In this document: piece by piece, positions 1-64,000 of the stretch
Position numbering within the stretch: position 1 is the stretch's first letter
Layout: every line of letters begins with the position of its first letter
Assembly (NCBI RefSeq): GCF_900110215.1
Contig: NZ_FOCX01000003.1
Coordinates: 186,001-250,000 of the forward strand
Direction of reading: 5' to 3'
Length of the DNA stretch: 64,000 nt
DNA from: Halorientalis persicus
Lineage (GTDB): Archaea; Halobacteriota; Halobacteria; Halobacteriales; Haloarculaceae
The notes under the pieces: generated by a model
The model's database searches: none
Told to the model about the DNA's origin: nothing
What the model saw: only the letters and a program-made list of their open reading frames with translations
Translations under genes and position numbers: made by a program

Positions 1-68
1 ATCCGCTGGTCACAGCCCGGTCTGGCCCCCTTTTCGGATAAAAACCTACGGGTGCGGGAGCGACCGTC

Positions 69-497
69 TCAGTCGTGTGCGGCCGCGATGTCCGCGGCGA
101 TGTCGGCCAGTTCGTCGTCGGCCAGATCCGGTGCCGCACCGCCGACGGCGTGGATGGGACTGCCGCCGTCGTCGGCGAAGCGCGGGATCACGTGGCCGTG
201 GACGTGAGGCACCTCCTGGCCGCTCTCTTCGCCGTTGTTGAACCCGACGTTGCTCGCCGGGGCGTCGACGGCGGCCTCGGCGGCCGGCACGAGGTCGTGG
301 AGTGCGGCGTAGAGCGCGTCCGCGGTGTCCTCGGGCAGGTCGTTCAGTCGCTCGTGGTGGGCCTTCGGGATGACCAGTGTGTGACCCGGCGCGAGCGGAT
401 TCACGTCGAGGAAGGCGAACACGTGGTCGTCCTCGTAGACGGTGTGGCTCGGGATCTCCCCTGCGACGATCTGACAGAAGATACAGTCGTCTGGCAT
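69..497 (-). CDS. HIT family nucleotide-binding protein
   Basis: A 142-residue protein of the histidine-triad superfamily, which hydrolyses or transfers nucleotide phosphates (Hint/Fhit-type activities). The active-site triad is visible near residue 100 as HVHGHVIPR, preceded by the usual NGEESGQEVPH. The N-terminus begins CIFCQIVAGEIPS, the standard Hint start with a CxxC zinc pair. Length matches the family. The start at 497 is supported by a CTTTTTGAG TATA-like box about 26 nt upstream, which implies a leaderless transcript. The substrate cannot be told from sequence. It is probably monocistronic. Confidence 0.95.
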   Translation of the reverse strand: MPDDCIFCQIVAGEIPSHTVYEDDHVFAFLDVNPLAPGHTLVIPKAHHERLNDLPEDTADALYAALHDLVPAAEAAVDAPASNVGFNNGEESGQEVPHVHGHVIPRFADDGGSPIHAVGGAAPDLADDELADIAADIAAAHD

Positions 498-559
498 CGC
501 CCGGGTGTTCGACCGCCGCCCTCAAAAAGCGTACGCGCTGGCGGGGGCGAGACGGTGGC

Positions 560-937
560 TCACCCGAACAGCAGGGTAGCGTTGACTACCGACGCACCGA
601 GCCACGGGAGCGCGAGTCCCAGGGGGACGACGGCGCGCTCGCGGTCGGGCATCGCGCGCCAGGCGGTCAGACCCAAACTGACCGCACCGACCTTCAGCGC
701 GCCCAGCATCCCGATGCCGGCGTCGGCGACGGCCGCTCTGACCACCGGGTTGCCCTCGGTCAGTCCCCGGACGAGCCCCCGGTGTGTCAGCACGATGTCG
801 GCCAGCAAGGTGACGGCGACCAGCGCCCACAGCCACCGCTCGCGGCGACTGGCCGCCAGCACGATCCGTTCGACGTAGCCACTGTGCGACCGCTGTCCGT
901 CGGGTACCCCACCCGTGTCGTAGGCGTCTGTTGCCAT
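560..937 (-). CDS. DUF5658-like small membrane protein
   Basis: A 125-residue protein with about three hydrophobic segments (residues ~35-52, ~72-92 and ~103-122). The motif DIVLTHRGLVRGLTEGNP followed by a second hydrophobic hairpin matches my memory of the haloarchaeal DUF5658 family, whose function is unknown. The start at 937 (MATDAYD) is the first Met that leaves a short polar tail before the first membrane helix; the frame stays open upstream, so the start is not certain. It is divergent from the next gene. Confidence 0.7.
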   Translation of the reverse strand: MATDAYDTGGVPDGQRSHSGYVERIVLAASRRERWLWALVAVTLLADIVLTHRGLVRGLTEGNPVVRAAVADAGIGMLGALKVGAVSLGLTAWRAMPDRERAVVPLGLALPWLGASVVNATLLFG

Positions 938-1133
938 GTCCGTCGACCCCACCACGTCGCCGGGCCCACCCCACCAGCGCGGACCGCGGCGTCGGGTGTC
1001 GTGTTCGTTCCTTGCCGAACTGGCGGAAATAAGCTTTCGATCCGCCACACGGGGTCGGAGGGCGTCGTTTCCGCTCCCAGTCGTGTTCACCGTGCCGGGG
1101 CAAACAGTTAATAGCAATTCGTCTGAAAACTGC

Positions 1134-1562
1134 ATGAGAATGACTCGCATTGCTGGTCGTCCGACACGGACGGCCGCCCTCGGACTCGGACTGCTCTGGG
1201 TCGCAAGTGTCGCGTTCACGGCGCCCGCACTGGCACAGAGCGGGGGCGCAGGGTCGGGCGGCCCCGGCTTCTGGTACGCGACGAGCCTCATCGCACAGGT
1301 GATGCTCTCGATCGGTGCGGTCGGGTTCGTCGTCCAGGCCGCCCGGGCCTACGGCGGCGAAATCGGGAAAGCGCTCTACGTCGCTGGCGGCGGCGTCATC
1401 GTCTTCGCCGTCTGGCGACTGCTCGACGGCGCGGTCAAGATTCTGGACCTCCAGAGTCCCGGCGAGAGCATCGAGAGCACCGTGTATCTCGTGACGACGG
1501 CACTGTTGCTGGCCGGCTTCTATATGCTCTGGGAGACGATGAGCGAACACAGTCCGGCCTGA
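1134..1562 (+). CDS. Small exported/membrane protein, unknown function
   Basis: A 142-residue protein with an N-terminal signal sequence (residues ~10-35, ending APALAQ) and about three further hydrophobic segments (~45-65, ~75-95, ~115-135). I do not recognise a family. The start at 1134 is supported by a TTAATAG box at about 1108, giving a leaderless transcript; a second Met two codons on is possible. The stop is one base before the next ATG, so the two genes form an operon. Confidence 0.7.
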   Translation: MRMTRIAGRPTRTAALGLGLLWVASVAFTAPALAQSGGAGSGGPGFWYATSLIAQVMLSIGAVGFVVQAARAYGGEIGKALYVAGGGVIVFAVWRLLDGAVKILDLQSPGESIESTVYLVTTALLLAGFYMLWETMSEHSPA

Positions 1563-1563
1563 A

Positions 1564-2286
1564 ATGACCAGCTACGAACGCCTCGCCGAGCGACTGATCG
1601 AGACCCAGCGGACCATGATCGGCAAGCGCGCCGTCGACATCGCCCGCTCGGTCGACGGACTCTCGATCACCGACGACGGCGCGGTCGAGGACGTGGCCGA
1701 CGACGACCGCACAGTACTGGACGATCTGGTCCGATCATACGTCGACGTGATGGGTGACTCCGCCCGTACCAGACTCACCGACGTGGCCAGCGAGTACGAG
1801 GACCTCACCCTCCCGGCGACGCTGGGCGGACCACCAGCGGGGGAGACGGCGGATGGCGACCAGACGACCGGCGAGTCGGCGGACGCGGCCACCGCCGCCG
1901 AGGTCGACGACGCCGTCGCTGCCGCCGAGGACGACACGGCCGGAGGGGACGTAGTCACGGACATCTGGGGCGACGACGTGGCGACCGAAACCGAGGCGGA
2001 CGCCGACCCCGCCGCCATCGACGTGGTCGATGGATCGCTTGCCACCATCTACGTCAACGTCACTGGCGACCGCGGGCAGGGTCCCGTCCCGGTCGGTCAG
2101 TTGATCGTCGACGCGGTCGTCGCCGAGACGGACCTCGATCCCGACGAGATGGATCGCCTGTCGAAGTACGTCTCCGCCGACGAGATCGTCGCGCTCGCCG
2201 AGGATCCCAACCGCTCATCGCTTTCCTTCTCGGTCGAGGGTCACGAGATCCGACTCGACGAGGACGGGACGGTGACCGTCGCGTAA
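1564..2286 (+). CDS. Acidic protein with HalOD1-like C-terminal domain
   Basis: A 240-residue, strongly acidic protein. Residues ~1-85 form a helical N-terminal region; ~90-160 is a low-complexity Asp/Glu/Ala/Thr linker. Residues ~165-240 (LIVDAVVAETDLDPDEMDRL ... LSFSVEGHEIRLDEDGTVTV) follow the pattern of the halobacterial output domain HalOD1: a short helix, an acidic loop, then a beta-rich tail. HalOD1 is usually attached to response-regulator or sensor modules; none is visible here, so a signalling role is inference. It is co-transcribed with the membrane protein upstream, one base away. Confidence 0.6.
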   Translation: MTSYERLAERLIETQRTMIGKRAVDIARSVDGLSITDDGAVEDVADDDRTVLDDLVRSYVDVMGDSARTRLTDVASEYEDLTLPATLGGPPAGETADGDQTTGESADAATAAEVDDAVAAAEDDTAGGDVVTDIWGDDVATETEADADPAAIDVVDGSLATIYVNVTGDRGQGPVPVGQLIVDAVVAETDLDPDEMDRLSKYVSADEIVALAEDPNRSSLSFSVEGHEIRLDEDGTVTVA

Positions 2287-2339
2287 CCTCACAAGACGGG
2301 AGAAACACCTATCGGTCTCGATCCGGTAACGTGTCTCAC

Positions 2340-3491
<1,152 letters not shown>

Positions 3492-3710
3492 GACTCCCAC
3501 TTTTTCCGTCAGGGGAGTCGCCAGCGGCGACCCCCTACGCAAAAACTCGGTTCCCGTGAGCCGAAGGCGAACAGGAGTCCACGAAAACCGGAGGTTTTCG
3601 GTATGCCACGAGAGCATCGCTCTCGTGAGCACTTGGAAGGCTCGCTCTGCGAGTCTTCCGGTTGGAAAACGCCGAGCGCGCGCCGATGGGGCGCGCGCGG
3701 TACAATACTT
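3492..3710 (+). repeat. Intergenic multi-hairpin element, copy A
   Basis: Starts directly after the thiolase stop. Left arm CCCACTTTTT at 3496-3505; a degenerate right arm CAAAAACTCGG follows the first hairpin at about 3540. Five successive hairpins are visible: 3512-3535 (loop AGC), 3582-3600 (8 bp, loop GGA), 3607-3627 (9 bp, loop ATC), 3635-3659 (11 bp with one G-T, loop TCT) and 3676-3698 (9 bp, 5-nt loop). It ends with GGTACAATACTTACC, a box shared with other copies. No coding potential of its own is evident. Confidence 0.8.
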
Positions 3711-3777
3711 ACCCGCCAGCCGTCTCGAACCGCTAAGGGGCGCTGTTCCCTTTCTCGGTCAGCAGAGTTCGTCCGTC

Positions 3778-3999
3778 TCAGTCGTTCGTCGGTGTCGCGT
3801 CCGTCCCGACCAGTCGAAGGACGGTCGACCCGACGAGGGCGACGGCGAGGCCGGTGACCGCCACGAGCGCCAGCAGTTCCGGCTCGCCCGCGGCTATCGC
3901 CCACAGCGACGCCGTGCCCACCAGCAAGGCGAGGGCGAACGCGGCGTCGGTGATCGTGAACTGCACTCGCCGACGGACCGAGGCCGTATCGAGGACCAT
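3778..3999 (-). CDS. Small two-helix membrane protein
   Basis: A 73-residue protein with two clear hydrophobic helices (~residues 16-38 and ~42-62) and short charged ends. Start at 3999 (MVLDTASVRRRVQF) places a positive-charged segment before helix 1; a Met nine codons upstream is possible. I do not recognise a family. The gene stands alone between the structured element and the LEA14-like gene. Confidence 0.55.
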   Translation of the reverse strand: MVLDTASVRRRVQFTITDAAFALALLVGTASLWAIAAGEPELLALVAVTGLAVALVGSTVLRLVGTDATPTND

Positions 4000-4073
4000 A
4001 CCCGACTCGTCGGGCCGCCAGCACAAATATCTTCTCCTGTATTGTCCAGAACGAGTAACTGCTTTCGCGTCCG

Positions 4074-5894
4074 TTACCCGCCGCTCGCGTTCAACACGTC
4101 GGTCTCGATGGTCGACTCCTGACCGAGCGAGTCCAGCGCGACGCGGTCACGCTGGCCGAGAACGGACACGGTGGCGGTCACGTCCACGTCGAAGGTGGAC
4201 TGTTCGCCGTTGCGGACGTGGCGCACCCACCAGCGATCCATCTCGGCGTTGTCGAGCACTAGTCGGGCCTCGACGCGATCGCTCGACTGGGGGTCGATCA
4301 CCTGTCCGACCTGCGTGCTCCGGTCGGCCAGCGTCACGCCGTTGGTCGTCACGGTGTAGTCGATCGACTCGACCGTGACTGGGGCCGTGAGTTCGTTCCG
4401 GACCGCCGTCCGCGTCTGGATGGGTGCCGTGTCGGCGGTGGCCTGGTCCCACTCGGAACTGACGCCGGTGACGACCAGCGCGGTCCGGCCCTGCACGTCG
4501 ACTGCCTCGTCGCGGTCGCCGTTCATGCCGGCGAGCAGGTCGGTCCTGAACGTACTTCTTCGGATCCCCAGGTCGGCGTCGAACTTCGTCGCGCCAACGT
4601 CGGCGGTCGCGGTGGGCGTGGTCACCACCTGCGAGCGCTCGCCGTCGTTGAGGTGGCGGGCCCACCACTCGGGCACCTCGCCGTTGTCCTTCAGGCTGGT
4701 CAGCGAAAGCGTGTCCGTGCCGGGGGAAACGGTGTCGAGTGCGGTCGAGCCTTCGGCGACCCGGAGGCCGTTGATCGTCGTCGTCTGGGTCACGTCGAGG
4801 CGCAGCAGCGCCGCCAGCCCCGGATCGTCGGGCGTGTCGAGACTGGCGTCGGTCTCGATCTCGGTGGTGGCGTCGGTGACCGCGCCCCACTGCTGGTCGG
4901 TGTCGGTGACCGACGGCGGTTCGAAATCACCGTCCTGCTGGGGGGTATCGACCGGTTCGACGCTCGTCTTCCCGCTGCCGAGCATATCGGTCTCCAGGCG
5001 CAGGGTGCGGTCGAACACGCGCATGGGGACGCGCTGGCGCTTCCCGTCCCGGACGACGTAGCCGTACATCCGAACCGAGAGGTCGCTCACCTCGTCGTCG
5101 GTGACGTGTTCGCGCCACCAGTCGGCCATCTTCGGCGAATCCAGGGCGACGGTCACGTCGATGGCCCCCGATTCCCCGGGCGCGACGTTCAGCCCCGCCT
5201 CGCGCTGGCCGCGGCCGAGTTCGACGCCGTTCATCTCGACGACGTACGCCACGCCGTCGAGAGTCACCGCGTAGTCGTGGACGTTCTCCACGTCGGCTGA
5301 AAACGACAGCGGCGTCGTCTCCGCGGTCGCCTCGCCCCAGGTGGCGCGCTGGTTCCGGAGGTTCAGGAGCGGATCGCCCTGGAAGTCGACCTGCTGGGTC
5401 CCCTCGGTCGTGAACCCGCCGAGGATGTCCGTCTCGACGGTCGAGGATTTCGCGGGAATCTCACGGGCGAAGCCGGGGGCGTTCACCGTCGCGTCGACGG
5501 TGAGTTCCGACTGTTCGCCCCCGTTGACGTGGGTCACCCACCAGTCGGCGATCTTGCTGTTTCGCATCTCTGCAGTGAGACTGATCGTGTTCCGCCCGGG
5601 GCCGAACCCGACGCCCGAACGCTCGCCGCGGGCCAGGGTCACGTCGTTCAGCCGTGCCGTGTACGCGACGCTGACCACGCCCGGCACCCCGACGGGATTG
5701 GGGTTGTCCACCGTGACCGTCGTCTCGATCTCGGTGGTCTCGTCGGTGACCGCGCCCCACCCGTAGCTGGTCGATTCGACCGTCGGTGCGGCGAAGGCAC
5801 CGGTCGCCGCCAGCGCGCCGACCACGACGACACCGAGGACGAACACGGCCGCGACGACGCCGCCGACCTTCAGTGCGACTGCACGTGACACCAT
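4074..5894 (-). CDS. Membrane-anchored protein with four LEA14/WHy-like domains
   Basis: A 606-residue protein with an N-terminal hydrophobic signal/anchor (residues ~8-35). Four repeats of about 140 residues follow, starting near 36, 170, 325 and 470. Each has a beta-sandwich-like pattern with a WW(V/R)xH(V/L)xxxExS block and ends in a (V/L)ETD(I/M/V)L-like block, as in LEA14 (WHy) desiccation-related domains. Repeats 1 and 3 share WGAVTD(E/A)TTEIET; repeats 2 and 4 share W-x2-AT-A-(E/D)T-(T/A)-P, suggesting duplication of a two-domain unit. LEA14-like domains in archaea are usually exported; a stress or envelope role is inference. A TATA-like ACTATCC lies about 28 nt upstream of the start. 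Confidence 0.8.
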   Translation of the reverse strand: MVSRAVALKVGGVVAAVFVLGVVVVGALAATGAFAAPTVESTSYGWGAVTDETTEIETTVTVDNPNPVGVPGVVSVAYTARLNDVTLARGERSGVGFGPGRNTISLTAEMRNSKIADWWVTHVNGGEQSELTVDATVNAPGFAREIPAKSSTVETDILGGFTTEGTQQVDFQGDPLLNLRNQRATWGEATAETTPLSFSADVENVHDYAVTLDGVAYVVEMNGVELGRGQREAGLNVAPGESGAIDVTVALDSPKMADWWREHVTDDEVSDLSVRMYGYVVRDGKRQRVPMRVFDRTLRLETDMLGSGKTSVEPVDTPQQDGDFEPPSVTDTDQQWGAVTDATTEIETDASLDTPDDPGLAALLRLDVTQTTTINGLRVAEGSTALDTVSPGTDTLSLTSLKDNGEVPEWWARHLNDGERSQVVTTPTATADVGATKFDADLGIRRSTFRTDLLAGMNGDRDEAVDVQGRTALVVTGVSSEWDQATADTAPIQTRTAVRNELTAPVTVESIDYTVTTNGVTLADRSTQVGQVIDPQSSDRVEARLVLDNAEMDRWWVRHVRNGEQSTFDVDVTATVSVLGQRDRVALDSLGQESTIETDVLNASGG

Positions 5895-5971
5895 TTCGAG
5901 AAACTATGGACAACGCAGGGATAGTTTCGTCGGCCGAATCGACCGTCGATGCCGGTCGTGACGGCGGACGT

Positions 5972-6841
5972 TCACCCGAGCGATACGTCCAGGTACAGCA
6001 TGACGATGACGCCGAGCATGGTACCGAGGGTGGCGACGCGTTCGTTGCCCCGGACGTGGGTCTCGGGGACGATCTCGTCGGAGATGACGAAGAGCATCGC
6101 GCCGGCGGCAAAGCCCATCGCGTAGGGGAGCAGGGGTTCGACGACCGTCACCGCGAGGACGCCCAGCAAGACGAGCGGGAGTTCGACGATGCCCGACCGG
6201 AGGCCGGCGACGACTGCGTAGAAGCGCCGATCGAGGCCGGCGTTGATCGCCGCGACCGACACCGCCAGCCCCTCGGGGACGTTCTGGATGCCGATGGCGA
6301 GCATCAGCGAGATGGCCTGGCCTAGCGCCGCCTCCGCCGCCGCGGGGTCGGTGGTCTGTGCGACCGCGCCGAAGCCGACCCCCACGGCCAGTCCCTCGGG
6401 CATATTGTGGAGCGTGATCGCGAGGATGAACAGGACGACGGGGGCCAGGCGCTCGCTGTCGACGCCGGGGACGGACTCGCCGGGATCGGCGGCGTCGGTC
6501 CGGCGCTCGCCCGTCAGCAGGTAGTGTGCGTGGGGCACCAGCCTGTCGGCCTGGTCGAGAAAGAGGACACCTAGCGCGAGGCCGACGAGGACGGGGATCG
6601 GGTCGCCGCCAGCGTACTCCTCGATGCCGGGGACGATGAGGCTCGTGAACGCGGCCGCGAGCATCACGCCGGCGGCAAAGCCCAGCGCGCCGTCGAGGCC
6701 CCGCTCGCTCGGGTTCCGCCAGACGAAGACGAGCGAGGCTCCGAGCAGGTTGAGACCGGCGATGACCAGTCCCCCAACCAGTCCCATCACGACCGGGTTC
6801 GTCCCGACGACGCTCCGGAACGCTTCGATGACTACGCTCAT
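5972..6841 (-). CDS. ZIP family divalent metal transporter
   Basis: A 289-residue membrane protein with about eight transmembrane segments. The ZIP metal-binding helices are recognisable: ALTLHNMPEGLAVGVGFG-type helix 4 (HNMPEG) and IGIQNVPEGLAVSV helix 5 (QNVPEG). A His-rich loop (VPHAHYLL) sits between helices. ZIP proteins import zinc or related metals down a gradient. I chose ATG 6841 (MSVVIEAF) because a TTTTAG TATA box at 6865-6870 lies 26 nt upstream, fitting a leaderless transcript; an in-frame ATG at 6850 is the alternative. It is divergent from the pilin gene. Confidence 0.9.
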   Translation of the reverse strand: MSVVIEAFRSVVGTNPVVMGLVGGLVIAGLNLLGASLVFVWRNPSERGLDGALGFAAGVMLAAAFTSLIVPGIEEYAGGDPIPVLVGLALGVLFLDQADRLVPHAHYLLTGERRTDAADPGESVPGVDSERLAPVVLFILAITLHNMPEGLAVGVGFGAVAQTTDPAAAEAALGQAISLMLAIGIQNVPEGLAVSVAAINAGLDRRFYAVVAGLRSGIVELPLVLLGVLAVTVVEPLLPYAMGFAAGAMLFVISDEIVPETHVRGNERVATLGTMLGVIVMLYLDVSLG

Positions 6842-6951
6842 GATCACCATGTCGACAAGCACGACTAAAACAGTTCCTCGACCGCACCCTCGATGCAAGC
6901 TCGCCGTCGATATGAACGTATTAGTGTTGCCAAACCACTAGAATCGACACA

Positions 6952-7500
6952 GTGAGGATTCCCCGGTCGTCGCGTGCTGTCACCCCCGTCGTCTCGAACG
7001 TCCTGCTGGTGGCGACAGTGGTGGTTCTCGCCGCGACGATTTCTGTTCTCGCGCTTGGATTCACCGAAGAAACGACCGAAACGGGGCCCGTCGTTGGCGA
7101 GTCAAGCGGAAATCTCGTCACACAAGAAGGGTATGATGGTGGTATTGTCCGACTCAATCATATCGCAGGCGATACGCTCACGGTATCGAATCTCGAAATC
7201 GTTGTTGACGCACAAGACGCCTGTGACAAAACCGGACGGTTAGTGAATCTACCGGCAAGTGGTGGTGACCCAGTACCGACGAGTAAGTTCGTTCGCGGTG
7301 ACGACGTGTTCGATAACTCATACAACTCAGTGGGCGGGCCGATCGGTGAGGCACGTGGAGAGTGGGAAGCGGGTGAAACGGCAACGTTCCGTTTAGCCAA
7401 GAGCGAGTGTCAACTCGATAACGGCGATGAAATAATAGTTCGCGTCGTCCACACCCCGACGAACTCGGTCGTAATCAAAGAGACGCTGACCGCGACGTAG
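6952..7500 (+). CDS. Type IV pilin-like protein
   Basis: A 182-residue protein with the haloarchaeal pilin N-terminal signature: a short basic leader (RIPRSSRAVTP), then a hydrophobic helix VVSNVLLVATVVVLAATI. In this family a prepilin peptidase (PibD) cleaves just before the hydrophobic helix, and the helix packs into the filament. The remainder is a beta-rich extracellular domain with two Cys (~residues 89 and 147) that could pair. The start is GTG. The gene is noticeably more AT-rich than its neighbours, as often seen for surface genes. Confidence 0.82.
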   Translation: MRIPRSSRAVTPVVSNVLLVATVVVLAATISVLALGFTEETTETGPVVGESSGNLVTQEGYDGGIVRLNHIAGDTLTVSNLEIVVDAQDACDKTGRLVNLPASGGDPVPTSKFVRGDDVFDNSYNSVGGPIGEARGEWEAGETATFRLAKSECQLDNGDEIIVRVVHTPTNSVVIKETLTAT

Positions 7501-7654
7501 TCGATCAGAGATACCGGAGTGTCGGACGATGTCGCCCATGATTGCCGAGTCATCACTCTGCCAGCGGCCGGTCTCGGGGTCCCCGTGGTCCGACGTCCCT
7601 GCGGTCGTGCCGTGTCCATCGCTTGTCTCTCCCGGTACGACGGGACCGATTTGC

Positions 7655-7660
7655 CTTTAG
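7655..7660 (+). promoter_or_regulatory. TATA-like box of ileS
   Basis: CTTTAG centred about 27 nt upstream of ATG 7684. It supports that start over upstream in-frame codons and implies a leaderless mRNA. Confidence 0.55.
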
Positions 7661-7683
7661 TCCCGGCACCGAATTGGGCTCAC

Positions 7684-10600
7684 ATGAGCAGGTTCGAGCC
7701 GGTCGAGGACCAGTACGAGCCCCACGACCTCGAAGACGAGGTCTTCGAGTACTGGGACGCGGTCGACGCCTACGAACGGACGAAAGAACACCGGGCCGAC
7801 GGCGAGACCTACTTCTTCGTCGACGGGCCGCCCTACACCTCCGGGTCGGCCCACATGGGCACCACCTGGAACAAGACCCTGAAGGACTGTTACATCCGCT
7901 ATCTCCGGATGTGCGGGTACGACGTGACCGACCGCCCGGGCTACGATATGCACGGGCTCCCCATCGAGACGAAAGTCGAGGAGAAACTCGGCTTCGAGAA
8001 CAAGAAAGACATCGAGGAGTTCGGCGAGCAGAACTTCATCGACGAGTGCAAGGACTTCGCCGAGGAACAGCTGGAGGGCCTGCAGGAGGACTTCAAGTCC
8101 TTCGGCGTCTGGATGGACTGGGACGATCCCTACAAGACGGTGCGGCCGGAGTACATGGAAGCCGCGTGGTGGGGCTTCGAGCAGGCCCACGAGCGCGGGC
8201 TGGTCGAACAGGGGAAACGCTCGATCAACCAGTGTCCCCGGTGTGAGACCGCCATCGCCAACAACGAGGTCGAGTACCACCAGGTCGGCAAACCCTCGAT
8301 TTACGTCAAATTCCCCCTGGCCGACCGGGAGGGCTCGCTGGTCATCTGGACCACGACGCCCTGGACCATCGTCGCCAACACCTTCGTCGCGGTCGACGGC
8401 GACCTCGACTACGTCGGCGTCGACGCCGAGAAAGGCGGCGAGACCGAGCGCCTCTACGTCGCCAAAGAGTGCGTCGAGGACGTGCTGAAGGCCGGCCGCT
8501 ACGACGACTACGAGGTCGTCGAGCAACTCGACGGCGAGGAGATGGTCGGCTGGGCGTACGACCACCCACTCGCCGAGCAGGTCCCCGACCACGCCCAGGC
8601 CGAGGACAGTCAGCAGGTCTACACCGCCGACTACGTGGAAGCGGACCGCACAGGGCTAGTCCACTCCGCACCCGGGCACGGTGAGGAGGACTTCGAGCGC
8701 GGGCAGGAACTCGATCTGGAGATCTTCTGTCCGGTCGGCAACGACGGCGTCTACACCGACGCCGCCGGCAAGTACGAGGGCCAGTTCGTCCGGGACGCCA
8801 ACGACGACGTGATCGCCGACCTCGACGCGGGCGGCCATCTCCTGTCGAGCGAACAGGGTCACTCCGTCCGAGAGGGGCAGTGTTGGCGGTGTGACACGGA
8901 CATCGTTCGCCTCGTCACCGACCAGTGGTTCATCACGGTCACCGACATCAAAGACGAACTGCTCGACAACATCGAGGACAGCGAGTGGTACCCCCAGAGC
9001 GCCCGGGACAACCGCTTCCGGGACTTCGTGGCGGACTCGCCGGACTGGAACGTCTCCCGCCAGCGCTACTGGGGCATCCCGATCCCGATCTGGACTCCTG
9101 AGGGTGACGAGTGGAGCGGCGACATGGACGACGCCATCGTGATCGGGACCCGCGAGGAACTGGCCGAACGCGTCGATCAGGACATCGACCCTACCGAGGT
9201 GGACCTCCACAAGGGCACCGTCGACGACCTGACGATCACCGAGGACGGCCGGACGTACACCCGCGTCGGCGACGTGTTCGACGTGTGGCTGGACTCCTCG
9301 GTCGCCACGTGGGGCACGCTGAACTACCCCGAGGAGGACGATCGATTCGACGAGCTGTGGCCGGCCGACCTCATCATGGAGGCCCACGATCAGACGCGGG
9401 GCTGGTTCTGGTCGCAACTCGGTATGGGGACCGCCGCGCTGGGCGAAGTCCCCTACGACCAGGTGCTGATGCACGGCTGGGCGCTGGACTCGGACGGCCG
9501 GAAGATGTCCAAGTCGATCGGCAACATCGTCGAACCCGGCGAGGCCATCGAGCGCCACGGTCGGGACCCGATGCGCCTGTTCCTGCTCTCCCAGACGCCA
9601 CAGGAGGACGACATGAAGTTCTCCTGGGAGGAGATGGCCGAGATGCAACGCCGGCTCAACATCCTCTGGAACGTCTTCCGGTTCCCGCTGCCGTATATGC
9701 GGATGGACGAGTTCGACCCCGAGGAGGTGGACCTCACCGAGGCCGAGACGGAACTCGTCGACGAGTGGGTCCTCTCCCGGCTTCAAACTGTGGAGGAGAC
9801 CATGACCGAGCACTTCGAGAACTTCGAGCAGGACAAGGCCCTCGACGCACTGCTCTCGTTCGTCGTCGAGGACGTGTCCCGCTTCTACGTGCAGGTCGTC
9901 CGCGAGCGGATGTGGGCGGAAGGCGACAACCCCTCCAAACAGGCCGCCTACGCCACGCTCTACCACGTGCTGGAGGAGACGGTCGCGCTGATCGCACCCT
10001 TCGCGCCCTTCGTCGCCGAGGAAATCTACGGCAACCTCACCGGCGACGCGGGGTACGACACCGTCCATATGTGCGACTGGCCGGAACCCGACGCGTTCTG
10101 GCACGATTCCGACCTAGAGAGCGAGGTCGAGGTCGCACGCGCCGTCGAGGAGGCCGGCTCGAACGCCCGCCAGCAGGCCGAGCGGAGCCTCCGCTGGCCG
10201 ATCACGCGAGTCGTCGTCGCGGCCGACGACGAGACAACCGCGGCCGCGGTCGAGAGCCAGCGCGACCTGCTGACCGAGCGACTCAACGCCCGGAACCTGG
10301 AACTGATCGAACCCGACGAAGACTGGGGCGAACTGTCCTACGCCGCCGAGGCCGACATGAGCCTGCTCGGGCCGGAGTTCGGCGACGACGCCGGCCGCGT
10401 CATGAACGCTATGAACGAGGCCAGCGTCGACGAGCCGACCGTCGATGCCCTCGAAGCCGCCGTCGCGGACGCGCTGGGCGAGTCCGTCGACCTGACCGAG
10501 GAGATGGTCGAGTTCGTCACGCAGACGCCCGACGACGTGACCGGCGTCGCCTTCGACGTGGACGGGACGGAGTTGGGTGTGGTCTACATCGACGCGAGCC

Positions 10601-10890
10601 TCACCGAGGACATCGAGAGCGAGGGGTACGCCCGCGAGGTGATCCGCCGGGTACAGGAGATGCGCAAGGATCTCGAACTCGATCTGGAGGCACGGATCCG
10701 CGTCGAACTCGAGATCGACGACGACCGTGTCGCCGACCTCGTCAGCGAACACGAGGATCTGATCGCCGAGGAGGTCCGCGCCGACGAGTTCGGACCGGTC
10801 GAGGACGGCCACCGCAAGGAGTGGGAGGTCGAAGGCGTCGCAATGGAGATCGCAGTGGAAGCGGTCGCGGCGGCCGAGGCGTCGGACTAG
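7684..10890 (+). CDS. ileS: Isoleucyl-tRNA synthetase
   Basis: A 1068-residue class I aminoacyl-tRNA synthetase that charges tRNA-Ile. The HIGH-type motif is HMGT near residue 57 (GPPYTSGSAHMGTTWNK) and KMSKS is at about 607-611 (GRKMSKSIGN). The editing CP1 domain includes the conserved TTPWTI at ~220. The large C-terminal anticodon-binding and DUF5915-like region is of the archaeal/eukaryotic type. Length is typical. ATG 7684 is supported by the leaderless promoter. Transcribed alone; an inverted copy of the structured element follows the stop. Confidence 0.98.
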   Translation: MSRFEPVEDQYEPHDLEDEVFEYWDAVDAYERTKEHRADGETYFFVDGPPYTSGSAHMGTTWNKTLKDCYIRYLRMCGYDVTDRPGYDMHGLPIETKVEEKLGFENKKDIEEFGEQNFIDECKDFAEEQLEGLQEDFKSFGVWMDWDDPYKTVRPEYMEAAWWGFEQAHERGLVEQGKRSINQCPRCETAIANNEVEYHQVGKPSIYVKFPLADREGSLVIWTTTPWTIVANTFVAVDGDLDYVGVDAEKGGETERLYVAKECVEDVLKAGRYDDYEVVEQLDGEEMVGWAYDHPLAEQVPDHAQAEDSQQVYTADYVEADRTGLVHSAPGHGEEDFERGQELDLEIFCPVGNDGVYTDAAGKYEGQFVRDANDDVIADLDAGGHLLSSEQGHSVREGQCWRCDTDIVRLVTDQWFITVTDIKDELLDNIEDSEWYPQSARDNRFRDFVADSPDWNVSRQRYWGIPIPIWTPEGDEWSGDMDDAIVIGTREELAERVDQDIDPTEVDLHKGTVDDLTITEDGRTYTRVGDVFDVWLDSSVATWGTLNYPEEDDRFDELWPADLIMEAHDQTRGWFWSQLGMGTAALGEVPYDQVLMHGWALDSDGRKMSKSIGNIVEPGEAIERHGRDPMRLFLLSQTPQEDDMKFSWEEMAEMQRRLNILWNVFRFPLPYMRMDEFDPEEVDLTEAETELVDEWVLSRLQTVEETMTEHFENFEQDKALDALLSFVVEDVSRFYVQVVRERMWAEGDNPSKQAAYATLYHVLEETVALIAPFAPFVAEEIYGNLTGDAGYDTVHMCDWPEPDAFWHDSDLESEVEVARAVEEAGSNARQQAERSLRWPITRVVVAADDETTAAAVESQRDLLTERLNARNLELIEPDEDWGELSYAAEADMSLLGPEFGDDAGRVMNAMNEASVDEPTVDALEAAVADALGESVDLTEEMVEFVTQTPDDVTGVAFDVDGTELGVVYIDASLTEDIESEGYAREVIRRVQEMRKDLELDLEARIRVELEIDDDRVADLVSEHEDLIAEEVRADEFGPVEDGHRKEWEVEGVAMEIAVEAVAAAEASD

Positions 10891-10895
10891 TCTGT

Positions 10896-11000
10896 CGTAC
10901 CGGTCGCGACCGAAGGGAGCGACCGGCTTTTTCGCCCACGTTTTTGCGCGAGTGGTGACGAGCGCAGCGAGTGACCCGAGCGGAAAAAGGTGGGGTGGCG
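10896..11000 (-). repeat. Intergenic multi-hairpin element, copy B (reverse orientation)
   Basis: Read on the minus strand it has CCCCACCTTTTT, an imperfect internal hairpin, CAAAAACGTGGGCGAAAAA and then a second stem CCGGTCGC/GCGACCGG (10900-10926), ending GGTACGACA. The box order matches copies C and E. It sits between ileS and the TumE remnant, with no minus-strand gene ending at its left edge. Confidence 0.75.
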
Positions 11001-11019
11001 GCATCGGACTGATACTCTG

Positions 11020-11068
11020 CTGTTAGCCTCCGTCCTAACACTTTTGTTGTTAGGGTAGATACTAACAG
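11020..11068 (+). promoter_or_regulatory. Putative autoregulatory operator of the TumE/TumA-type operon
   Basis: Four TGTTAG/CTAACA half-sites lie directly upstream of the operon: CTGTTAG 11020-11026, CCTAACA 11034-11040, TGTTAGG 11048-11054 and ACTAACAG 11061-11068. They form two nested inverted repeats. Toxin-antitoxin operons are commonly repressed by the DNA-binding antitoxin, and the downstream gene encodes such a protein; binding here is inferred. Confidence 0.6.
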
Positions 11069-11074
11069 ACGTGG

Positions 11075-11372
11075 ATGGACGACGACGTGACGGTGCTGAA
11101 AGACGAGATCAGCGCGTACGACGGACGGGACCGTCGCACGGGCTCGCGTACTCGAGGTTCCGCAATCCGACCGGTTTCCGGACGGCATCAAGTACGCGTT
11201 CCACTACGGCGAAGCCGGGTCTGGCGATCCGATCATCCGTTTCGACAATCACCACGGACCGCACGAACTCCATCTCGATACCGAGACGTTCGAGATCGAA
11301 TGTCCGGGGCTTCAGCAGCTCTACCGGGCCTGGCGGGCGGCGCTGCCGCCGGAAAAACGCTGTGACTGGTAG
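11075..11372 (+). pseudogene. TumE-family toxin, frameshifted
   Basis: The frame from ATG 11075 gives MDDDVTVLKDEISAYDGRDRRT; from about 11130 the homologous continuation (RVLEVPQSDRFPDGIKYAFH...) is found in another frame and runs to TAG 11370-11372, ending PPEKRCDW. Together they make a protein of about 98 residues with the compact layout of TumE/DUF6516 toxins, including FPDGIKYAFHYG and IIRFDNHHG. One base too many (or two missing) between 11121 and 11150 splits it. In this state the product would be truncated or aberrant; a sequencing error is the alternative. The following HTH gene is intact. Confidence 0.75.
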
Positions 11373-11392
11373 CCAACCATTCATCGAAAACC

Positions 11393-11791
11393 ATGACCGA
11401 AACAATCCACGTCCAGATCGGGACGACACCGGATCGAGGCGACCTCGAAGAGACGCTGGAAGCGATCGACGCCGGTGAATCCGTCGAATCAGAACCGGCA
11501 CGGCTCACAGTCGAGAGTCTCGAACTGTTCGGCCGCATCTTCCGACCGACGAATCTGGAACTGCTCGAAGCCATCGCCGAACACGACCCGGCGAGCATCC
11601 GTGAACTCGCCCGGATCGTCGACCGACATCCGCCCGAAGTCACCGAGAACGTCCACGAGCTAGCCGACTACGGGCTCGTGGAACTCGTCGACGACGGACG
11701 GGCCAAACGGCCGACGATCTGGTACGACGAGATCGAGATTTCGGGGGACGTTCCGCTCCGGAACGCGACCGACGACGCGGCCCCGGCGTGA
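11393..11791 (+). CDS. TumA-type HTH antitoxin / HVO_A0114-family DNA-binding protein
   Basis: A 132-residue protein. Residues ~1-40 are acidic; ~45-100 form a winged helix-turn-helix (LELLEAIAEHDPASIRELARIVDRHPPEVTENVHEL), and the tail ends in a beta-hairpin-like region (IWYDEIEISGDVPL). This matches the haloarchaeal HVO_A0114-type putative DNA-binding proteins encoded next to TumE-like toxins. It is 20 nt downstream of the toxin remnant. It probably binds the TGTTAG/CTAACA sites upstream of the operon; this is inference from gene order. Confidence 0.75.
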   Translation: MTETIHVQIGTTPDRGDLEETLEAIDAGESVESEPARLTVESLELFGRIFRPTNLELLEAIAEHDPASIRELARIVDRHPPEVTENVHELADYGLVELVDDGRAKRPTIWYDEIEISGDVPLRNATDDAAPA

Positions 11792-11794
11792 AAT

Positions 11795-12643
11795 CTACAG
11801 TTCCTCCGCGAGCACGGGCGCGACGCTGACGGCGCTGACGGAGCGCTCCAGCGTGTCGGTGCCGTAGATTGCTTCGACGCCGGCGCGGGCGAGTTTCGTC
11901 CGGGCGTCGGCGGCCAGCATCGGGTGGACGCAGGTGACGAAGATCCGCGCGGCACCCATGTCGCCCAGCGCGGCGACGGCCTCGGACATCGTCGAGCCGG
12001 TGGCAACGATGTCGTCGGTCAACACCACGTCCCGGCCGTCCACGTCGGCGTCGCAGGGTTCGATCTCGACCTCCGAGCCCGAGAGGCGGGTCTTCTCGAA
12101 GTAGTCGGTCCGGCCGCGGCCGTAGGCGTCCTGTACCGTCTCGGCGATGTCGATGGCTCCCTCGTCGGGCGAGAGGAAGACGGGTTCGGTCAGGTCCTCG
12201 GGCAGTGGCTCGGCCAACTGGGCGGCGGCGTCGACGGTCTCGGCGGGCACGTCGAAGTGATCGGCGATGGCGGGCTCGTGGGGGTTCACGGTCAGCACGC
12301 GGTCGGTCCCAGTACTCAGCGCCTTCGCCATCGCGCGGGCGGAGACGGGTTGTCCGGGCTCGAAGGCCTCGTCCTGGCGGGCGTAGCCCATGTAGGGGAG
12401 CACGGTCGTGATTTCGTCGGCACCGGCCTCGCGGACGGCATCCTGAAGCTGGAGCAACTCGACGTGTGCGTCGCTCGTGTCGGTCGACGCGACGATCACG
12501 GCCTCGTCCGTGTCGAAGTACGGGACCTGTGCCATGAGCTCCCCATCGGGGAATCGCTCGAAGGAGACGGGCGCGAGGTCCGCGTCGGTCGCCGCGGCCA
12601 GCGCCGCGGACAGCGACTGTGAGCTGGACCCACTGACGATCAT
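11795..12643 (-). CDS. prs: Ribose-phosphate pyrophosphokinase
   Basis: A 282-residue enzyme that makes PRPP from ribose 5-phosphate and ATP, feeding purine, pyrimidine, histidine and tryptophan synthesis. Visible landmarks are FPDGE near residue 32, the YARQDEAFEPGQPVSA segment near 110, and the PRPP-binding loop DVVLTDDIVATGSTM near 205-219. It is shorter than bacterial enzymes of about 310 residues, as usual for archaeal forms. It converges with the antitoxin gene, with 3 nt between stops. Confidence 0.93.
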   Translation of the reverse strand: MIVSGSSSQSLSAALAAATDADLAPVSFERFPDGELMAQVPYFDTDEAVIVASTDTSDAHVELLQLQDAVREAGADEITTVLPYMGYARQDEAFEPGQPVSARAMAKALSTGTDRVLTVNPHEPAIADHFDVPAETVDAAAQLAEPLPEDLTEPVFLSPDEGAIDIAETVQDAYGRGRTDYFEKTRLSGSEVEIEPCDADVDGRDVVLTDDIVATGSTMSEAVAALGDMGAARIFVTCVHPMLAADARTKLARAGVEAIYGTDTLERSVSAVSVAPVLAEEL

Positions 12644-12766
12644 AGTCGAGTCCTCGCTACGGCGACTCTAAAACCCATCTCTTTGTTTCCTCGGCCGTCT
12701 CCAGCCGGGTCCGCGTGACGGCCCCGGAACACAACGGCTTAGTGACACTGCTCGGTACGGTCGCGC

Positions 12767-13099
12767 GTGAATCCCTACGCCCTCCTCGCCGCCGCGATCG
12801 CCTCTGAACTGGTCGCCACGGTGTCGCTGAAACTCTCGGAGGGGTTCTCGAACCCCCTCCCGAGCGTCGGCGTCGTCGTCGGCTACGGCGCGGCGTTCGT
12901 CCTGCTCTCGTTCGTCCTCGAAGAACTCCCCGTCGGGCTGGTCTACGCGACGTGGGCCGCGCTGGGTATCGTCGGCATCGCGGCCGTCGGTGTCGTCGCC
13001 TTCGGCGAGACGGTCGACCTCGCGGGGGTGGCCGGCATCGCCTCTATCATCCTCGGCGTCGTCCTCCTGAACGTCGTCTCGGGGATGTCCGCACACTGA
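12767..13099 (+). CDS. SMR family small multidrug transporter
   Basis: A 110-residue protein with four transmembrane helices, the exact length of EmrE-type proton/drug antiporters. The essential membrane-embedded Glu of helix 1 is present (IASELVATVSLKLSEGF, Glu14), as is the YATWAALGIVG segment of helix 3 (YAxWxGxG in EmrE). The start is GTG 12767, with a CTTAGT TATA-like box 26 nt upstream. SMR proteins act as antiparallel or parallel dimers. The stop abuts the convergent beta-propeller gene. Confidence 0.92.
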   Translation: MNPYALLAAAIASELVATVSLKLSEGFSNPLPSVGVVVGYGAAFVLLSFVLEELPVGLVYATWAALGIVGIAAVGVVAFGETVDLAGVAGIASIILGVVLLNVVSGMSAH

Positions 13100-13897
13100 T
13101 TACGATTCGGCGGCGACCGCCAGGCCGCTCACGCCCGGCAGACCGAGCGCCCGGGTGCGCCAGCCGTCGCCGGCGTCCACGAGGACGGTGCCCTGTGCCG
13201 TGACGGCGTAGGTTCCAGCGCCGTGGGTCACCGCCACGACCGACTCGTCGGTCGGGAGGTCACACGCCGCCCAGTCCTCGCCGTCGCCTTCGTAGAGCGT
13301 GTCGGCGGTCGCCGCGTGGCCCCGGTCGGGACTGCTGGCGACCGCCGCGAACGCGCCGTCGCGGGCCTTCGCCCAGCCCGGCCCGAGGTAGTAGAGGCCG
13401 TCGTCGGTCGCGGCCAGCGGCGTTCCCCCGGTCGCCACGTCCCGGGCGTCGGTGAGCCCGACGTGGTCGAGTTCGTCGCCGACGCGATAGACCCCCGCGG
13501 CGGCCCCCAGCAGGTCCCCGTCGATGGCGCGGGCGTCCTCGACGGTGCCGAGTGTCGTCCACCCGCCGCCCTCCCGGCGGGCGACCCGACCCTCGGGACC
13601 GGCCGCGAGCAGGTCCGCACCGTCGAAGCCGACCGCGACCGCGGGGCCGAAATCCGTTTCGGCGTACCCGCCGTCGGCGCTAACCAGTACGTCCTCGTCG
13701 GTGGCGACGGCCAGGGCGTCGGGGCCGGCGGCCACGTCGCGGGCGGTACAGCGGTGGGCCAGCGAGAACTCACCGACGATGTCCGCCGAGACGGCGACGA
13801 CGGCCACGCCGAGGTCGGCGGCGACGTACAGCTCCGTCGTGCCCGTCTTCTCACCGTAGACCCGCTTCTCGTCGAGACTGATGTCCGCGTCGCTCAT
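13100..13897 (-). CDS. HVO_0234-family beta-propeller protein
   Basis: A 265-residue soluble protein built of short repeating beta-rich units containing DG(L/D/T) turns (for example DDGLYYLGPGW and GEDWAACDLPTDESVV). It matches the haloarchaeal family named after HVO_0234, thought to fold as a beta-propeller. Function is unknown. There is no signal peptide, so it is cytoplasmic. Its stop codon directly follows that of the SMR gene on the other strand. Confidence 0.75.
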   Translation of the reverse strand: MSDADISLDEKRVYGEKTGTTELYVAADLGVAVVAVSADIVGEFSLAHRCTARDVAAGPDALAVATDEDVLVSADGGYAETDFGPAVAVGFDGADLLAAGPEGRVARREGGGWTTLGTVEDARAIDGDLLGAAAGVYRVGDELDHVGLTDARDVATGGTPLAATDDGLYYLGPGWAKARDGAFAAVASSPDRGHAATADTLYEGDGEDWAACDLPTDESVVAVTHGAGTYAVTAQGTVLVDAGDGWRTRALGLPGVSGLAVAAES

Positions 13898-13945
13898 ACC
13901 TCACTCTCGAACGGCCCCGGCCGAAAGGCTACCGACTCCCCGGTT

Positions 13946-15286
13946 TCACAGCGCTTCCTTGTACGCTTCGAGCGTGTCCTCGACGTCCTCGTCGGTGTGG
14001 GCGTCCGTGACGAACTGGGACTCGAACTGATTCTGGCTGAGGAACACGCCCTCGTCTTTCATCTTTGGCCAGAAGACGCGCCGCCAGCGGTCGGTCTCGC
14101 CGGCGGCCACGTCCGCGCCGTTTTTCGGGCAGCGCTCGAACCGGGGGCAGTCCTCGCGCTGTTTGCAGGCCCCCTCGCAGTGGCCCTCGAAGCTGTCGGG
14201 GGCATCGCGGGTGAACACGAGCTTGAACATCCCGTCGACGCCGGTGACGGTGTAGGCGGGGGCCTGATCCTGCACGATCTCGGCCAGTCCGGTCCGCAAC
14301 CGCTCGCCGAGGTCGTGGATGTGGTCGTGCACGTCGTGTTCGGCGGCGTAGCGCAGCGATTCGAGGCCGGCCGCCATCGTGACGGGATGACCCGAGAAGG
14401 TCCCGGCCTGGAACACGTCGCCCGAGGGGGTGAACTCCTCCATGAGCCGGGCGGGACCGCCGATGGCACCCACGGGGAACCCGCCGCCGATGAGCTTGCC
14501 GAAGGTCGTCAGGTCGGGTTCGATGCCGAACTTGCCCTGGGCACACTGGAGACCACCGACCCGGAAGCCCGTGATGACCTCGTCGAAGATCAACAGCGAG
14601 CCGTGGTCTGCGGTGAGGTCCCGGAGGGTCTCGTGGTAGCCGTCGACGGGGCGGACGATGCCGTAGTTGGCGAGGATCGGCTCGACGAGGACGGCCGCGA
14701 TCTCGTCGCCGTAGTCCTCGAAGACGCGGTGGGCAGCCTCGGTGTCGTTGAACGGAATCGCCAGCGTCTCGTCGGCGAACGACTGGGGGATGCCCGGGCT
14801 GGAGGGGCGGGTGTCGTCGTACTCGCCTTCGACGAGGGTGGTCTCCTGTGCGCCGTGGTAGCCGCCCTGCATGACGAGGATCTTGTCACGGCCCGTGTGG
14901 GCGCGGGCGAGCCGACAGGCCGAGACGGTGGCCTCGGTGCCGGAGTTCACGAAGCGAAGCATCTCGACTCCGGGGACGTGGCGAGCGACGAACTCGGCGT
15001 GTTCGACCTCGATCTCGGTCGGCATCCCGTACATCGGGCCCTCGCTGGCGTGGGACTGGATGGCCGATTCGACGGACTGGGGCGTGTCGTGGCCGTACAG
15101 GAGCGGGCCCAGCCCCATCACCCAGTCGATGTAGCGGTTGCCGTCGGCGTCGATGACGTGGCCGCCGTCGCCCCGCTCGATGAAGGGCGGATAGGGTTCG
15201 ATGGCCGCCCGCACCGCGGAGTTGACGCCGCCGGGCAACACCGACAGTGCCCGGTCGTACAGATCGCGCGACTGCTCGTGAGTCAT
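13946..15286 (-). CDS. hemL: Glutamate-1-semialdehyde 2,1-aminomutase
   Basis: A 446-residue PLP-dependent class III aminotransferase-fold enzyme that converts glutamate-1-semialdehyde to 5-aminolevulinate in haem synthesis. Motifs: [25 protein letters not shown], and the PLP lysine near 264 in [15 protein letters not shown]. An insertion near residues 350-380 carries four closely spaced Cys (C-x3-C-x5-C-x5-C, within [18 protein letters not shown]) that bacterial HemL lacks. The start [10 protein letters not shown] at 15286 fits the family N-terminus. hemB lies about 6 kb away on the same strand. Confidence 0.95.
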
Positions 15287-15356
15287 GCTCCGATCTTGGC
15301 CCGCCCACACCAAAGACTTGACTCACTCCGTCCGCGCGACCGCAGTGGCCGGGCGC

Positions 15357-15656
15357 TCAGAACTGCCGGGCCGCTGCGACGTGTTTGCGGGCCTCTTCGC
15401 GGGTCATGCCCCGGACGCCACAGGAACAGGAGAGCAGTTCCGGGTCCGCGAAGTCGTCGACCTGTTCGCGCCGGTCCCGTTCGAGCGCGTCCGCCGACGG
15501 ATCGTACTCGAAGTACACTCGATAACTGACCTGGGACACACCTTCGATCCGGTGGTCCTCGTCCGGATCGGGCTCGGTGATCTGGGCCTCGTGTTCGGCC
15601 TGCATCTCCGCTTTCCAGTCCTCCAGCGTCTTCTCCGGGTCCCGATCGTCGGTCAT
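15357..15656 (-). CDS. Small acidic haloarchaeal protein with CxC motif
   Basis: A 99-residue acidic protein, not recognised. The N-terminal half is charged and helical (KTLEDWKAEMQAEHEAQI); the middle is beta-like (SYRVYFEYDPSADAL); the C-terminus has ELLSCSCGVRGMTREEARKH, with two Cys that could bind metal. Codon use resembles its neighbours, supporting a real gene. It lies between hemL and lrp on the same strand. Confidence 0.6.
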   Translation of the reverse strand: MTDDRDPEKTLEDWKAEMQAEHEAQITEPDPDEDHRIEGVSQVSYRVYFEYDPSADALERDRREQVDDFADPELLSCSCGVRGMTREEARKHVAAARQF

Positions 15657-15715
15657 GTAGCCGGTTCCGTGTCCCCGGCTGAAAAAAGTCGCTCCCGCGG
15701 GACGGCGACCCTCGC

Positions 15716-16180
15716 TCAGTCCTCGGTTTCGAGGCCGACGGGGAACTGCGCGTTCTCCCGGACCACGTCGAGGACGACGCTAGTGTTTGCCGCCTCCACG
15801 TCGGGATCGGTCAGCAGATCCTTGATCTTGCGGTTCATCTCGTCGGTGTCCTCGAACTTCCCGACCGCGACCACGTCGTGACTGCCGGTCACCTCGTAGA
15901 CGCTGACCATCCGTTCGTGGTCGCGCAGGCGGTCGACGACGGATCTGAGGCCGTTGCCGTCCACGCTGAGGTGGAAGACGGCGGTCACGTCGTAGCCCAG
16001 GCGGTCGTAGTCGACCATCGGTCGGTAGCTCTCGATGACACCGTCCTCTTCGAGGTCCGACAGCCGTTTCGAGACCGTCGTCGCCGCGAGACCGGTCTCG
16101 CTGGCGATCTCGCGGGCGCTGGCCCGGCCGTCGGAGAGCAGCGCGTTCACGATACGACGGTCGGTGTCGTCGATCCCCAT
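15716..16180 (-). CDS. Lrp/AsnC family transcriptional regulator
   Basis: A 154-residue regulator: N-terminal HTH (DRRIVNALLSDGRASAREIASETGLAATTVSKRL, residues 7-40) and a C-terminal RAM ligand-binding domain (~65-145; SVYEVTGSHDVVAVGKF). It starts 3 nt after glnK, so it is co-transcribed in an amt-glnK-lrp operon and likely responds to nitrogen or amino-acid status. It is clearly paralogous to the Lrp gene at 47460-47915, which sits beside glnA. Confidence 0.92.
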   Translation of the reverse strand: MGIDDTDRRIVNALLSDGRASAREIASETGLAATTVSKRLSDLEEDGVIESYRPMVDYDRLGYDVTAVFHLSVDGNGLRSVVDRLRDHERMVSVYEVTGSHDVVAVGKFEDTDEMNRKIKDLLTDPDVEAANTSVVLDVVRENAQFPVGLETED

Positions 16181-16183
16181 CCG

Positions 16184-16549
16184 TCAGACCGCGTCGGGAC
16201 CACGTTTGTCGGTGCGGATCTGGATGGCGTCGTCGACGTCGACCACGAAGACCTTGCCGTCCCCGGGTTCGCCGGTGTGGGCGGCGTCCTGGATCGCGTC
16301 GACGACATCCTCGGCGGGCACGTCGGCGACGACTGTCTCCAGTTTGACCTTCTCGTGGAGGTCGACGACGTACTCCTCGCCGCGCCACTGGCCTTTCTTG
16401 ACCGGCTGGCTCCCGCGACCGCGGACGTTCGTCACCGTCAGCGAGGGCGCGCCGACTTCGGCGAGGCCTTTCTTGACATCCGACAGCTTGCCGGGCCGGA
16501 TGAACGCGACCACCATCTTGATACTGCCGTCGTTTGGTTCGTCACTCAT
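16184..16549 (-). CDS. glnK: PII nitrogen regulatory protein
   Basis: A 121-residue PII signal protein. The T-loop ([19 protein letters not shown]) retains the central Tyr, and the C-terminal signature [22 protein letters not shown] is intact. GlnK trimers sense ATP/ADP and 2-oxoglutarate and plug the Amt channel when nitrogen is plentiful. The start overlaps the amt stop by 4 nt, the classic coupled amt-glnK pair. An N-terminal extension of about 9 polar residues precedes the first strand. Confidence 0.96.
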
Positions 16550-17874
16550 TCGTCGTCACCTCCGTCGATTTCGCGACCGCCGTCCGTTTTGTACGTCTGT
16601 CCACCGTCCGTCATCGTCGCGTCGTCACCCAGCGAGAACTCGGGGTAGGACTCGACGCCGTGTTCCGCGATGTCCAGTCCTTCGCGCTCGTGGGTCTCGG
16701 AGACGCGTGCCTGTCCGAGTGCCTTCAGCACGCCGAACACCAGGCCGGTCGTGATGACGGTCCAGACCGTGATGACGAGGACGCCCGCCACCTGCGTGAT
16801 GACCGCGTTCACACCGGCGAAGCCACCGGCGGCGACGAAGGGGTACGCGAGCGTCCCGAGGACGCCGGCGCTCCCGTGGACGGGGAAGACTGCACACACG
16901 TCGTCGATCTTGAGCGTCTTCTCGACGAAGCCGAAGACGATGGGGAGCTGGGCACCCGCGAGTGCGCCGACGACGATTGCGCCCCACCAGCTAGCGACGT
17001 TGGGGATCGCGGTGATCCCGACGAGGCCGGCCAGCAGGCCGTTGGCGACGTACAGCGTGTCGACTTTGCCCGTCTTCGCGAGTGCGACGGTCCCGGCACC
17101 GATGGCACCCATCGCCATCGCGAGGGTCGTCGTCAGGGCGACGCGGCCGAGCACCGCCCCGTTGAACAGCATCCCGCTCTCACCGCTCGTGAAGATCGCG
17201 GCCGTGCCCACGTTGAACCCGTACCAGCCAAAGGCCAGGATCAGGGTCCCGAGCACGGCGAAGGTCAGCGAGTGACCGGGGATGACGTTGACGCTGCCGT
17301 CACTGTTGTACCGGTCGATCCGCGGCCCGAGGACGTACGCGGCCGTCAGCCCGGCGATGCCGCCCATGCCGTGGACGATCATCCCGCCCGCGAAGTCCTG
17401 GAAGGTCGTCCCGAGGTACTGGGAGAAGTACGCACCGGACCAGGTGATCCCGGTGACGACGGGGTAGATGATCGCCGCCAGCAGGAACGTGTAGGTCACG
17501 TACGCACGGAGCTTCGCGCGACCGGCCACCGCTCCGGAGACGATCGTCGCCGCCGTCATGGCGAAGACGGCCCCGTACAGCCAGCTGCTGGCCCAGGACC
17601 CTGGGTCTGCGCCGGCCGTCCAGGCGAACCCGCCGCCACCGACGAGACTACTGATCCCGGCCCCGATCAGGAAGAACGCCATCACCCCGACCGACCAGGT
17701 CAGCAGGTTCTTGGTCAGCTGGTTGGCGACGTTCTTCGAGCGTACCTGCCCCGCCTCCAGCATGGCGAAGCCGGCGTGCATGAAGAAAATCAGGAAGGAG
17801 ACGACCAGGATCCACGTGAAGTTCACCGCGCTAGCGACCTCACTCACGCCGACCTGCAACAGGAGCGGATCCAT
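16546..17874 (-). CDS. amt: Ammonium transporter
   Basis: A 442-residue Amt/Mep/Rh protein with 11 predicted membrane helices. The twin pore histidines are visible in [11 protein letters not shown] and [11 protein letters not shown], and the [12 protein letters not shown] segment of helix 1-2 is typical. The C-terminal cytoplasmic tail (~45 residues) is the part that GlnK contacts. It is the first gene of the amt-glnK-lrp operon. The upstream 440-bp gap probably holds its promoter. Confidence 0.96.
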
Positions 17875-18315
17875 CAGGCCGACACCCCCGTTACACGGAT
17901 TCCGGGATTACCTGCGTGTTTGTCTAACTTCCCACCGAAACGCGCTATGTTCGTTTGGTATTTCACGAGAGAACGTCATGGAATCCCACTACATAAGGGT
18001 TAGCTTGAATATCGGGGAATTTTCAACCCTTGGGTAGACGAACGTTGGAATTACAAGAGACTATTATCGATATAAGGTTGTATTCCGTCCAGTCTCTGGG
18101 CACTTGTTCGCGCGATTTCCGAACGTTCGTCAACCGGGGTTCGGATGGATTACCCGTTCGTAGCCGGTGCGCGCGTCCGAGTTCTCCATACATCGTCTCG
18201 GGCGTCTTTTTGGTACTGGTTCGTTCCGCCTTCAGGTCTTTTCGGTGTATCTTTTCGAATTATTACCCACGTCCGACCGTTCGGACAGTTCTCTCGCGCA
18301 CCCTGTCTGAGAGTG
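17875..18315. other. Non-coding gap upstream of amt
   Basis: About 440 bp, AT-richer than the surroundings, with no convincing gene. It contains an inverted repeat AAGGGTT/AACCCTT (about 17995-18031), a 10-bp palindrome CGAACGTTCG near 18119-18128, and AT-rich stretches such as ATTATCGATATAAGG near 18062. Regulatory sites for amt on the minus strand are likely here, but I cannot place one firmly. Confidence 0.5.
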
Positions 18316-18810
18316 TCACATGGGCCCGTCCGCCGTGAGCGTGAGCGCGGCGGTCAGGCAGATCCCGCCGACGAGCAGGAGGGCGACGCCGACCGGTGTG
18401 GCCTCGACGGACACGACCGTCGGTGCGATGGCGATGCCCGCCGCCGCCAGTGTGACGGCGCTGGTTCCGGCGGCGTGGGTCGCCTCCAGACGGCGCGACT
18501 CGGCCGCCGTATCGAGTGCCGCCCGCAGTTCCGTCGCGGTTCGTCCGACCGTCCAGGCGACGACGACGGCCCCACCGGCAGCCACCAGCTGCGGGGCCCC
18601 CGCGCCCGCCACGCCGCCGGTCACGATTGCGCCGAACTGCCCGAGGCTCCCGACCGTGACCAGGCCCGCTCGCCCCCGGAACGCCCCGACGGCGATCCCG
18701 ATCAGTCCGAGCGCGCCCAGCACCGTGGCGAGCGCCCCGACGCCCGCGAGGACGAACGCCACGACGGCCGCGCCCGTCGCGTACCCGGCGGCGAGCCGCC
18801 CGGGTTTCAC
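18316..18810 (-). CDS. DUF7519-like membrane protein
   Basis: A 164-residue, almost entirely hydrophobic protein with about five membrane segments. It is the last gene of a four-gene operon; the GTG start at 18810 overlaps the DUF58 stop by 4 nt. The position and composition match the DUF7519 proteins that accompany DUF58/DUF4129 clusters in haloarchaea. Function is unknown. Confidence 0.7.
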   Translation of the reverse strand: MKPGRLAAGYATGAAVVAFVLAGVGALATVLGALGLIGIAVGAFRGRAGLVTVGSLGQFGAIVTGGVAGAGAPQLVAAGGAVVVAWTVGRTATELRAALDTAAESRRLEATHAAGTSAVTLAAAGIAIAPTVVSVEATPVGVALLLVGGICLTAALTLTADGPM

Positions 18811-20099
18811 CGGGACCACCCCGCGGTCGCGAGCGCGCGTTCGATGTCCTCGCCCGCCCCCACATCCACGACGGGGACACCGCTCGCGCGAACGTCGGCG
18901 AGCCGATCCCGGCGCTCGTATCGTGCGAGCGTCCGGCCCGCCGTGTTCTCGACTGTGGGGTCCGGACTGACGACGCTGACCGGCGTCCCCAGCGCGGCGA
19001 CCCCCTCGATCAGCCCCACGACGGCGTCGTCGACCAGCGGTGTCGACACGATCACTTCGGCGGTCCCCGGGAGCCGCTCGCGCAGCCACCCGCGACCAGC
19101 GTCGGTCGGATCGGCCGCCGTGTCCCTTCCCTCGCCGTCCCCGTCGCTCGTCACCTGTTCGACCGATCGGGAGAACAGTTCCCGTGCGCGTTGCTCGTGT
19201 GCGCGCCCGCGACCGGGTGCGAGCCACGTTCGTTCCGGACCGAGCGTCGCGACGCCGACGCGGTGGTCGTCGGCCGCGAGGCCGCCGAACAACGCTTCCG
19301 CTACCGACAGCGACCGCTCGACAGCCGTCTCGCCGTCCGGCGTCGGTGCGACCGCGGCCACGGGTCGGGTGTCGACCACGAGAACGACCGGGAGCGACCG
19401 CTCGGGGTGGAACTCGACCGTCGCCAGCTGGCCCGTCCGGGCTCGTCGCCGCCAGTCGACCCGGCTCAGTGGGTCCCCTCGCTGGTACTCCCGGATCGTC
19501 CGGAAGGTCAGCCCGTCCCCGGAGCCGTCGACGGTCTGCCGACCGGCGTAGCGGGCGTTCGCGGCCCGGAGCGGGAGTCGCTGGCCGTCGTCGAGTCGCG
19601 GCGGCTCGCCGATCTCCGTCGCCTCGTCGGCCTCGATCTCGATCCGCCGCTCGACCACGCCCGCCGCGTCCCGGAGGAGGACCGTCGCCGGCTGGAACTC
19701 GTGGACACCGGATGCGGCCTCGACCGCGTAGGACAGCGTCGCCGTCCCGCCGGGTCGCAGGCTCGTCCCCAGACTCGGCGCGCCGTCGACGACCCGGAGC
19801 GCAGGCGGCACGCCATCGACTAGCCTGAGTTCCGGAAGCGTCCGGTCGCCGACGTTCTCGATCGTGAGTTGGACCGTCACCGTGTCGCCGGGTTCGGGGT
19901 CCGGGTCGCTGACCGACCGGGTGAGCGCGAGCGTCGCGGCCGGCGGTGCGACCACGCGCCCGTACGCCAGCAGTGCGACTGCGAGCGCGGCGACGGGGAG
20001 CAGTGCTGGCGTCCAGGTGAGGAGCCCGAGCGCGCCGGCGAGCAACGCCGCGGCGCTCAACCCGCGCCACCGTTCCGTTCGCTTGACCGTTCCGCTCAT
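18807..20099 (-). CDS. DUF58 domain-containing protein
   Basis: A 430-residue protein with two N-terminal membrane helices (~residues 12-45), a beta-rich extracytoplasmic-type domain (VTVQLTIENVGDRTLPELRL...), and the DUF58 signature REYQRGDPLSRVDWRRRART near 210, followed by a vWA-like fold (VVLVVDTRP). DUF58 proteins usually pair with a MoxR AAA+ ATPase and are linked to envelope maturation. No MoxR gene is adjacent here. Confidence 0.88.
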   Translation of the reverse strand: MSGTVKRTERWRGLSAAALLAGALGLLTWTPALLPVAALAVALLAYGRVVAPPAATLALTRSVSDPDPEPGDTVTVQLTIENVGDRTLPELRLVDGVPPALRVVDGAPSLGTSLRPGGTATLSYAVEAASGVHEFQPATVLLRDAAGVVERRIEIEADEATEIGEPPRLDDGQRLPLRAANARYAGRQTVDGSGDGLTFRTIREYQRGDPLSRVDWRRRARTGQLATVEFHPERSLPVVLVVDTRPVAAVAPTPDGETAVERSLSVAEALFGGLAADDHRVGVATLGPERTWLAPGRGRAHEQRARELFSRSVEQVTSDGDGEGRDTAADPTDAGRGWLRERLPGTAEVIVSTPLVDDAVVGLIEGVAALGTPVSVVSPDPTVENTAGRTLARYERRDRLADVRASGVPVVDVGAGEDIERALATAGWSR

Positions 20100-20626
20100 C
20101 CGTCCACCTCCCGCAGTGCCGCCAGCGCCGCGCGGGCCCGCCGCGAGATCGTCGGCTCCCCGCGCAACACGGTCCGCATCCGCTCCCGGCGCGACGGCGG
20201 CCGTTCCTCGAAGAAGGCCCGCGCGGCGTCGTCGTCGGTCCAGTCACCCGCGATCAGGTGCTCGCGGGCTTGCGCCCGCGAACAGTCCAGCCGGTCGGCG
20301 AGGATGGACACGGCGACCGTCTCGATCCGCGCCCGCAACCGCGCCTGTTCGTCCTCGTCACGCGTCGAGAGGTCGGCTAACTGCCGGTCGATCTCGTCAC
20401 CGGGTACCGGCCGCCCCCCGTCGCCGGGATCCGGGAGCGACCCGTCGGCGACCGTCGTCCACGAGCGGTCGAGGGCGGCCAGCCCGCCCACGCCGCCGGC
20501 CAGCAGCGCCGACCCCACGAAGACGACCGCGGCGAGCCCGCTCCCACCGACCGACAGCGGCGTGAACACCAGCGCTGCGCCGGCGGCCGTCGACGCGAAC
20601 CCGACCGCGAGCAGGACCCGGCGCAT
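20096..20626 (-). CDS. DUF7269-like membrane protein
   Basis: A 176-residue protein: two membrane helices (~5-50), then a cytoplasmic Arg/Asp-rich helical domain containing SILADRLDCSRAQAREHLIAG and a basic tail. Gene order (after DUF4129, before DUF58) and layout match the haloarchaeal DUF7269 family. Its ends overlap both neighbours by 1-4 nt, so translation is coupled. Confidence 0.75.
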   Translation of the reverse strand: MRRVLLAVGFASTAAGAALVFTPLSVGGSGLAAVVFVGSALLAGGVGGLAALDRSWTTVADGSLPDPGDGGRPVPGDEIDRQLADLSTRDEDEQARLRARIETVAVSILADRLDCSRAQAREHLIAGDWTDDDAARAFFEERPPSRRERMRTVLRGEPTISRRARAALAALREVDG

Positions 20627-21303
20627 CAGTCCTCTCCCTCCCCGTCGAGTGCGTTCAACGCGTCGCGAGCGCGTTCCTCGCGGTCCTCGGTCGGCTCGGC
20701 CGCGCCGTAGCGCACCCGGTCGAACAGGTCGGTCAGCCGCTCGACGGGCTCGGTGTCCGCGCCGGTACGAACCGCCTCGCGGGCGAACTCCCGGGGCGTT
20801 GTCGTCTCGCCGTATGGGACGTCGAGCTCCGTCACCATCGTCCGCCAGGCGCGGTACACCTCGTTGTCCGCCGCGGCGTCCGGAACGGGCATCGTCGTGC
20901 CTTCTTCACCGCCTCCGTCGTCGGGCCGATCCCGGTCGGTACCGGGGCGGTCTGTCGCCCTTTCTTGCTCCGTTCGACCCCGGACGCCGAGCCACCAGAG
21001 CGTCGCGATTACCAGCGCCGTCACGGCCAGCAAGAGCAGCGGATTCACCGCGGGCAGGTACGCCGCGAGCCGCGAGTTGATCCCGTCCGGCGGATCGGGG
21101 ACGGCGGTCGCGCTGTCGCCACCGGGGTCGGTGAGGTTCGCCGCCCCTGCCGCCGACGACCGCGGTGACGGGGTTCGGAGGTCACCACCCTCGCTCTCGA
21201 CCGTCGGCGAGGGGCGCGACCCGTCGATGGTCGCTCCGACGACGGCGAACGAAAGCGCGGCGACGACCGCCGCCAGAACGACGAGGAGGGCCTGTCTGCT
21301 CAC
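20626..21303 (-). CDS. DUF4129 domain-containing membrane protein
   Basis: A 225-residue protein with a signal sequence (~5-27), a Ser/Pro/Asp-rich outer segment, one membrane helix (~88-108), and a C-terminal cytoplasmic DUF4129-like domain (NEVYRAWRTMVTELDVPYGE...TPREFA...LTDLFDRVRYG). In other archaea and bacteria DUF4129 occurs with transglutaminase or DUF58/MoxR genes. It is the first gene of the operon, 76 nt downstream of hemB. Stop and next start overlap (TGATG). Confidence 0.82.
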   Translation of the reverse strand: MSRQALLVVLAAVVAALSFAVVGATIDGSRPSPTVESEGGDLRTPSPRSSAAGAANLTDPGGDSATAVPDPPDGINSRLAAYLPAVNPLLLLAVTALVIATLWWLGVRGRTEQERATDRPGTDRDRPDDGGGEEGTTMPVPDAAADNEVYRAWRTMVTELDVPYGETTTPREFAREAVRTGADTEPVERLTDLFDRVRYGAAEPTEDREERARDALNALDGEGED

Positions 21304-21379
21304 GGCCGCCGCTTCGCCCGCACGGGACTTGAAGCTCGACCGTGATTTTCGCGGTCAGAAACCGTCCGAAACTGGAGTC

Positions 21380-22363
21380 TTACAGCCGGTCGGCCACGTC
21401 CTCGGCGAAGTAGGTCAGGATCAGGTCCGCGCCGGCCCGCTTGATCGACAGCAGCGACTCGTGGGCGACGGCCTCCAGGTCGAGCCACCCCTTCTCGGCG
21501 GCGGCGTGCAGCATGGCGTACTCCCCGGAGACGTTGTAGGCCGCGACGGGGTGGTCGAACTCGCGGCGGACAGCGCTCACCACGTCCAGATACGGGAGGG
21601 CGGGCTTGACCATCAGCACGTCCGCGCCCTGTTCCACGTCCAGTTCGACCTCGCGCATCGCCTCGCGGGCGTTGGCGGGGTCCATCTGGTAGTGCCGGCG
21701 GTCGCCGAAGGCGGGCGCGCCGTCGGCGGCGTCCCGGAACGGCCCGTAGAACTCGCTCTCGTATTTGGCCGCGTAGCTCATGATCGGCACGTCCGAATAG
21801 CCCGCGCCGTCCAGTCCCTCGCGGATCGCGCCGACCATCCCGTCGGTCATCGAGGAGGGCGCGACCATGTCCGCGCCGGCCTCGGCGTGGGAGACCGCCG
21901 TCTTCGAGAGGAGATCGAGCGTCTCGTCGTTCTCGACTGTGAGCGTGGGGTCGTCGGCGGCCTCGTCTTCCACCACTCCACAGTGCCCGTGGTCGGTGTA
22001 CTCGCACATACACACGTCGGTGATGACGTAGGCGTCGGTCTCGTCGGTGATCGTTCGAACGGCGCGCTGGACGACACCGTCCTCGGCCCAGGCCCGTGAG
22101 CCCCGGGCGTCCTTGGATTCGGGAATGCCGAAGACGATGACCGCTTCGACGCCGGTCTCGCGGATCTCCTCGACGCGGGCGACGGCCTCGTCGACGGGCA
22201 CGCGCTCGTGGCCGGGCATCGAGGGGATCGGCTGACGGTCGTCGGTCGTCGCGTCGACGAACACGGGCGCGATCAGATCGCTCGCGGAGAGATCGACCTC
22301 GCTGACGAGCGACCGGACGCCGTCCCGACGGAGCCGGCGGGGCCGGTGTGTGAGGTGGTCCAT
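21380..22363 (-). CDS. hemB: Porphobilinogen synthase
   Basis: A 327-residue enzyme that condenses two 5-aminolevulinate molecules to porphobilinogen. The zinc-type metal site is visible as [14 protein letters not shown] (residues ~115-130). The two catalytic lysines are in the [15 protein letters not shown] and [12 protein letters not shown] contexts. The start at 22363 ([17 protein letters not shown]) fits the family and has a TATA-like box (CTTTTGCC) about 27 nt upstream. It follows HemL in the pathway. Confidence 0.96.
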
Positions 22364-22400
22364 ACCCGGACGTATCCGCGTTGTGGGCAAAAGCACACCG

Positions 22401-23171
22401 CTAGAGGGTGACGACACCCAGTTCGACCAGCACCCACGCGCTGGCCATGATCAGCGAGTTGTAGAGGCCGTGGACCCCGACCGGGACCCAGATCGACCCG
22501 GTCCGGTGGTAGCTGTAACCGAACCCGAGGCCGACGCCGAACACGATGGCGAGCATCACGGCCGCCCAGAACGTCGAGTAGGCCAGATACGACGGGAGGT
22601 GCAGGATGGCGAAGAGGACGCCCGCACCGACGATGGCGACGGCACTCGACGACGCCTCCCCGAGGTACTGCTGGACGACGCCGCGGAACAGCACCTCCTC
22701 ACAGGGGGCGACGACGAACAGCGATAGCGGAATCATCACGAGCACGAGCGTCTGCGGGTCGATCGCCGTCTCCGTGACGCGTACCGGCAGTGCTGGACCG
22801 CCAAACTGGAGGGCGGCGAGGACGGCGACCGACCGGACGGCGAACAGCGCCACCGCGCCGCCGACGACCCACGCCACCACGCGGCCACGAGTCGGACTCC
22901 CGAGTCCCATGTACTCGATGCCGCGGTCCGTCGCCTTGACGAACGTCAGCGCCGCGACACCGAACCCCAGTTCGGCCAGTCCCAGCGCGAGGACGACCGT
23001 CGGGACCGTCGCCGGGAGGAAAAACGTGGGCACGATCAACACGGCGCTGCTGACGGCGGCGAATATGGTCAGCCCGACGGCGACGACGCCGCGTCGTAGC
23101 CGGGGCCAGTCGTACCGACTCGCGGACGATTCGGCGTCGGTCCGGTCCGGACCGTCCGTGGGTGCGTCCAT
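22401..23171 (-). CDS. CPBP family intramembrane protease
   Basis: A 256-residue membrane protein with about seven helices. The CPBP (Abi) signature [14 protein letters not shown] provides the EExxxR glutamates; the second and third motifs are the His-containing FAILHLPSY and a later helix. Homologues process membrane peptides or CaaX proteins; the substrate here is unknown. The start at 23171 gives a polar N-terminus before helix 1. Confidence 0.88.
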
Positions 23172-23282
23172 GCGTGCCCACCTTCGTCGCCGACTGAAAT
23201 ACAGCTTTGCCCACACGAGACGGCGTGCGGGGCGGGACCGAGGCGGTGCTGAGCGGTCGTGGTGGCGGTAGCAGAAGGTATC

Positions 23283-23372
23283 GTACCGAACTCGCGCGGA
23301 GCGCGAGTTCGGCTTTTTCGCCCACGTTTTTGGCGAGGGGGTCGCTCTGCGACCCCCTCGCGAAAAAGGTGG
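23283..23372 (-). repeat. Intergenic multi-hairpin element, copy C
   Basis: On the minus strand it starts immediately after the stop codon (TAA, 23375-23373) of the iron-sulfur oxidoreductase gene: CCACCTTTTTC, then a perfect 13-bp hairpin with a 3-nt loop (23333-23361), CAAAAACGTGGGCGAAAAA, a perfect 12-bp hairpin with a 3-nt loop (23286-23312), and a terminal GGTACGATACC that continues to about 23276. The stems are unrelated to those of copies A and D. Confidence 0.85.
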
Positions 23373-25577
23373 TTAGTCGTCAGCGGGCGCGGACTCGCCG
23401 CCGGCGGTCGCGCCGGCCGTGACGCCGCCCTGTTCGACGGCTTCGACGAGCAGTTCGGCCACGTCGACGATCTCGATGTCGTCCTCGAAGTTGCCGGTCT
23501 TGCGGCCGTCCTCGTACATCGTCATGCACATCGGACAGGCGACGACGAACTTCTCGACGGCGTTGCCGGCCTCCGTATCTTCCAGCGCCTCCCGGAGGCG
23601 TTCCTCGCTGGGTTTCTCCTCCTCTTCGAGTTCCATCCAGAGGCCACCGCCACCGCCACCGCAACAGAACGAGTCGTCGCGGTTGCGCGGCATCTCGTGG
23701 AGGTCACAGCCCGTCGCGCGGATCAGGTCGCGTGGGGCCTCGTACTCGTCGTTGTACCGGCCGAGGTGACACGGATCGTGGTAGGTGACGGTGTAGTCGA
23801 GTTCGGTGCCGCTGAGGCCGAGTTTCCCGCGGTCGACGAGTTCCTCGACGGCCTGAGTCCAGTGGTAGATGCCCGCGTCGGGGTTCCACTCGTCGTCCTC
23901 GATGTCGAACTCCATCATCGGGTCGTCGGCGAACTCCGCGAAGTCGACCTCCGGGTATTCGTTCTTGAACGTGTTGAACGAGTGGGGGTCGGTACAGACG
24001 ATCTTGTCGAAGTTCACGTCCTGGAAGTTCTCGACCATCGTCGCAGCCTGCTCGACGAACAGGAACTCCTCGCCGACTCGCCGGATGTCGTTGGCGTCGT
24101 AGACCTCGTCGTCGTAGAGGATGCCAAAGTCCACGTCGGCTTCCTGGAACAGTTTGGCCAGGGACTTGGCGACCTGCTTGTTCCGGTCGTCGAAGGAGGG
24201 GTAGTCGCCGACGTACCAGAGGAACTCCACGTCCTCCTCGCGGGCGTCGGCCACGTCGAACTCGAGGTCCTCGGTCCAGTCGCCACGGTTGCGCTGACTG
24301 TTGCCGAAGGTGTTGCCCTTCTGCATGACGTTCTGGAACACGTCCTGCAGGCTGGGCTGGATCTCGCCCTCGTCGGTGAGCTGCCGGTTCAGCCGGGTGA
24401 AGGTCTTGAGGTGCTCGATCTCGACCGGGCAGGCGTCCATGCAGGCCATGCAGGCCATACAGGACTCCATCGTCTCGGCCTGGATCACCGCGTCGTCGGA
24501 GTCGGCGACGATGTCTTTCTCGTCGCCACCGTTGTCGACGTGCTCGCGGTAGTTCTTCAGGTCGAGGATCACGTCCCGCGGCGAGAGGTTGCGCCCGGAG
24601 TTGTTGGCCGGACAGACCGAGGTACAGCGGCCACACTTCGTACAGGCGTCCTGATCGAGGATCTCCTTCCAGGAGAACGAATCCATCGACTCCGCGCCCG
24701 TGTCGGCGTCCAGATCCGCGGGGATGCCGGGCAGGCGCTTGCCGGCTTTCTCGTCGCGCGTGACGACGTTGGCGAACGACGAGATCATGTGGAACGGCTT
24801 GGCGTAGGGGATCGCCGCGATGAAGACGAACGCGATGATTGCGTGTGACCACCACGCGAGCGGGTAGGCTGCCGTCGCCATCTCCGGGGTCATCCCGGCG
24901 GCCGCGAACGTGTCCTTGAGGAACCAGCCGACGAAGCTGACGGTCTCGAAGGACACGTCACGAGTGGCGCTGGTGCCCAGAATGCGGATCGCCTCGGTGA
25001 CGAACCCGCCGACGCCGAGCAGGAACAGCGACCAGATGAACAGGTGGTCTTCCAGACTGGAGTTGGGGCCCCAGAGCCGCTCGTTCCGGACGACGTAGCG
25101 CCGGTACAGCGCCATGCCGATCCCGACGACGAACAGCAGGCCCATGAAGTCCATCACCAGGGAGTACGAGAGATAGAAGTCCCCGTTGAAGATGGAGAAG
25201 CTCTGGCCCGTCAGGAGCTTCCCGCCCTTCTCGAGGAAGTCCATGTCGATGGCCAGGATCGTCGTCCCGATGAGCAGGGTCAGAAAACCCCACATGATGA
25301 ACGAGTGCATCAGCCCGCCGTAGAGGTCACGGTCGAACTGTTTTTGATTCGTAAAGACGATCTTGGATGCTTCGCTGATCCGACTTCCGAGGTCGTCCAT
25401 GCGCTCGAACCAGTCCTCGTCGCCCTGCGCGTACCGATCGAACCGACGGTACACACCCCAGATGAGAACTGCGATCGTCAGCGCCGCCAAGTAATAAAAG
25501 ACGACCTCACCGATGTGGCTGATCTGCCACATCGTAGGACGTGTGACGGTGTCACCCGCCTGCAACGGAAGTACCAT
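23373..25577 (-). CDS. Membrane-bound heterodisulfide reductase-like iron-sulfur oxidoreductase
   Basis: A 734-residue fusion. Residues ~1-270 form a NarI/HdrE-like membrane domain with about six helices and several candidate haem-ligand His. Near 320-400 are two 4Fe-4S motifs (CTKCGRCTSVCP and CMACMACMDACP). The C-terminal part carries CCG-type motifs (YHDPCHLGRYN; DDSFCCGGGGGG; ACPMC) as in HdrD/GlpC/LctE-type reductases. Such proteins move electrons between a soluble donor and the quinone pool; in haloarchaea electron-transfer flavoprotein is a plausible donor, but this is inference. A CTTAAG box lies about 28 nt upstream. Confidence 0.88.
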   Translation of the reverse strand: MVLPLQAGDTVTRPTMWQISHIGEVVFYYLAALTIAVLIWGVYRRFDRYAQGDEDWFERMDDLGSRISEASKIVFTNQKQFDRDLYGGLMHSFIMWGFLTLLIGTTILAIDMDFLEKGGKLLTGQSFSIFNGDFYLSYSLVMDFMGLLFVVGIGMALYRRYVVRNERLWGPNSSLEDHLFIWSLFLLGVGGFVTEAIRILGTSATRDVSFETVSFVGWFLKDTFAAAGMTPEMATAAYPLAWWSHAIIAFVFIAAIPYAKPFHMISSFANVVTRDEKAGKRLPGIPADLDADTGAESMDSFSWKEILDQDACTKCGRCTSVCPANNSGRNLSPRDVILDLKNYREHVDNGGDEKDIVADSDDAVIQAETMESCMACMACMDACPVEIEHLKTFTRLNRQLTDEGEIQPSLQDVFQNVMQKGNTFGNSQRNRGDWTEDLEFDVADAREEDVEFLWYVGDYPSFDDRNKQVAKSLAKLFQEADVDFGILYDDEVYDANDIRRVGEEFLFVEQAATMVENFQDVNFDKIVCTDPHSFNTFKNEYPEVDFAEFADDPMMEFDIEDDEWNPDAGIYHWTQAVEELVDRGKLGLSGTELDYTVTYHDPCHLGRYNDEYEAPRDLIRATGCDLHEMPRNRDDSFCCGGGGGGLWMELEEEEKPSEERLREALEDTEAGNAVEKFVVACPMCMTMYEDGRKTGNFEDDIEIVDVAELLVEAVEQGGVTAGATAGGESAPADD

Positions 25578-25739
25578 GTTGTGGTTGTGTGGAAGTTACG
25601 CGCTTAAGTCTTGCCAAGCGCCAGCATACCCACGGTACACAACCTGTCAACGATTTCTCCGCCCCTGGCGGCCACGGGAAACCGCCCCCGGCTATGGCCG
25701 GCAATACCTTTTTGTACGCGCGTCGACCGTCCAGTGACG

Positions 25740-26348
25740 ATGGACGAGAAAACCGAGGAACTCCGGGATCTCTTCGTCGAGGTCACCGACGAGGAGACGG
25801 TGACCGAACGCCAGGAGGAGGGGCCGGGGTCGCTCACCGACGCCGACGAGGCCGCCGTCGCCGACCGCATCGCGGCCGTCGTCGCCGAGATGCGGGAGCG
25901 CTACGACTTCGTGACCGACCTCGACGCCGACACCCTCGTGACCGTCGTCCGCGGGTTCTACGACGGCGCGGCCGACGCCGCCATCGCCGACACCCTCGAC
26001 ACCGACCCCGACACCGTCTTTCGCGCCCGCATGGACCTCCACCTGCTCGACGACGACGACACCGAGTTCCCGTTCGACCTCGCCGACCTCCGGGACGCCC
26101 GCGCGGACGCGGACGGCTCCGACGCGGCCACGCTGGCCGACACGCTCGATGCCGACCCCGAGACCGTCGAGCGTGCCCTGCTCGTCGCCGAGACCCAGAA
26201 GGCGATCCGCCGCGTCAGCGGCCGCTTCCGGAGCGAGTTCGAGGACGCCATCCCCGACGCCGCCCTCTCGGTCCGCCTGACCGAGTCGGCCCAGGAGGAC
26301 GGCCTCGAAGAAGCCGCCGAGGACATCGAGACGGATACCAAGTTCTAG
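25740..26348 (+). CDS. cmi4: Conditioned medium-induced protein 4-like
   Basis: A 202-residue, very acidic cytoplasmic protein. It has two similar segments (LADTLDTDPDTVFRARM... and LADTLDADPETVERALL...), each resembling a helix-turn-helix-like unit. It matches my memory of haloarchaeal 'conditioned medium-induced protein 4'; the molecular role is unknown. ATG 25740 was chosen because an AT-rich ACCTTTTTG box lies about 30 nt upstream. A structured element begins right after the stop. Confidence 0.65.
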   Translation: MDEKTEELRDLFVEVTDEETVTERQEEGPGSLTDADEAAVADRIAAVVAEMRERYDFVTDLDADTLVTVVRGFYDGAADAAIADTLDTDPDTVFRARMDLHLLDDDDTEFPFDLADLRDARADADGSDAATLADTLDADPETVERALLVAETQKAIRRVSGRFRSEFEDAIPDAALSVRLTESAQEDGLEEAAEDIETDTKF

Positions 26349-26484
26349 AACCCACTTTTTCCGTCGGGGGGTCGCCGCTGGCGACCCCCCGAAGCAAAAA
26401 CGTGGGGAAAAAGGCGCGAGCGCGTCGGAGACGCGCTCGCGATGAACCCCGCGCCTCCGGCGCGCGGACGCTTACGGCGTCCGC
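26349..26484 (+). repeat. Intergenic multi-hairpin element, copy D
   Basis: Begins 2 nt after the cmi4 stop. Left arm CCCACTTTTT 26351-26360; perfect 12-bp hairpin with loop GCT 26365-26391; right arm GCAAAAACGTGGGG 26394-26407; perfect 11-bp hairpin with loop GGA 26416-26440; 6-bp hairpin with loop TCC 26450-26464; and an 8-bp hairpin with a 5-nt loop, 26464-26484. The GGTACGATAC terminus found in other copies is not visible. Confidence 0.85.
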
Positions 26485-26533
26485 ACCGCACAGCACAGTT
26501 TTCTTTTCGCCGGTTGTTCAACTCTCCAACACG

Positions 26534-26929
26534 ATGGGTGTCCTTGCTCCCCGCAACTGGCTCTCCACGGACTCGCCGAGCGGGACCGACCTACTCGTCG
26601 CGGCGCTGGCGGTGCCCGTCGTGGTCCAGAACCTGCTCCTCCCGAGTTCCCTCGCCTGGCCCTGGGTCGCCGTCGGTTTCCTCGCGTTCGCGGTCGCGAT
26701 GGGGCCGGTCGCCGCGTCGTCGTTCGGTGAGCGCGTCGGGTCCTGGTTCCGTGGGATCGGCGTCGAGGGGCGGCTACTCGCCATCGTCACCGTCGCCGCG
26801 GCCGTCTGGCTGGTGACCGAGGTCGTCGAGGGCGTGTTCACGCCGCTCCACAGCCTCGGCACCGGCGGGTTGCTCGCCGTCGTCGTGTTCGTCGCGCTCC
26901 GGACGGTCTACGCGCGGATCGCGGGCTGA
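26534..26929 (+). CDS. Four-helix membrane protein, unknown
   Basis: A 131-residue protein with four hydrophobic segments (~residues 20-38, 42-62, 80-100, 108-126). No family is recognised. ATG 26534 is supported by a TTTTCTTTT stretch about 28 nt upstream. It lies just past element D and before the Cas4-like gene. Confidence 0.65.
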   Translation: MGVLAPRNWLSTDSPSGTDLLVAALAVPVVVQNLLLPSSLAWPWVAVGFLAFAVAMGPVAASSFGERVGSWFRGIGVEGRLLAIVTVAAAVWLVTEVVEGVFTPLHSLGTGGLLAVVVFVALRTVYARIAG

Positions 26930-26993
26930 GACGCACCGCCGGCGACCGGGTCGTCACGAACGTTCAAATACCAGTCCGGGACCACCCCCGGCC

Positions 26994-27641
26994 ATGCACA
27001 CGTTCCGGGACGTAGAGACGGCCGCGTACTGCCCGCGAAAGCTCTACTACCGACGGCGCTCGGGGCCGCCGGACGTGCCCGACGAGGTGGCCGCCTGCCG
27101 GAGCCTGGCCTTCGAGTACGAGCGCCTGCTCGATTCCGACGCCGACCTGCTGGCCGCCCCCATCGAAGTCTCGCCCACGACGTTCCGGTCTCGACTCGGT
27201 CGGGCGAAGGCCCGACTCGACGCCTGGGACGGCCTGGTCGACCCGCCGACCCGCGAGCGCACGCTCGAAGGCCGGGAGTGTCGCGGCGTCGCCCACAAAG
27301 TCCTCGAAGACCCACTGGCCCCGTCGCTGGTGTTCGCCGGTCGCCCGCCCGAGGAAGGGGTCTGGGAGCCCCAGACCGTGCGGCTGGTCGCGGCGGCCAA
27401 GGCCCTGTCCTGGGAGCACGAGACTCCCGTCGAACGCGCCTTCGCGGAGTATCCCGCCCACGGCGTCGTTCGAACTGTGCCGCTGACGACCCGCCGGAAG
27501 GCCGCCTATCGGAGCGCCGTCCGCACGGCCGACGCCGTCGACGGCCCCCCAACTCGGATCGACAACGACGCGAAGTGCTCCCCCTGTGAGTTCCGCGAAC
27601 AGTGTGGGGTCCGCACCCGCTCACTCCGATCACTGCTCTAA
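26994..27641 (+). CDS. Stand-alone Cas4/Dna2-like nuclease domain protein
   Basis: A 215-residue protein with the Cas4 iron-sulfur arrangement: one N-terminal Cys in AAYCPRKLYYRRR (residue ~13) and a C-terminal cluster CSPCEFREQC (~194-203). Between them is a PD-(D/E)XK-like core of modest conservation (ECRGVAHKVLED; ...VRLVAAAKAL). Cas4 proteins are nucleases that trim prespacers or process DNA ends. No CRISPR array or other cas gene is in the window, so this is a solo form whose job may be general DNA processing. The catalytic acidic residues are not all obvious. Confidence 0.75.
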   Translation: MHTFRDVETAAYCPRKLYYRRRSGPPDVPDEVAACRSLAFEYERLLDSDADLLAAPIEVSPTTFRSRLGRAKARLDAWDGLVDPPTRERTLEGRECRGVAHKVLEDPLAPSLVFAGRPPEEGVWEPQTVRLVAAAKALSWEHETPVERAFAEYPAHGVVRTVPLTTRRKAAYRSAVRTADAVDGPPTRIDNDAKCSPCEFREQCGVRTRSLRSLL

Positions 27642-27886
27642 CTATTTATATAGTTGGACGCCCGTCAGCTACCCGTCTGACACAGGTCATATACGGCCGC
27701 AGTATAGCGGTTTTGGGTCGGCAGAATGTCCGAGGGGTTTAAGTACATCGGGGGTGGCAATAGAAATGCAGTCACACGCTCCACTCCGCTTTTGCCGATC
27801 GCCGGACGGCGCGGGTAGTACGTAACTCCGGGGACTGCGACCACGGGTCGGGAAATACCTAACTCCGCGTAGTGGAAAGACCGGCT
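27642..27886 (+). promoter_or_regulatory. Promoter/leader region of ilvA
   Basis: It contains an inverted repeat AACTAT-TTAT-ATAGTT near 27648-27663, a TTTAAGTA TATA box at about 27739 and a second AAATACCTA box near 27853. The second box suits a near-leaderless ilvA transcript; the first would give a leader of about 120 nt holding a 19-codon ORF (from ATG at about 27766 to TAA at about 27825). No attenuator-like Ile/Thr codon run is present. Confidence 0.45.
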
Positions 27887-29098
27887 ATGCTCGAACTCGA
27901 CGACGTAGAGGCCGCCAGAGAGCGGGTCGCCGAGACCGCCAGGCACACGCCGCTGGAGTACTCCCACAGTTTCTCGTCGATGACCGGTGCGGCGGTCCAC
28001 CTGAAACTGGAGACGTTCCAGCGGACGGGCGCGTTCAAGATCCGCGGTGCGACCAACCGGATCGCGACCCTCTCCGACGCGGAGCGCGAGGCTGGTGTCG
28101 TGACGGCGAGCGCCGGCAACCACGCCCAGGGGGTCGCGCTGGCGGCCACGAAGGCCGGCGTCGACTCGAAGATCGTCATGCCCGACCCCGCCCCGGTCTC
28201 GAAGGTGAAGGCGACGCGGGCTTACGGAGCCGAGGTCGTCCTCCACGGGGAAGACTACAGCGAGGCCGCCGACCACGCCCACGAGCTCGAACGCGAGGAG
28301 GATCGCACCTACGTTCACGCCTTCGACGACCCGATGGTGATGGCCGGACAGGGTACCATCGGTCTGGAGATCGTCGAGGACTGTCCCGCGGTCGAGACGG
28401 TCGTCGTCCCCATCGGCGGCGGCGGACTCATCAGCGGTATCGCAACCGCCGTCAAGGGCCGGAACCCGGACGTGCGCGTGATCGGTGTGCAGGCGGAGGG
28501 GGCCTCCAGCGCGGCCGCGTCGCTGGCGAAGGGCGAGATCGTCGAGCGCGACAGCGTCGAGACCATCGCCGACGGCATCGCCACGCGGCGGATCGGCGAC
28601 GAAACCTTTCCGATCATTCAGGAGCGCGTCGACGAGGTGGTCACCGTCTCCGACGAGGAGATCGCCGTCGCGCTGACCACACTGCTAGAGCGCTCGAAGA
28701 CCCTCGTCGAGGGGGCCGGCGCGGTCCCGCTGGCGGCCGTCCTCGAAGCGCGGTTCGACTACGCCGACGACGAGGTGATCGTCCCGGCGCTCTGTGGCGG
28801 GAACATCGATCTCAACACGCTCACGACGGTGATCCTCCGCGGGCTGGTCACGACCGGTCGCTACCTGCGACTCCGCACGGTCCTGAAAGACCGGCCCGGC
28901 ACGCTGGAGGAGTTGACGACCATCCTCTCGGAACACCGGGCGAACATCTACGCCATCCGCCACGACCGCACGTCTCGGGACGTGGCGATGAACGACGCCG
29001 AGGTCGAACTCGACCTCGAAACGCGGGGCCACGACCACGTCGAGACCGTACTGGACGCACTGGAGAATGCGGGCTACGAGACCGAGGTCCTGCTGTAG
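27887..29098 (+). CDS. ilvA: Threonine ammonia-lyase
   Basis: A 403-residue PLP enzyme that deaminates threonine to 2-oxobutyrate, the first step of isoleucine synthesis. The PLP lysine is at about residue 51 (GAFKIRGATN); the phosphate-binding glycine loop is IGGGGLISG near 180. Residues ~325-403 form an ACT-type regulatory domain (LRTVLKDRPGTLEELTTIL). It resembles the short biodegradative/archaeal type with a single ACT domain. ATG 27887 gives the usual N-terminus. Confidence 0.95.
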   Translation: MLELDDVEAARERVAETARHTPLEYSHSFSSMTGAAVHLKLETFQRTGAFKIRGATNRIATLSDAEREAGVVTASAGNHAQGVALAATKAGVDSKIVMPDPAPVSKVKATRAYGAEVVLHGEDYSEAADHAHELEREEDRTYVHAFDDPMVMAGQGTIGLEIVEDCPAVETVVVPIGGGGLISGIATAVKGRNPDVRVIGVQAEGASSAAASLAKGEIVERDSVETIADGIATRRIGDETFPIIQERVDEVVTVSDEEIAVALTTLLERSKTLVEGAGAVPLAAVLEARFDYADDEVIVPALCGGNIDLNTLTTVILRGLVTTGRYLRLRTVLKDRPGTLEELTTILSEHRANIYAIRHDRTSRDVAMNDAEVELDLETRGHDHVETVLDALENAGYETEVLL

Positions 29099-29102
29099 CC
29101 TC

Positions 29103-30062
29103 TCAGACCCCGTCGAGAAAGTCGGCCGCTCGTTCGCGTCCAGTCTCGATCAGATCGTCGACGAACGCGGGACTGCGGTCCAGTTTCGAGGCGTAGCCCA
29201 GGTCGCCGTCGAAGCCGATCCGTCGGACTTCGGTGTGACGGAACTCGCCGTCGGGTAGGTGCCCTGCGGCGACGAACTCGTTGATTTGTTCGACCATGTG
29301 GAGTTCCTGGTTGAGCGAGAGGTTGCCGGCGAGTTCGTTGCGCCGGTCGGCGATCTCCCGCATCGAGGTCGGCTCCCCGTCCCGGGTCTGGGGGTTGATC
29401 TGGACGACCCACAGTTCGTCGGGTTTCCGCTCGGGTGAGACGTGATAGAGGTCACGGATCGGTGGGTTCTGCGAGAAGAGGCCGTCCCAGTGTTCGTCGC
29501 CGTCGATCTCGACGGCCGGGAACAGCTGCGGGACCGCCGCCGACGCCAGCACCGCCTCGGGAGTCACGTCGGCGTTGGTGAACGTCTCGAACGTCCCGGC
29601 CTCGATGTCGACCGTGCCGACGACCAGTTCGGGGGCCGCGGCGGTCGCCAGCCCCGGCACCGCATCGAAGTCGACGACTGACTCCAGCGTCCGCTGGAGC
29701 CGGGCCTGCCCCCAGCCCGTGAACGGGTGCTGGTGCGGGCTGATCTCGGGGAACGGGACGCCCATGTTCTCGAACCGGGTGGTCCAGACCAGCGTGTCGT
29801 TGCCCGCGCGGTCGGCGGGGGTCGAGGCCGCCAGTTCGTCCCAGAGGTCCGAGAGTACTTCGGGCGCGGTCGTGTCGTCTGCGAGGTAGCCGTACCAGCC
29901 GGCCAGCGCCGCGAACGCGCCGCCGGAGGTGCCACTGAGGCCGACCAGTCGGTCGCCTCGGTCCTCGATGGCCGGGAGCAATTCCGCCAGTACGCCGGCG
30001 GTGAACGCGGTGTGACTGCCCCCGCCCTGGCACGCGATCGCGACGTTCGCCTCGTCGCTCAT
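29103..30062 (-). CDS. Patatin-like phospholipase/esterase
   Basis: A 319-residue protein with the patatin catalytic elements: oxyanion-hole GGGSHTAF near residue 12, nucleophile elbow GLSGTSGG near 43 (Ser in GxSxG), and a DG dyad in HWDGLFSQNPP near 210. No signal peptide, so it is cytoplasmic. The start at 30062 (MSDEANVAIACQGGG) fits the family. It converges with ilvA, 4 nt apart. The substrate (phospholipid or other acyl ester) is unknown. Confidence 0.88.
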   Translation of the reverse strand: MSDEANVAIACQGGGSHTAFTAGVLAELLPAIEDRGDRLVGLSGTSGGAFAALAGWYGYLADDTTAPEVLSDLWDELAASTPADRAGNDTLVWTTRFENMGVPFPEISPHQHPFTGWGQARLQRTLESVVDFDAVPGLATAAAPELVVGTVDIEAGTFETFTNADVTPEAVLASAAVPQLFPAVEIDGDEHWDGLFSQNPPIRDLYHVSPERKPDELWVVQINPQTRDGEPTSMREIADRRNELAGNLSLNQELHMVEQINEFVAAGHLPDGEFRHTEVRRIGFDGDLGYASKLDRSPAFVDDLIETGRERAADFLDGV

Positions 30063-30092
30063 ACCGGTGCTCGTCGGTCGGCCCACGTAACT

Positions 30093-30947
30093 CTACTCGT
30101 ACGTCGACAGGTGACCCCCGGCCCAGGTGAGGTCCTCGCCGTCGAGGTGCTGGCCGTACTTCGAGAACCCGAGCGTGAAGAGGTTCGCCACGTCGACGGG
30201 CTCCATCATCTCTTTGACCTGTGACTCCCCGAGCATCACGTCCTCGACGACCTCCTGTTCGGTGATGCCTCGCTCCTCGGCGGTGTCGGGAATCTGATCG
30301 GTCACGAGTGGCGTCTTCACGTAGCCCGTCGAGACGGTGAACGCGCGCAGGGTGCCGTCGCCCTCCGCCGCGATGGATTTCGTCAGCCCGCGCAGGCCGA
30401 ACTTCGAGGTGATGTAGCCCGCCTTGTCCTGGGTCGCGGTGTGGCCGTGGATCGAACACATATTCCCGATCGCTCCCACGCCGTCCTCGGTCTCGCGGAT
30501 GTGGGGCATCGCGAGCTTGGCGATCAGGAACGGGGCCCGGAGCATCACGTCGTGCATCAGGTCGTACTTCTCCATCGGGAACTCCGGCAGCGGCGAGATG
30601 TGCTGGAGGCCCGCGACGTTGGCGACGTAGCGCAGGTCGCCCAATTCGGCGGCCTCGTCGACGATTCGCCGCACGGCCTCGTCGTCGGTCAGGTCGCCCG
30701 CGATCTCGTGAATCTCGCCGTCCACGTCCAGCTTCTCGGCCTTCTCGGTCGTGCCGGCCAGTCCCTCTTCGTCCACGTCGGTCGCCGCGACGGCGAGGCC
30801 GTTCTCGGCCAGTGCCACGGCGGACGCGCGGCCGATGCCCGAGCCCGCGCCGGTCACCAGCGCCACGCTGTCGGTCGTGAAGCGGTCGTCGTCCAGAGTC
30901 AGAATGCGGTCGGCCGTGAGTTCGGGGGGTTCGACGCCGTCGGTCAT
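30093..30947 (-). CDS. Short-chain dehydrogenase, 3-hydroxybutyrate dehydrogenase-like
   Basis: A 284-residue SDR. The cofactor loop TGAGSGIG is at ~32-39, NVAG near 109, catalytic Ser in NMCSIHG and the YxxxK pair in AGYITSK. An Asp after strand 2 (ATDVDEEG) points to NAD. Overall pattern resembles D-3-hydroxybutyrate dehydrogenases (PHB turnover). It has an N-terminal extension of about 25 residues before the Rossmann fold. Start 30947 is supported by a TTTTTCGG box about 28 nt upstream. Confidence 0.85.
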   Translation of the reverse strand: MTDGVEPPELTADRILTLDDDRFTTDSVALVTGAGSGIGRASAVALAENGLAVAATDVDEEGLAGTTEKAEKLDVDGEIHEIAGDLTDDEAVRRIVDEAAELGDLRYVANVAGLQHISPLPEFPMEKYDLMHDVMLRAPFLIAKLAMPHIRETEDGVGAIGNMCSIHGHTATQDKAGYITSKFGLRGLTKSIAAEGDGTLRAFTVSTGYVKTPLVTDQIPDTAEERGITEQEVVEDVMLGESQVKEMMEPVDVANLFTLGFSKYGQHLDGEDLTWAGGHLSTYE

Positions 30948-31011
30948 GGCTAACCCCTCACCGGCCAGCCGAAAAAGCGGGCGGGTGCCGGCAGACCTCT
31001 CCACCGCCGGC

Positions 31012-31020
31012 ATTTAAGTC
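31012..31020 (+). promoter_or_regulatory. TATA box of ridA
   Basis: ATTTAAGTC centred about 28 nt upstream of ATG 31043, a good haloarchaeal TATA match for a leaderless transcript. Confidence 0.65.
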
Positions 31021-31042
31021 TGCGCCGCCCCCGGTAGCGGGT

Positions 31043-31420
31043 ATGAAACGCACCGTCAGTACCGACGACGCGCCCGCCGCGGTCGGCGCCTACAGCCAGG
31101 CCACCGCCACCGACTCGCTGGTGTTCACCGCCGGCCAGATCCCCCTCACGCCGGACGGCGACCTGCTCGACGACGCCCCCATCGCCGACCAGACCGAGCA
31201 GGCCCTGGACAACCTCGCCGCCATCCTCGACGAGGCCGGCGCGACCATGGACGACGTGTTGAAAGTCACCGTCTATCTGGCCGACATCGACGACTTCGAG
31301 GCCATGAACGAGACCTACGCAACCTACTTCGACGACGAACCCCCGGCCCGCAGTGCCGTCGAAGTCGCGAACCTCCCGAAAGGCGTCGGCGTCGAGATCG
31401 AGGCCGTCGCCACGACCTGA
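31043..31420 (+). CDS. ridA: RidA family enamine/imine deaminase
   Basis: A 125-residue RidA protein. It hydrolyses reactive enamine/imine intermediates made by PLP enzymes such as threonine deaminase, so its presence about 2 kb from ilvA is fitting. The family signatures AVGAYSQA, FTAGQIP and the C-terminal PPARSAVEVANLPKGVGVEIEAVA, with the substrate-carboxylate Arg, are intact. Its stop overlaps the next start by 1 nt. Confidence 0.95.
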   Translation: MKRTVSTDDAPAAVGAYSQATATDSLVFTAGQIPLTPDGDLLDDAPIADQTEQALDNLAAILDEAGATMDDVLKVTVYLADIDDFEAMNETYATYFDDEPPARSAVEVANLPKGVGVEIEAVATT

Positions 31421-31632
31421 TGGACCCCCGTCTCAAGTCGAGCCTGCTGTGGGGCCTGGTCGGCGGGCTGGCCTTCCTGGTCCTGTTGCAGGGGTACGAA
31501 CTCGTGAGTACCGAACGGGTGGCCTGGCTGGTGAAATTCGCCGTGGCGGCCCTCGTCGTGATCGGCGCGACCGGGGTGAGCTACCTCTACCAGTTCGGGC
31601 TGCCGACGGACGCCCCAAAGGGTAAACGTTAA
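31420..31632 (+). CDS. Small two-helix membrane protein downstream of ridA
   Basis: A 70-residue protein with two hydrophobic helices (~8-28 and ~37-57) and a basic C-terminus (APKGKR). Its start overlaps the ridA stop (TGATG), so it is translationally coupled. No function is recognised. Confidence 0.7.
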   Translation: MDPRLKSSLLWGLVGGLAFLVLLQGYELVSTERVAWLVKFAVAALVVIGATGVSYLYQFGLPTDAPKGKR

Positions 31633-31659
31633 ACGCAGAACGGCGATAGGCTCAGGTGA

Positions 31660-31741
31660 GCCAGGATGGCCGAACGGTAAGGCGCACGCCTGGAAAGCGT
31701 GTTCCCTTCCGGGATTCTGGGTTCAAATCCCAGTCCTGGCG
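31660..31741 (+). tRNA. tRNA-Ser (GGA anticodon)
   Basis: An 82-nt type II tRNA. Acceptor stem GCCAGGA/TCCTGGC with discriminator G; D-arm GCC...GGC; anticodon arm CACGC-CTGGAAA-GCGTG with anticodon GGA at 31692-31694; long variable arm (TTCCC...GGGAT); T-arm CTGGGTTCAAATCCCAG. CCA is not encoded. Its last 26 bases plus the next base are repeated exactly at 31895-31921. Confidence 0.96.
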
Positions 31742-31742
31742 T
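31716..31742 (+). repeat. Putative att site, left copy (tRNA-Ser 3' end)
   Basis: A 27-bp direct repeat covering the T-arm and acceptor 3' half of the tRNA gene plus one base. The identical second copy is at 31895-31921. This is the usual footprint of tyrosine-recombinase integration into a tRNA 3' end. Confidence 0.75.
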
Positions 31743-31894
31743 GTCTGTGACGAGCAACCCGTGAGCGACGCCGACCGTCAGCGAGGCGTCGCTCACTCCT
31801 CGCGAGTCACGACCGACAGTGGATTTGAAGCCCTGGAAGACGCAGCCCCGGGAGCGCAGTGAACGGAGTGAGCGAGCACCCCGGACCGTCTTCC
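31743..31894. mobile_element. Tiny insertion between duplicated tRNA-Ser 3' ends
   Basis: The repeat period is 179 bp, leaving 152 bp between the repeat copies. No ORF of note. It contains a perfect 12-bp stem (31761-31772 with 31785-31796, 12-nt loop) and an 8-bp stem GGAAGACG/CGTCTTCC (31835-31842 with 31887-31894) that ends exactly at the right repeat. GGATTTGAAGCCC near 31821-31833 looks like an inverted, imperfect T-arm. It could be an integration remnant or a minimal integrated element mobilised in trans. Confidence 0.55.
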
Positions 31895-31921
31895 TCTGGG
31901 TTCAAATCCCAGTCCTGGCGT
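31895..31921 (+). repeat. Putative att site, right copy
   Basis: Exact 27-bp copy of 31716-31742, without the 5' part of a tRNA. Structured element copy E begins within 2 nt of its end. Confidence 0.75.
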
Positions 31922-32030
31922 ACCACCTTTTTACTTCGTCGGGTGGCGGCACGGCCGCCACCCTCCTCGCAAAAACGTGGGCGAAAAACGGGCCGAACTC
32001 GCGGCGTCGCCGCGAGTTCGGTACGATACC
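31922..32030 (+). repeat. Intergenic multi-hairpin element, copy E
   Basis: Left arm CCACCTTTTTAC at 31923; perfect 10-bp hairpin with loop ACG 31941-31963; right arm GCAAAAACGTGGGCGAAAAA 31969-31988; perfect 13-bp hairpin with loop GTC 31993-32021; terminus GGTACGATACC 32020-32030. Its last hairpin shares its outer 11 bp and terminus with copy C. Confidence 0.85.
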
Positions 32031-32037
32031 CTGCCTC

Positions 32038-32155
32038 AACCGCACAGCTACCGCACAACTACCGCACAGCTACCGTACTGCCACCGGCACAGCTACCGTA
32101 CTGCCACCGGCACAGCCACCGCACTGCTCCCACTCCGCTCCCGCTACCGCCAGGA
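32038..32155. repeat. Degenerate short tandem repeat
   Basis: About ten imperfect units of 11-12 bp built on CCGCACAGCTA / CCGTACTGCCA. Two adjacent 23-bp units (about 32064-32111) are identical. It lies between element E and the DUF6159 gene and does not encode anything recognisable. Confidence 0.7.
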
Positions 32156-32211
32156 CTGCCGGACGCGACAATCCAAAACAGATATGTGATTTCTGCGTCA
32201 AAAGAGCCCGT

Positions 32212-33033
32212 ATGGGGATATTTAGCCGCCTGAAGATGGGCTGGAACCTGTCGATGGACAGCCTCCGCGTCCTCCGCAAGCAACCGGAACTGACACTGTT
32301 TCCGGTGATCAGCGGCGTCGCAGGGATGCTGTTCATCGCCCTGCTGTTCGGTGGATCGTACGTCCTCGACCTGTTCGAGGGCACCATGGCCTTCGTCGTC
32401 CTCTTCGTGTTCTACCTGGGGACGGCCTTCATCGCCTCGTTTTTCAACGCCGGGCTGGTCTACAGCGCCCGCGAGAGTTTCGAGGGGCGTGAGCCATCCG
32501 TCAAATCCGGCCTGGCCGCCGCCTGGCGACACAAGACGCCGCTGTTCGTCTGGGCAGTGATCTCGGCGACCGTCGGAATGTTGCTCCGGGCCATCGAGAG
32601 CGACGACAGCATCGTCAGCAGCATCATCGCGCTGGTCGTCAGCGTCGCCTGGTCGATCATCACCTACTTCATCATCCCGGTGATCGTCTTCGAGGACGTC
32701 GGCCCGCTGGAGATGTTCAAGCGCAGCGGCGAGACGTTCAAGAACACCTGGGGCGAGACCGCGGGCGCGAACTTCGGCGTCGGACTGGTCTCCGCGCTGT
32801 TCATGCTCGTCGGGCTGGCCGTCGCCGTCGCCGTCTTCTTCGCACTCGGCGGGTTCGGCGGTGGGCCCGGGTTCCTCGTCGCCGCCGCCATCGGCGTGGT
32901 CGTCGTCCTCGTCGCGACGCTGCTGTCGACGGCGCTCGGTGCCATCGCCAAGACGGCGCTGTACGTCTACGCGACCGAGGGCAAGCGTCCGCCCGAGTTC
33001 GACAACGTCGATTTCGACCGCGGTGCACGCTGA
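32212..33033 (+). CDS. DUF6159 family membrane protein
   Basis: A 273-residue protein with six hydrophobic segments. The N-terminus MGIFSRLKMGWNLSMDSLRVLRKQPELTLFPVISG and the central AAWRHKTPLFVWAVISATVG are typical of DUF6159, a widespread membrane family of unknown role. ATG 32212 was chosen because the frame upstream runs through the repeats and the tRNA region. A cytoplasmic acidic tail follows the last helix. Confidence 0.82.
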   Translation: MGIFSRLKMGWNLSMDSLRVLRKQPELTLFPVISGVAGMLFIALLFGGSYVLDLFEGTMAFVVLFVFYLGTAFIASFFNAGLVYSARESFEGREPSVKSGLAAAWRHKTPLFVWAVISATVGMLLRAIESDDSIVSSIIALVVSVAWSIITYFIIPVIVFEDVGPLEMFKRSGETFKNTWGETAGANFGVGLVSALFMLVGLAVAVAVFFALGGFGGGPGFLVAAAIGVVVVLVATLLSTALGAIAKTALYVYATEGKRPPEFDNVDFDRGAR

Positions 33034-33075
33034 CGGATCACCGCCTTTCTTGTAGTCTGGAAGTCATGTTTGGGT

Positions 33076-33468
33076 ATGAGCGAGCAGTATCGCGCCGACT
33101 ACCGATTGCTGGAGATGCGGGAACACCTCGGTGAGAACCCGAACGCCCTCGACGTACCGTGGGCGGAGTTCGTCGGCGACCGCTCAACCGAACAGATATT
33201 TCGGGTCCCGACCGCCGAGGCCACCGACGCGTATCTCGAACTCCAGGCCTACGGCGTCGACGCGTACGGCCACGAGGTCGTCGTGAACGACCGGGCGCTC
33301 TCGGGGTTCGACGTGCCGCCCGGCGACGGCTGGCAGTACTGGATGACGACGATCCAGGTCCCCGACCTCCGGGAAGGGGAGAACACCCTCCGTATCCGCC
33401 GCGATCCCGCCACACACGACGAGTTCGTCGTCGGGACGGTCACGGTGAACTGGCGCGAACCTGTATAA
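33076..33468 (+). CDS. Beta-rich haloarchaeal protein, unknown
   Basis: A 130-residue protein with no signal or membrane segment. The first ~25 residues are helical; the rest alternates short strands (AYLELQAYGVDAYGHEVVVN; NTLRIRRD; FVVGTVTVNWRE), resembling a small beta-sandwich with a partly carbohydrate-binding-like pattern. The family is not recognised with certainty. ATG 33076 was preferred over a TTG two codons upstream. Confidence 0.6.
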   Translation: MSEQYRADYRLLEMREHLGENPNALDVPWAEFVGDRSTEQIFRVPTAEATDAYLELQAYGVDAYGHEVVVNDRALSGFDVPPGDGWQYWMTTIQVPDLREGENTLRIRRDPATHDEFVVGTVTVNWREPV

Positions 33469-33523
33469 ATCCCCTCACGTCTCGGGAGACAGTCAAATCC
33501 GGGTCGGTACTGTGACCCGACAT

Positions 33524-34396
33524 ATGTCGACGCCAGCAGTGACGGAGACGACACTCGACACGACCGGACTGGAGTTCGCGGCGCTGACCTGCGGGGACGG
33601 GGACCGCGACGCCCTGCTGTTGCACGGCTTCCCCGACGCACCGCAGACGTTCGTGCCGCTGATGGACCGGCTCGCCGACGCGGGCTACACCTGTTATGCC
33701 CCCTATATGCGGGGCTACGGCGAGACCGAGCGCCCGCCGACCGAGCCGGGCAACTACTCGCCCATGCTGCTCGCCTCGGACGTGTTCGCGCTGACCGGCG
33801 AACTCGACGACCCCGACCCCCTCGTCGTGGGCCACGACTGGGGCGGGATGGCCGTCACGACGGCGGCTGTGGCGGGCGGGCAGGGACTGGGCACCTGCGT
33901 CTCGCTGGCCATTCCACCCAACTTCTGGTCGCAGTTCGACGACTACGCCACCCAGGCCATGCGAAGCTGGTACATGAACCAGTTCCAGGTACCCGGCCAC
34001 GGCGAGGAGATCCTCCGGGCCAACGACTTCGCGCTGATCGAGCGCCTCTGGCGACTCTGGAGTCCCGACTGGAACTACGACGACGATCATCTGGAAGCCG
34101 TGAAAGACACGTTCCGCACCGGCGAGACCGTCGAGGCCGCCCTGCGGTACTATCGGGACGTCTTCGATATGTTCCTGCCGCGTCGCCGGTCCGAACAGGA
34201 GATCGCCGGGATCGACGTGCCCACGCTCGTGCTCGCGGGCGCGCACGACGGGTGTATCGGGGCCGACCTCTTCGAGGGCGTCACCGACTGCTTCGACGCC
34301 CGTGCCGACCTCGACGTGCTGAACGACGCCGGCCACTTCCTGCACGCCGAACGCCCCGACGCCGTCGCCGACCGAATCCTCGCCTTCGCCGACTGA
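33524..34396 (+). CDS. Alpha/beta hydrolase, epoxide hydrolase-like
   Basis: A 290-residue alpha/beta hydrolase. The nucleophile elbow VVGHDWGGM (near residue 108) has Asp instead of Ser, as in epoxide hydrolases and haloalkane dehalogenases; HGFPDAP near 36 is the oxyanion HGxP motif; the catalytic His is in AGHFLHAE near 272. Epoxide hydrolysis is likelier than dehalogenation because the second-step motifs look EH-like, but the substrate is unknown. An in-frame GTG lies four codons upstream. Confidence 0.82.
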   Translation: MSTPAVTETTLDTTGLEFAALTCGDGDRDALLLHGFPDAPQTFVPLMDRLADAGYTCYAPYMRGYGETERPPTEPGNYSPMLLASDVFALTGELDDPDPLVVGHDWGGMAVTTAAVAGGQGLGTCVSLAIPPNFWSQFDDYATQAMRSWYMNQFQVPGHGEEILRANDFALIERLWRLWSPDWNYDDDHLEAVKDTFRTGETVEAALRYYRDVFDMFLPRRRSEQEIAGIDVPTLVLAGAHDGCIGADLFEGVTDCFDARADLDVLNDAGHFLHAERPDAVADRILAFAD

Positions 34397-34546
34397 TCAC
34401 TTAAACAGGGCTGCATTTCGGGGTCCGGTCGCCGACTGCCAGTGTGCGAACGCGACACACGGTCGCAGGAAACCCGTCGCAGGCGGCCGGATATTCGCCT
34501 CGGAGCGCCCTCATGAGCAGTCACTCGCTCGCCACCGGGACGATAC

Positions 34547-34555
34547 TTTTTTATA
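34547..34555 (+). promoter_or_regulatory. TATA box of the thermosome gene
   Basis: TTTTTTATA, a strong archaeal TATA element about 32 nt upstream of ATG 34583, giving a leader of only a few nucleotides. Confidence 0.7.
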
Positions 34556-34582
34556 GAAGCACTTTCAATCATTCGCTTGATT

Positions 34583-36262
<1,680 letters not shown>

Positions 36263-36413
36263 CCCCACTTTTTGCACGCTCGTCGCGCCGGAGGCGCGAC
36301 TCGCGGCAAAAACTTGGGGAAAAACGCTCCTCGCTCCCTGCGGTCGCTCGTCGGCGTTCCGCGCGCTCGGGCCTTCCGGCCCTCGCGTGCGGTGCAACGC
36401 CTTACTGCCCGCC
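36263..36413 (+). repeat. Intergenic multi-hairpin element, copy F
   Basis: Starts at the base after the thermosome stop with CCCCACTTTTT. Perfect 8-bp hairpin with loop GGA 36282-36300; right arm GCAAAAACTTGGGG 36306-36319; then an imperfect hairpin region and GGGCC/GGCCC (36369-36382). It ends GGTGCAACGCCTTAC, similar to copy A's GGTACAATACTTAC. The remaining bases to 36562 carry a TTACTTAAAC TATA-like box near 36524 for the next gene. Confidence 0.78.
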
Positions 36414-36562
36414 GCACCGCTCCCGAACCGCTCGCAGACCATACCTGCGTTTCGACTGCGTTCTCCTGCCGTCTCTGTACTCTATAGAGCCGTCCGTTCC
36501 GTTCTGATCGAAACGTATCAGAATTACTTAAACTAAAGCCGAGGCGTGGCCGAACTCCGGCC

Positions 36563-37015
36563 ATGTCCCGCTCAGTGGACCAGTCCGCCGACACAGAGGA
36601 GACCGTGTACGAGAAGTACGTCCTGAACGTCCGCGTCGTCGAAGTGACCGACGGCGACGACACACGCTACCGCTTCGAAGCGCCGGATCACTGCGGCAAG
36701 ACGTTCGAGGACCCGGAGATGGCGACGCTGTACGCCGACGTGTACTTCGACGTGAACGGCTTCGTCGAGTCGGAGACGGGCGAGCGAGGCGTCCCGCCGA
36801 AGATCATCCCGGCGGGGCGGGACACGATGGTGGCGTATATGCGGACGCTCCCCGGTGCGGACGAGGACTGGGTGAGCTGTTACTTCGCCGAGCGACCCGA
36901 CAAGATCAAGCGGCTCATCAGGAACGTCCGGGCGCGGGCGGAGAAGGTCCGGGCCGGCGTCGTCGAACAGGACGTGGCGGACCGGCACGGCTCGCGCCAG
37001 AACGTCGAGGGCTAG
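36563..37015 (+). CDS. Haloarchaeal conserved-looking protein, unknown
   Basis: A 150-residue soluble protein. The central part (YVLNVRVVEVTDGDDTRYRFEAP ... FEDPEMATLYADVYFDVNGF) is alpha/beta; the C-terminus is basic and helical (DKIKRLIRNVRARAEKVRAG). One Cys (~46) and one further Cys (~114). No family is recognised. It is probably a monocistronic gene with its own TATA-like box about 33 nt upstream. Confidence 0.65.
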   Translation: MSRSVDQSADTEETVYEKYVLNVRVVEVTDGDDTRYRFEAPDHCGKTFEDPEMATLYADVYFDVNGFVESETGERGVPPKIIPAGRDTMVAYMRTLPGADEDWVSCYFAERPDKIKRLIRNVRARAEKVRAGVVEQDVADRHGSRQNVEG

Positions 37016-37184
37016 TCGCGCCCCGGTCGCGACCCCGCTGTTTCTCACCTGACTTCCGAGCGCTTCCCGTAGCGACTCGCGGTTCACCCCTGCACGCGAG
37101 GAGTGTCAAACGTACTCACGCATAACGGTACGAAGCGACGGCGATTGTATTTACGCGCACGTATCTTCCTTCCCCCAACGTACT

Positions 37185-37193
37185 GGTAATATA
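37185..37193 (+). promoter_or_regulatory. TATA box of the PhoX-like gene
   Basis: TAATATAAA about 40 nt before ATG 37230, implying a short leader of roughly 15 nt. I see no recognised phosphate-response box. Confidence 0.55.
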
Positions 37194-37229
37194 AAGTGGC
37201 TTTGTACGTGCATCCTGCTGTCCGCCTGC

Positions 37230-39887
37230 ATGGTGGATCTCAATCGGCGAAACCTGATGAAATCGTCAGTCGCTGCCGCACTGGGGGCCAGTGTGGTGGG
37301 AATTGCCAGCGGTTCAGAGACGGAGATACCGGAGAGCGATACGTCCAGTGCGCCGAGCGTGGTCGGCGATATCAAGCGCTTTTCCACGACGGCCTACGGC
37401 GCCGAGGTCACGGGTCCGTTCGTCTTCGAGAACGGCGGCCTGCTGTACAGCCTCCAGCACCCGAGCGGCGACAACCCGGAACCGTTCGACCGGGCCGGTG
37501 TCGGCTACTTCAGCGGCTTCACCTTCGAGCTGGACGGCGACAACGACGACTTCGAGGAAGTTCCGGTCCCGACCTCGGATTCGGCCCAGGGGAAAGTCCG
37601 CTCGGCCAACCACGAGTACGTGTTGCTCGGCCAGGGTCGCGAGCCGATCAACGGCGGGAGCGAACGCCTCGGCGTGACCCAGACGCCCGACGGTAACGAC
37701 ATCTCGCTCGACAACTTCGAGGGCACTCAGTACGGCGGTGCCGCGACGAACCCGGACTGCAACCAGTTCGTCCCCACGGACGACGCGGGGACCGAGGGTT
37801 ACCTGTTCACAAACTGGGAGAACAGCCCGGGGAACGTCAGCCGCATCCCGATCAGCATGACCGAGGACGGCGAGTGGGAGGCCGACCTGGAGAACGCGAT
37901 CAACCTTGCCAACACGGAACCGCTCCGGGAACTCGGCGGGACCCGGATCAACTGCTACGGCGATCTCAGCCCCTGGGACACGATGATCTCCTCCGAGGAG
38001 AACTACGCACATCCCCGCGTCTCCCTGACCAACACGGTCGGCGACATCGTCGACGCCGGCTCCGGCGAGGGCATGATCGGCGGCTGCCAGTTCTGGAACC
38101 GACCGAACCCCAGCGACTGCACGGAGAACCTCGACTTCTCCCCACAGGGCTACTGGGCGCTCAGCGGCGTCGAGTTCCTGGCGTACTATCTCGGTGCCGA
38201 CCGGATCGACCAGGGCAGTGACGCCAACACGACCGAGCCGATCTCGGACGTCTACCCGAACCCCTATCGGTACGGCTACCACGTCGACTTCCGCGAGCCG
38301 ACCGCCGACCCGCCCCAGCCCGTCAAGTACTACGTCATGGGCCGCGCCGCGTGGGAAGCCCCCAACATTCAGGCCGACCGCAAGACGGCCTACGGGCTCT
38401 CGGACGGCGACAACAAGGGCATCTACAAGTTCGTCGCCGACGAGGAGATCGACAGTTACGACGACCCGATGGACATCGAGGGCACGCTGTACGCCCCGAA
38501 GATCACGAACGACGCGGCCTCGGCCGAGGACGCAGGCGTTCGCAACAACCCCGCCGAAACCGACCTCGTGATCGACTGGCTCCCGCTCGGGCACGCCAGC
38601 CAGCGCGAGTGCGAGGCGTGGATCGCCGAGTACGACGACGTGACCCAGGTCGACTACCTCGAAGCCCACACCGAAAGCTGGAGCGAGGGCGACGAGGTCA
38701 CCGACGAGGTCCTGGCCGAAGCCGACCGGACCGTCGTCGAAGACGGCAACCAAAACTACATCACGAACGAGGAGATCGTCGAGTGGGCCCGTCAGTACGA
38801 GGAGAACGGCTACGACGGCGTCGACGAGGAGCTCCGGAGAGTGCCCTTCCTGGAGACTCGCGCGGCCGCCAAGGAGATCGGGGCGTCGATCGAGTTCAAC
38901 AAGGCCGAAGGCGTCGACAGCCGCGACGGTGCCGGCCCCGGCGAGTTCGTCTACTTCGGCATCTCGGAGTTCAACGACGCCCTGGCCGACGAAGAGGGCG
39001 ACATCCAGCTCGACCGCATCGACGGCGGCATCATCTTCCGCGGCGAACTGGAGCAGGATTACAACGTCTCCCGGCTCGAACCCGTCATCGTCGGTCCCGA
39101 CTTCGTCCCGAGCGACCGGCAGGCAGACGGCGACGACGGCGTGGCCAACATCGACAACGTCTACGTGATGGACGACGGCCGCGTCATCTGCTGTGAGGAC
39201 GGCTTCAAGGCAGGTCCCGCGAACTTCCCCAACGACGGGCTCTACGTCTACCAGCCGCCGGTCGACGTGGACGTCGAGTCGCTCGCCATCGCCAACGGCG
39301 GCTCGGGCGAGGCCGACCTGACCGTGTCCTCGCTGCCGAACGGCTTCTCGGGCGCCCGCGTCACCGTCTCGACCAGCGACGACGGCGTCGCCGAGTTCAC
39401 GGGCGCGAGCTACGACGACGCGCTCGGCATGACCGCCGACCCCAAGGTGGCCGCGGACGGCCAGTCGGTCGAACTCCGCGTCGCGGACCTCGACGGCGAG
39501 ATCCAGCCCGGCGCACAGAACGTCACGCTCGGGACGCTCGAACTCGACGCCGACGGCACCGGCACCACCGACCTCGAAGTGACCGTCCACGACATAGACG
39601 ACGAGGGAGGGAGCGAGATCGACGTGCAGGAACGGATGGGGATGGTCGTCACCGGCCCGCCCGCCATCGGCGGCGGCCCCGCCGGCGGGCAGGCCCCGAC
39701 CGACCCCGACGGCGACGGCCTGTACGAGGACGTCAACGGGAACGGTCGCATGGACTACGCCGACATCGAACTCCTGTTCGAGAACCTCGACGACGAGTCC
39801 GTGACGATGAACGTCGAGGCCTACGACTTCAACGAGAACGGCCAGATCGACTACGACGACGTGGTCGAACTGTACGAGGAACAGTAA
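37230..39887 (+). CDS. PhoX/DUF839-like secreted protein with cohesin-like and dockerin modules
   Basis: An 885-residue protein in four parts. Residues 1-35 are a Tat-type signal (NRRNLMKSSVAAALGAS). Residues ~45-670 are a PhoX/DUF839-like domain, with NHEYVLLGQG near 127 and FTNWENSPGNVSRIPIS near 192; PhoX enzymes are calcium/iron alkaline phosphatases. Residues ~677-795 form a cohesin-like beta domain (GVAEFTGASYDDALGMTADP). Residues 825-885 form a two-repeat dockerin with calcium-loop patterns DVNGNGRMDYADIE and DFNENGQIDYDDVV. The gene 37 nt downstream encodes a surface-anchored protein with the same cohesin-like module, so anchoring of this enzyme through its dockerin is plausible. Phosphatase activity is inferred. 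Confidence 0.85.
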   Translation: MVDLNRRNLMKSSVAAALGASVVGIASGSETEIPESDTSSAPSVVGDIKRFSTTAYGAEVTGPFVFENGGLLYSLQHPSGDNPEPFDRAGVGYFSGFTFELDGDNDDFEEVPVPTSDSAQGKVRSANHEYVLLGQGREPINGGSERLGVTQTPDGNDISLDNFEGTQYGGAATNPDCNQFVPTDDAGTEGYLFTNWENSPGNVSRIPISMTEDGEWEADLENAINLANTEPLRELGGTRINCYGDLSPWDTMISSEENYAHPRVSLTNTVGDIVDAGSGEGMIGGCQFWNRPNPSDCTENLDFSPQGYWALSGVEFLAYYLGADRIDQGSDANTTEPISDVYPNPYRYGYHVDFREPTADPPQPVKYYVMGRAAWEAPNIQADRKTAYGLSDGDNKGIYKFVADEEIDSYDDPMDIEGTLYAPKITNDAASAEDAGVRNNPAETDLVIDWLPLGHASQRECEAWIAEYDDVTQVDYLEAHTESWSEGDEVTDEVLAEADRTVVEDGNQNYITNEEIVEWARQYEENGYDGVDEELRRVPFLETRAAAKEIGASIEFNKAEGVDSRDGAGPGEFVYFGISEFNDALADEEGDIQLDRIDGGIIFRGELEQDYNVSRLEPVIVGPDFVPSDRQADGDDGVANIDNVYVMDDGRVICCEDGFKAGPANFPNDGLYVYQPPVDVDVESLAIANGGSGEADLTVSSLPNGFSGARVTVSTSDDGVAEFTGASYDDALGMTADPKVAADGQSVELRVADLDGEIQPGAQNVTLGTLELDADGTGTTDLEVTVHDIDDEGGSEIDVQERMGMVVTGPPAIGGGPAGGQAPTDPDGDGLYEDVNGNGRMDYADIELLFENLDDESVTMNVEAYDFNENGQIDYDDVVELYEEQ

Positions 39888-39924
39888 GCCGACCGACTCC
39901 CGACACTCTCTCCCCCCGACAGCC

Positions 39925-40596
39925 ATGACACGAACCCAGACGGTCGCCGCCCTCGGACTCCTCGCTGGCCTGCTGCTGGTCGGCGGGGTCGGGACGGCGA
40001 CGGCCGACGACGGCGCACAGCTGACCGTCACGAACGCGACGGTCGAGGAAAACGAGACGAGCACGCTCCGACTCGCGCTCTCGCGCGCCCCGTCTGGGCT
40101 GTCGGGCTACGAGGTGACCCTCGAACTCTCCGAGTCGGGCGTCGCCGAGATCACGAACGCCAGCTATCCGGACTCGTTCCAGCTGACGACCGAGCCCGAG
40201 ATCGTCGGCGACGGACAACGCGTGACGCTAGAAGCCGCCGTGACCGACACGCCACCCGGCGCGACGAACGTCACGCTGGCGACCGTCGAGGTCGGAGGCA
40301 CAGGCGGCGGGACCACCGCCGTCCGTGTCACCGACGCACAGGTCGACGCCGACAACGGTAGCCGGGTCGCGCCCGCGTCCCGTTCCGGGTCGGTCGCCGT
40401 GGAACCGCTGTCCAACGACCGTGGTGGGGGCTCCGTCGGCGGTTCCGTGACCGACGGCGCGTCGGACAACCCGGCCGACGACCCGGGATCGGGTGACTCT
40501 CCCTCCCCGACCGGGGCGACCGGTCCCGGCTTCGGTGTGATCGTCGCGCTCACGGCACTGCTGGCCGTGGCGCTGCTGGCTCACCGGCGACGCTGA
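39925..40596 (+). CDS. Surface-anchored cohesin-like protein (PGF-CTERM)
   Basis: A 223-residue protein: signal peptide (1-27, ending TATA-DD), one cohesin-like domain (~30-140; GVAEITNASYPDSFQLTTEP, ATNVTLATVEVGGTG), a Gly/Ser/Asp/Pro linker, and a PGF-CTERM tail (TGPGFG, hydrophobic stretch, HRRR) that archaeosortase cleaves and attaches to lipid. The domain aligns closely with residues ~690-790 of the upstream PhoX-like protein. Together they look like a scaffold-enzyme pair. Expressed as an operon with the upstream gene (37-nt gap). Confidence 0.83.
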   Translation: MTRTQTVAALGLLAGLLLVGGVGTATADDGAQLTVTNATVEENETSTLRLALSRAPSGLSGYEVTLELSESGVAEITNASYPDSFQLTTEPEIVGDGQRVTLEAAVTDTPPGATNVTLATVEVGGTGGGTTAVRVTDAQVDADNGSRVAPASRSGSVAVEPLSNDRGGGSVGGSVTDGASDNPADDPGSGDSPSPTGATGPGFGVIVALTALLAVALLAHRRR

Positions 40597-40692
40597 CCGC
40601 TGACCGGCCGCCGCACCCGGCCCGTTCTCACACACCGCTTCTTTTCGCGCCGGATCGAAACCGTTGACTCGCCGCCGCGGCAGACTCGGACC

Positions 40693-41646
40693 GTGTCGCT
40701 GGTATCGGTGCTGGGTTCGGCGGTCTTGCCCGTCGTGGCCGTCGCCGCGGTCGGGTACGCGCTCGGTTGGACCAAGGACGTGGCCGTCGAACCGCTCTCC
40801 GATATCACGTTGTACGTTCTCGCCCCGGCGCTCGTGTTCTACAGTCTGGTGACGACACCCATCGCCGGCCCGACGGTCGCGCGACTGTTCGCCGGCGTGG
40901 CGGCCTTCAGTGTCGGGATGGTCGGCCTCGCGGAACTGGTCGGCCGCGCGCTGGGCGAGGACGAACCCGTCCTCGGAGCGCTCGTCCTGACGAGTACGTT
41001 CTCGAACGCGGGCAACTACGGCATCCCGCTGTCGGCCTTCGCCTTCGGCGCACTCGGGCGGAGTACGGCCGTCCTCTACATCGTCGCCCAGTCCGTCCTG
41101 ATGTACACGGTCGGGGTCTACGTCGCCGCCCGCGGCGAGGCCGGGTCGGCCCTGGGCGCGGTCACGCGGGTCTTTCGGCTCCCGCTCGTCTACGCGCTGG
41201 CGGCCGCGGCCGTCGTCCGGGTGGGTGACCTCGCGCCGCCGACCGACACCGCCGTGATGGAGACGATCCGTCTCACCGGCGATGCCGCGATCCCCGTCAT
41301 GCTGCTCATGCTCGGCATCCAGCTGGCGAACTCAAGCGGCGGGAGTTCCGTCGCCCGGACGGCCCCAGCGAGCGCGCTCAAGCTACTGGCCGCGCCCGTC
41401 CTCGCGGCCGGCGTGGCACTCGCGGTCGGACTGACGGGGACGGTCGGCCGGGTGTTCGTCCTCGAATGCGCGATGCCGGCGGCGGTGACGCCGCTGATGC
41501 TGACCATCGAGTTCGGGTCCGGTGATACCGCCGCGGGGATTTCGGCTGCGGACTACGTGAGCACGACGATCCTGGTCACCACGCTCGCGAGTCTGGTGAC
41601 ACTGACCGGCCTGATTGCGCTCCTGCAGGCGGGCGTGATCCTCTAG
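40693..41646 (+). CDS. AEC family transporter
   Basis: A 317-residue protein with ten hydrophobic segments arranged as two five-helix halves, as in the auxin efflux carrier (AEC) family. FSNAGNYGIPLSAFAFG (near residue 103) is the typical NxxNxGxP-like motif of the first half; the second has VMLLMLGIQLA. Substrate (often organic acids) cannot be assigned. Start is GTG 40693. Its stop overlaps the MATE stop in a shared CTAG. Confidence 0.87.
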   Translation: MSLVSVLGSAVLPVVAVAAVGYALGWTKDVAVEPLSDITLYVLAPALVFYSLVTTPIAGPTVARLFAGVAAFSVGMVGLAELVGRALGEDEPVLGALVLTSTFSNAGNYGIPLSAFAFGALGRSTAVLYIVAQSVLMYTVGVYVAARGEAGSALGAVTRVFRLPLVYALAAAAVVRVGDLAPPTDTAVMETIRLTGDAAIPVMLLMLGIQLANSSGGSSVARTAPASALKLLAAPVLAAGVALAVGLTGTVGRVFVLECAMPAAVTPLMLTIEFGSGDTAAGISAADYVSTTILVTTLASLVTLTGLIALLQAGVIL

Positions 41647-43094
41647 TCGTCGGTCGCGGCCGCGGGGCTACCCAGCTCCGACTCCTCGCCGCCCTCACCC
41701 TCGCCCTCGTCCTCCGTGAGGTCGGACTCGCGCCAGGTGCCCCGCCTGAACCAGAGGTAGGCGACGACGGCAGCGAGGACGTTCGAGATGGCGAAGGAAG
41801 CCCAGATCCCGCTCGGCCCGTAGATCTGTGCACCGAACCAGGCGATGGGGAGCCGGATGAGTCCCAGCATGAGCACCGTGATCGCGGCGGCGGTCAGCAC
41901 CTTCCCCGCGCCACGGAAGCCGCCGCTGTACGCGCGGGTCACGCCCATGAACCCGAAGGTCGGCGCGACGATCCGGAGGAAGTTCGCGCCCTCACCGATC
42001 ACCGCCGGGTTGTCCGAGAACAGGCCCATTATCGCCGGTGCGGCCACGAAGGTCACGACGCCCAGCGCCGCGAGGATCACGAACGAGGCCTTCGCGGCGA
42101 AGTGGTTGGCGGTCGCCGCGCGGTCGGGCTTGTCCGCCCCGATGTTCTGCCCGGTCATCGTCTCGACGCCGCGGTCGACCGCGATGGCGGGCATGAAGAT
42201 CGTCGAGAACACTCTGATTCCGACGCCGAAGGCGGCCTCCACGGTGACGGAGAAGGTCGCAACGATCACCAGCAGGAGGTTGACCGACACCGCCCGCCCG
42301 GTTCCCTCGACGGAGGCCGGAATCCCGATCCGCAGGAGCCGCCGGGCGTAGGACAGATCGGGGACCATGTCACGGACGTTGATCTGGATGCCGCGCCGGC
42401 CCTGGACCATGATCCCGACGCCGACGGCCATCGCCAGCCCCCGGGAGAAGACCGTCGCGATGGCTGCGCCCTGCACGCCGAGTTCGGGGAACGGCCCCCA
42501 GCCGAAGATCAGGAACGGGTCCAGCGCGACGTTCAGGATCACGGTCCCGAGCATGACGAGCATCGGCGTGATCGTGTCGCCCGAGCCCCGCATCAACGCG
42601 ATGAACACGATGAAGCCGAACATGAACGGCAGGCCGAGGGTGACGACCTCCATGTAGTCGGTCGCCGGCGGCAACACCGCGCCGGAGGCCCCGATCAGCG
42701 CCAGGAAGTCCTCGACGAGGAAGAAGCCGGCCAGTCCCAGTAGCGCCGAGAACAGCAGGGCGAACGTGATAGTCTGGGAGGCGGCGTACTCGGCCTCGTC
42801 GGTCTCCTCGGCCCCGGTGTACTGGGCGACCATCACGCTCCCGGCCACCGACAGCCCCATCCCCAGCGAGATCAGCAGGAAGACCAGCGGAAAGCCGAAC
42901 GTGATCGCCGCCAGCGCCACGGTGCTGTACTGGCCCAGCCAGAACGTGTCCGCGAGGTTGTAGGTGACCTGGAGCAGGTTGGTGATGACGATCGGCAGGG
43001 AGAGATAGAACAGGGGCCTGGCGATGGGGCCGCTCGTCAGCTCCAGTTCCTCCTGGCCCACGAACAGGCCGCTCAGACGCTGGCGGATGCTCAT
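41643..43094 (-). CDS. MATE family multidrug efflux transporter
   Basis: A 483-residue protein with 12 membrane helices. MATE/NorM features include PIVITNLLQVTYNLADTFWLGQ in helix 1 and the paired second-half PASVEGTGRAVSVNLLLVIVATF. These proteins expel cationic drugs using sodium or protons. It overlaps the TetR regulator's stop by 4 nt, so regulator and pump form an operon. The C-terminus is a long acidic tail. Confidence 0.94.
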   Translation of the reverse strand: MSIRQRLSGLFVGQEELELTSGPIARPLFYLSLPIVITNLLQVTYNLADTFWLGQYSTVALAAITFGFPLVFLLISLGMGLSVAGSVMVAQYTGAEETDEAEYAASQTITFALLFSALLGLAGFFLVEDFLALIGASGAVLPPATDYMEVVTLGLPFMFGFIVFIALMRGSGDTITPMLVMLGTVILNVALDPFLIFGWGPFPELGVQGAAIATVFSRGLAMAVGVGIMVQGRRGIQINVRDMVPDLSYARRLLRIGIPASVEGTGRAVSVNLLLVIVATFSVTVEAAFGVGIRVFSTIFMPAIAVDRGVETMTGQNIGADKPDRAATANHFAAKASFVILAALGVVTFVAAPAIMGLFSDNPAVIGEGANFLRIVAPTFGFMGVTRAYSGGFRGAGKVLTAAAITVLMLGLIRLPIAWFGAQIYGPSGIWASFAISNVLAAVVAYLWFRRGTWRESDLTEDEGEGEGGEESELGSPAAATDD

Positions 43095-43708
43095 TCGGGA
43101 CCGACCTCCTGTGGTTCGCGGTCCGGGCCGTCGACCGTCAGCGTCCCCTCGATGTAGGCAGTGAGCATCCGGCGAGTGCAGTCGGGGTCCTGGCCGACAG
43201 CGACCTGTTTCGTCCCCGCACCGTCCAGCGTCGTCACCAGGAACCGCGCGGCGTCCTCGGGGTCGATTTCGTCACGGATCGTCCCCGCTTCGATCCCGTC
43301 CGCGAGGACTGCCTGGAACTCGTCGTGGAGGAACGCGTCGAACCGCTGGAGTCGCTCGCGGATGCCCTCGTCGTAGGGGGCCTGGGCCTTCAACTCCAGC
43401 ATGGCGGTCTTGAACGCCACCCGCTCGTCGTCGTCTTCGACGGGCGGCGAGAGAACCTTCTCGACCAGCGCGCGCAGGCGCTCGGGCGCGGTCTCGCCCG
43501 GCGGGTCGCCCACGCGCTCGGTGAAGCTGTCGTAGAGGAAATCCAGAAACGACTCCAGTAGCTCCTGCTTGCTGTCGTAGTGGTAGTGGAGGGCGGCCTT
43601 GCTCAACTCGGTCTCGTCCGCGATGTCCTGCATCGTCAGATCGGCGTACCCGTGGGTACAGAGCGCACGGTACGTCGCCTCCATAATCTCGTCGCGCGCG
43701 TCGCTCAT
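43091..43708 (-). CDS. TetR family transcriptional regulator
   Basis: A 205-residue TetR-type repressor: N-terminal HTH (residues ~5-50; YADLTMQDIADETELSKAALHYHYDSKQELLESFL) and a helical ligand-binding C-terminal domain. It is first in an operon with the MATE pump and is likely to control it. A palindrome TGACTG-TT-CAGTCA lies between its TATA-like box and the start codon, suggesting autorepression. Confidence 0.93.
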   Translation of the reverse strand: MSDARDEIMEATYRALCTHGYADLTMQDIADETELSKAALHYHYDSKQELLESFLDFLYDSFTERVGDPPGETAPERLRALVEKVLSPPVEDDDERVAFKTAMLELKAQAPYDEGIRERLQRFDAFLHDEFQAVLADGIEAGTIRDEIDPEDAARFLVTTLDGAGTKQVAVGQDPDCTRRMLTAYIEGTLTVDGPDREPQEVGPE

Positions 43709-43722
43709 CTACGCCACCTTAC

Positions 43723-43736
43723 TGACTGTTCAGTCA
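43723..43736. promoter_or_regulatory. Putative TetR operator
   Basis: Perfect 6+6 bp inverted repeat TGACTG-TT-CAGTCA, 15 nt upstream of the TetR start codon and immediately downstream of a CCTTTTGAC TATA-like element on the minus strand. Binding there would block transcription start. Confidence 0.7.
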
Positions 43737-43837
43737 AAAGGATTGGGAAGTGCCGTGTCACGGTTTGACGCCCCATCGTTTCACGTGGAACCGACACACG
43801 AAACTTATGTGAGCGGCGGACCGATTGGCGGACAGAC

Positions 43838-45634
43838 ATGTTCCGTCGACTGGTCCTTGCGGGGGTAGTGGTGGCAGTGATTGGGAGTGTGGGTCTGGCT
43901 GTCCAGCCAGCGGCCGCGACCAGCACGAGTGCGCAGACAGCGGACAACGGGACGACCATGGACGTGCAATTCGACCGCGATGCGATTCACGTCGGTGACG
44001 GGACCGGTGTGCAGGCACACATGGAGGTCGATAATGTGTCGTCGGGAGCAGAGGTAGAGATAACGGCAGCGGGACTTTCAGAGGGGGCGCTTGCCGCGAT
44101 GATCGACGGCGACATGACCGCCAACGGCGTTCGGACGACGGTGCCGGCAAACGGCACGATCCCCGTTCATGGTCCGCCGTCATGTACAACCGGCGACTTC
44201 GAGTTCACCGTCCAGCGATCCGACACCGGCGCGACGGCGACGGCTCCGCTGACACTCACGATCTTGGGAGACCTCGACGTTCAGTTCGAGCGTGCGAACT
44301 ACTCCGGAACGCCCGGCAGTGTCGTCCCCGTCACGATCGACGCCGAGTGTGCAGACCTGAGAGTGGGGATCGCAGATCCGGACTCGGACTATCAGGTGTC
44401 GGTGGCAATCGACGACGACGACCGGAACCACACTCTCTGGATCGACACGGCCGAGCCGATGAACGCGAGTCAGCTGTTCACGGCCGAAATCGACGCGAAC
44501 ACCAGTGGGTACCGTCGATCCGGAACCCTCACGAAACTGAACGGAACGTATCGGCTGTTCGTCGGTTCCAGCCCCCGGACGCCGTTCACGGCCAACCTGA
44601 CCGTCACGCCGAACGGGACGCCACGACCGACGGCCGAGGACGCGCTCTCGGTCGAAGTGTACTCGGATCTGTTCGTCACGAACGACGACAGCCAGTCTCG
44701 GCCGTTCCCCTTCGGACTCCGGGACCTGAACTCGAACGTCCCGGTCACTGCCCACCTCCGGAATGCGACCGCCGACATCCCGTCAGCGACGTTCGCAGCG
44801 ATGGTTTCGAACGGTTCTATCCGGGAGGATCCACGAGTTCACCGGTTCGAGAACGGAACGGTGCCGCTTTTCATCCCGGCGGGAATGCGATGTCGGACTG
44901 GCGAGTTGACCGTCGCCTTCCAGCGTCTGGACACCGGCGCGACGGCGATGGCCGAGACGACTGCGGCCGCCAACGCCGCGGTCGGGGGGTCGCTCCACAG
45001 GAGAAACTACACCGTCGAGTCCGGTTCCGTCCTCCCTGTCACGCTCACGCGGGAGTGTCACGACCTGACGCTCGAACTCACCCGGACAGACTCTGAGGCG
45101 ACGGCGTCGATAGAACTCGGCACGAATCGCTCCGTGGAGCGCAACGAGACAGTGTGGTTCGACACCGGACGTGCCGGGACCGCGAGCGGACTGTTCCGGT
45201 CGGAGGTCGGCACGCCGACCCGCAACACCACGACGGATTTCTCGGACGGCGCGCTCCCGCTCGGAATCTACTCGCTCAGAACAATCTACAACGATCACGA
45301 GATAGATACCGCGACCCTGACCGTGACGAACGAGTCGGCCGATGGACCCCCGTCGGACTCGACGGACGGGTCGTCCGGAATCACGACACCGACGCCGAAC
45401 ACAATCGTCCCACCGCCGACCGAAACGTCCACCACCGAGCACACCACCGCCGACCGCCCGACGACCGACCCGCCGACCACGGGACCGCTCCCGACGGTCG
45501 CGATCACGGACTCTGCCACAGCGGTGGCGACGAGTTCGGAGACTGCCGGTACTGGTCCAGGCTTCGGCCCCGGTCTGGCACTGGTCGCGCTTGCGGCAGT
45601 GATAGTACTCGCACTGCGCGGTCCTGAGCGATGA
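43838..45634 (+). CDS. PGF-CTERM surface glycoprotein-like protein, tandem paralogue 1
   Basis: A 598-residue exported protein: signal peptide (1-28), two related beta-rich units of about 230-240 residues with TVQ(R/S)xDTGATA and (Y/N)(S/T)GTPGSVVPVTI/SGSVLPVTLTRECHDL blocks, a Thr/Pro-rich spacer (~495-565), and a PGF-CTERM tail (GTGPGFGPGLALVALAAVIVLAL, RGPER). Several NxS/T sites suggest N-glycosylation. The layout recalls haloarchaeal BGTF/S-layer-type surface proteins. A near-identical copy of its signal sequence starts the next gene. Confidence 0.8.
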   Translation: MFRRLVLAGVVVAVIGSVGLAVQPAAATSTSAQTADNGTTMDVQFDRDAIHVGDGTGVQAHMEVDNVSSGAEVEITAAGLSEGALAAMIDGDMTANGVRTTVPANGTIPVHGPPSCTTGDFEFTVQRSDTGATATAPLTLTILGDLDVQFERANYSGTPGSVVPVTIDAECADLRVGIADPDSDYQVSVAIDDDDRNHTLWIDTAEPMNASQLFTAEIDANTSGYRRSGTLTKLNGTYRLFVGSSPRTPFTANLTVTPNGTPRPTAEDALSVEVYSDLFVTNDDSQSRPFPFGLRDLNSNVPVTAHLRNATADIPSATFAAMVSNGSIREDPRVHRFENGTVPLFIPAGMRCRTGELTVAFQRLDTGATAMAETTAAANAAVGGSLHRRNYTVESGSVLPVTLTRECHDLTLELTRTDSEATASIELGTNRSVERNETVWFDTGRAGTASGLFRSEVGTPTRNTTTDFSDGALPLGIYSLRTIYNDHEIDTATLTVTNESADGPPSDSTDGSSGITTPTPNTIVPPPTETSTTEHTTADRPTTDPPTTGPLPTVAITDSATAVATSSETAGTGPGFGPGLALVALAAVIVLALRGPER

Positions 45635-45675
45635 CACGAGACTCATCCCGATACCGTCACGACTGCCGGACAGAC

Positions 45676-47450
45676 ATGTTCCGTCGACTGGTTCTCGCGG
45701 GGGTGCTGGTGGCGGTGATTGGGAGTGTGGGTCTGGCCGTCCAGCCACCGGCCGCGACGCCACAGGAAGCCGAGAACGCGACCGCGTTCGAGGTACGCGC
45801 CGCCAGCGACGAGATCCCGCTGGACGGGAACGGAACCGAGTTGTTCGTCTCTGGCGTGCCGGTTGGCACCCCGATAGAGATAACGGCCACCGGGATCGAA
45901 TCGCCGACGCTGGGGTCGATGATCGACGGTGATCCGACCGCCGACGGCGTCCGGACGACCGTGCCGGCGAACGGCACGATTCCGGTGGCAAATCCGCCGG
46001 TACTGGGGTCGGGGGACTACGAGTTCACGGTCCAGCGCCTCGACACCGGCGCGACGGCGACGGATTCGGTCACGGTGACTCACGAGGGTGACTTCACCGC
46101 GGACTTCGCCCGAGACACGTACACGGGCACGCCGGGCAGCGTCGTCCCGGTCGAGATCACGACGCACTACGACCGGGCGACACTCCAGATCGTCGATCCG
46201 AACTCCGACTACCGGGCGTCGGTGACCGTCGACGACGAGGACCGGACCCACACGGTCTGGATCGACACGCCGCGCCGCTGAACGCGAGCGAACTGTTCAC
46301 CACAGAGATCGACGCCGAAGCGACCGACCGCGAACGGAACGGGTACCTGCCGGAACTGAACGGGACCTACAGACTCCGGCTCGATCCACAGGTCTACGGG
46401 AATCAGAGCAACACGGCCAATCTGACGATATCGCCCGACGCCAGGCCGCGACCGACCGCGAGCGAAGGGGGGTTCTCGGCCGACGCGCTCTCGGACGAGT
46501 TCGCGACGAACGATCCGGGTGAATGGGCGTTCATCCGGGTCGACGGCGTTCCCGACGACGTCCCCGTCACCGCCGCCCTCCGCGATCCACCGGCACCGTT
46601 CTCACGGGCGACGTTCGGGGGGATGGTCCGGGGGCGATGGGCGGGTGGCGACATCGTGACGAACCGCTACGAGAACGGGACCGTCGAACTGTCGACCACC
46701 CCGGCGATGCGGTGTCTGGCTGCGGACCTGACACTCGCCTTCCAGCGGCTCGACACCGGCCGGACGGCGACGGCGATAATTACCGCGACCGTCGAACAGG
46801 AGGCGGGCGGAGACCTCCACAGCAGAAACTACACCGTCGCGCGAGGTGCCGTCCTCCCCGTTACCCTCACGCGGGAGTGTCACGAACTGACGCTCGAACT
46901 CGATCGGACCGACCCGAATGCGTCGGCGTCGATCACGCTTGCCGAGGACGAACCCATCGAGCGCAACGAGACGCTCTGGCTCGACACGACCCACGCGGGG
47001 AACGCGAGCGGGCTGTTCCGATCCGAAGCCGGGACCGTGACTCGCAACGCGACGACGAACGTCTCGGACGGCGCGCTCGCGCCCGGGACCTACCGACTCA
47101 GGGCAACGTTCGGCAGGTACGAGTTGGATACCGCGACCCTCTCCGTGACGAACCGGTCGAGCGGGCACTCACCGACGGAACCGACGCCTGAGTTCCCGGA
47201 AACGCCGCAGTCGACACCGAACACGATCGTGCCGCCGCCGACCGACACACCGACCACCCACCGCCCCACGACCACCGCGACGCCCTCGAACCGCACCGCC
47301 GCGGGCAACGCTCATCGCCCCGCCGGCACCGATCCGTTCGGAACGACCGCCGCGACGACAGACGCCTCCGGTCCCGGATTCGGCCCCGTCCTCGCGGCGC
47401 TGGCGGTCGCGGTGCTGGCGGTACTCGCGGTCCACAGAACCGGCGACTGA
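45676..47450 (+). pseudogene. PGF-CTERM surface protein, tandem paralogue 2, frameshifted
   Basis: A paralogue of the previous gene, with almost identical first ~70 nt. The frame from ATG 45676 stops at TGA 46279-46281. The homologous sequence continues in the frame one base back, giving APLNASELFTTEIDAEA and onward to a normal PGF-CTERM tail (SGPGFGPVLAALAVAVLAVLAV) ending at 47450. Compared with paralogue 1 (DTAEPMNAS), one G is missing near 46268-46270. Without the deletion it would be about 591 residues. Either an inactivated copy or a sequencing error; no long homopolymer is at the site. Confidence 0.82.
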
Positions 47451-47459
47451 TCGCGTTCG

Positions 47460-47915
47460 TTACTCGGCTTCGAGCGTGAACTGCTCGTGCTCGCTGGCGG
47501 CGTTGAGCACGACGCTCGTGTTCGACTCCTTGATCTCGGGATCGACCAGCATCTCCTTGATCTGGTCGTTCATGCCGTCGGTGTCGGTGAACTTGCCGAT
47601 GGCGATGATGTCGTAGTCGCCGGTGACCTCGTAGACCGAGATCATCTGCTTGTGTTCTTGCAGGCGGTCGGTCACGTCCGGCAGGGCCGACCCCTCGACT
47701 TTGAGCTGGACGACCGCGGTCACGTCGTAGCCCAGCGCGTCGTAGTCGACTTTTGGCGTATATCCCGTGATGATCCCGTCTTCCTCTAGATCTTTGAGGT
47801 GATTCGAGACGGTCGTAACGGAAACGTCCAGTTGCTCGGCAAGGCTTCGCAAGCTCGCTCGTCCGTCGCCCAGCAGGGCATTCACCAACTTTCGGTCCAG
47901 ATTTTCGTACGTCAT
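47460..47915 (-). CDS. lrp: Lrp/AsnC family transcriptional regulator (glnA-linked)
   Basis: A 151-residue Lrp-type regulator: HTH residues ~5-40 ([34 protein letters not shown]) and a RAM domain (~60-140; [17 protein letters not shown]). It is divergent from glnA, sharing a 115-bp promoter region, so it probably controls glnA and itself in response to an amino acid. A TTCTAAAG box sits about 27 nt upstream of its start. Clearly paralogous to the product of 15716-16180. Confidence 0.94.
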
Positions 47916-47939
47916 TATATCTGCACAGACGCCCCTCCC

Positions 47940-48011
47940 TTTAGAATTTTACGAATATGCAATTCCCTTCGCTCTGACGGAAGACTTGCGCAAAGCAGTA
48001 GGGTTTTTGTA
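47940..48011. promoter_or_regulatory. Divergent lrp/glnA promoter region
   Basis: It holds TATA-like TTCTAAAG (minus strand, about 47940-47947) for lrp and TTTTTGTA (48004-48011) for glnA. Between them lies an inverted repeat GAATT...AATTC (about 47944-47965), a candidate Lrp site by position only. Confidence 0.55.
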
Positions 48012-48030
48012 TCTCGGGTCTACCGATCCG

Positions 48031-49416
48031 ATGACGAGAAAGATGACAAACCCGAACATCAAGGCTGACGGCGGGTTGACAGAAGACGCACAGGCAGTAG
48101 TCGACGAGATCGAGGAGAAAAACGTCGATTTCCTCCGACTGCAGTTCACGGACATTCTGGGGACCGTGAAGAACGTCTCCGTGCCGGCAGAGCAGGCCGA
48201 GAAGGCGTTCACCGAGGGGATCTACTTCGACGGCTCTTCGATCGAAGGGTTCGTCCGGATCCAGGAGTCGGATATGCGGCTCGTTCCGGACCCGGACACG
48301 TTCTCAGTCCTGCCGTGGCGCAACAGCGACGAACACGCCAGCGCCCGGCTCATCTGTGACGTCATCAACACGTCCACTGGCGAGCCCTTCGAGGGCGACC
48401 CGCGCTACATTCTGAAGCAGGCACTCGAACGGGCCGAGGAACTGGGCTATACGGTCAACGCCGCGCCCGAACCCGAGTTCTTCCTGTTCGAGGAAGACGA
48501 GGACGGCCGCGCCACGACCAAGACGAACGACGCCGGCGGCTACTTCGACCTCGCGCCCAAGGACCTTGCCTCCGACGTGCGCCGTGACATCATCTACGGG
48601 CTGGAAGACATGGGCTTCGAGATCGAGGCCAGCCACCACGAGGTCGCCCAGGGGCAACACGAGATCAACTTCGAGTACGACGACGCCCTGACGACGGCGG
48701 ACAACGTCGGGACCTTCCGGACGGTCGTGCGTGCCATCGCGGCCCAGCACGACCTCCACGCGACCTTCATGCCCAAGCCGATCCCGAAGATCAACGGCTC
48801 GGGGATGCACACCCACATCTCGCTGTTCACCGAGGACGGCGAGAACGCCTTCCACGACGGCGACGACGAGTTCGACCTGAGCGAGGAGGCCAAACAGTTC
48901 ACCGCCGGGATCCTCGAACACGCGCCCGCGCTCGCGGCGATCACGAACCCGACCGTGAACTCATACAAGCGCCTGGTGCCCGGCTACGAGGCTCCCGTCT
49001 ACGTCGCCTGGTCGGACCGCAACCGCTCGGCGCTGATCCGCAAGCCGGCCGCGCGCATCCCGGCCGCCAGCCGGATCGAAGCCCGCTTCCCCGACCCGTC
49101 GTGTAACCCCTATCTCGCCTTCGCGGCGCTCATCCACGCCGGACTGGACGGCATCGAGCGCGGCCTGGAGTGCCCCGACCCCGTCCGGGAGAACATCTAC
49201 GACTTCGACGCGGAGAAACGCGAGGAGTACGGCATCGAGACCCTGCCCGAGAACCTCGGCGAAGCCGTCGAGGCCCTGCAGGAAGACGAGACCGTCTTCA
49301 ACGCCCTGGGCGACCACATCGGCGAGAAGTTCGTCGAGGCCAAAGAGCAGGAGTACAAGGAGTACCTCGTCGACGTCTCCGAGTGGGAGATCGACCGGTA
49401 CCTCGAGACGTTCTAA
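48031..49416 (+). CDS. glnA: Glutamine synthetase type I
   Basis: A 461-residue glutamine synthetase making glutamine from glutamate, ammonia and ATP. Signatures: [18 protein letters not shown] near 70, the metal-site [10 protein letters not shown] near 145, [12 protein letters not shown] near 255, and the [27 protein letters not shown] block near 340. There is no adenylylation Tyr loop of the GSI-beta type, consistent with the archaeal GSI-alpha group. The start 48031 fits a TATA box 24 nt upstream; ATG 48043 is an alternative. Lrp is divergently encoded. Confidence 0.97.
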
Positions 49417-49460
49417 GCCGACTCGCTCTCTTTTTCGACCGTCGATGGGGATCGCGTCCA

Positions 49461-50366
49461 CTACCCGAGAGCGGCATCGAGGCGCGCGCCGGCCACCGGC
49501 ACCGCCACCAGCGCCGCGAGGACGACGCCGATCGCGAGGACGGTCCCCAGCGCCGCGAGGTCCAGTGTCGCGACGACCGCCAGCAGCCCGCCGACGACCA
49601 GAATTCCCGACACGGCGGTCACCAGCGCCTCACGTCCCGAGCGGGCCGTGATCGGGATTCGGTCCCGGAGGGAGACCCACGCGGCGGTCGCGCCGAGCGA
49701 GGCACCCAGGCCGAACAGCAGGTACTCGGTCGGGCCGACTGCGACCAGCCCGACCGCGGCCAGTGCCCCGGCCGCGGGGAACGACCGACCCGGTGTCGAG
49801 AGATATCGGGTCGCGAGAAAAAGCAGTGCGACGCCCAGTGCGACCCCGGCGAGGACGTCCCCGAGATAGTGGACGCCGACGACGACCCGGGACAGCGAGA
49901 CGAGGGCCGCCAGGGTCGCGCCGACGTACAGCGGTCGGCGGTCGCCCGTCCCGGAGACTAGCCAGCCGAGGCCGCCGTAGACGACCGTGCTGCCGATCGC
50001 GTGACCGCTCGGGAACCCGTAGCCGTCGTCGACGCTCGCGTCGCTCACCAGCGGCCGGAGCGCGTCGGGAACGCCAGTCACGGCGATCGGTGTGTCGGCT
50101 CCGGGCGGGCGCGGGAGCGTGAAGACGTGTTTCAGGAGCGTGACGAGCGCGAGCGCGACGAACCCGAGTGCGACGATCTGGACGATCAGTTCACGGTCCA
50201 GTCGGTCGCCCACGAAGGGTGTCCGATCACCGAGCCAGTACAGCACGGAGAAGACGAGAAAATAGGCGGCCACGTCGCCCAGCAGTGTCACCAGCGCGAA
50301 CGCAGCGACGAGGGGGTCTGGCAGTGCACCGAGTGCCTCGACGGCACCGGCGTCACGGACCGGCAT
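49461..50366 (-). CDS. PAP2 family phosphatase
   Basis: A 301-residue membrane protein with about eight helices. The three PAP2 motifs are visible: KHVFTLPRPP (~79), GFPSGHAIGS (~116) and SRVVVGVHYLGDVLAG (~158). These enzymes dephosphorylate lipid phosphates such as phosphatidate or undecaprenyl/dolichyl diphosphates. The C-terminal third adds four further hydrophobic segments beyond the core. It follows the YihY gene by 1 nt. Confidence 0.92.
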   Translation of the reverse strand: MPVRDAGAVEALGALPDPLVAAFALVTLLGDVAAYFLVFSVLYWLGDRTPFVGDRLDRELIVQIVALGFVALALVTLLKHVFTLPRPPGADTPIAVTGVPDALRPLVSDASVDDGYGFPSGHAIGSTVVYGGLGWLVSGTGDRRPLYVGATLAALVSLSRVVVGVHYLGDVLAGVALGVALLFLATRYLSTPGRSFPAAGALAAVGLVAVGPTEYLLFGLGASLGATAAWVSLRDRIPITARSGREALVTAVSGILVVGGLLAVVATLDLAALGTVLAIGVVLAALVAVPVAGARLDAALG

Positions 50367-50367
50367 C

Positions 50368-51636
50368 TCAGCTCCGGAACTCTTCGACGGTGTTGCGGAG
50401 ACGGCCGGGGAGGCCGGCCATCGTGACGCCGATGCCGACCAGCACCATCAGCGTGTACAGGCCGAGCGTCGACAGCCAGATGACGAGCATGGCGAGGATG
50501 GCCCAGCCGCCGCCGAGGAAGTAGAACGCGCCGATGGTCATGGCGGTGCCGTACAGCAAGACCAGGTACGGGCCCCACCCGGTCGCGTGGCCGCGGCCCA
50601 CGCGTCGGCGGACGTACCGCTTCAGGTCGCGTTCGATCTCCTCGCGGTGGACCGTCCGGTCGTCGATGTCCTCTTCGAACGCGTCGAGTTTCGAGCGGAG
50701 TTCCGCCAGTTCGTCCTCGACGTCCTCGTCCGGACCGGTCGCTGTCGTGCTCGCGTCGACACCGTCGTCGCCGTCGTCCGGCGCGCCCCCGTGTTCGTCG
50801 GACATACCTCGTTGGCCGACACCTCGTGGGGGTTCCTGTTGTAGTTGCCGGTTGCCGTCCTCCCGGCCGGCCAGCACAGCGTTCAAGACCACACCGGCCA
50901 GCAAGACGATACTCCCGACGTAGAACCACGTGACCAGGAGCAAGACGCCACCGATGACGCCGTACAGCTGGAAACTCCCCGCGCTCGCGGCGTAGAGTCG
51001 GAAGACCGTACTCAGGAGGGCCCAGCCGCCGCCCGCGAGGACGGCTCCGGGCAGGGCCTCCCGGACCCCGACCGGGACGTCCGGGAGGATCACGTACAGC
51101 GGGAGGAACGTGATGGTGAGCGTCAGCGCCAGTACGGGCGTCCCGAGCGCGGCGGTCAGCCGTCCGGGGACGAACCCGACGAGGACGTTGACGCCCGCCG
51201 CGACAGCCACGCCGGCCCCGACCGCCACCAGCGCGACGGTGGCGTCGGTCACCTGATTGACGAACGAACTCGACTCGGGGGTCCCGTACACCTGTCCGAA
51301 GGCGACGTTGAGGCCGCGGAACAGCTTCAGCGCGCCCCACACGAGTACCGCCACGCCGGCGACGGTCGCGCCGGCGCGCCCGCTCGCGCCGGTCAGCGAC
51401 TCCAGCAGGACCTGTTCGCCCGCCGGCGAGAGGACACTCCCCAACTGCGCGACGACGGTCTCGGCTAGCGCTTCTCCGCCCAGCGCCGAGGCGACGACCA
51501 GCGCCAGCAACAGGAGCGGCATCAGCGAGACGAACGTGTAGTAGGCGAGGCTGGCGGCCAGAAACGTGATCTGCTCGGACCGCGCGGCGGTGACGACCGC
51601 CCGTGCGACACCCGTGGCGTCGGCGTTCCGTGACAC
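50368..51636 (-). CDS. YihY/virulence factor BrkB family protein
   Basis: A 422-residue membrane protein. Residues ~15-255 are the YihY/UPF0761 core with six helices (FLAASLAYYTFVSLMPLLLL; YGVIGGVLLLVTWFYVGSIVLLAG). An acidic hydrophilic linker with a coiled-coil-like stretch (ELAELRSKLDAFEEDIDDR) leads to two or three more helices near the C-terminus. GTG 51636 was chosen because a GTATTG TATA-like box is 27 nt upstream. Function is unknown; it was once misannotated as RNase BN. Confidence 0.88.
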   Translation of the reverse strand: MSRNADATGVARAVVTAARSEQITFLAASLAYYTFVSLMPLLLLALVVASALGGEALAETVVAQLGSVLSPAGEQVLLESLTGASGRAGATVAGVAVLVWGALKLFRGLNVAFGQVYGTPESSSFVNQVTDATVALVAVGAGVAVAAGVNVLVGFVPGRLTAALGTPVLALTLTITFLPLYVILPDVPVGVREALPGAVLAGGGWALLSTVFRLYAASAGSFQLYGVIGGVLLLVTWFYVGSIVLLAGVVLNAVLAGREDGNRQLQQEPPRGVGQRGMSDEHGGAPDDGDDGVDASTTATGPDEDVEDELAELRSKLDAFEEDIDDRTVHREEIERDLKRYVRRRVGRGHATGWGPYLVLLYGTAMTIGAFYFLGGGWAILAMLVIWLSTLGLYTLMVLVGIGVTMAGLPGRLRNTVEEFRS

Positions 51637-51748
51637 GACTTCCAGTTCGACCGCCGGACCCAATACCGCATCGGAAGCCGGTCCGTCCCGTCTGGGGACG
51701 ATCTGTAGGACCGAAAACCCATTTAGTCCCGGGCCTGCAGGAATCGGT

Positions 51749-52150
51749 ATGGACGAGAAATACGAACGGGGGATCCTCCGCATCTCGGCCGTGTTCCTGC
51801 TCGCGGCTGTCCTCCTCATCCCGGTCGGCTACGCCGGGATCGCCGCCTCACCGATCCTGCCCGTGGGCTTCGCGGTTCTGGCCGGTGGACTCTACGTCGC
51901 CTGGCAACGCAGCGAGGAGTACGGCGTCTACCTCTCGGGCCTCTGGCTCGGCCCGGTCGTCGCGGCTATCGTCGCCATCGCCGGGTTCGTCATCGGTGCC
52001 TCGGCCGGCGAACTCCAGGCGCTGGGTGGTATCGTCGGTCTCGTCGGCGTATTCAACCTCATCCTCCGCCCCGTCTACCGAGCCGTCCACTACGTCGTCG
52101 CTGGCGCGGTCCAGATCGGCCGCGAGATCCAGGAAGAACGCTCCTCCTAG
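51749..52150 (+). CDS. Four-helix membrane protein, unknown
   Basis: A 133-residue protein with four membrane segments (~11-30, 33-52, 62-85, 88-108) and a charged C-terminal tail. Not recognised. ATG 51749 has an ATTTAG TATA-like box 26 nt upstream, a leaderless arrangement. Its stop overlaps that of trm1 in a shared CTAG (52147-52150). Confidence 0.7.
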
Positions 52151-53259
52151 TGCAGGGCCGCCTCGATGTCGGCCACGTCCGCCGTCGTCTTGAACGTCGT
52201 TCCCCCGTAGTGGCTTCTGGAAGCTTCGTATCCCGCCTCGCGAAGCGCCGCCAGAAAGTCGTCCATCCCGACTGCCGACTCGTTCCAGCGCTTGTAGAGG
52301 CGGTGCTGGTCGTAGTGGGTCGGCGTCGATAGCTCCCCCTCGATAGTCGAGAGCAGGTCTCGCGCTCGGTCTGCAGTCCCGAACTCGTCGGTGACCTGCT
52401 CGCGGACGGCGGCCACGAATTCGGGGTCGTGGGGGTCGCCCAGCCAGATCGGCCCGGCGGTCTGGAGGTGATGCCCACAGTTGGGACACGCCTCGCGCGG
52501 GTCGGCCAGCAGGCCGCGCTCGTGCTCACGGTAGAGACAGTGCTGGCAGTGGTCGACGTGCCCGAGTTCGTCCAGCAGGGCGTTCGCGGCGCGGGCCCCC
52601 TGCTCCACGTCGAGGTAGGTCCGGGCGTAGTGGTCGGTGACGTGGCTGAACACGGGGCGGGCGGCCACGTCGAACTTCGCGGCGGTGCGGACCAGCGCCG
52701 ACACCAGTACTCTGAGCCCCATCTCGGCGTGGTACTCGGTGTTGCGCGGGACCGCGCCGTACTTGCGGACGCCGCTCTCGAAGTGTGCGCCACACAGCGG
52801 CGCGGTGTCGGTCGCCGTGACACACAGGAGGCCCTGCGCGCTCCGGACGGCGGCGTCGGCGAAGGGGATGGGCGTCCCGAACGGGTCAACGTCCACCACG
52901 TCGAACCGCTGCTGGTGCATGAGAACGTTCGCATCGTCGTGGACGGTCTCCCCGTCGAGTCCGTTGCGCTCGAAGTTCTCGGCGGCCAGTTCGACGGCGT
53001 CGGGGTCCACGTCACAGGTCGTCGCCGTCCAGCCGTCGGCCGCGGCCCGGACGCCCCTGATTCCGCTGGCGGCCGTCGCGTCCAGATACGTGGTCGGCTC
53101 GCCACCGTCGCCCCCCTCGCGCTCCCGGTAGGCCCGCAACGTCGCCACCGTCAGGTCCCGGTTGAGTTCCATCTCCGGGTTGTAGAACACCTCGCCTTCC
53201 TTCCCGTCGGTGGCCTCTCCGGGGACCTCGACCTCGATACTGCCCTCCTCGATTCGCAT
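52147..53259 (-). CDS. trm1: tRNA (guanine(26)-N2)-dimethyltransferase
   Basis: A 370-residue Trm1, which uses SAM to dimethylate G26 of tRNA. Features: N-terminal [19 protein letters not shown] motif [18 protein letters not shown] (~58), catalytic DVDPFGTP (~125), and a zinc-binding segment [13 protein letters not shown]...CPNCG (~240-275). The start at 53259 ([14 protein letters not shown]) has a TATA-like CTTTTCG about 28 nt upstream. Confidence 0.96.
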
Positions 53260-53400
53260 ACCTCCGATCCGGACGCGGGGGCGAAAAGGGATGCGCTCTG
53301 TCTCGGCCGGTGTCGGCCAGCCTCGCCGCTCGCGCATTCGGGGACGCTCCCCGTCTCCCGCATCGAACCTGTTTTGGCGGTCCACCACTATTTCAGGTCC

Positions 53401-53748
53401 GTGACAGCGGTCGACGACTGGGTGGCCGACCTGGCTACCGCCGGCGAACTCACTCCGGAGAGCGTCGACCGTATCGTCTCGCTCCACGGCGAGCGCGGCC
53501 AGCGCGCCATCGAAGCCGTCGGCGAACACCGTGTCAAGGAGTACCGCGATTTTACCGTCGTCGTCGGCTACGAGGACGAGTACATCGTCGAGGCCGGCGG
53601 TTGCAACTGCGCCGACTCGGAGTACAACCTCGATCCCGACGACCCCACGCAACTGTGCTGGCACGCCCTGGCCGTCCGGATCGCCGAGGCTATCGACGAG
53701 GTCGACCACCACGATATGTGGTACAGCGACGTGCGGGATTTCCTGTGA
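53401..53748 (+). CDS. SWIM zinc-finger-like small protein
   Basis: A 115-residue acidic protein with one SWIM-type zinc motif, CxC-x16-CxH ([16 protein letters not shown]...LCWHALAV, residues ~68-90). SWIM domains bind DNA or proteins and occur with Rad51-type or transposase-type proteins. The start is GTG 53401; a TTTTGG stretch lies about 28 nt upstream. It stands alone as a small protein, so its partner is unknown. Confidence 0.75.
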
Positions 53749-53793
53749 ATCGCCGCCCCAGTCTATAATTGCCGACGGACCGTCCGGCGTACC

Positions 53794-54198
53794 ATGCCCG
53801 AGGTTCCCGAGGCGTACCACGACCTGTTCGAGAAGGCGACGTTCGCCCACGTGACGACGATGCTCCCCGACGGCCGCCCGCACACCACGCCGGTCTGGGT
53901 CGACTACGACGCCGAGGCGGATCGCCTGCTGGTGAACACCGAGCGCCATCGCCGGAAGGCGAAAAACGTCGAGAACGATCCGACGGTCTCTGCGAGCATG
54001 ACCGACCCGGATAACCCCTACCGATTCCTCTCGGTCACCGGCGAAGTCGACGAAACGACGACCGAGGGGGCGCGCGCCCACATCGACGAACTCACGATGC
54101 GATACATGGGCGAAGCCGAGTACCCCCAGCCGATCCAGAGTGAGCGGCTCCTCCTGTGTATTCGCCCCGACGAGGTTCACTCGATGAATCAGGCCTAA
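53794..54198 (+). CDS. PPOX-class (pyridoxamine 5'-phosphate oxidase-fold) protein
   Basis: A 134-residue protein of the split-barrel flavin-reductase fold: [23 protein letters not shown] and [19 protein letters not shown] are typical of PPOX-class F420- or FMN-dependent enzymes. Haloarchaea make F420, so an F420-dependent reductase is plausible. Substrate unknown. Confidence 0.87.
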
Positions 54199-54259
54199 CG
54201 GTCAGTCACCGGCGGCAGGCCGGTGACCGCGGTTCCGACCCCGTCGGTGTCCTCACCGG

Positions 54260-55312
54260 TCAGTCACCGGCGGCCTGCTTGTCCACGTCTTCCAGATCCG
54301 CACCGCCGACCGAGGAGCGCAGGGCGTCCATCCCGTCGTCGCGGTCGATGCCGAAGTTGTTCTCGGCGAGTTCCTCGACGCGCTCGAACTCCTCCTCGGA
54401 GAGTGCGGGCGTGTCGGCCGCGCCGGCCCACTCGTCGATGTCGTCGGTCGTCCGGAACGTAGGTGTGACCGAGGCCACCTCGTCGAAGGCCAGCAGCCAC
54501 TGGATCGAGGCCTGTCCCATCGTGCGCTCGCCGTCGCGTTCGAGGAATCGGAGGTTGTCGACTTTCTCCCAGCCTGTCTCGTACCACTCGTCGGGGCGGT
54601 GCGCGCGGTGGTCGCCCTCACCGAGTTCGGTGTCGGGCGTGACCTGCTCGTTCAGGAGCCCGGAGGAGTGGGGAACCCGGGGGAGGATGGAGGTGTCGGC
54701 GTCGAGCCGGCGGACCTCCTCGATGGCGTGGCGGCCCGGCGTCTGCTCGAACACGTTGAAGACGAGCTGGAGGGCGTCGAACTCCTGTTCGACGGCCTCG
54801 GTAGCTTCCGCGAGCCAGCCGATGGAGGGGCCCAGCGCCCAGCCGATGGCCTCGACCTTGCCTTCCTCGCGGAGTTCGTCCAGCGTCTCCAGCACGTCCG
54901 GCGTGACCTCGTCGACGTTGGCGTTGTGCAACATCAACACGTCGACGTAGTCCATCCCTAACCTATCGAGCGAGCGGTCCAGCGCCGTCCGGATCCACTC
55001 GGGATCGACGCGCTTGGGGAGTTCGCCGTGGCCGGCCTGGGGGTTGTTGTAGAAGTCGTAGCCGACCTTCGTGGAGACGGTCACCTCGTCGCGGTAGTCG
55101 TCCAGGGCCTCGCCGACGAGTTCCTCCGAGTCGCCGTGGCCGTACACGTCGCCGGTGTCGAAGAAGGTGATCCCCTGGTCGATGGCGTGCTGGACCATGT
55201 CGACGGCCTGCTGGCGGGAGCGGTCGCCCCACCAGTCCGTGCCGACGACCCAGGCCCCGAAGCCGACTTCGCTGACCTCGACGCCCGAGTTACCGAGTTC
55301 GCGCTGGTTCAT
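54260..55312 (-). CDS. Aldo/keto reductase
   Basis: A 350-residue AKR with a (beta/alpha)8 barrel. The tetrad is in place: Asp/Tyr in FFDTGDVYGHGDSEELVGEAL (~50-60), Lys in VSTKVGYDF (~85) and His in VLMLHNANVDE (~125). The C-terminal RTTDDIDEWAGA segment binds NADP. The start MNQRELGNSGVEVSEVGFG is the family's usual N-terminus. Substrate unknown. Confidence 0.94.
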   Translation of the reverse strand: MNQRELGNSGVEVSEVGFGAWVVGTDWWGDRSRQQAVDMVQHAIDQGITFFDTGDVYGHGDSEELVGEALDDYRDEVTVSTKVGYDFYNNPQAGHGELPKRVDPEWIRTALDRSLDRLGMDYVDVLMLHNANVDEVTPDVLETLDELREEGKVEAIGWALGPSIGWLAEATEAVEQEFDALQLVFNVFEQTPGRHAIEEVRRLDADTSILPRVPHSSGLLNEQVTPDTELGEGDHRAHRPDEWYETGWEKVDNLRFLERDGERTMGQASIQWLLAFDEVASVTPTFRTTDDIDEWAGAADTPALSEEEFERVEELAENNFGIDRDDGMDALRSSVGGADLEDVDKQAAGD

Positions 55313-55383
55313 GCCCCCTCGTTGGCACGCGGCCCACTTAGCGCGTACGATTGTCGGCCGCCGTGCCCGTCGCCGCTCCGTCG

Positions 55384-56364
55384 CTACTCCCGCAGGCTGG
55401 GCACCGCCACGGACTCCCGGAGCGCCAGACCGCCGTAGGCCCGGCGGACCCACCACGCGGTCAGGGCCGTGCCAGTCACGAGCGCCAGCAGGACGAGCAG
55501 ACCGCCCTCCGGACCGAACGCGCCGCCCGTGAGGAGCACGGGGCCGGTCGTCTCCGTCGCCAACACCGCGACGCCGACGGTGAGCCCGCTGACGGGCAGG
55601 CCGTACACCGCGCCGACGACGGCGTTCCAGGCGAGATGCAGGCCGATGGCCACGCCGAGCCGGTCGGTCCAGACGTACGCCAACCCGAGCAGGATACCGA
55701 AGAGCGTGATGTTCGTGACCGAGAGGACGCTCGCGCTGGGATTCGTCGCGTGGAGCAGGCCGAACAGTCCGGCCGTCGCGAGCGTCGCGATCAGGATGGC
55801 CCAGCGACGCCCGATCCGCTCGAATCCGCCCAGCGCCTCCGCCAGATTCGTCAAGAGGTAGCCCCGAACCAGCAGTTCCTCCGACACCGCGACGCCGAGG
55901 AAAAAGATCGCGACCGCGAGCAGGCTCGTCGGCGTCGAGAGGGTGCCGAACGCGATGCCGGCGTCGGCGTCCCGGACGAACGTCCCCGTGACTCGCAGCC
56001 AACCGGCGAGAAACGTGACGGCGACCAGCAGGGTCGGGAGAATCACGCCAAGCGCCAGCCCGAAGCCGGCGTCGCGGAGCCACTGCCGGTCCACATCCAG
56101 TCCGAGGGCATCGAGTGGCCGCCGTCCGACGAGGTAACTCGCCGTCGGCAGTGCGAGCACGACCGTCACGAAAAACAGGCTCTGGCCGACGACGCCGTCG
56201 ATGCCGCCCAGCGTCGCGAGCACCAGCGAACCCAGGAGGAGGTTGGCGAAGACGAGCAGGCCGGCCCCGGCGGCCAGCCGCCAGGGGAGTCGAGGCCGGC
56301 GTTCCCGCCGGTTCCAGACGACGCTCACGACGAGTCCGGCGATACCGCGTTCGTCCTCGGCCAT
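55384..56364 (-). CDS. CPBP family intramembrane protease
   Basis: A 326-residue protein with about eight membrane helices. CPBP motifs: VAVSEELLVRGYLL (EExxxR, near 163), LFGLLHATNPSA (His, near 202) and LHLAWNAVVG (His, near 245). Homologues act as CaaX or signal-peptide-like proteases or membrane scaffolds. A paralogue with a different layout is at 22401-23171. Confidence 0.9.
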   Translation of the reverse strand: MAEDERGIAGLVVSVVWNRRERRPRLPWRLAAGAGLLVFANLLLGSLVLATLGGIDGVVGQSLFFVTVVLALPTASYLVGRRPLDALGLDVDRQWLRDAGFGLALGVILPTLLVAVTFLAGWLRVTGTFVRDADAGIAFGTLSTPTSLLAVAIFFLGVAVSEELLVRGYLLTNLAEALGGFERIGRRWAILIATLATAGLFGLLHATNPSASVLSVTNITLFGILLGLAYVWTDRLGVAIGLHLAWNAVVGAVYGLPVSGLTVGVAVLATETTGPVLLTGGAFGPEGGLLVLLALVTGTALTAWWVRRAYGGLALRESVAVPSLRE

Positions 56365-56529
56365 TGCCGGTGTGTCGAGCGCCCACGGGATGAACGTGGG
56401 GGTCGTGCTCGTGTCGGTACGGCCGTGTGGGTCGCGACGACCGGCCGAACGTGTGCGGCGGTTACCTTCGGGTAACGGGACAGAGAGTAACGAAAACCCC
56501 TATGAGAGCGGGGATCCGACGAGGTGGGT

Positions 56530-57438
56530 ATGACGAAGCGTCACGTCTCGTTGCCGCCCCTGGCCGAGGAGGGGCTCCGGGCGTTCATCGACGAGGTCGA
56601 CGAGCGCCTCAGCAGTGACGAGAACACGTGCGACGTGGTCGAGGACGTGCTCGTCGACCTCCACGGCGACCGACAGGCCTACGAGCGATGGCAGTCCGGC
56701 GACGACATCTCGCCGGCCGAACGCGTCCGCCTGCAGGGATACGACCCCTGTAACGCGACCCTGGAGAGCGAGTACTACGCCGAGGTCGCGGGGATGGACG
56801 AGGGTGAGTACGAGCGCTCCAAGCACCTCCAGTGGCTCTGGCGGCAGTTCGACGCCACGCCGATGGCCGATAACATCGCCTTCGCCCTGCGCTTCCGGGA
56901 GATGCTCGCCGACCACCTCTTCGCCGAGGCCGGCGACGACCTCCGGCTGTTCAAGGGGATCACCTTCACCTACGGCCACAACATCGAACTGGGCGACAAC
57001 GTCGTCGTCCACGACGACGTGCATCTGGACGACCGCGGCAAGCTCACCGTCGGCGACCGAGTCTCGATCTCCGACAACGCCCACGTCTACACCCACGACC
57101 ACGACGTGGTCGACCAGACCGAGGTCACCAACTACCACACCATCATCGAGGACGACGTGCGCGTCACCTACGACTCGATGGTCCGGGCGGGCGTGCGCAT
57201 GGGCGAGAACTCGATCCTCGCGGCCAAGTCCATCGCCGGCAAGGACGTGCCGGCCCACCACATCGCCGCCGGCCAGCCCGCCAAATCCATCGCGATCAAA
57301 GACGGCTGGGAGAGTGTCGCCGACTCCGTCGAGGATGCCAACGTCGACCGCAGCGACGAGCGCGTCGTCGAGTACGACGTGCCCGACGTGGACGTGTTCG
57401 ACGAGTTCCAGCGGGACCGCTCGCCGCCCGACGCCTGA
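56530..57438 (+). CDS. Left-handed beta-helix acyltransferase
   Basis: A 302-residue protein. Residues ~1-125 are helical and acidic; ~135-250 form hexapeptide repeats (IELGDNVVVHDDVHLDDRGKLTVGDRVSISDNAHVYTHDHD and VRMGENSILAAKSIAGKDVPAHHIAAGQPAKSI), as in maltose/galactoside O-acetyltransferases. The catalytic His is probably in the THDHD segment. The acyl donor is likely acetyl-CoA; the acceptor is unknown. ATG 56530 was preferred over a GTG two codons upstream. Confidence 0.87.
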   Translation: MTKRHVSLPPLAEEGLRAFIDEVDERLSSDENTCDVVEDVLVDLHGDRQAYERWQSGDDISPAERVRLQGYDPCNATLESEYYAEVAGMDEGEYERSKHLQWLWRQFDATPMADNIAFALRFREMLADHLFAEAGDDLRLFKGITFTYGHNIELGDNVVVHDDVHLDDRGKLTVGDRVSISDNAHVYTHDHDVVDQTEVTNYHTIIEDDVRVTYDSMVRAGVRMGENSILAAKSIAGKDVPAHHIAAGQPAKSIAIKDGWESVADSVEDANVDRSDERVVEYDVPDVDVFDEFQRDRSPPDA

Positions 57439-57522
57439 GACGTACTGTCACCCTCGACCGGCTACCCCTCGGCCCTTGCAACCGACGGAAGAGCCAAGTA
57501 CCGTGATACCCTATCACATGGC

Positions 57523-57798
57523 ATGGAGGTCTGGACCTGGATCGTGGCGTACATCGTCGGGTTCAGTCTGCTCCAGTTGCTGGTCTACCGGTATTTCCGG
57601 GACAGCGACCCATCGGTCGAGGGAGCCTCGACGGGTTCGGGCGAGCAGTACTCGGCCGCGACCGACGGACTGGAGCGAGACCAGACGAGTCGCCGGACGC
57701 GTGACGACGATGGCACAGTGTGCCAGCACTGCGGCACGTTCAACGAACACGAAGCGACGTATCGGTACTGCAAGCACTGCGTCTCGCCGCTCCGGTAG
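57523..57798 (+). CDS. Membrane-anchored zinc-ribbon protein (DUF7577-like)
   Basis: A 91-residue protein with one N-terminal membrane helix (~5-23), a polar linker and a C-terminal zinc ribbon CQHCGTFNEHEATYRYCKHC (residues ~67-86). Such short tethered ribbons are common in haloarchaea; I believe this type is called DUF7577. Function is unknown. Confidence 0.68.
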   Translation: MEVWTWIVAYIVGFSLLQLLVYRYFRDSDPSVEGASTGSGEQYSAATDGLERDQTSRRTRDDDGTVCQHCGTFNEHEATYRYCKHCVSPLR

Positions 57799-57834
57799 CG
57801 ACGAGGTTTTGCCCACGACCGCCGACCGGTCGGT

Positions 57835-58557
57835 ATGCGAAGCGTCGCCATCAACGTCGCCGCCAACACCAACGAGCCCGGCGTCCGCGGCCCGCTCTTT
57901 CCCGACGGTCGCTTCGAGTACGTCCCGATTCCCGAATCCGAACCCATTCGTCCCGACGCGACCGTCCCGACCTACGCCGACCTGGATCTGACCACCGACG
58001 TGCCCGCTCCCGACCGCCCGGTCCACCTCGACCCGGAGTTCGCCGAGTACCCCGGCTGTGAGCGGTACACCTACGGCGACCCCAACGGCGTCAAGGCCGG
58101 CCCCATCCTCGACCTGTCGGCCGGTGATGTCCTCCTCTTTTATGCGACGCTGTCGACCGACGCTGACCGACCCGACTGGGCCCCGCCCGAGTGGGGCGCG
58201 TTCCTGATCGGTCAGTTCCGACTGGCGCGTGATCCACTCGACGGCGACGCGTACCGCGACCTGCCAGCCGACGCCGAGGCCCGGGCCGGCTTCGCCAACA
58301 ACGCCCACGTCAAACGCGACCCCTTCGACGCCCGCGTGCTGGTCCAGGGCGACCCCGACGCGTCGGGACTGTACGACACCGCCGTCCCGCTGAGCTCCCC
58401 TGAGAGCGGTAGCGAGGCCAACGCCGTCGTGACCGCCCTCTCGGCCGACTCCGGGGAGGGCCCGTGGTGGCGACGGCCGCTCCGGTTCGACGCCGACGCG
58501 ACCGACCGACTCCTGGCACTCGACCCCGGCGACGCCGTCCGGTTGGCGGGCCGGTGA
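57835..58557 (+). CDS. Nmad3-like protein
   Basis: A 240-residue soluble protein. The N-terminus RGPLFPDGRFEYVPIPESEP and the following VLLFYATLS / GAFLIGQFRL strands match the pattern of Nmad3 (putative nucleotide-modification-associated domain 3). Nmad proteins were predicted from genomic context to act with DNA-base modification systems, mostly in phages and mobile elements. None is adjacent here, and a general haloarchaeal role is possible. Confidence 0.6.
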   Translation: MRSVAINVAANTNEPGVRGPLFPDGRFEYVPIPESEPIRPDATVPTYADLDLTTDVPAPDRPVHLDPEFAEYPGCERYTYGDPNGVKAGPILDLSAGDVLLFYATLSTDADRPDWAPPEWGAFLIGQFRLARDPLDGDAYRDLPADAEARAGFANNAHVKRDPFDARVLVQGDPDASGLYDTAVPLSSPESGSEANAVVTALSADSGEGPWWRRPLRFDADATDRLLALDPGDAVRLAGR

Positions 58558-58590
58558 GACCACTCACTGCTCGGCGTGTGGCCCCGGACT

Positions 58591-58608
58591 GTTCTCAATC
58601 GTGAGAAC
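58591..58608. promoter_or_regulatory. Inverted repeat upstream of the KaiC-like operon
   Basis: Perfect 7-bp inverted repeat GTTCTCA-ATCG-TGAGAAC, about 14 nt upstream of the TATA box CTATATCC (58622-58629). This is where an activator would bind, next to the BRE; no regulator is known. Confidence 0.6.
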
Positions 58609-58650
58609 CCAGCAGGAACACCTATATCCCGAGATGGATCTGTTCCGGGT

Positions 58651-59337
58651 ATGCGTGTTTCGAGCGGTGTCCCGGGTTTCGACGAAATCGTCGAGGGCGG
58701 CCTCCCGGCGAATCGGCTGTACGTGGTCAGCGGGCCGCCCGGCAGCGGGAAGACGACCTTCTCCTCGCAGTTCATCACGGAAGGTGCGCGTAACGGTGAG
58801 AACTGCCTGTACGTCACGATGCACGAGTCCAAGGACGAACTCATCCACGATATGTCGAACTTCGATTTCGGCTTCGAGAAGGTGATGCGATCGGATCGAG
58901 TGCAGTTTCTCAATCTCGTGACCGAGGCCGGCAAGCGGACGATCACCCAGTTCGGGACCGACGGCGGGCTGACCAACCGACTGACCGCGTTCATCGAGTC
59001 AAACGACATCGACCGCGCGGTCATCGACTCCACAATGTTGCTCCAGCACTTCTTCGCGGATATGTCAGAGGAGATCACAGGCTTTCTCTCCTCGCTGAAA
59101 CAGACCGACACCACCATCCTGCTCATCTCGGAGATGACCGACCCGACCTCCTACTCCGACGAGCATTACCTCGCCCACGGGGTGATCTTCTTCCACAACT
59201 ACATGGAGGGCGGCGGGATGACCCGCGGCGTCCAGACGATCAAGATGCGCGGGACGGCCATCGACTGTGACATCCACAGGATCAGCTTCTCGGACAAGGG
59301 ATTGCGCGTCTATCCCAACGAGAAGGTACAGCGATGA
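58651..59337 (+). CDS. RAD55/KaiC-like RecA-superfamily ATPase
   Basis: A 228-residue single-domain KaiC/RAD55-type protein. Walker A GPPGSGKTT (~28-36), the KaiC-like start VSSGVPGFDEIVEGGLPANRLYVVSG, a Walker B-like region RAVIDSTMLL (~125) and a C-terminal TIKMRGTAIDCDIHRISF. Such haloarchaeal proteins often signal with histidine kinases. ATG 58651 is supported by CTATATCC 26 nt upstream. Overlaps the next gene by 4 nt. Confidence 0.88.
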   Translation: MRVSSGVPGFDEIVEGGLPANRLYVVSGPPGSGKTTFSSQFITEGARNGENCLYVTMHESKDELIHDMSNFDFGFEKVMRSDRVQFLNLVTEAGKRTITQFGTDGGLTNRLTAFIESNDIDRAVIDSTMLLQHFFADMSEEITGFLSSLKQTDTTILLISEMTDPTSYSDEHYLAHGVIFFHNYMEGGGMTRGVQTIKMRGTAIDCDIHRISFSDKGLRVYPNEKVQR

Positions 59338-59753
59338 GCCTCTACGAGGATCGCTTCGACACGGACTGGGACCATCTCGACCGCGACGAGGCCATGGAGC
59401 GCGCCTTCGCGCTCGGCGTCGCCGCCTCGCTGGGCCATCACAACGAAGACGAGTACGAGGCCGTCCACGAGGCGATGGGGACCAACTACGACGCCAGCAT
59501 CGTCGAACTCGCCTACAAGGAGGGCAAACAGAAAGGCACGGAACGGAAACGCGCCGTCGACAACGCGACCGACACCGAGGAGATCTGGGAGACGGTCATC
59601 AGCGCCGAACTCGACGACGTCGAACCCGCCGACGACGAGGACACGACCAGCCGGGCCACCGACTTGCCCTCCGCCGTCTCCGATCTGCCCGAGATGACCG
59701 ACCAACCGGATCGGGACCCCGAACAGACCGAATTCCCCGACTTTCTGGAGTAG
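59334..59753 (+). CDS. Acidic partner protein of KaiC-like ATPase, unknown
   Basis: A 139-residue acidic protein. Residues ~1-85 are helical (DEAMERAFALGVAASLGHHNEDEYEAVHEAMG); ~90-139 is a disordered Asp/Glu/Pro-rich tail. It is translationally coupled (ATGA overlap) to the KaiC-like gene, so a shared job is likely. No domain recognised. Confidence 0.7.
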   Translation: MSLYEDRFDTDWDHLDRDEAMERAFALGVAASLGHHNEDEYEAVHEAMGTNYDASIVELAYKEGKQKGTERKRAVDNATDTEEIWETVISAELDDVEPADDEDTTSRATDLPSAVSDLPEMTDQPDRDPEQTEFPDFLE

Positions 59754-60857
59754 TTACTGTGGCAGTTCGAGGTTCACGACGGCCCCCTCGGCCCTGTCGC
59801 CGATCCAGGCGCGCCCGCCGTACTGTTCGAGGACCGACGCCGTCAGGAAGAGTCCGAGGCCTTCCCCGTCGCTGTCGATCCCTCGCTCGCTGGGCTCGAA
59901 CACGTCCGTCCGAACTTTCTCCGGAATGCCGGGGCCGTTGTCCGCGACCGAGAGAACCACCGCGTCCTCGCGCTGTTCGACCGACACCTCCACCCGCGGG
60001 TCCTCGGTGTCGTTGTGTTCGACTGCGTTCGCCAGCACGTTCGCGACTGCCCGCCCGAGCAAGTCGTTGGCCTGGACGGTACAGTCCTCCGGGATCGAGC
60101 CGACCACCTCGAAGGTCCCCTCGGGGAACGTCTCGCGAGCCGCGGCCAACTCCTCGGACAGGACTGCCTCGAGGTCGACCGGCAGCAGGGTCGGCTCCTC
60201 GGTGAGCGTTCGCGTGATGTCCCTGATCTCCTCGATGGTCGCCGTCATCTCGTCGGCCCGGTCGATCACCGTCTCGGCGTGATCGGCACCGTCGTCGTCG
60301 ACACGCGCTTCCAGCAGCTGTGCCTGCCCCCGGATGACCGTCAGTCCGTTCAGCAGGTGGTGGCGCAGGATGCGGTTCAGCACCTCGTTGGTCTCCTGCT
60401 GGCGCTCGACGAACTCCTGTTCGAGCTGGGCCTGCGTCGCCGCCTCGGCGTTCTGTTTGGCCCGGACCTGTGCGATCCCCACCAGCAGGCCGAAGAAGCC
60501 GCCGGCGACGATCTCCGTCATCGACTCGACGCTCATCGGCACGTCCTGGCCCAGCAGTCCCAGCAGGACCGACCACCCGGCCAGCCCTACCATCGTGTAG
60601 ATCCCCAGCGCGTACCAGACCGCGACCGTCCGACGCCCCTCCGTCGTCAGGTCCTGCTTGTGGAGTTTCAGCCCCTGCCAGACGATCAGCGTCACGAAAA
60701 GCGCCGGCAACACGAGATCCAGCGCCCGGAAGAACGGCTCGTCGACGCGCATCCGGACCAGTCCGACGAACAACACGAGCAAGACGAGACTCACGACGGG
60801 AACGATCCACTCGAAGAACGTGTCGATGACCCACTCGTCGACGTCGGCCCAGTCCAT
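59754..60857 (-). CDS. Membrane histidine kinase
   Basis: A 367-residue kinase: four membrane helices (~12-130), a short coiled coil (~135-165, QLEQEFVERQQETNEVLNRIL), an H-box RHHLLNGLTVIRGQAQLL (~165-182), and a HATPase_c domain with N-box NVLANAVEHN, G1 DNGPGIP and G2 GEGLGLFL. No extracellular sensing domain, so the membrane part is the likely sensor. No response regulator is adjacent. The start 60857 (MDWADVDEWVID) was chosen as the Met nearest the first helix. It converges with the KaiC-like operon with no gap. Confidence 0.92.
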   Translation of the reverse strand: MDWADVDEWVIDTFFEWIVPVVSLVLLVLFVGLVRMRVDEPFFRALDLVLPALFVTLIVWQGLKLHKQDLTTEGRRTVAVWYALGIYTMVGLAGWSVLLGLLGQDVPMSVESMTEIVAGGFFGLLVGIAQVRAKQNAEAATQAQLEQEFVERQQETNEVLNRILRHHLLNGLTVIRGQAQLLEARVDDDGADHAETVIDRADEMTATIEEIRDITRTLTEEPTLLPVDLEAVLSEELAAARETFPEGTFEVVGSIPEDCTVQANDLLGRAVANVLANAVEHNDTEDPRVEVSVEQREDAVVLSVADNGPGIPEKVRTDVFEPSERGIDSDGEGLGLFLTASVLEQYGGRAWIGDRAEGAVVNLELPQ

Positions 60858-61050
60858 GTCCCCTGGTTTTCCCTGTCCGACTCGCCGCCTTATGTGTATC
60901 GGAGTGGCAGATCCAGGCCGACCGACCATCCCTGCTCCCTCGGATGTGAGGACGAACCTTTTACTCGGATGCTGACGATAGCGGTACCAACGGAAGCATC
61001 GAGTGGGTGTCGTGGGGACGACACAGCGAACGCTTCCGGGGGGTCAACGG

Positions 61051-61350
61051 ATGGGACAGACACGAGACGACGGAACCGTGTACAGTGTGATCGACCGAGC
61101 GGCGCGACTGGCGCTCGCGCTCGCCGTTCTCGGCGTGGCCGTCGCCGGCGTCGCCGCCGCCGACAACGCGACGACGCCGGCACCCGCCACGCCGGCCCCG
61201 GCCGCCGACGATCCCGGCGCGCCCGGACCAGCCGACGCGAGCGCCGAGATGGCGATCCCGTCGGCGACCGGTCCCGTCGCCGGTGCCGGCATCGCCGCGG
61301 GCATCGCCATCGGCTTCGGCCTGTTCTCCCGATTTGGCCGGGAGGAGTGA
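61051..61350 (+). CDS. Small Ala/Pro-rich exported membrane protein
   Basis: A 99-residue protein: signal/anchor helix (~14-38), an Ala-Pro-Asp-rich outer segment (TTPAPATPAPAADDPGAPGP) and a second hydrophobic helix ending LFSRFGREE. Small proteins of this build are common in haloarchaea and unknown in role. An in-frame GTG at 61003 is an alternative start. The TATA-like CTTTTAC near 60960 would give a leadered transcript. Confidence 0.6.
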   Translation: MGQTRDDGTVYSVIDRAARLALALAVLGVAVAGVAAADNATTPAPATPAPAADDPGAPGPADASAEMAIPSATGPVAGAGIAAGIAIGFGLFSRFGREE

Positions 61351-61663
61351 GTCCGGGGGTGGCGAATTGAGCACCGCAGGTATGCGCCGGCCGGGTGTGT
61401 GACTGCGTCAGGCCATTGGCTGTGACGCCTGGTGTACTTCTGGACGTCCGATTGCGATCACGCGTCGATGGTCGCAGACACCCTTCGTGCTGACGGTCGT
61501 GTCATAACCGACGAGATCGGCAAGGAGTCAGTACCCCTCGATCAGACGATCACCCGTCCTAACCTGCGTCAGTGAAGGGCGCAAAGACGTGTATCTTAGC
61601 GGCTGAATGGAGCGAACAAACAGTTTAAGTGAGATACAGGGCAAACCACACTACACCATTATA
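61351..61663. other. Intergenic region at the left edge of the R-M island
   Basis: No gene seen. Positions 61375-61395 match the right-end repeat. The rest differs in composition from the upstream chromosome and leads into the methyltransferase promoter (GTTTAAGT at about 61623-61630). Confidence 0.6.
61375..61395. repeat. Direct repeat flanking the R-M island, left copy
   Basis: 21 bp, matching 63916-63936 with one mismatch. The minus strand reads CCCGGCCGGCGCATA..., the acceptor 3' strand of a tRNA-Gly-like gene. Candidate attL. Confidence 0.65.
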
Positions 61664-62800
61664 ATGAGCGAGAACATCTCTTCTGACTCTTCCAAGTCGA
61701 AAGTCGAACGGGTGGAATCGATGAAGAAATACCAGAAGCGGGCCGAACTTCTCCGGGGCAGCTTTCAAAATATTGGTCGTGCCAAGTGGGTCGACTCGAC
61801 TGACGTGGACGACGATGGCTTCACGTATAACGTCGTTGACCTCTTTTCGGGTGCAGGCGGATTAACTCTCGGATTCGAGGAGGCAAATTATAACAGTGTT
61901 CTCGGAATCGAACACGACGAGGATGCCGCGGCTACCTACGAACACAACTTCGAGAACGCGACACAACTCAACAAGGATATTCGGGAAGTAACCGCACAAG
62001 AAGTACGAGAAGCGATCGGTGACAAAGAAATCCACGTCCTGCTTGCTGGGTTTCCCTGCCCAGGGTTCTCTATCGCAGGGGAGCGTGATCCAGAGGACGA
62101 GCGTAATTTCCTCTATCAAGAGATTATCCGATTGATCGACGCTATCGACCCGTGGTTCCTGGTGATGGAGAACGTTCCGGGGATTACGACGATCGAGGAC
62201 GGTAAAGCGTACGATGCGATCCTCGACGACTTCGAGGACGCAGGCTATCCACTCGCCACACAAATTCTCGAAGCCGCCGATTACGAAGTCCCACAGATCC
62301 GCTCACGAAGTGTCTTCATCGGGAACAAATTCGGCCTCGAAAACCCATATCCGAAAAAAGTCCTCAGCGAAGAGGAGTATTTGGAATGTGATACATACAT
62401 CTCTGATTTGAAAGATACAGCGCGCGACCCGTCAATCAACCACGAATGGACAGATCACAGGGACGATACGATAGAACGCATCTCGGAGGTTGACCCCGGC
62501 GAATCCCTGTACGACAGTTACAAGGACGCATGGAAGCGGCAATATCCCGGTGCCCCGTGTATGGCGATCAAAGAGAATCACGGCGGCGTACACATCCACC
62601 CTGAACTAGACCGTTGTATCTCCGCCCGTGAGATGGCACGTCTCCAGACGTTCCCGGATGACTTCCATTTCGAGGGTCGTATGAAACGAACCTTCGTTCA
62701 AATCGGGAACGCCGTTCCGGTCAACCTCGCCAAACACGTCGCTCTCGGGCTTCGACCGACGCTCGACGAGGTTCGAGAAGACCACATCGAGAACGCTTAA
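61664..62800 (+). CDS. DNA (cytosine-5-)-methyltransferase
   Basis: A 378-residue C5 methyltransferase. Motif I DLFSGAGGLTLGFE (~59-72), motif IV GFPCPGFSIAG with catalytic Cys132, motif VI MENVPG, motif VIII QIRSRSVFIG and motif X QIGNAVPVNLAKHV are all present. The recognition domain (~230-310) is short, suggesting a 4-6 bp target. ATG 61664 was chosen over an upstream in-frame Met because of the GTTTAAGT box. It is more AT-rich than the surrounding chromosome and forms a restriction-modification pair with the convergent gene. Confidence 0.95.
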   Translation: MSENISSDSSKSKVERVESMKKYQKRAELLRGSFQNIGRAKWVDSTDVDDDGFTYNVVDLFSGAGGLTLGFEEANYNSVLGIEHDEDAAATYEHNFENATQLNKDIREVTAQEVREAIGDKEIHVLLAGFPCPGFSIAGERDPEDERNFLYQEIIRLIDAIDPWFLVMENVPGITTIEDGKAYDAILDDFEDAGYPLATQILEAADYEVPQIRSRSVFIGNKFGLENPYPKKVLSEEEYLECDTYISDLKDTARDPSINHEWTDHRDDTIERISEVDPGESLYDSYKDAWKRQYPGAPCMAIKENHGGVHIHPELDRCISAREMARLQTFPDDFHFEGRMKRTFVQIGNAVPVNLAKHVALGLRPTLDEVREDHIENA

Positions 62801-63645
62801 TCGCTGGTGTCTTCCAACGTCAATTGTTTTTCACCCGAACCACCGATATCCAACACGGTCCCCTCTAAATCAATATCTTCGCTGAACGCGATGCTTTCTC
62901 GGATCCGTTCGTTGAGTTCTCGCCGCCATCGGTCGAAGTTGTACCAGCCACAGCCGACACAGCCGACTTCTGCTTCGGGCCCGTTCTCGGGAACACCCTC
63001 CGGCCACGTCGGCCCGCCGCGATACCAGAATTCGATCCCCATCGGTGCGCCTCGTTCTCCCGTCTCGATACAGTGTTCGCAAGCCCGTGACTTCAGCAAA
63101 TTGTGGTTTCCCTTTCCGTCGTCCTTCAACAGCTGGAACTTGCGCTCGATCTCCCTCTCGCTGATCTCCTCGGCGTACGATTCTTCGACGCCGCCCCATC
63201 GTTCCATCGGGAATCGATGGTCGATGACCAGATCGTGAAGCTGCCGTTGTCGATTTTCGATTACGTCTCGATGGTCGTAATGCTCCAATATTTTCTGTTT
63301 AACAGCTTCGGGGATGTTCGCAGCGGCATTCGCTGTTTTCCGTTCACCAGTCCATCGATCGTGTCGAGTCGTCTCCCCACAAACATCACAGTGCTGATCT
63401 TCCGATTCGATCTCGAAGCCCGGTCGGGTCTTGGTTCCGCGTTCGAGCCCCTGGATACCGCCTCCCCCAGCGATCTGGTCCGTTTCTACGTGGCCGTACT
63501 CGTGACTTCGACAGTGCCAATTCCTGTCTGAAAGAACGGATAGTACTTTGAATTGCTTGCTGTCACGGCTGCGATATTCGTCGGCCAACGCGTCGGTGAG
63601 TTCGTCGTCAGATAGGGTTTCGAGATCGTCTTTCGTAACTGGCAT
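62797..63645 (-). CDS. HNH-type restriction endonuclease-like protein
   Basis: A 282-residue protein. The core VIDHRFPMERWGG (DH at ~142-143) followed by GNHNLLKSRACEHC (~180-192) fits a beta-beta-alpha metal (HNH) nuclease: the His is the general base and the Asn lies in the helix. Zinc-binding pairs are CDVC (~86-89), CEHC (~189-192) and CVGC (~229-232). As a convergent neighbour of a C5 methyltransferase it is very likely its cognate restriction enzyme. The stop codons overlap in TTAA. Start 63645 (MPVTKDDLETL) avoids an upstream poorly conserved extension. Confidence 0.78.
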   Translation of the reverse strand: MPVTKDDLETLSDDELTDALADEYRSRDSKQFKVLSVLSDRNWHCRSHEYGHVETDQIAGGGGIQGLERGTKTRPGFEIESEDQHCDVCGETTRHDRWTGERKTANAAANIPEAVKQKILEHYDHRDVIENRQRQLHDLVIDHRFPMERWGGVEESYAEEISEREIERKFQLLKDDGKGNHNLLKSRACEHCIETGERGAPMGIEFWYRGGPTWPEGVPENGPEAEVGCVGCGWYNFDRWRRELNERIRESIAFSEDIDLEGTVLDIGGSGEKQLTLEDTSD

Positions 63646-64000
63646 CTCCTGAAGTGAACACGACGCCCCAGAATAGATGTTTCCCCTATACGTACACCGC
63701 ACGATCACATTGATCGCATATCATCTACGCATCGAGCACAACCGCGATGCGCACTTCTATTACGGTTGGCAGTGGAGAGCTACTTCGACGATTGGCCGAT
63801 TCAGTGCCTGCTTCGAACGTGCGTTCGGAGTCGCTTCGCGGCGGCCCCGTCCGAGGTCGAACCCGGACACCGTTTCGACTCCCGCTCCGATACCTGCGAC
63901 TCACGAATCGTTCCTCGCAGATATGCGCCGGCCGGGAATTGAACCCGATGGCAACTCCTCGCCACCGCTCGGATTTGCGTGATTCAAGTCCCTCTGACGA
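63646..64000. other. Right edge of the R-M island, non-coding
   Basis: It holds the promoter of the nuclease gene on the minus strand and the right repeat. After the repeat, the minus strand continues as a T-arm-like sequence (CGGGTTCAATTCCCGG) plus acceptor 3' end. The bases further right do not form an anticodon or D-arm within the window, so I do not call a whole tRNA. The last 20 bases include another T-arm-like piece, GATTCAAGTCCC. Confidence 0.55.
63916..63936. repeat. Direct repeat flanking the R-M island, right copy
   Basis: 21 bp, 20 identical to 61375-61395. On the minus strand it is the 3' end of a tRNA-Gly-like acceptor and T-stem, and here the T-arm continues beyond the repeat. 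Candidate attR. Confidence 0.65.

Follow-up and report, generated by a model that had tools for sequence, protein, structure and literature searches.

A gene-free double-hairpin unit behind a tRNA-Ser gene of Halorientalis persicus belongs to a haloarchaeal class of tandem arrays at tRNA 3′ ends

The window, a stretch of 64,000 nucleotides of the Halorientalis persicus genome (contig NZ_FOCX01000003.1), contains an intact tRNA-Ser(GGA) gene whose 3′ end is repeated downstream. The following features were identified on the forward strand of this locus:

31660..31741, + strand, intact tRNA-Ser(GGA) gene that anchors the unit (ARAGORN; Rfam RF00005, 61.8 bits)
31716..31742, + strand, left copy of a 27-nt exact direct repeat (repeat finder)
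31722..31741, + strand, tRNA tail T54-N73, the part copied across the class (sequence; class-wide identity profile)
31742..31920, + strand, one unit of 179 bp, from just after N73 of the tRNA to the copied N73, missing at the empty sites of genomes G001 and G009 (repeat finder; relatives' loci)
31747..31810, + strand, small hairpin S with 26-nt arms (31747-31772 and 31785-31810), 77% complementary, and a 12-nt loop (inverted-repeat pair; fold)
31821..31832, + strand, left outer arm of the large hairpin H, GGATTTGAAGCC, complementary to the tRNA T-arm (inverted-repeat pair; class-wide test)
31835..31842, + strand, left inner arm of H, GGAAGACG (sequence; pairing in folds; covariation in relatives)
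31861..31872, + strand, apical GAAC-GGA-GTGAG of H, of the C-GNA-G triloop type (sequence; motif in 78 of 123 relatives)
31887..31894, + strand, right inner arm of H, CGTCTTCC (sequence; folds)
31895..31921, + strand, right copy of the 27-nt repeat, which covers the right outer arm of H as well as the copied tail T54-N73 at 31901-31920 (repeat finder)
31898-31909, + strand, right outer arm of H, GGGTTCAAATCC, within the right repeat
31922..31980, + strand, flank beginning with ACCACCTTTTT, which directly follows the tRNA in empty sites and is also a dispersed repeat itself (relatives' loci)

The two copies of the 27-nt repeat were spaced by 179 nt in the repeat search of the window, an exact match far beyond chance, and the duplication of the tRNA-Ser 3′ end noticed in the original prediction was in this way recovered. 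The extent given there for the duplicated part is right for the exact match of 27 nt and too wide for the part copied throughout the class, which runs from G52/G53 to N73 and here from T54 to N73; the last T of the repeat is one base extra beyond it. No gene-like ORF was found inside the unit, the mechanical ORFs either straddling the tRNA and the repeat or representing 5′ extensions of the next gene. When folded as RNA, the interior yielded -85.8 kcal/mol versus -66.5 ± 4.3 in 200 shuffles (z -4.48), none of which was as good, and hairpin H folded as DNA gave a z of -3.61. The picture of an interior without ORF but with two strong stems was thereby confirmed. The apex of H is only loosely paired in the minimum-energy RNA and DNA folds. 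The right stem had been thought to end exactly at the right repeat. There is a stem at this place, but the T-arm of the repeat itself forms the right arm of H and pairs with the left outer arm over 12 nt (92% complementary). The TCT at 31895-31897 resembles the usual CTCTGG flank of this type of hairpin. A known RNA family was ruled out as the identity of the unit, since only the tRNA reached the gathering score in an Rfam scan of the unit, SNORD116 (21 bits versus 35) staying below the cut-off.

The flank extending from ACCACCTTTTT over a hairpin to AAAAACGTGGGCGAAAAA (31922-31990 of the window; loci L002-L007) is dispersed, with many matches in the source genome and in relatives. At several sites of the source genome it lies without a listed tRNA nearby. 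Its appearance is that of an inverted element similar to a terminator.

Related genomes were inspected for an empty tRNA-Ser site as the original prediction had proposed, and such sites were present within the same genus (G001) and in another genus of the same family (G009, locus L035). In G001, the flank found after the right repeat in the window directly adjoins the tRNA (q496-628, corresponding to G001:C1:323489-323633); the single tRNA end matches both window repeat copies and the flank continues from there. In G009, the sequence reads tRNA..GCG followed immediately by TACCACCTTTTTT. By comparison with these loci the empty sites are precise. A third congener (G002, L011) kept the spacer S but showed another hairpin type between the same arms, while G007 harbors a window-type unit with a shorter tip and G003 one with an insertion in the copied T-arm. 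This insertion (L012, behind tRNA-Ser of G003) is a GC-rich palindrome of about 60 bp that interrupts the T-arm copy of the orthologous unit. The last 16 nt recurred (up to 2 mismatches) in 15 of 30 tRNA-Ser(GGA) loci, our own included; the other 15, at least one of which (L017) retains a degraded unit, had no second copy. The duplication is therefore not common to all relatives, whereas its presence in all of them had been named as the outcome that would speak against integration. The two empty sites and the alternative hairpin of G002 support the predicted integration at the 3′ end of the tRNA, by which this end is duplicated.

With its 179 bp, the segment is a single member of a class of ORF-less units with two hairpins, which form tandem arrays immediately 3′ of haloarchaeal tRNA genes. 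The units measure about 100-180 bp and, judged from their sequences, share one layout: the small hairpin S, the large imperfect hairpin H and a copy of the anchoring tRNA from G53 to N73. The idea that a deletion left this unit as the lone remainder of a larger element is not supported, because units of this architecture and of similar size, often in tandem, follow tRNA genes of many isotypes and genera. The pattern GGATTTGAA N45-75 TTCAAATCC occurred in 32 of 58 relatives, the reversed control being zero in all of them. Nearly all of its loci that were read lie behind a tRNA (Ala, Arg, Asp, Glu, Gly, Leu, Lys, Phe or Ser), with the right arm continuing into the 3′ end of the own tRNA. Within a sample of the phylum, the pattern was found in 31 of 53 genomes of the order versus 3 of 241 outside; these three were rejected, as the core was missing and they look like chance matches.

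Fetched loci of named genomes were also scanned with a type-A pattern consisting of only the type-A core and a generic T-loop, and at least 124 matches were obtained. A tRNA lay within 1.5 kb upstream in 111 of the 124 matches listed, 99 of which matched the tail of their own tRNA at 90% or more (median distance 112 nt). Among the 13 listed matches without a tRNA within this distance, L290 sits 2.7 kb from its tRNA, past an integrase remnant, nine are located within 600 bases of the locus edge, and three (L263, L280, L286) retain tRNA remnants upstream. Named hosts among the matches listed include Haloarcula, Haloferax, Halorubrum, Natrialba, Natronorubrum, Halobacterium and Natronomonas. At L286 (position 2813, minus strand), the 3′ half of a tRNA-Gly is fused at the T-arm GGG straight to ATTTGAA, the inverted arm of a hairpin unit, the junction lying within the T-arm palindrome.

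A census of 143 tRNA genes from four related haloarchaeal genomes, in which tail copies up to 1.35 kb downstream were counted, revealed 63 genes with one to four downstream copies of their own 3′ end (G000, 15/33; G003, 22/41; G007, 12/35; G008, 14/34). In total there were 106 tail copies, 65 of them exact over 20 nt. As a control, tails were tested behind tRNAs for other amino acids of the same genome, which gave 49 hits out of 4744. The census covered 33 of 69 (G000), 41 of 70 (G003), 35 of 42 (G007) and 34 of 42 (G008) Rfam tRNA matches, the genes outside being unlisted, unfetched or without recognisable T-loop. The cluster L198 (only 16-17/20 hits under a looser criterion) and the G003 tRNA cluster at 2240734-2244630 were left out. 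Because the looser tail criterion had a control rate of 8% (658/8218), it was replaced by one weighting the acceptor side. Arrays comprise up to four copies, e.g. at Leu(taa) and Ser(cga) of G003, and copy numbers vary among congeners, Glu(ctc) having three copies in G003 and none in G000 and G007. Both the number and the content of the units are thus variable within one genus.

Two further observations concern tRNA loci of G000. L198 (G000:C22:15570-21114) contains about 30 tRNA genes of nearly all isotypes in approximately 4 kb of a 37-kb contig. Similar clusters exist at G003:C1:2240734-2244630 and G002:C4:112978-117118. The tRNAs of this type of cluster are without arrays, and the clusters are probably of viral or plasmid origin. 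At L067 (G000:C42:67271, ~1320-1440), a two-tail array lies behind a tRNA-like sequence that was not called by ARAGORN and whose T-stem resembles the flank of the hairpin core (GCGTGG), possibly a damaged or intron-bearing tRNA.

The borders of the copied part were determined on the 106 copies. Identity between tRNA and copy was 0.25 at position -3, 0.82 and 0.92 at G52 and G53, 0.92-1.0 over T54-N73, 0.57 at +1 and mostly about 0.4 farther on, whereby the values inside are inflated by the selection of the copies on 20-nt similarity and only the edges are informative. These edges are sharp. Reverse transcription of a mature tRNA or of a 3′ tRNA fragment was ruled out as the origin, since none of the 106 copies is followed by CCA.

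In hairpin H, the right arm continues into the T54-N73 copy and the left arm is complementary to the T-arm of the own tRNA. Ten of ten positions were complementary to the own T-arm in 29 of 103 units and at least eight in 78, whereas tails of other sequence gave 8 and 484 of 822, respectively, the latter rate being high because T-loops resemble each other. On these counts the tails are specific for their tRNA, and the left arms largely so. A by-eye impression that the left arm reaches into the acceptor strand was dropped, as identity beyond the T-arm fell to 0.53, 0.46, 0.31 and lower. In 123 type-A hairpins, two inner-stem positions were paired in 119 and 121 cases versus means of 47 and 56 in shuffles, with A-T, G-C and C-G alternatives all in use. 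One position of the outer bubble showed fewer pairs than the shuffles (7 of 123 versus 37.5) and is thus kept as a bubble. The tip showed the C-GNA-G triloop in 78 of the 123 hairpins, N being any of the four bases; in DNA, GNA triloops have an exceptionally high stability.

In view of the strong covariation of the stem, a selected trailer structure has to be regarded as a serious rival to any mobile unit. The arrays would then be a cis element of the tRNA transcript or gene (a trailer RNA or a structure for termination or processing), varied by ordinary duplication and gene conversion, and the tail copies would be the pairing partners of the left arm. The covarying inner stems, the kept bubble, the fit of the left arm to the own tRNA and the position of the units between the tRNA and the flank that adjoins it in empty sites are all in line with this explanation. 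Nevertheless, we consider it improbable. There is no copy at 56% of the tRNA genes of the census, copy number and hairpin type differ among congeners, and about 10 nt would suffice for pairing, yet identity reaches exactly to N73.

To relate the arrays to integrases, 30 integrase loci were taken, 29 with an upstream tRNA and one without. A tail copy lay between tRNA and integrase in 2 of the 29 elements beside a tRNA, while 27 are located directly behind the tRNA. At L398 (G242), the order is tRNA-Gly(tcc), unit, tail, integrase (369 aa, PF00589, 1.8e-14), a DUF7342 protein and a third ORF. On the right side there follow a longer tRNA 3′ copy starting from the anticodon loop, another unit, whose hairpin is identical, and one more tail. 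The loci L405 and L406 encode integrases 89-91% identical to that of L398, but there the left end of the element lies directly on the tRNA with no unit. In comparison, the tRNA and the element of L398 are separated by an additional unit, so that either an array tail served the element as attB or this unit was a later arrival. The locus L419 at tRNA-Glu(ctc) exhibits an L398-like layout when compared to L413, L414 and L420, and broken integrases reside behind units in L290 and L318. An integrase element thus appears to be seated on an array tail at one locus (L398), and three more loci are compatible with this. The L398 element is a putative SNJ2-type element, called so by its gene order and by the description of IntSNJ2 in a review, where it is accompanied by two helper proteins (PMC8371274).

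Such contacts could mean that the tail copies are spare landing sites, kept to catch tRNA-targeting integrases so that the tRNA gene is spared. The elements of L398 and L419 are readable as sitting on the array tail and off the tRNA, the broken integrases of L290 and L318 are in favor, and for SNJ2-type integrases, attachment cores of only 13-14 nt are reported at tRNA 3′ ends (PMC8371274). We think this quite unlikely, given that nearly all elements beside a tRNA are directly behind it (though arrays there may have been displaced), that the L398 layout is also readable as a unit inserted after the element, and that the hairpins are left unexplained.

The arrays were then compared unit by unit. 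In 31 arrays with at least two copies, the first copy was the better one in 14 and the last in 1, with 16 ties (p = 0.001), the proximal tail thus being better preserved. At Lys(ctt), unit 2 of G000 corresponded to unit 1 of G003 (97%), and at Arg(tct), unit 1 of G000 to unit 2 of G007 (91%). These comparisons point to one extra tRNA-proximal unit in one genome each, and in Lys(ctt) of G000 the core type of the extra unit differs from that of its neighbour. The youngest part of an array therefore seems to be the one beside the tRNA. Of 90 cores, 74 had their best match at a different tRNA (50 in another genome, 24 within the genome itself), and 16 had it at the same tRNA of another genome; 85% was reached by 26, 14 and 13 of these matches, respectively. 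The G000 units Arg(cct) 1 and Lys(ttt) 2 have a 42-nt core in common except for its first two bases. Cores are thus shared between isotypes, and since they occur at different tRNAs with tails of the own tRNA, they apparently travel between tRNA genes while the tails stay specific. At L397 (G027:C6), two tRNA-Gly(gcc) genes 1.7 kb apart are each followed by an identical 77-nt hairpin, and a methyltransferase-like ORF and a membrane-protein-like ORF lie between them.

Some neighbouring units are alike, as units 1 and 3 at Leu(taa) of G003, which possess the same 24-nt left-arm stretch. This would be expected of a local tandem duplication by slippage or unequal recombination without any site-specific enzyme. 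We judge such an origin very unlikely, because the new proximal Lys(ctt) unit has a core type unlike its neighbour, most cores have their best match at other tRNAs, and the copied part begins inside the T-arm and stops at N73 instead of following a longer homologous block. Highly improbable is also a collapse of integrative elements, by which a unit brought beside attP remains as a scar at the tRNA after tail-by-tail deletion of the element body: units flank the element of L398 and stand beside the broken integrases of L290 and L318, partial tRNA duplications of Haloquadratum are described as undergoing repeat-mediated deletion (PMC3119063), and proximal growth would follow, but no unit was present at the left end of 27 of the 29 elements and the same element family occurs in L405/L406 without a unit.

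We favor recombination at the tRNA 3′ end because of the precise empty sites, the restored tRNA, the borders following the mature tRNA, the proximal growth and the contact with a tRNA-specific integrase. That the units are inserted and turned over by site-specific recombination at this place, by a candidate enzyme acting in trans, has in our estimation about an even chance of being correct. The enzyme might be a tyrosine integrase that recognises tRNA 3′ ends and is provided by transient or resident integrative elements. It would recombine the tail of a unit with that of the tRNA, whereupon the newcomer would provide the last 20 nt of the tRNA, and the old tail together with any older units would be pushed downstream. 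Recombination between tails could also delete or swap units. The crossover may lie at G53/T54 or within the tail, and H may be the recognised or folded site. The tails could be identical to the tRNA exactly up to the mature end, with a diverging interior, because each tail may at some point form the end of the tRNA itself; selection on tails that take over this role after each event would agree with an identity reaching to N73.

Several findings argue against recombination of this kind. There is no integrase gene near the window unit, and none of 18 PF00589 hits (G000, 13; G008, 5) adjoined the arrays read in a by-eye comparison. The L398-type integrase (E ≤ 1e-20) is absent from G000, G003 and G008, all of which have arrays, which implies that it is not needed as a resident enzyme. 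No viral relative of this integrase was found. The type-A pattern was not detected in 2.9 million viral contigs and the window unit did not match phage and plasmid records; hence, no extrachromosomal form is known. The palindrome pattern occurred in 74 viral contigs, which were dismissed as carriers, for none contained a haloarchaeal core and the matches were taken as chance. A tail copy precedes the integrase in only two of the elements examined, and the strong covariation of the stem would also fit a selected, non-mobile RNA or DNA structure. Moreover, a simple exchange of tails leaves unexplained how one core fits many isotypes at both arms. A route via folded DNA or selection after arrival are our guesses for this fit. 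The minimal element moved in trans suggested by the original prediction accordingly remains the best lead, though neither the enzyme nor an extrachromosomal copy was found. More tentatively, and with considerable doubt, the arrays may be envisaged as class-wide gene-free cassette arrays at tRNA T-loops, whose shared hairpin cores pass from one tRNA gene to another and become adapted at both arms to the T-arm of the new host tRNA, possibly via a folded single-stranded intermediate as in integrons, new units being placed beside the tRNA.

If recombination at the tRNA 3′ end is true, a considerable proportion of the tRNA genes across an entire archaeal class would be accompanied by a dynamic array, none of which is described in the literature searched, and each growth of an array would rewrite the last 20 nt of a tRNA gene. 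The history of recombination at tRNA genes could be read from the arrays, which would also provide naturally varied attachment sites for archaeal integrases and a way of testing whether folded DNA sites are used beyond bacterial integrons. For annotation, it is important that tail copies mimic attR sites and can mislead finders of proviruses and genomic islands. No published description of such arrays was encountered in the full-text literature searched; subscription papers were thinly covered, so the arrays may be known elsewhere.

The units resemble tRNA-targeted archaeal integrative elements (SNJ2-type and related tyrosine integrases) by insertion at the tRNA 3′ end, restoration of the tRNA and duplication of its end, and an element of this type contacts an array tail in L398. 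The window unit has the duplicated tRNA 3′ end as att sites and a precise empty site in relatives, but no integrase gene inside its 179 bp. In contrast to those elements, the units carry neither an integrase nor any other gene, are only 100-180 bp long, stand behind many isotypes per genome and were not found on the viral or plasmid records searched. A copied tRNA 3′ end is also reported for Haloquadratum, where partial tRNA duplications of 22-43 nt bound proviruses (PMC3119063); the interior of our units differs from such prophages in being a hairpin of constant design. A motif downstream of tRNA genes of Methanopyrus is unlike the haloarchaeal units (PMC5217627).

With MITEs and REP-type extragenic palindromes the units have in common that they are short, gene-free, palindromic and dispersed. 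They differ by their anchoring at tRNAs, by ends that follow the host tRNA, by the 20-nt copied end and by the lack of a fixed terminal repeat; MITEs are marked by fixed terminal inverted repeats, a short target duplication and dispersed sites, whereas here the outer arms follow each tRNA. Like integron cassette arrays or clusters of attC sites lacking integrase, the units are arranged in tandem, each ending in an imperfect hairpin, and growth apparently takes place at one fixed end. As in attC, the outer arms pair, a bubble stays unpaired and the tip varies, a likeness of the fold (paired outer and inner boxes) in form only. The R′ box of integron attC sites is GTTRRRY, while the right arm of the units is GTTCAAAT, with the T-arm as outer site. 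Unlike in integrons, there are no ORF cassettes and each locus has its own tail. An integron identity via a resident integrase was ruled out, as TIGR02249 exceeded the cut-off in none of 29 genomes (weak sub-threshold hits in 21). Thus, while lacking defining features of integrase elements, integrons and MITEs, the arrays act like tRNA-targeted integration and look like arrays of folded sites.

Follow-up and report, generated by a model that had tools for sequence, protein, structure and literature searches.

The window analysed here, a stretch of 64,000 nucleotides from Halorientalis persicus, carries a gene for a PhoX-type phosphatase that ends in a cohesin and a dockerin, followed by a gene for a small surface protein with a cohesin of its own, and we consider it probable that the dockerin of the enzyme docks on the cohesin of this anchor protein, displaying the phosphatase at the cell surface. 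That the enzyme is held there is probable because its tail and the anchor are gained and lost together across related species. The domains, the folds of the two cohesins, the conserved adjacency of the genes and their coupled gain and loss were all computed here.

Both open reading frames were confirmed on the forward strand, the enzyme (P0001) at 37230..39887 and the anchor protein (P0002) at 39925..40596, with the lengths of 885 and 223 residues given in the earlier note. The enzyme is composed of a Tat signal, a PhoX domain, a cohesin and a type I dockerin, and the anchor protein of a signal peptide (proposed earlier, and seen by eye), one cohesin and a PGF-CTERM anchor. Only 37 nt separate the two genes. 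In relatives, order and strand are kept and the spacing ranges from about -4 to 137 nt. The proposed reading of the pair as an operon stands. Elsewhere in the window (43838-45634, +) lies a gene whose 598-aa product is a surface protein containing repeated beta domains and, by eye, a PGF-CTERM-like end; a Pfam scan gave no match for it.

The N-terminus of the enzyme (MVDLNRRNLMKSSVAAALGAS..., 37230..37313, +) is a predicted Tat signal region, matching the TAT_signal profile below its cut-off (E 0.031) and harboring two arginines, R6 and R7, that are invariant in 22 orthologs. The PhoX alkaline phosphatase domain that follows (37314..39242, +) was matched by Pfam PhoX (PF05787, E 1.9e-18, residues 223-660) and, using a profile of its orthologs, by the PhoX structures in the PDB (3zwu/4amf, E 1e-9), which bears out, at the level of sequence, the proposed phosphatase cargo. 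Residues C242, E376 and D392, invariant across all orthologs compared, align with C179, E273 and D292 of the Pseudomonas fluorescens PhoX, which we take to be metal ligands; the remaining ligands fall outside the aligned stretch. Two tail-less PhoX proteins (L139 and L149) end in a single EF-hand-like loop with a D-D-D-G pattern.

At the other end of the enzyme, residues 823-885 (39696..39884, +) form a type I dockerin, recognised by Dockerin_1 (PF00404) over residues 832-879 with an E-value of 2.7e-5 and 24.7 bits, above the curated cut-off of 22.9, and modelled with helices. Its two calcium loops, DVNGNGRMDYAD (residues 834-845, 39729..39764, +; D834-V-N-G-N-G-R-M-D842-Y-A-D845) and DFNENGQIDYDD (residues 866-877, 39825..39860, +; D866-F-N-E-N-G-Q-I-D874-Y-D-D877), are complete, canonical and EF-hand-like, with D or N at positions 1, 3, 5, 9 and 12, and the aspartates D834, D842, D845, D866, D874 and D877 are unchanged in 22 orthologs. 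Thus, the two-repeat dockerin that had been placed at 825-885 was recovered by the profile search, calcium loops included. Directly before loop 1, at 39702-39728, lies a conserved DPDGDGxYE stretch that resembles a third calcium half-loop, with D825, D827, D829 and E833 invariant.

Recognising the two cohesins, those of the enzyme (residues 676-810, 39255..39659, +) and of the anchor protein (residues about 32-160, 40018..40404, +), required profiles and predicted folds in addition to their mutual alignment. The two domains do align, as the earlier note had it, and share 43% identity across 114 aa (E 4e-22). Neither was matched by Pfam Cohesin in a single-sequence scan, 8 of 60 relatives were (best E 1.7e-6), and a PF00963 search of the window's own genome returned only weak, unrelated matches. 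When a profile of the cohesins was compared with PDB sequences, the best match was a cohesin of ScaC (E 0.004). AlphaFold2 modelled the anchor domain with a pLDDT of 90 and a pTM of 0.82, and the enzyme tail, with cohesin and dockerin in one chain, with a pLDDT of 86.6 and a pTM of 0.67, a value uninformative on contact between cohesin and dockerin. Both predicted structures contain the jelly-roll beta sandwich of cohesins, and the leading PDB matches in Foldseek were cohesins for each (best E 3.5e-9 and 4.7e-10), with Z scores of 14-16 against type I cohesins and about 11 against type II. Because their leading structural matches are cohesins, and type I scores exceed type II scores, both domains are, by predicted fold, type I-like cohesins. 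Rather than an unrelated beta fold, each model thus resembles solved cohesins (Z about 15-16), and the domain proposed at ~677-795 of the enzyme is kept as a cohesin with its boundaries moved to about 676-810.

Compared across species, the cohesins of enzymes and of anchors separate into two groups, with mean identities of 48% and 49% within and 32% between them, a pattern that, on sequence grounds, marks an old duplication of the cohesin, retained in both roles. That both groups persist speaks against the enzyme's cohesin being a spare duplicate of that of the anchor. The window's genome holds three cohesins of this family, those of the enzyme, of the anchor protein and of a 5'-nucleotidase.

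The proposed PGF-CTERM sorting signal was readily identified at residues 196-223 of the anchor protein (40510..40593, +), with E-values of 1.2e-10 for TIGR04126 (40.8 bits, cut-off 24.5) and 2.7e-7 for PF18204, and it comprises a C-terminal PGF motif, a hydrophobic stretch and a basic end. Membrane attachment is established for PGF-CTERM proteins. The membrane segment at the C-terminus of the anchor escaped recognition as PGF-CTERM in several genera (no match in L085 and L094).

The survey of relatives provided the main evidence that tail and anchor belong together. Relatives of the anchor protein were found in many of the 145 haloarchaeal genomes searched, the best of them adjoining a frame of 880-950 residues, and nearly all of these loci read PhoX-cohesin-dockerin followed by the cohesin anchor. 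The pair is kept in most tail-bearing relatives sampled, which rules out that it is a one-off of the window's genome. A scan of named genomes contributed 80 PhoX loci, and many PhoX proteins stop directly after the PhoX domain, thus providing a natural control. Among 82 related haloarchaeal PhoX proteins, 35 have both a dockerin and an adjacent anchor, 7 a dockerin only and 40 neither, while an anchor beside a PhoX lacking the dockerin was found in none (plain Fisher test, 1.6e-16). On the PhoX tree, a quick build under LG+G4, well-supported (starred) branches carry at least 8 changes of the tail. Across 8 independent pairs, the anchor followed the tail in 7.1 on average and moved against it in none (sign test, p about 0.016), so mere co-inheritance by descent was rejected. 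In this scoring, the upstream tandem copy of Haloterrigena salina was counted as tail-only, though an anchor follows its twin. The PhoX of Haloarcula pellucida has neither dockerin nor anchor and retains a divergent cohesin. At the level of whole genomes, 60 of the 145 encode both cohesin and dockerin, 4 cohesin only, 7 dockerin only and 74 neither, a co-occurrence inflated by the frequent presence of both domains in one protein.

A clade of the Halovenus type offers a further view of the tail, its PhoX proteins being tail-less and ending in a PGF-CTERM-like anchor of their own, as would be expected if the tail serves surface attachment. One of these ends (L151) falls slightly below the TIGR04126 cut-off (E 3.6e-5, 23.3 bits against 24.5), and two others (L136 and L153) are PGF-CTERM-like by eye only.

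Directly upstream of the enzyme, at 36563..37015 (+), lies a gene for an unnamed 150-aa protein that adjoins PhoX in 78 of 78 related loci, tail-bearing and tail-less alike. Strong homologs occur in exactly 51 of the 145 genomes, the same ones that encode the long-form PhoX (51/51). No Pfam or NCBIfam family over cut-off and no PDB match was found for this protein, and no signal peptide was seen by eye; a link to chlorite dismutase (E 0.099, one member only) was rejected as chance. Our guess is that it acts as a PhoX maturation factor, in folding, metal loading or Tat export.

From these data we infer Tat export, anchoring, calcium-dependent binding, a choice of partner and catalytic activity, which would combine as follows. 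The phosphatase would be exported via Tat, pre-folded with its metals, and the anchor protein by its own signal peptide, with the PGF-CTERM end of the latter fixing it in the membrane. The dockerin, once loaded with calcium, would dock on the anchor cohesin and keep the phosphatase at the surface, where it would free phosphate from organic phosphate; calcium-dependent docking is established for cohesin-dockerin pairs. The enzyme's own cohesin would serve as a second socket, in which another enzyme with a dockerin tail would probably dock, candidate guests being a second PhoX copy or the tail-bearing 5'-nucleotidase of this genome. Docking on the anchor, which the earlier note had suggested, thus draws support from the coupled gain and loss and from the clade with a PGF-CTERM-like fusion.

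The same note had raised the option that the enzyme chains with itself, and self-docking as the main function, whether in chains or with the dockerin folded onto its own cohesin in a closed form, strikes us as rather unlikely; the anchor would then merely end or seed a chain. Every intact dockerin-tailed PhoX that we saw carries its own cohesin, and two tandem tail-bearing PhoX genes each are found in Haloterrigena salina (L131) and in a second genome (G118, loci L061 and L192), as self-docking would have it. Moreover, six tail-bearing PhoX genes from five genera (Halocatena, Halegenticoccus with two, Halogranum, Halalkalicoccus and Halomarina) have both halves, no adjoining anchor and no cohesin elsewhere in their genomes, so there the tail must serve another use; the enzyme being the sole known candidate partner, chaining or self-docking is possible in these species. 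However, self-docking leaves unexplained why, of the 8 independent comparisons, about 7 show anchor and tail coming and going together, and why enzyme and anchor cohesins stay separate groups. In G118, the tandem genes of L192 are followed by an anchor gene split over two frames (7200-8014).

We give still less credence to a purely structural tail, in which the domains would be calcium-stabilised spacers or substrate-binding appendages and would not bind each other. The dockerin profile does match general EF-hand proteins in the PDB, a literature search turned up no binding measurements on haloarchaeal pairs, and recent papers on haloarchaeal enzymes take the dockerin as substrate-binding, cohesins going unmentioned (PMC10963439, PMC13260240). 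Yet the dockerin exceeds its own curated cut-off, the closest folds are by far those of cohesins, and a separate gene with a matching domain is gained and lost along with the tail. Least probable of all, in our view, is that the dockerin binds a cohesin elsewhere, on an S-layer protein, a scaffoldin or another cell, and that the adjacent anchor displays some other cargo. Some haloarchaea are indeed rich in dockerins and have several cohesin proteins, at least 41 dockerins in both G002 and G104 with 16 and 12 cohesins, respectively, but the window's genome has just three cohesins of this family. Docking on the adjacent anchor remains the reading that we prefer.

The same cohesin-dockerin tail was also found on other cargoes. 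In the window's genome it is carried by the 5'-nucleotidase (L062 4212-7409, G000:C22, +), near which no anchor was found, and by a 5'-nucleotidase of G138. It is further present on PhoD phosphatases in at least 5 genomes (L179-L183, in G135, G138, G102, G051 and G130) and on a nuclease that adjoins an anchor of its own. Because these tail-bearing cargoes share phosphorus release, their sequences suggest one docking code common to several phosphatases. A more tentative extension, which we would not yet favor, is a 'phosphatasome', in which PhoX, PhoD, 5'-nucleotidase and nuclease would be assembled on the surface through a shared cohesin-dockerin code, each bearing a plug and a socket, docking on a membrane cohesin and potentially chaining with the others. 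The two-gene design, a cargo with cohesin and dockerin followed by a cohesin protein, was also seen in several further families of the phylum (L195, L196, L198, L199 and L200), with differing cargoes that include a calcineurin-like phosphoesterase.

The search further brought up scaffoldin-like haloarchaeal proteins (L080 3-3521, -; L077 1819-4266, -; L184 10190-12445, -; L185 3851-5845, +; L194 2362-5178, -) with two to five or more cohesins and, where scanned, fn3, PKD and CBM5/12 domains. GH5 enzymes with dockerins are encoded beside or near them, and together they probably constitute a haloarchaeal cellulosome; in the papers found on these species, cohesins are not mentioned.

Where archaea use cohesins and dockerins for something other than degrading cellulose, cargo and purpose have so far been unclear, and such non-cellulosomal modules have been called an enigmatic vestige (the title of Bayer 1999, as quoted in PMC9012536). 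In the present pair, cargo, anchor and the fate that they share on the tree can all be seen, and in cultivated species, which makes the question testable. If our reading is true, the dockerins of haloarchaeal enzymes would be docking parts, contrary to their substrate-binding interpretation, a plug-and-socket of the kind used by bacterial cellulose-degrading machines would here hold a phosphatase, and a salt-stable surface-display system would be on offer. A literature search, with Bayer 1999 and Peer 2009 outside the comparison, found no paper that links PhoX or PhoD to a dockerin in this sense or describes a phosphatase as the cargo.

Several known systems resemble the window pair in part. 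The Pseudomonas fluorescens PhoX (3zwu) belongs to the same catalytic family and presumably shares the conserved C, E and D ligands, but lacks the cohesin and dockerin that are fused here to the C-terminus, with an anchor gene next to it. The pair is not a cellulosome, although its anchor would work like the anchoring cohesin of one. With the clostridial cellulosome the pair shares a type I-like cohesin, a dockerin with duplicated calcium loops and a surface-anchored cohesin (cf. OlpA and OlpC), whereas it has one cohesin per protein and a phosphatase as cargo, and includes no multi-cohesin scaffoldin, carbohydrate-binding module or glycoside hydrolase. ANME archaea likewise have surface proteins with cohesin and dockerin, with up to five cohesins per protein; the passages of PMC9012536 on these proteins give ABC-transporter binding proteins and S-layer proteins as the usual cargoes and mention no phosphatase. 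The closest known system is that of the non-cellulosomal genes AF2375/AF2376 of Archaeoglobus fulgidus, likewise archaeal and unconnected to cellulose. By Bayer's 1999 description, this species reportedly has a protein with cohesin and dockerin and a neighbour with a cohesin, a layout that the window pair fits. The comparison made here was with the structure of the A. fulgidus cohesin (2xdh), which both window domains match (Foldseek E 4.7e-8 and 5.1e-9, Z 15.0 and 15.6). Unlike the A. fulgidus genes, the pair described here has a named cargo, PhoX, a PGF-CTERM anchor on the partner, and a recurrence across species in which tail and anchor are gained and lost together.
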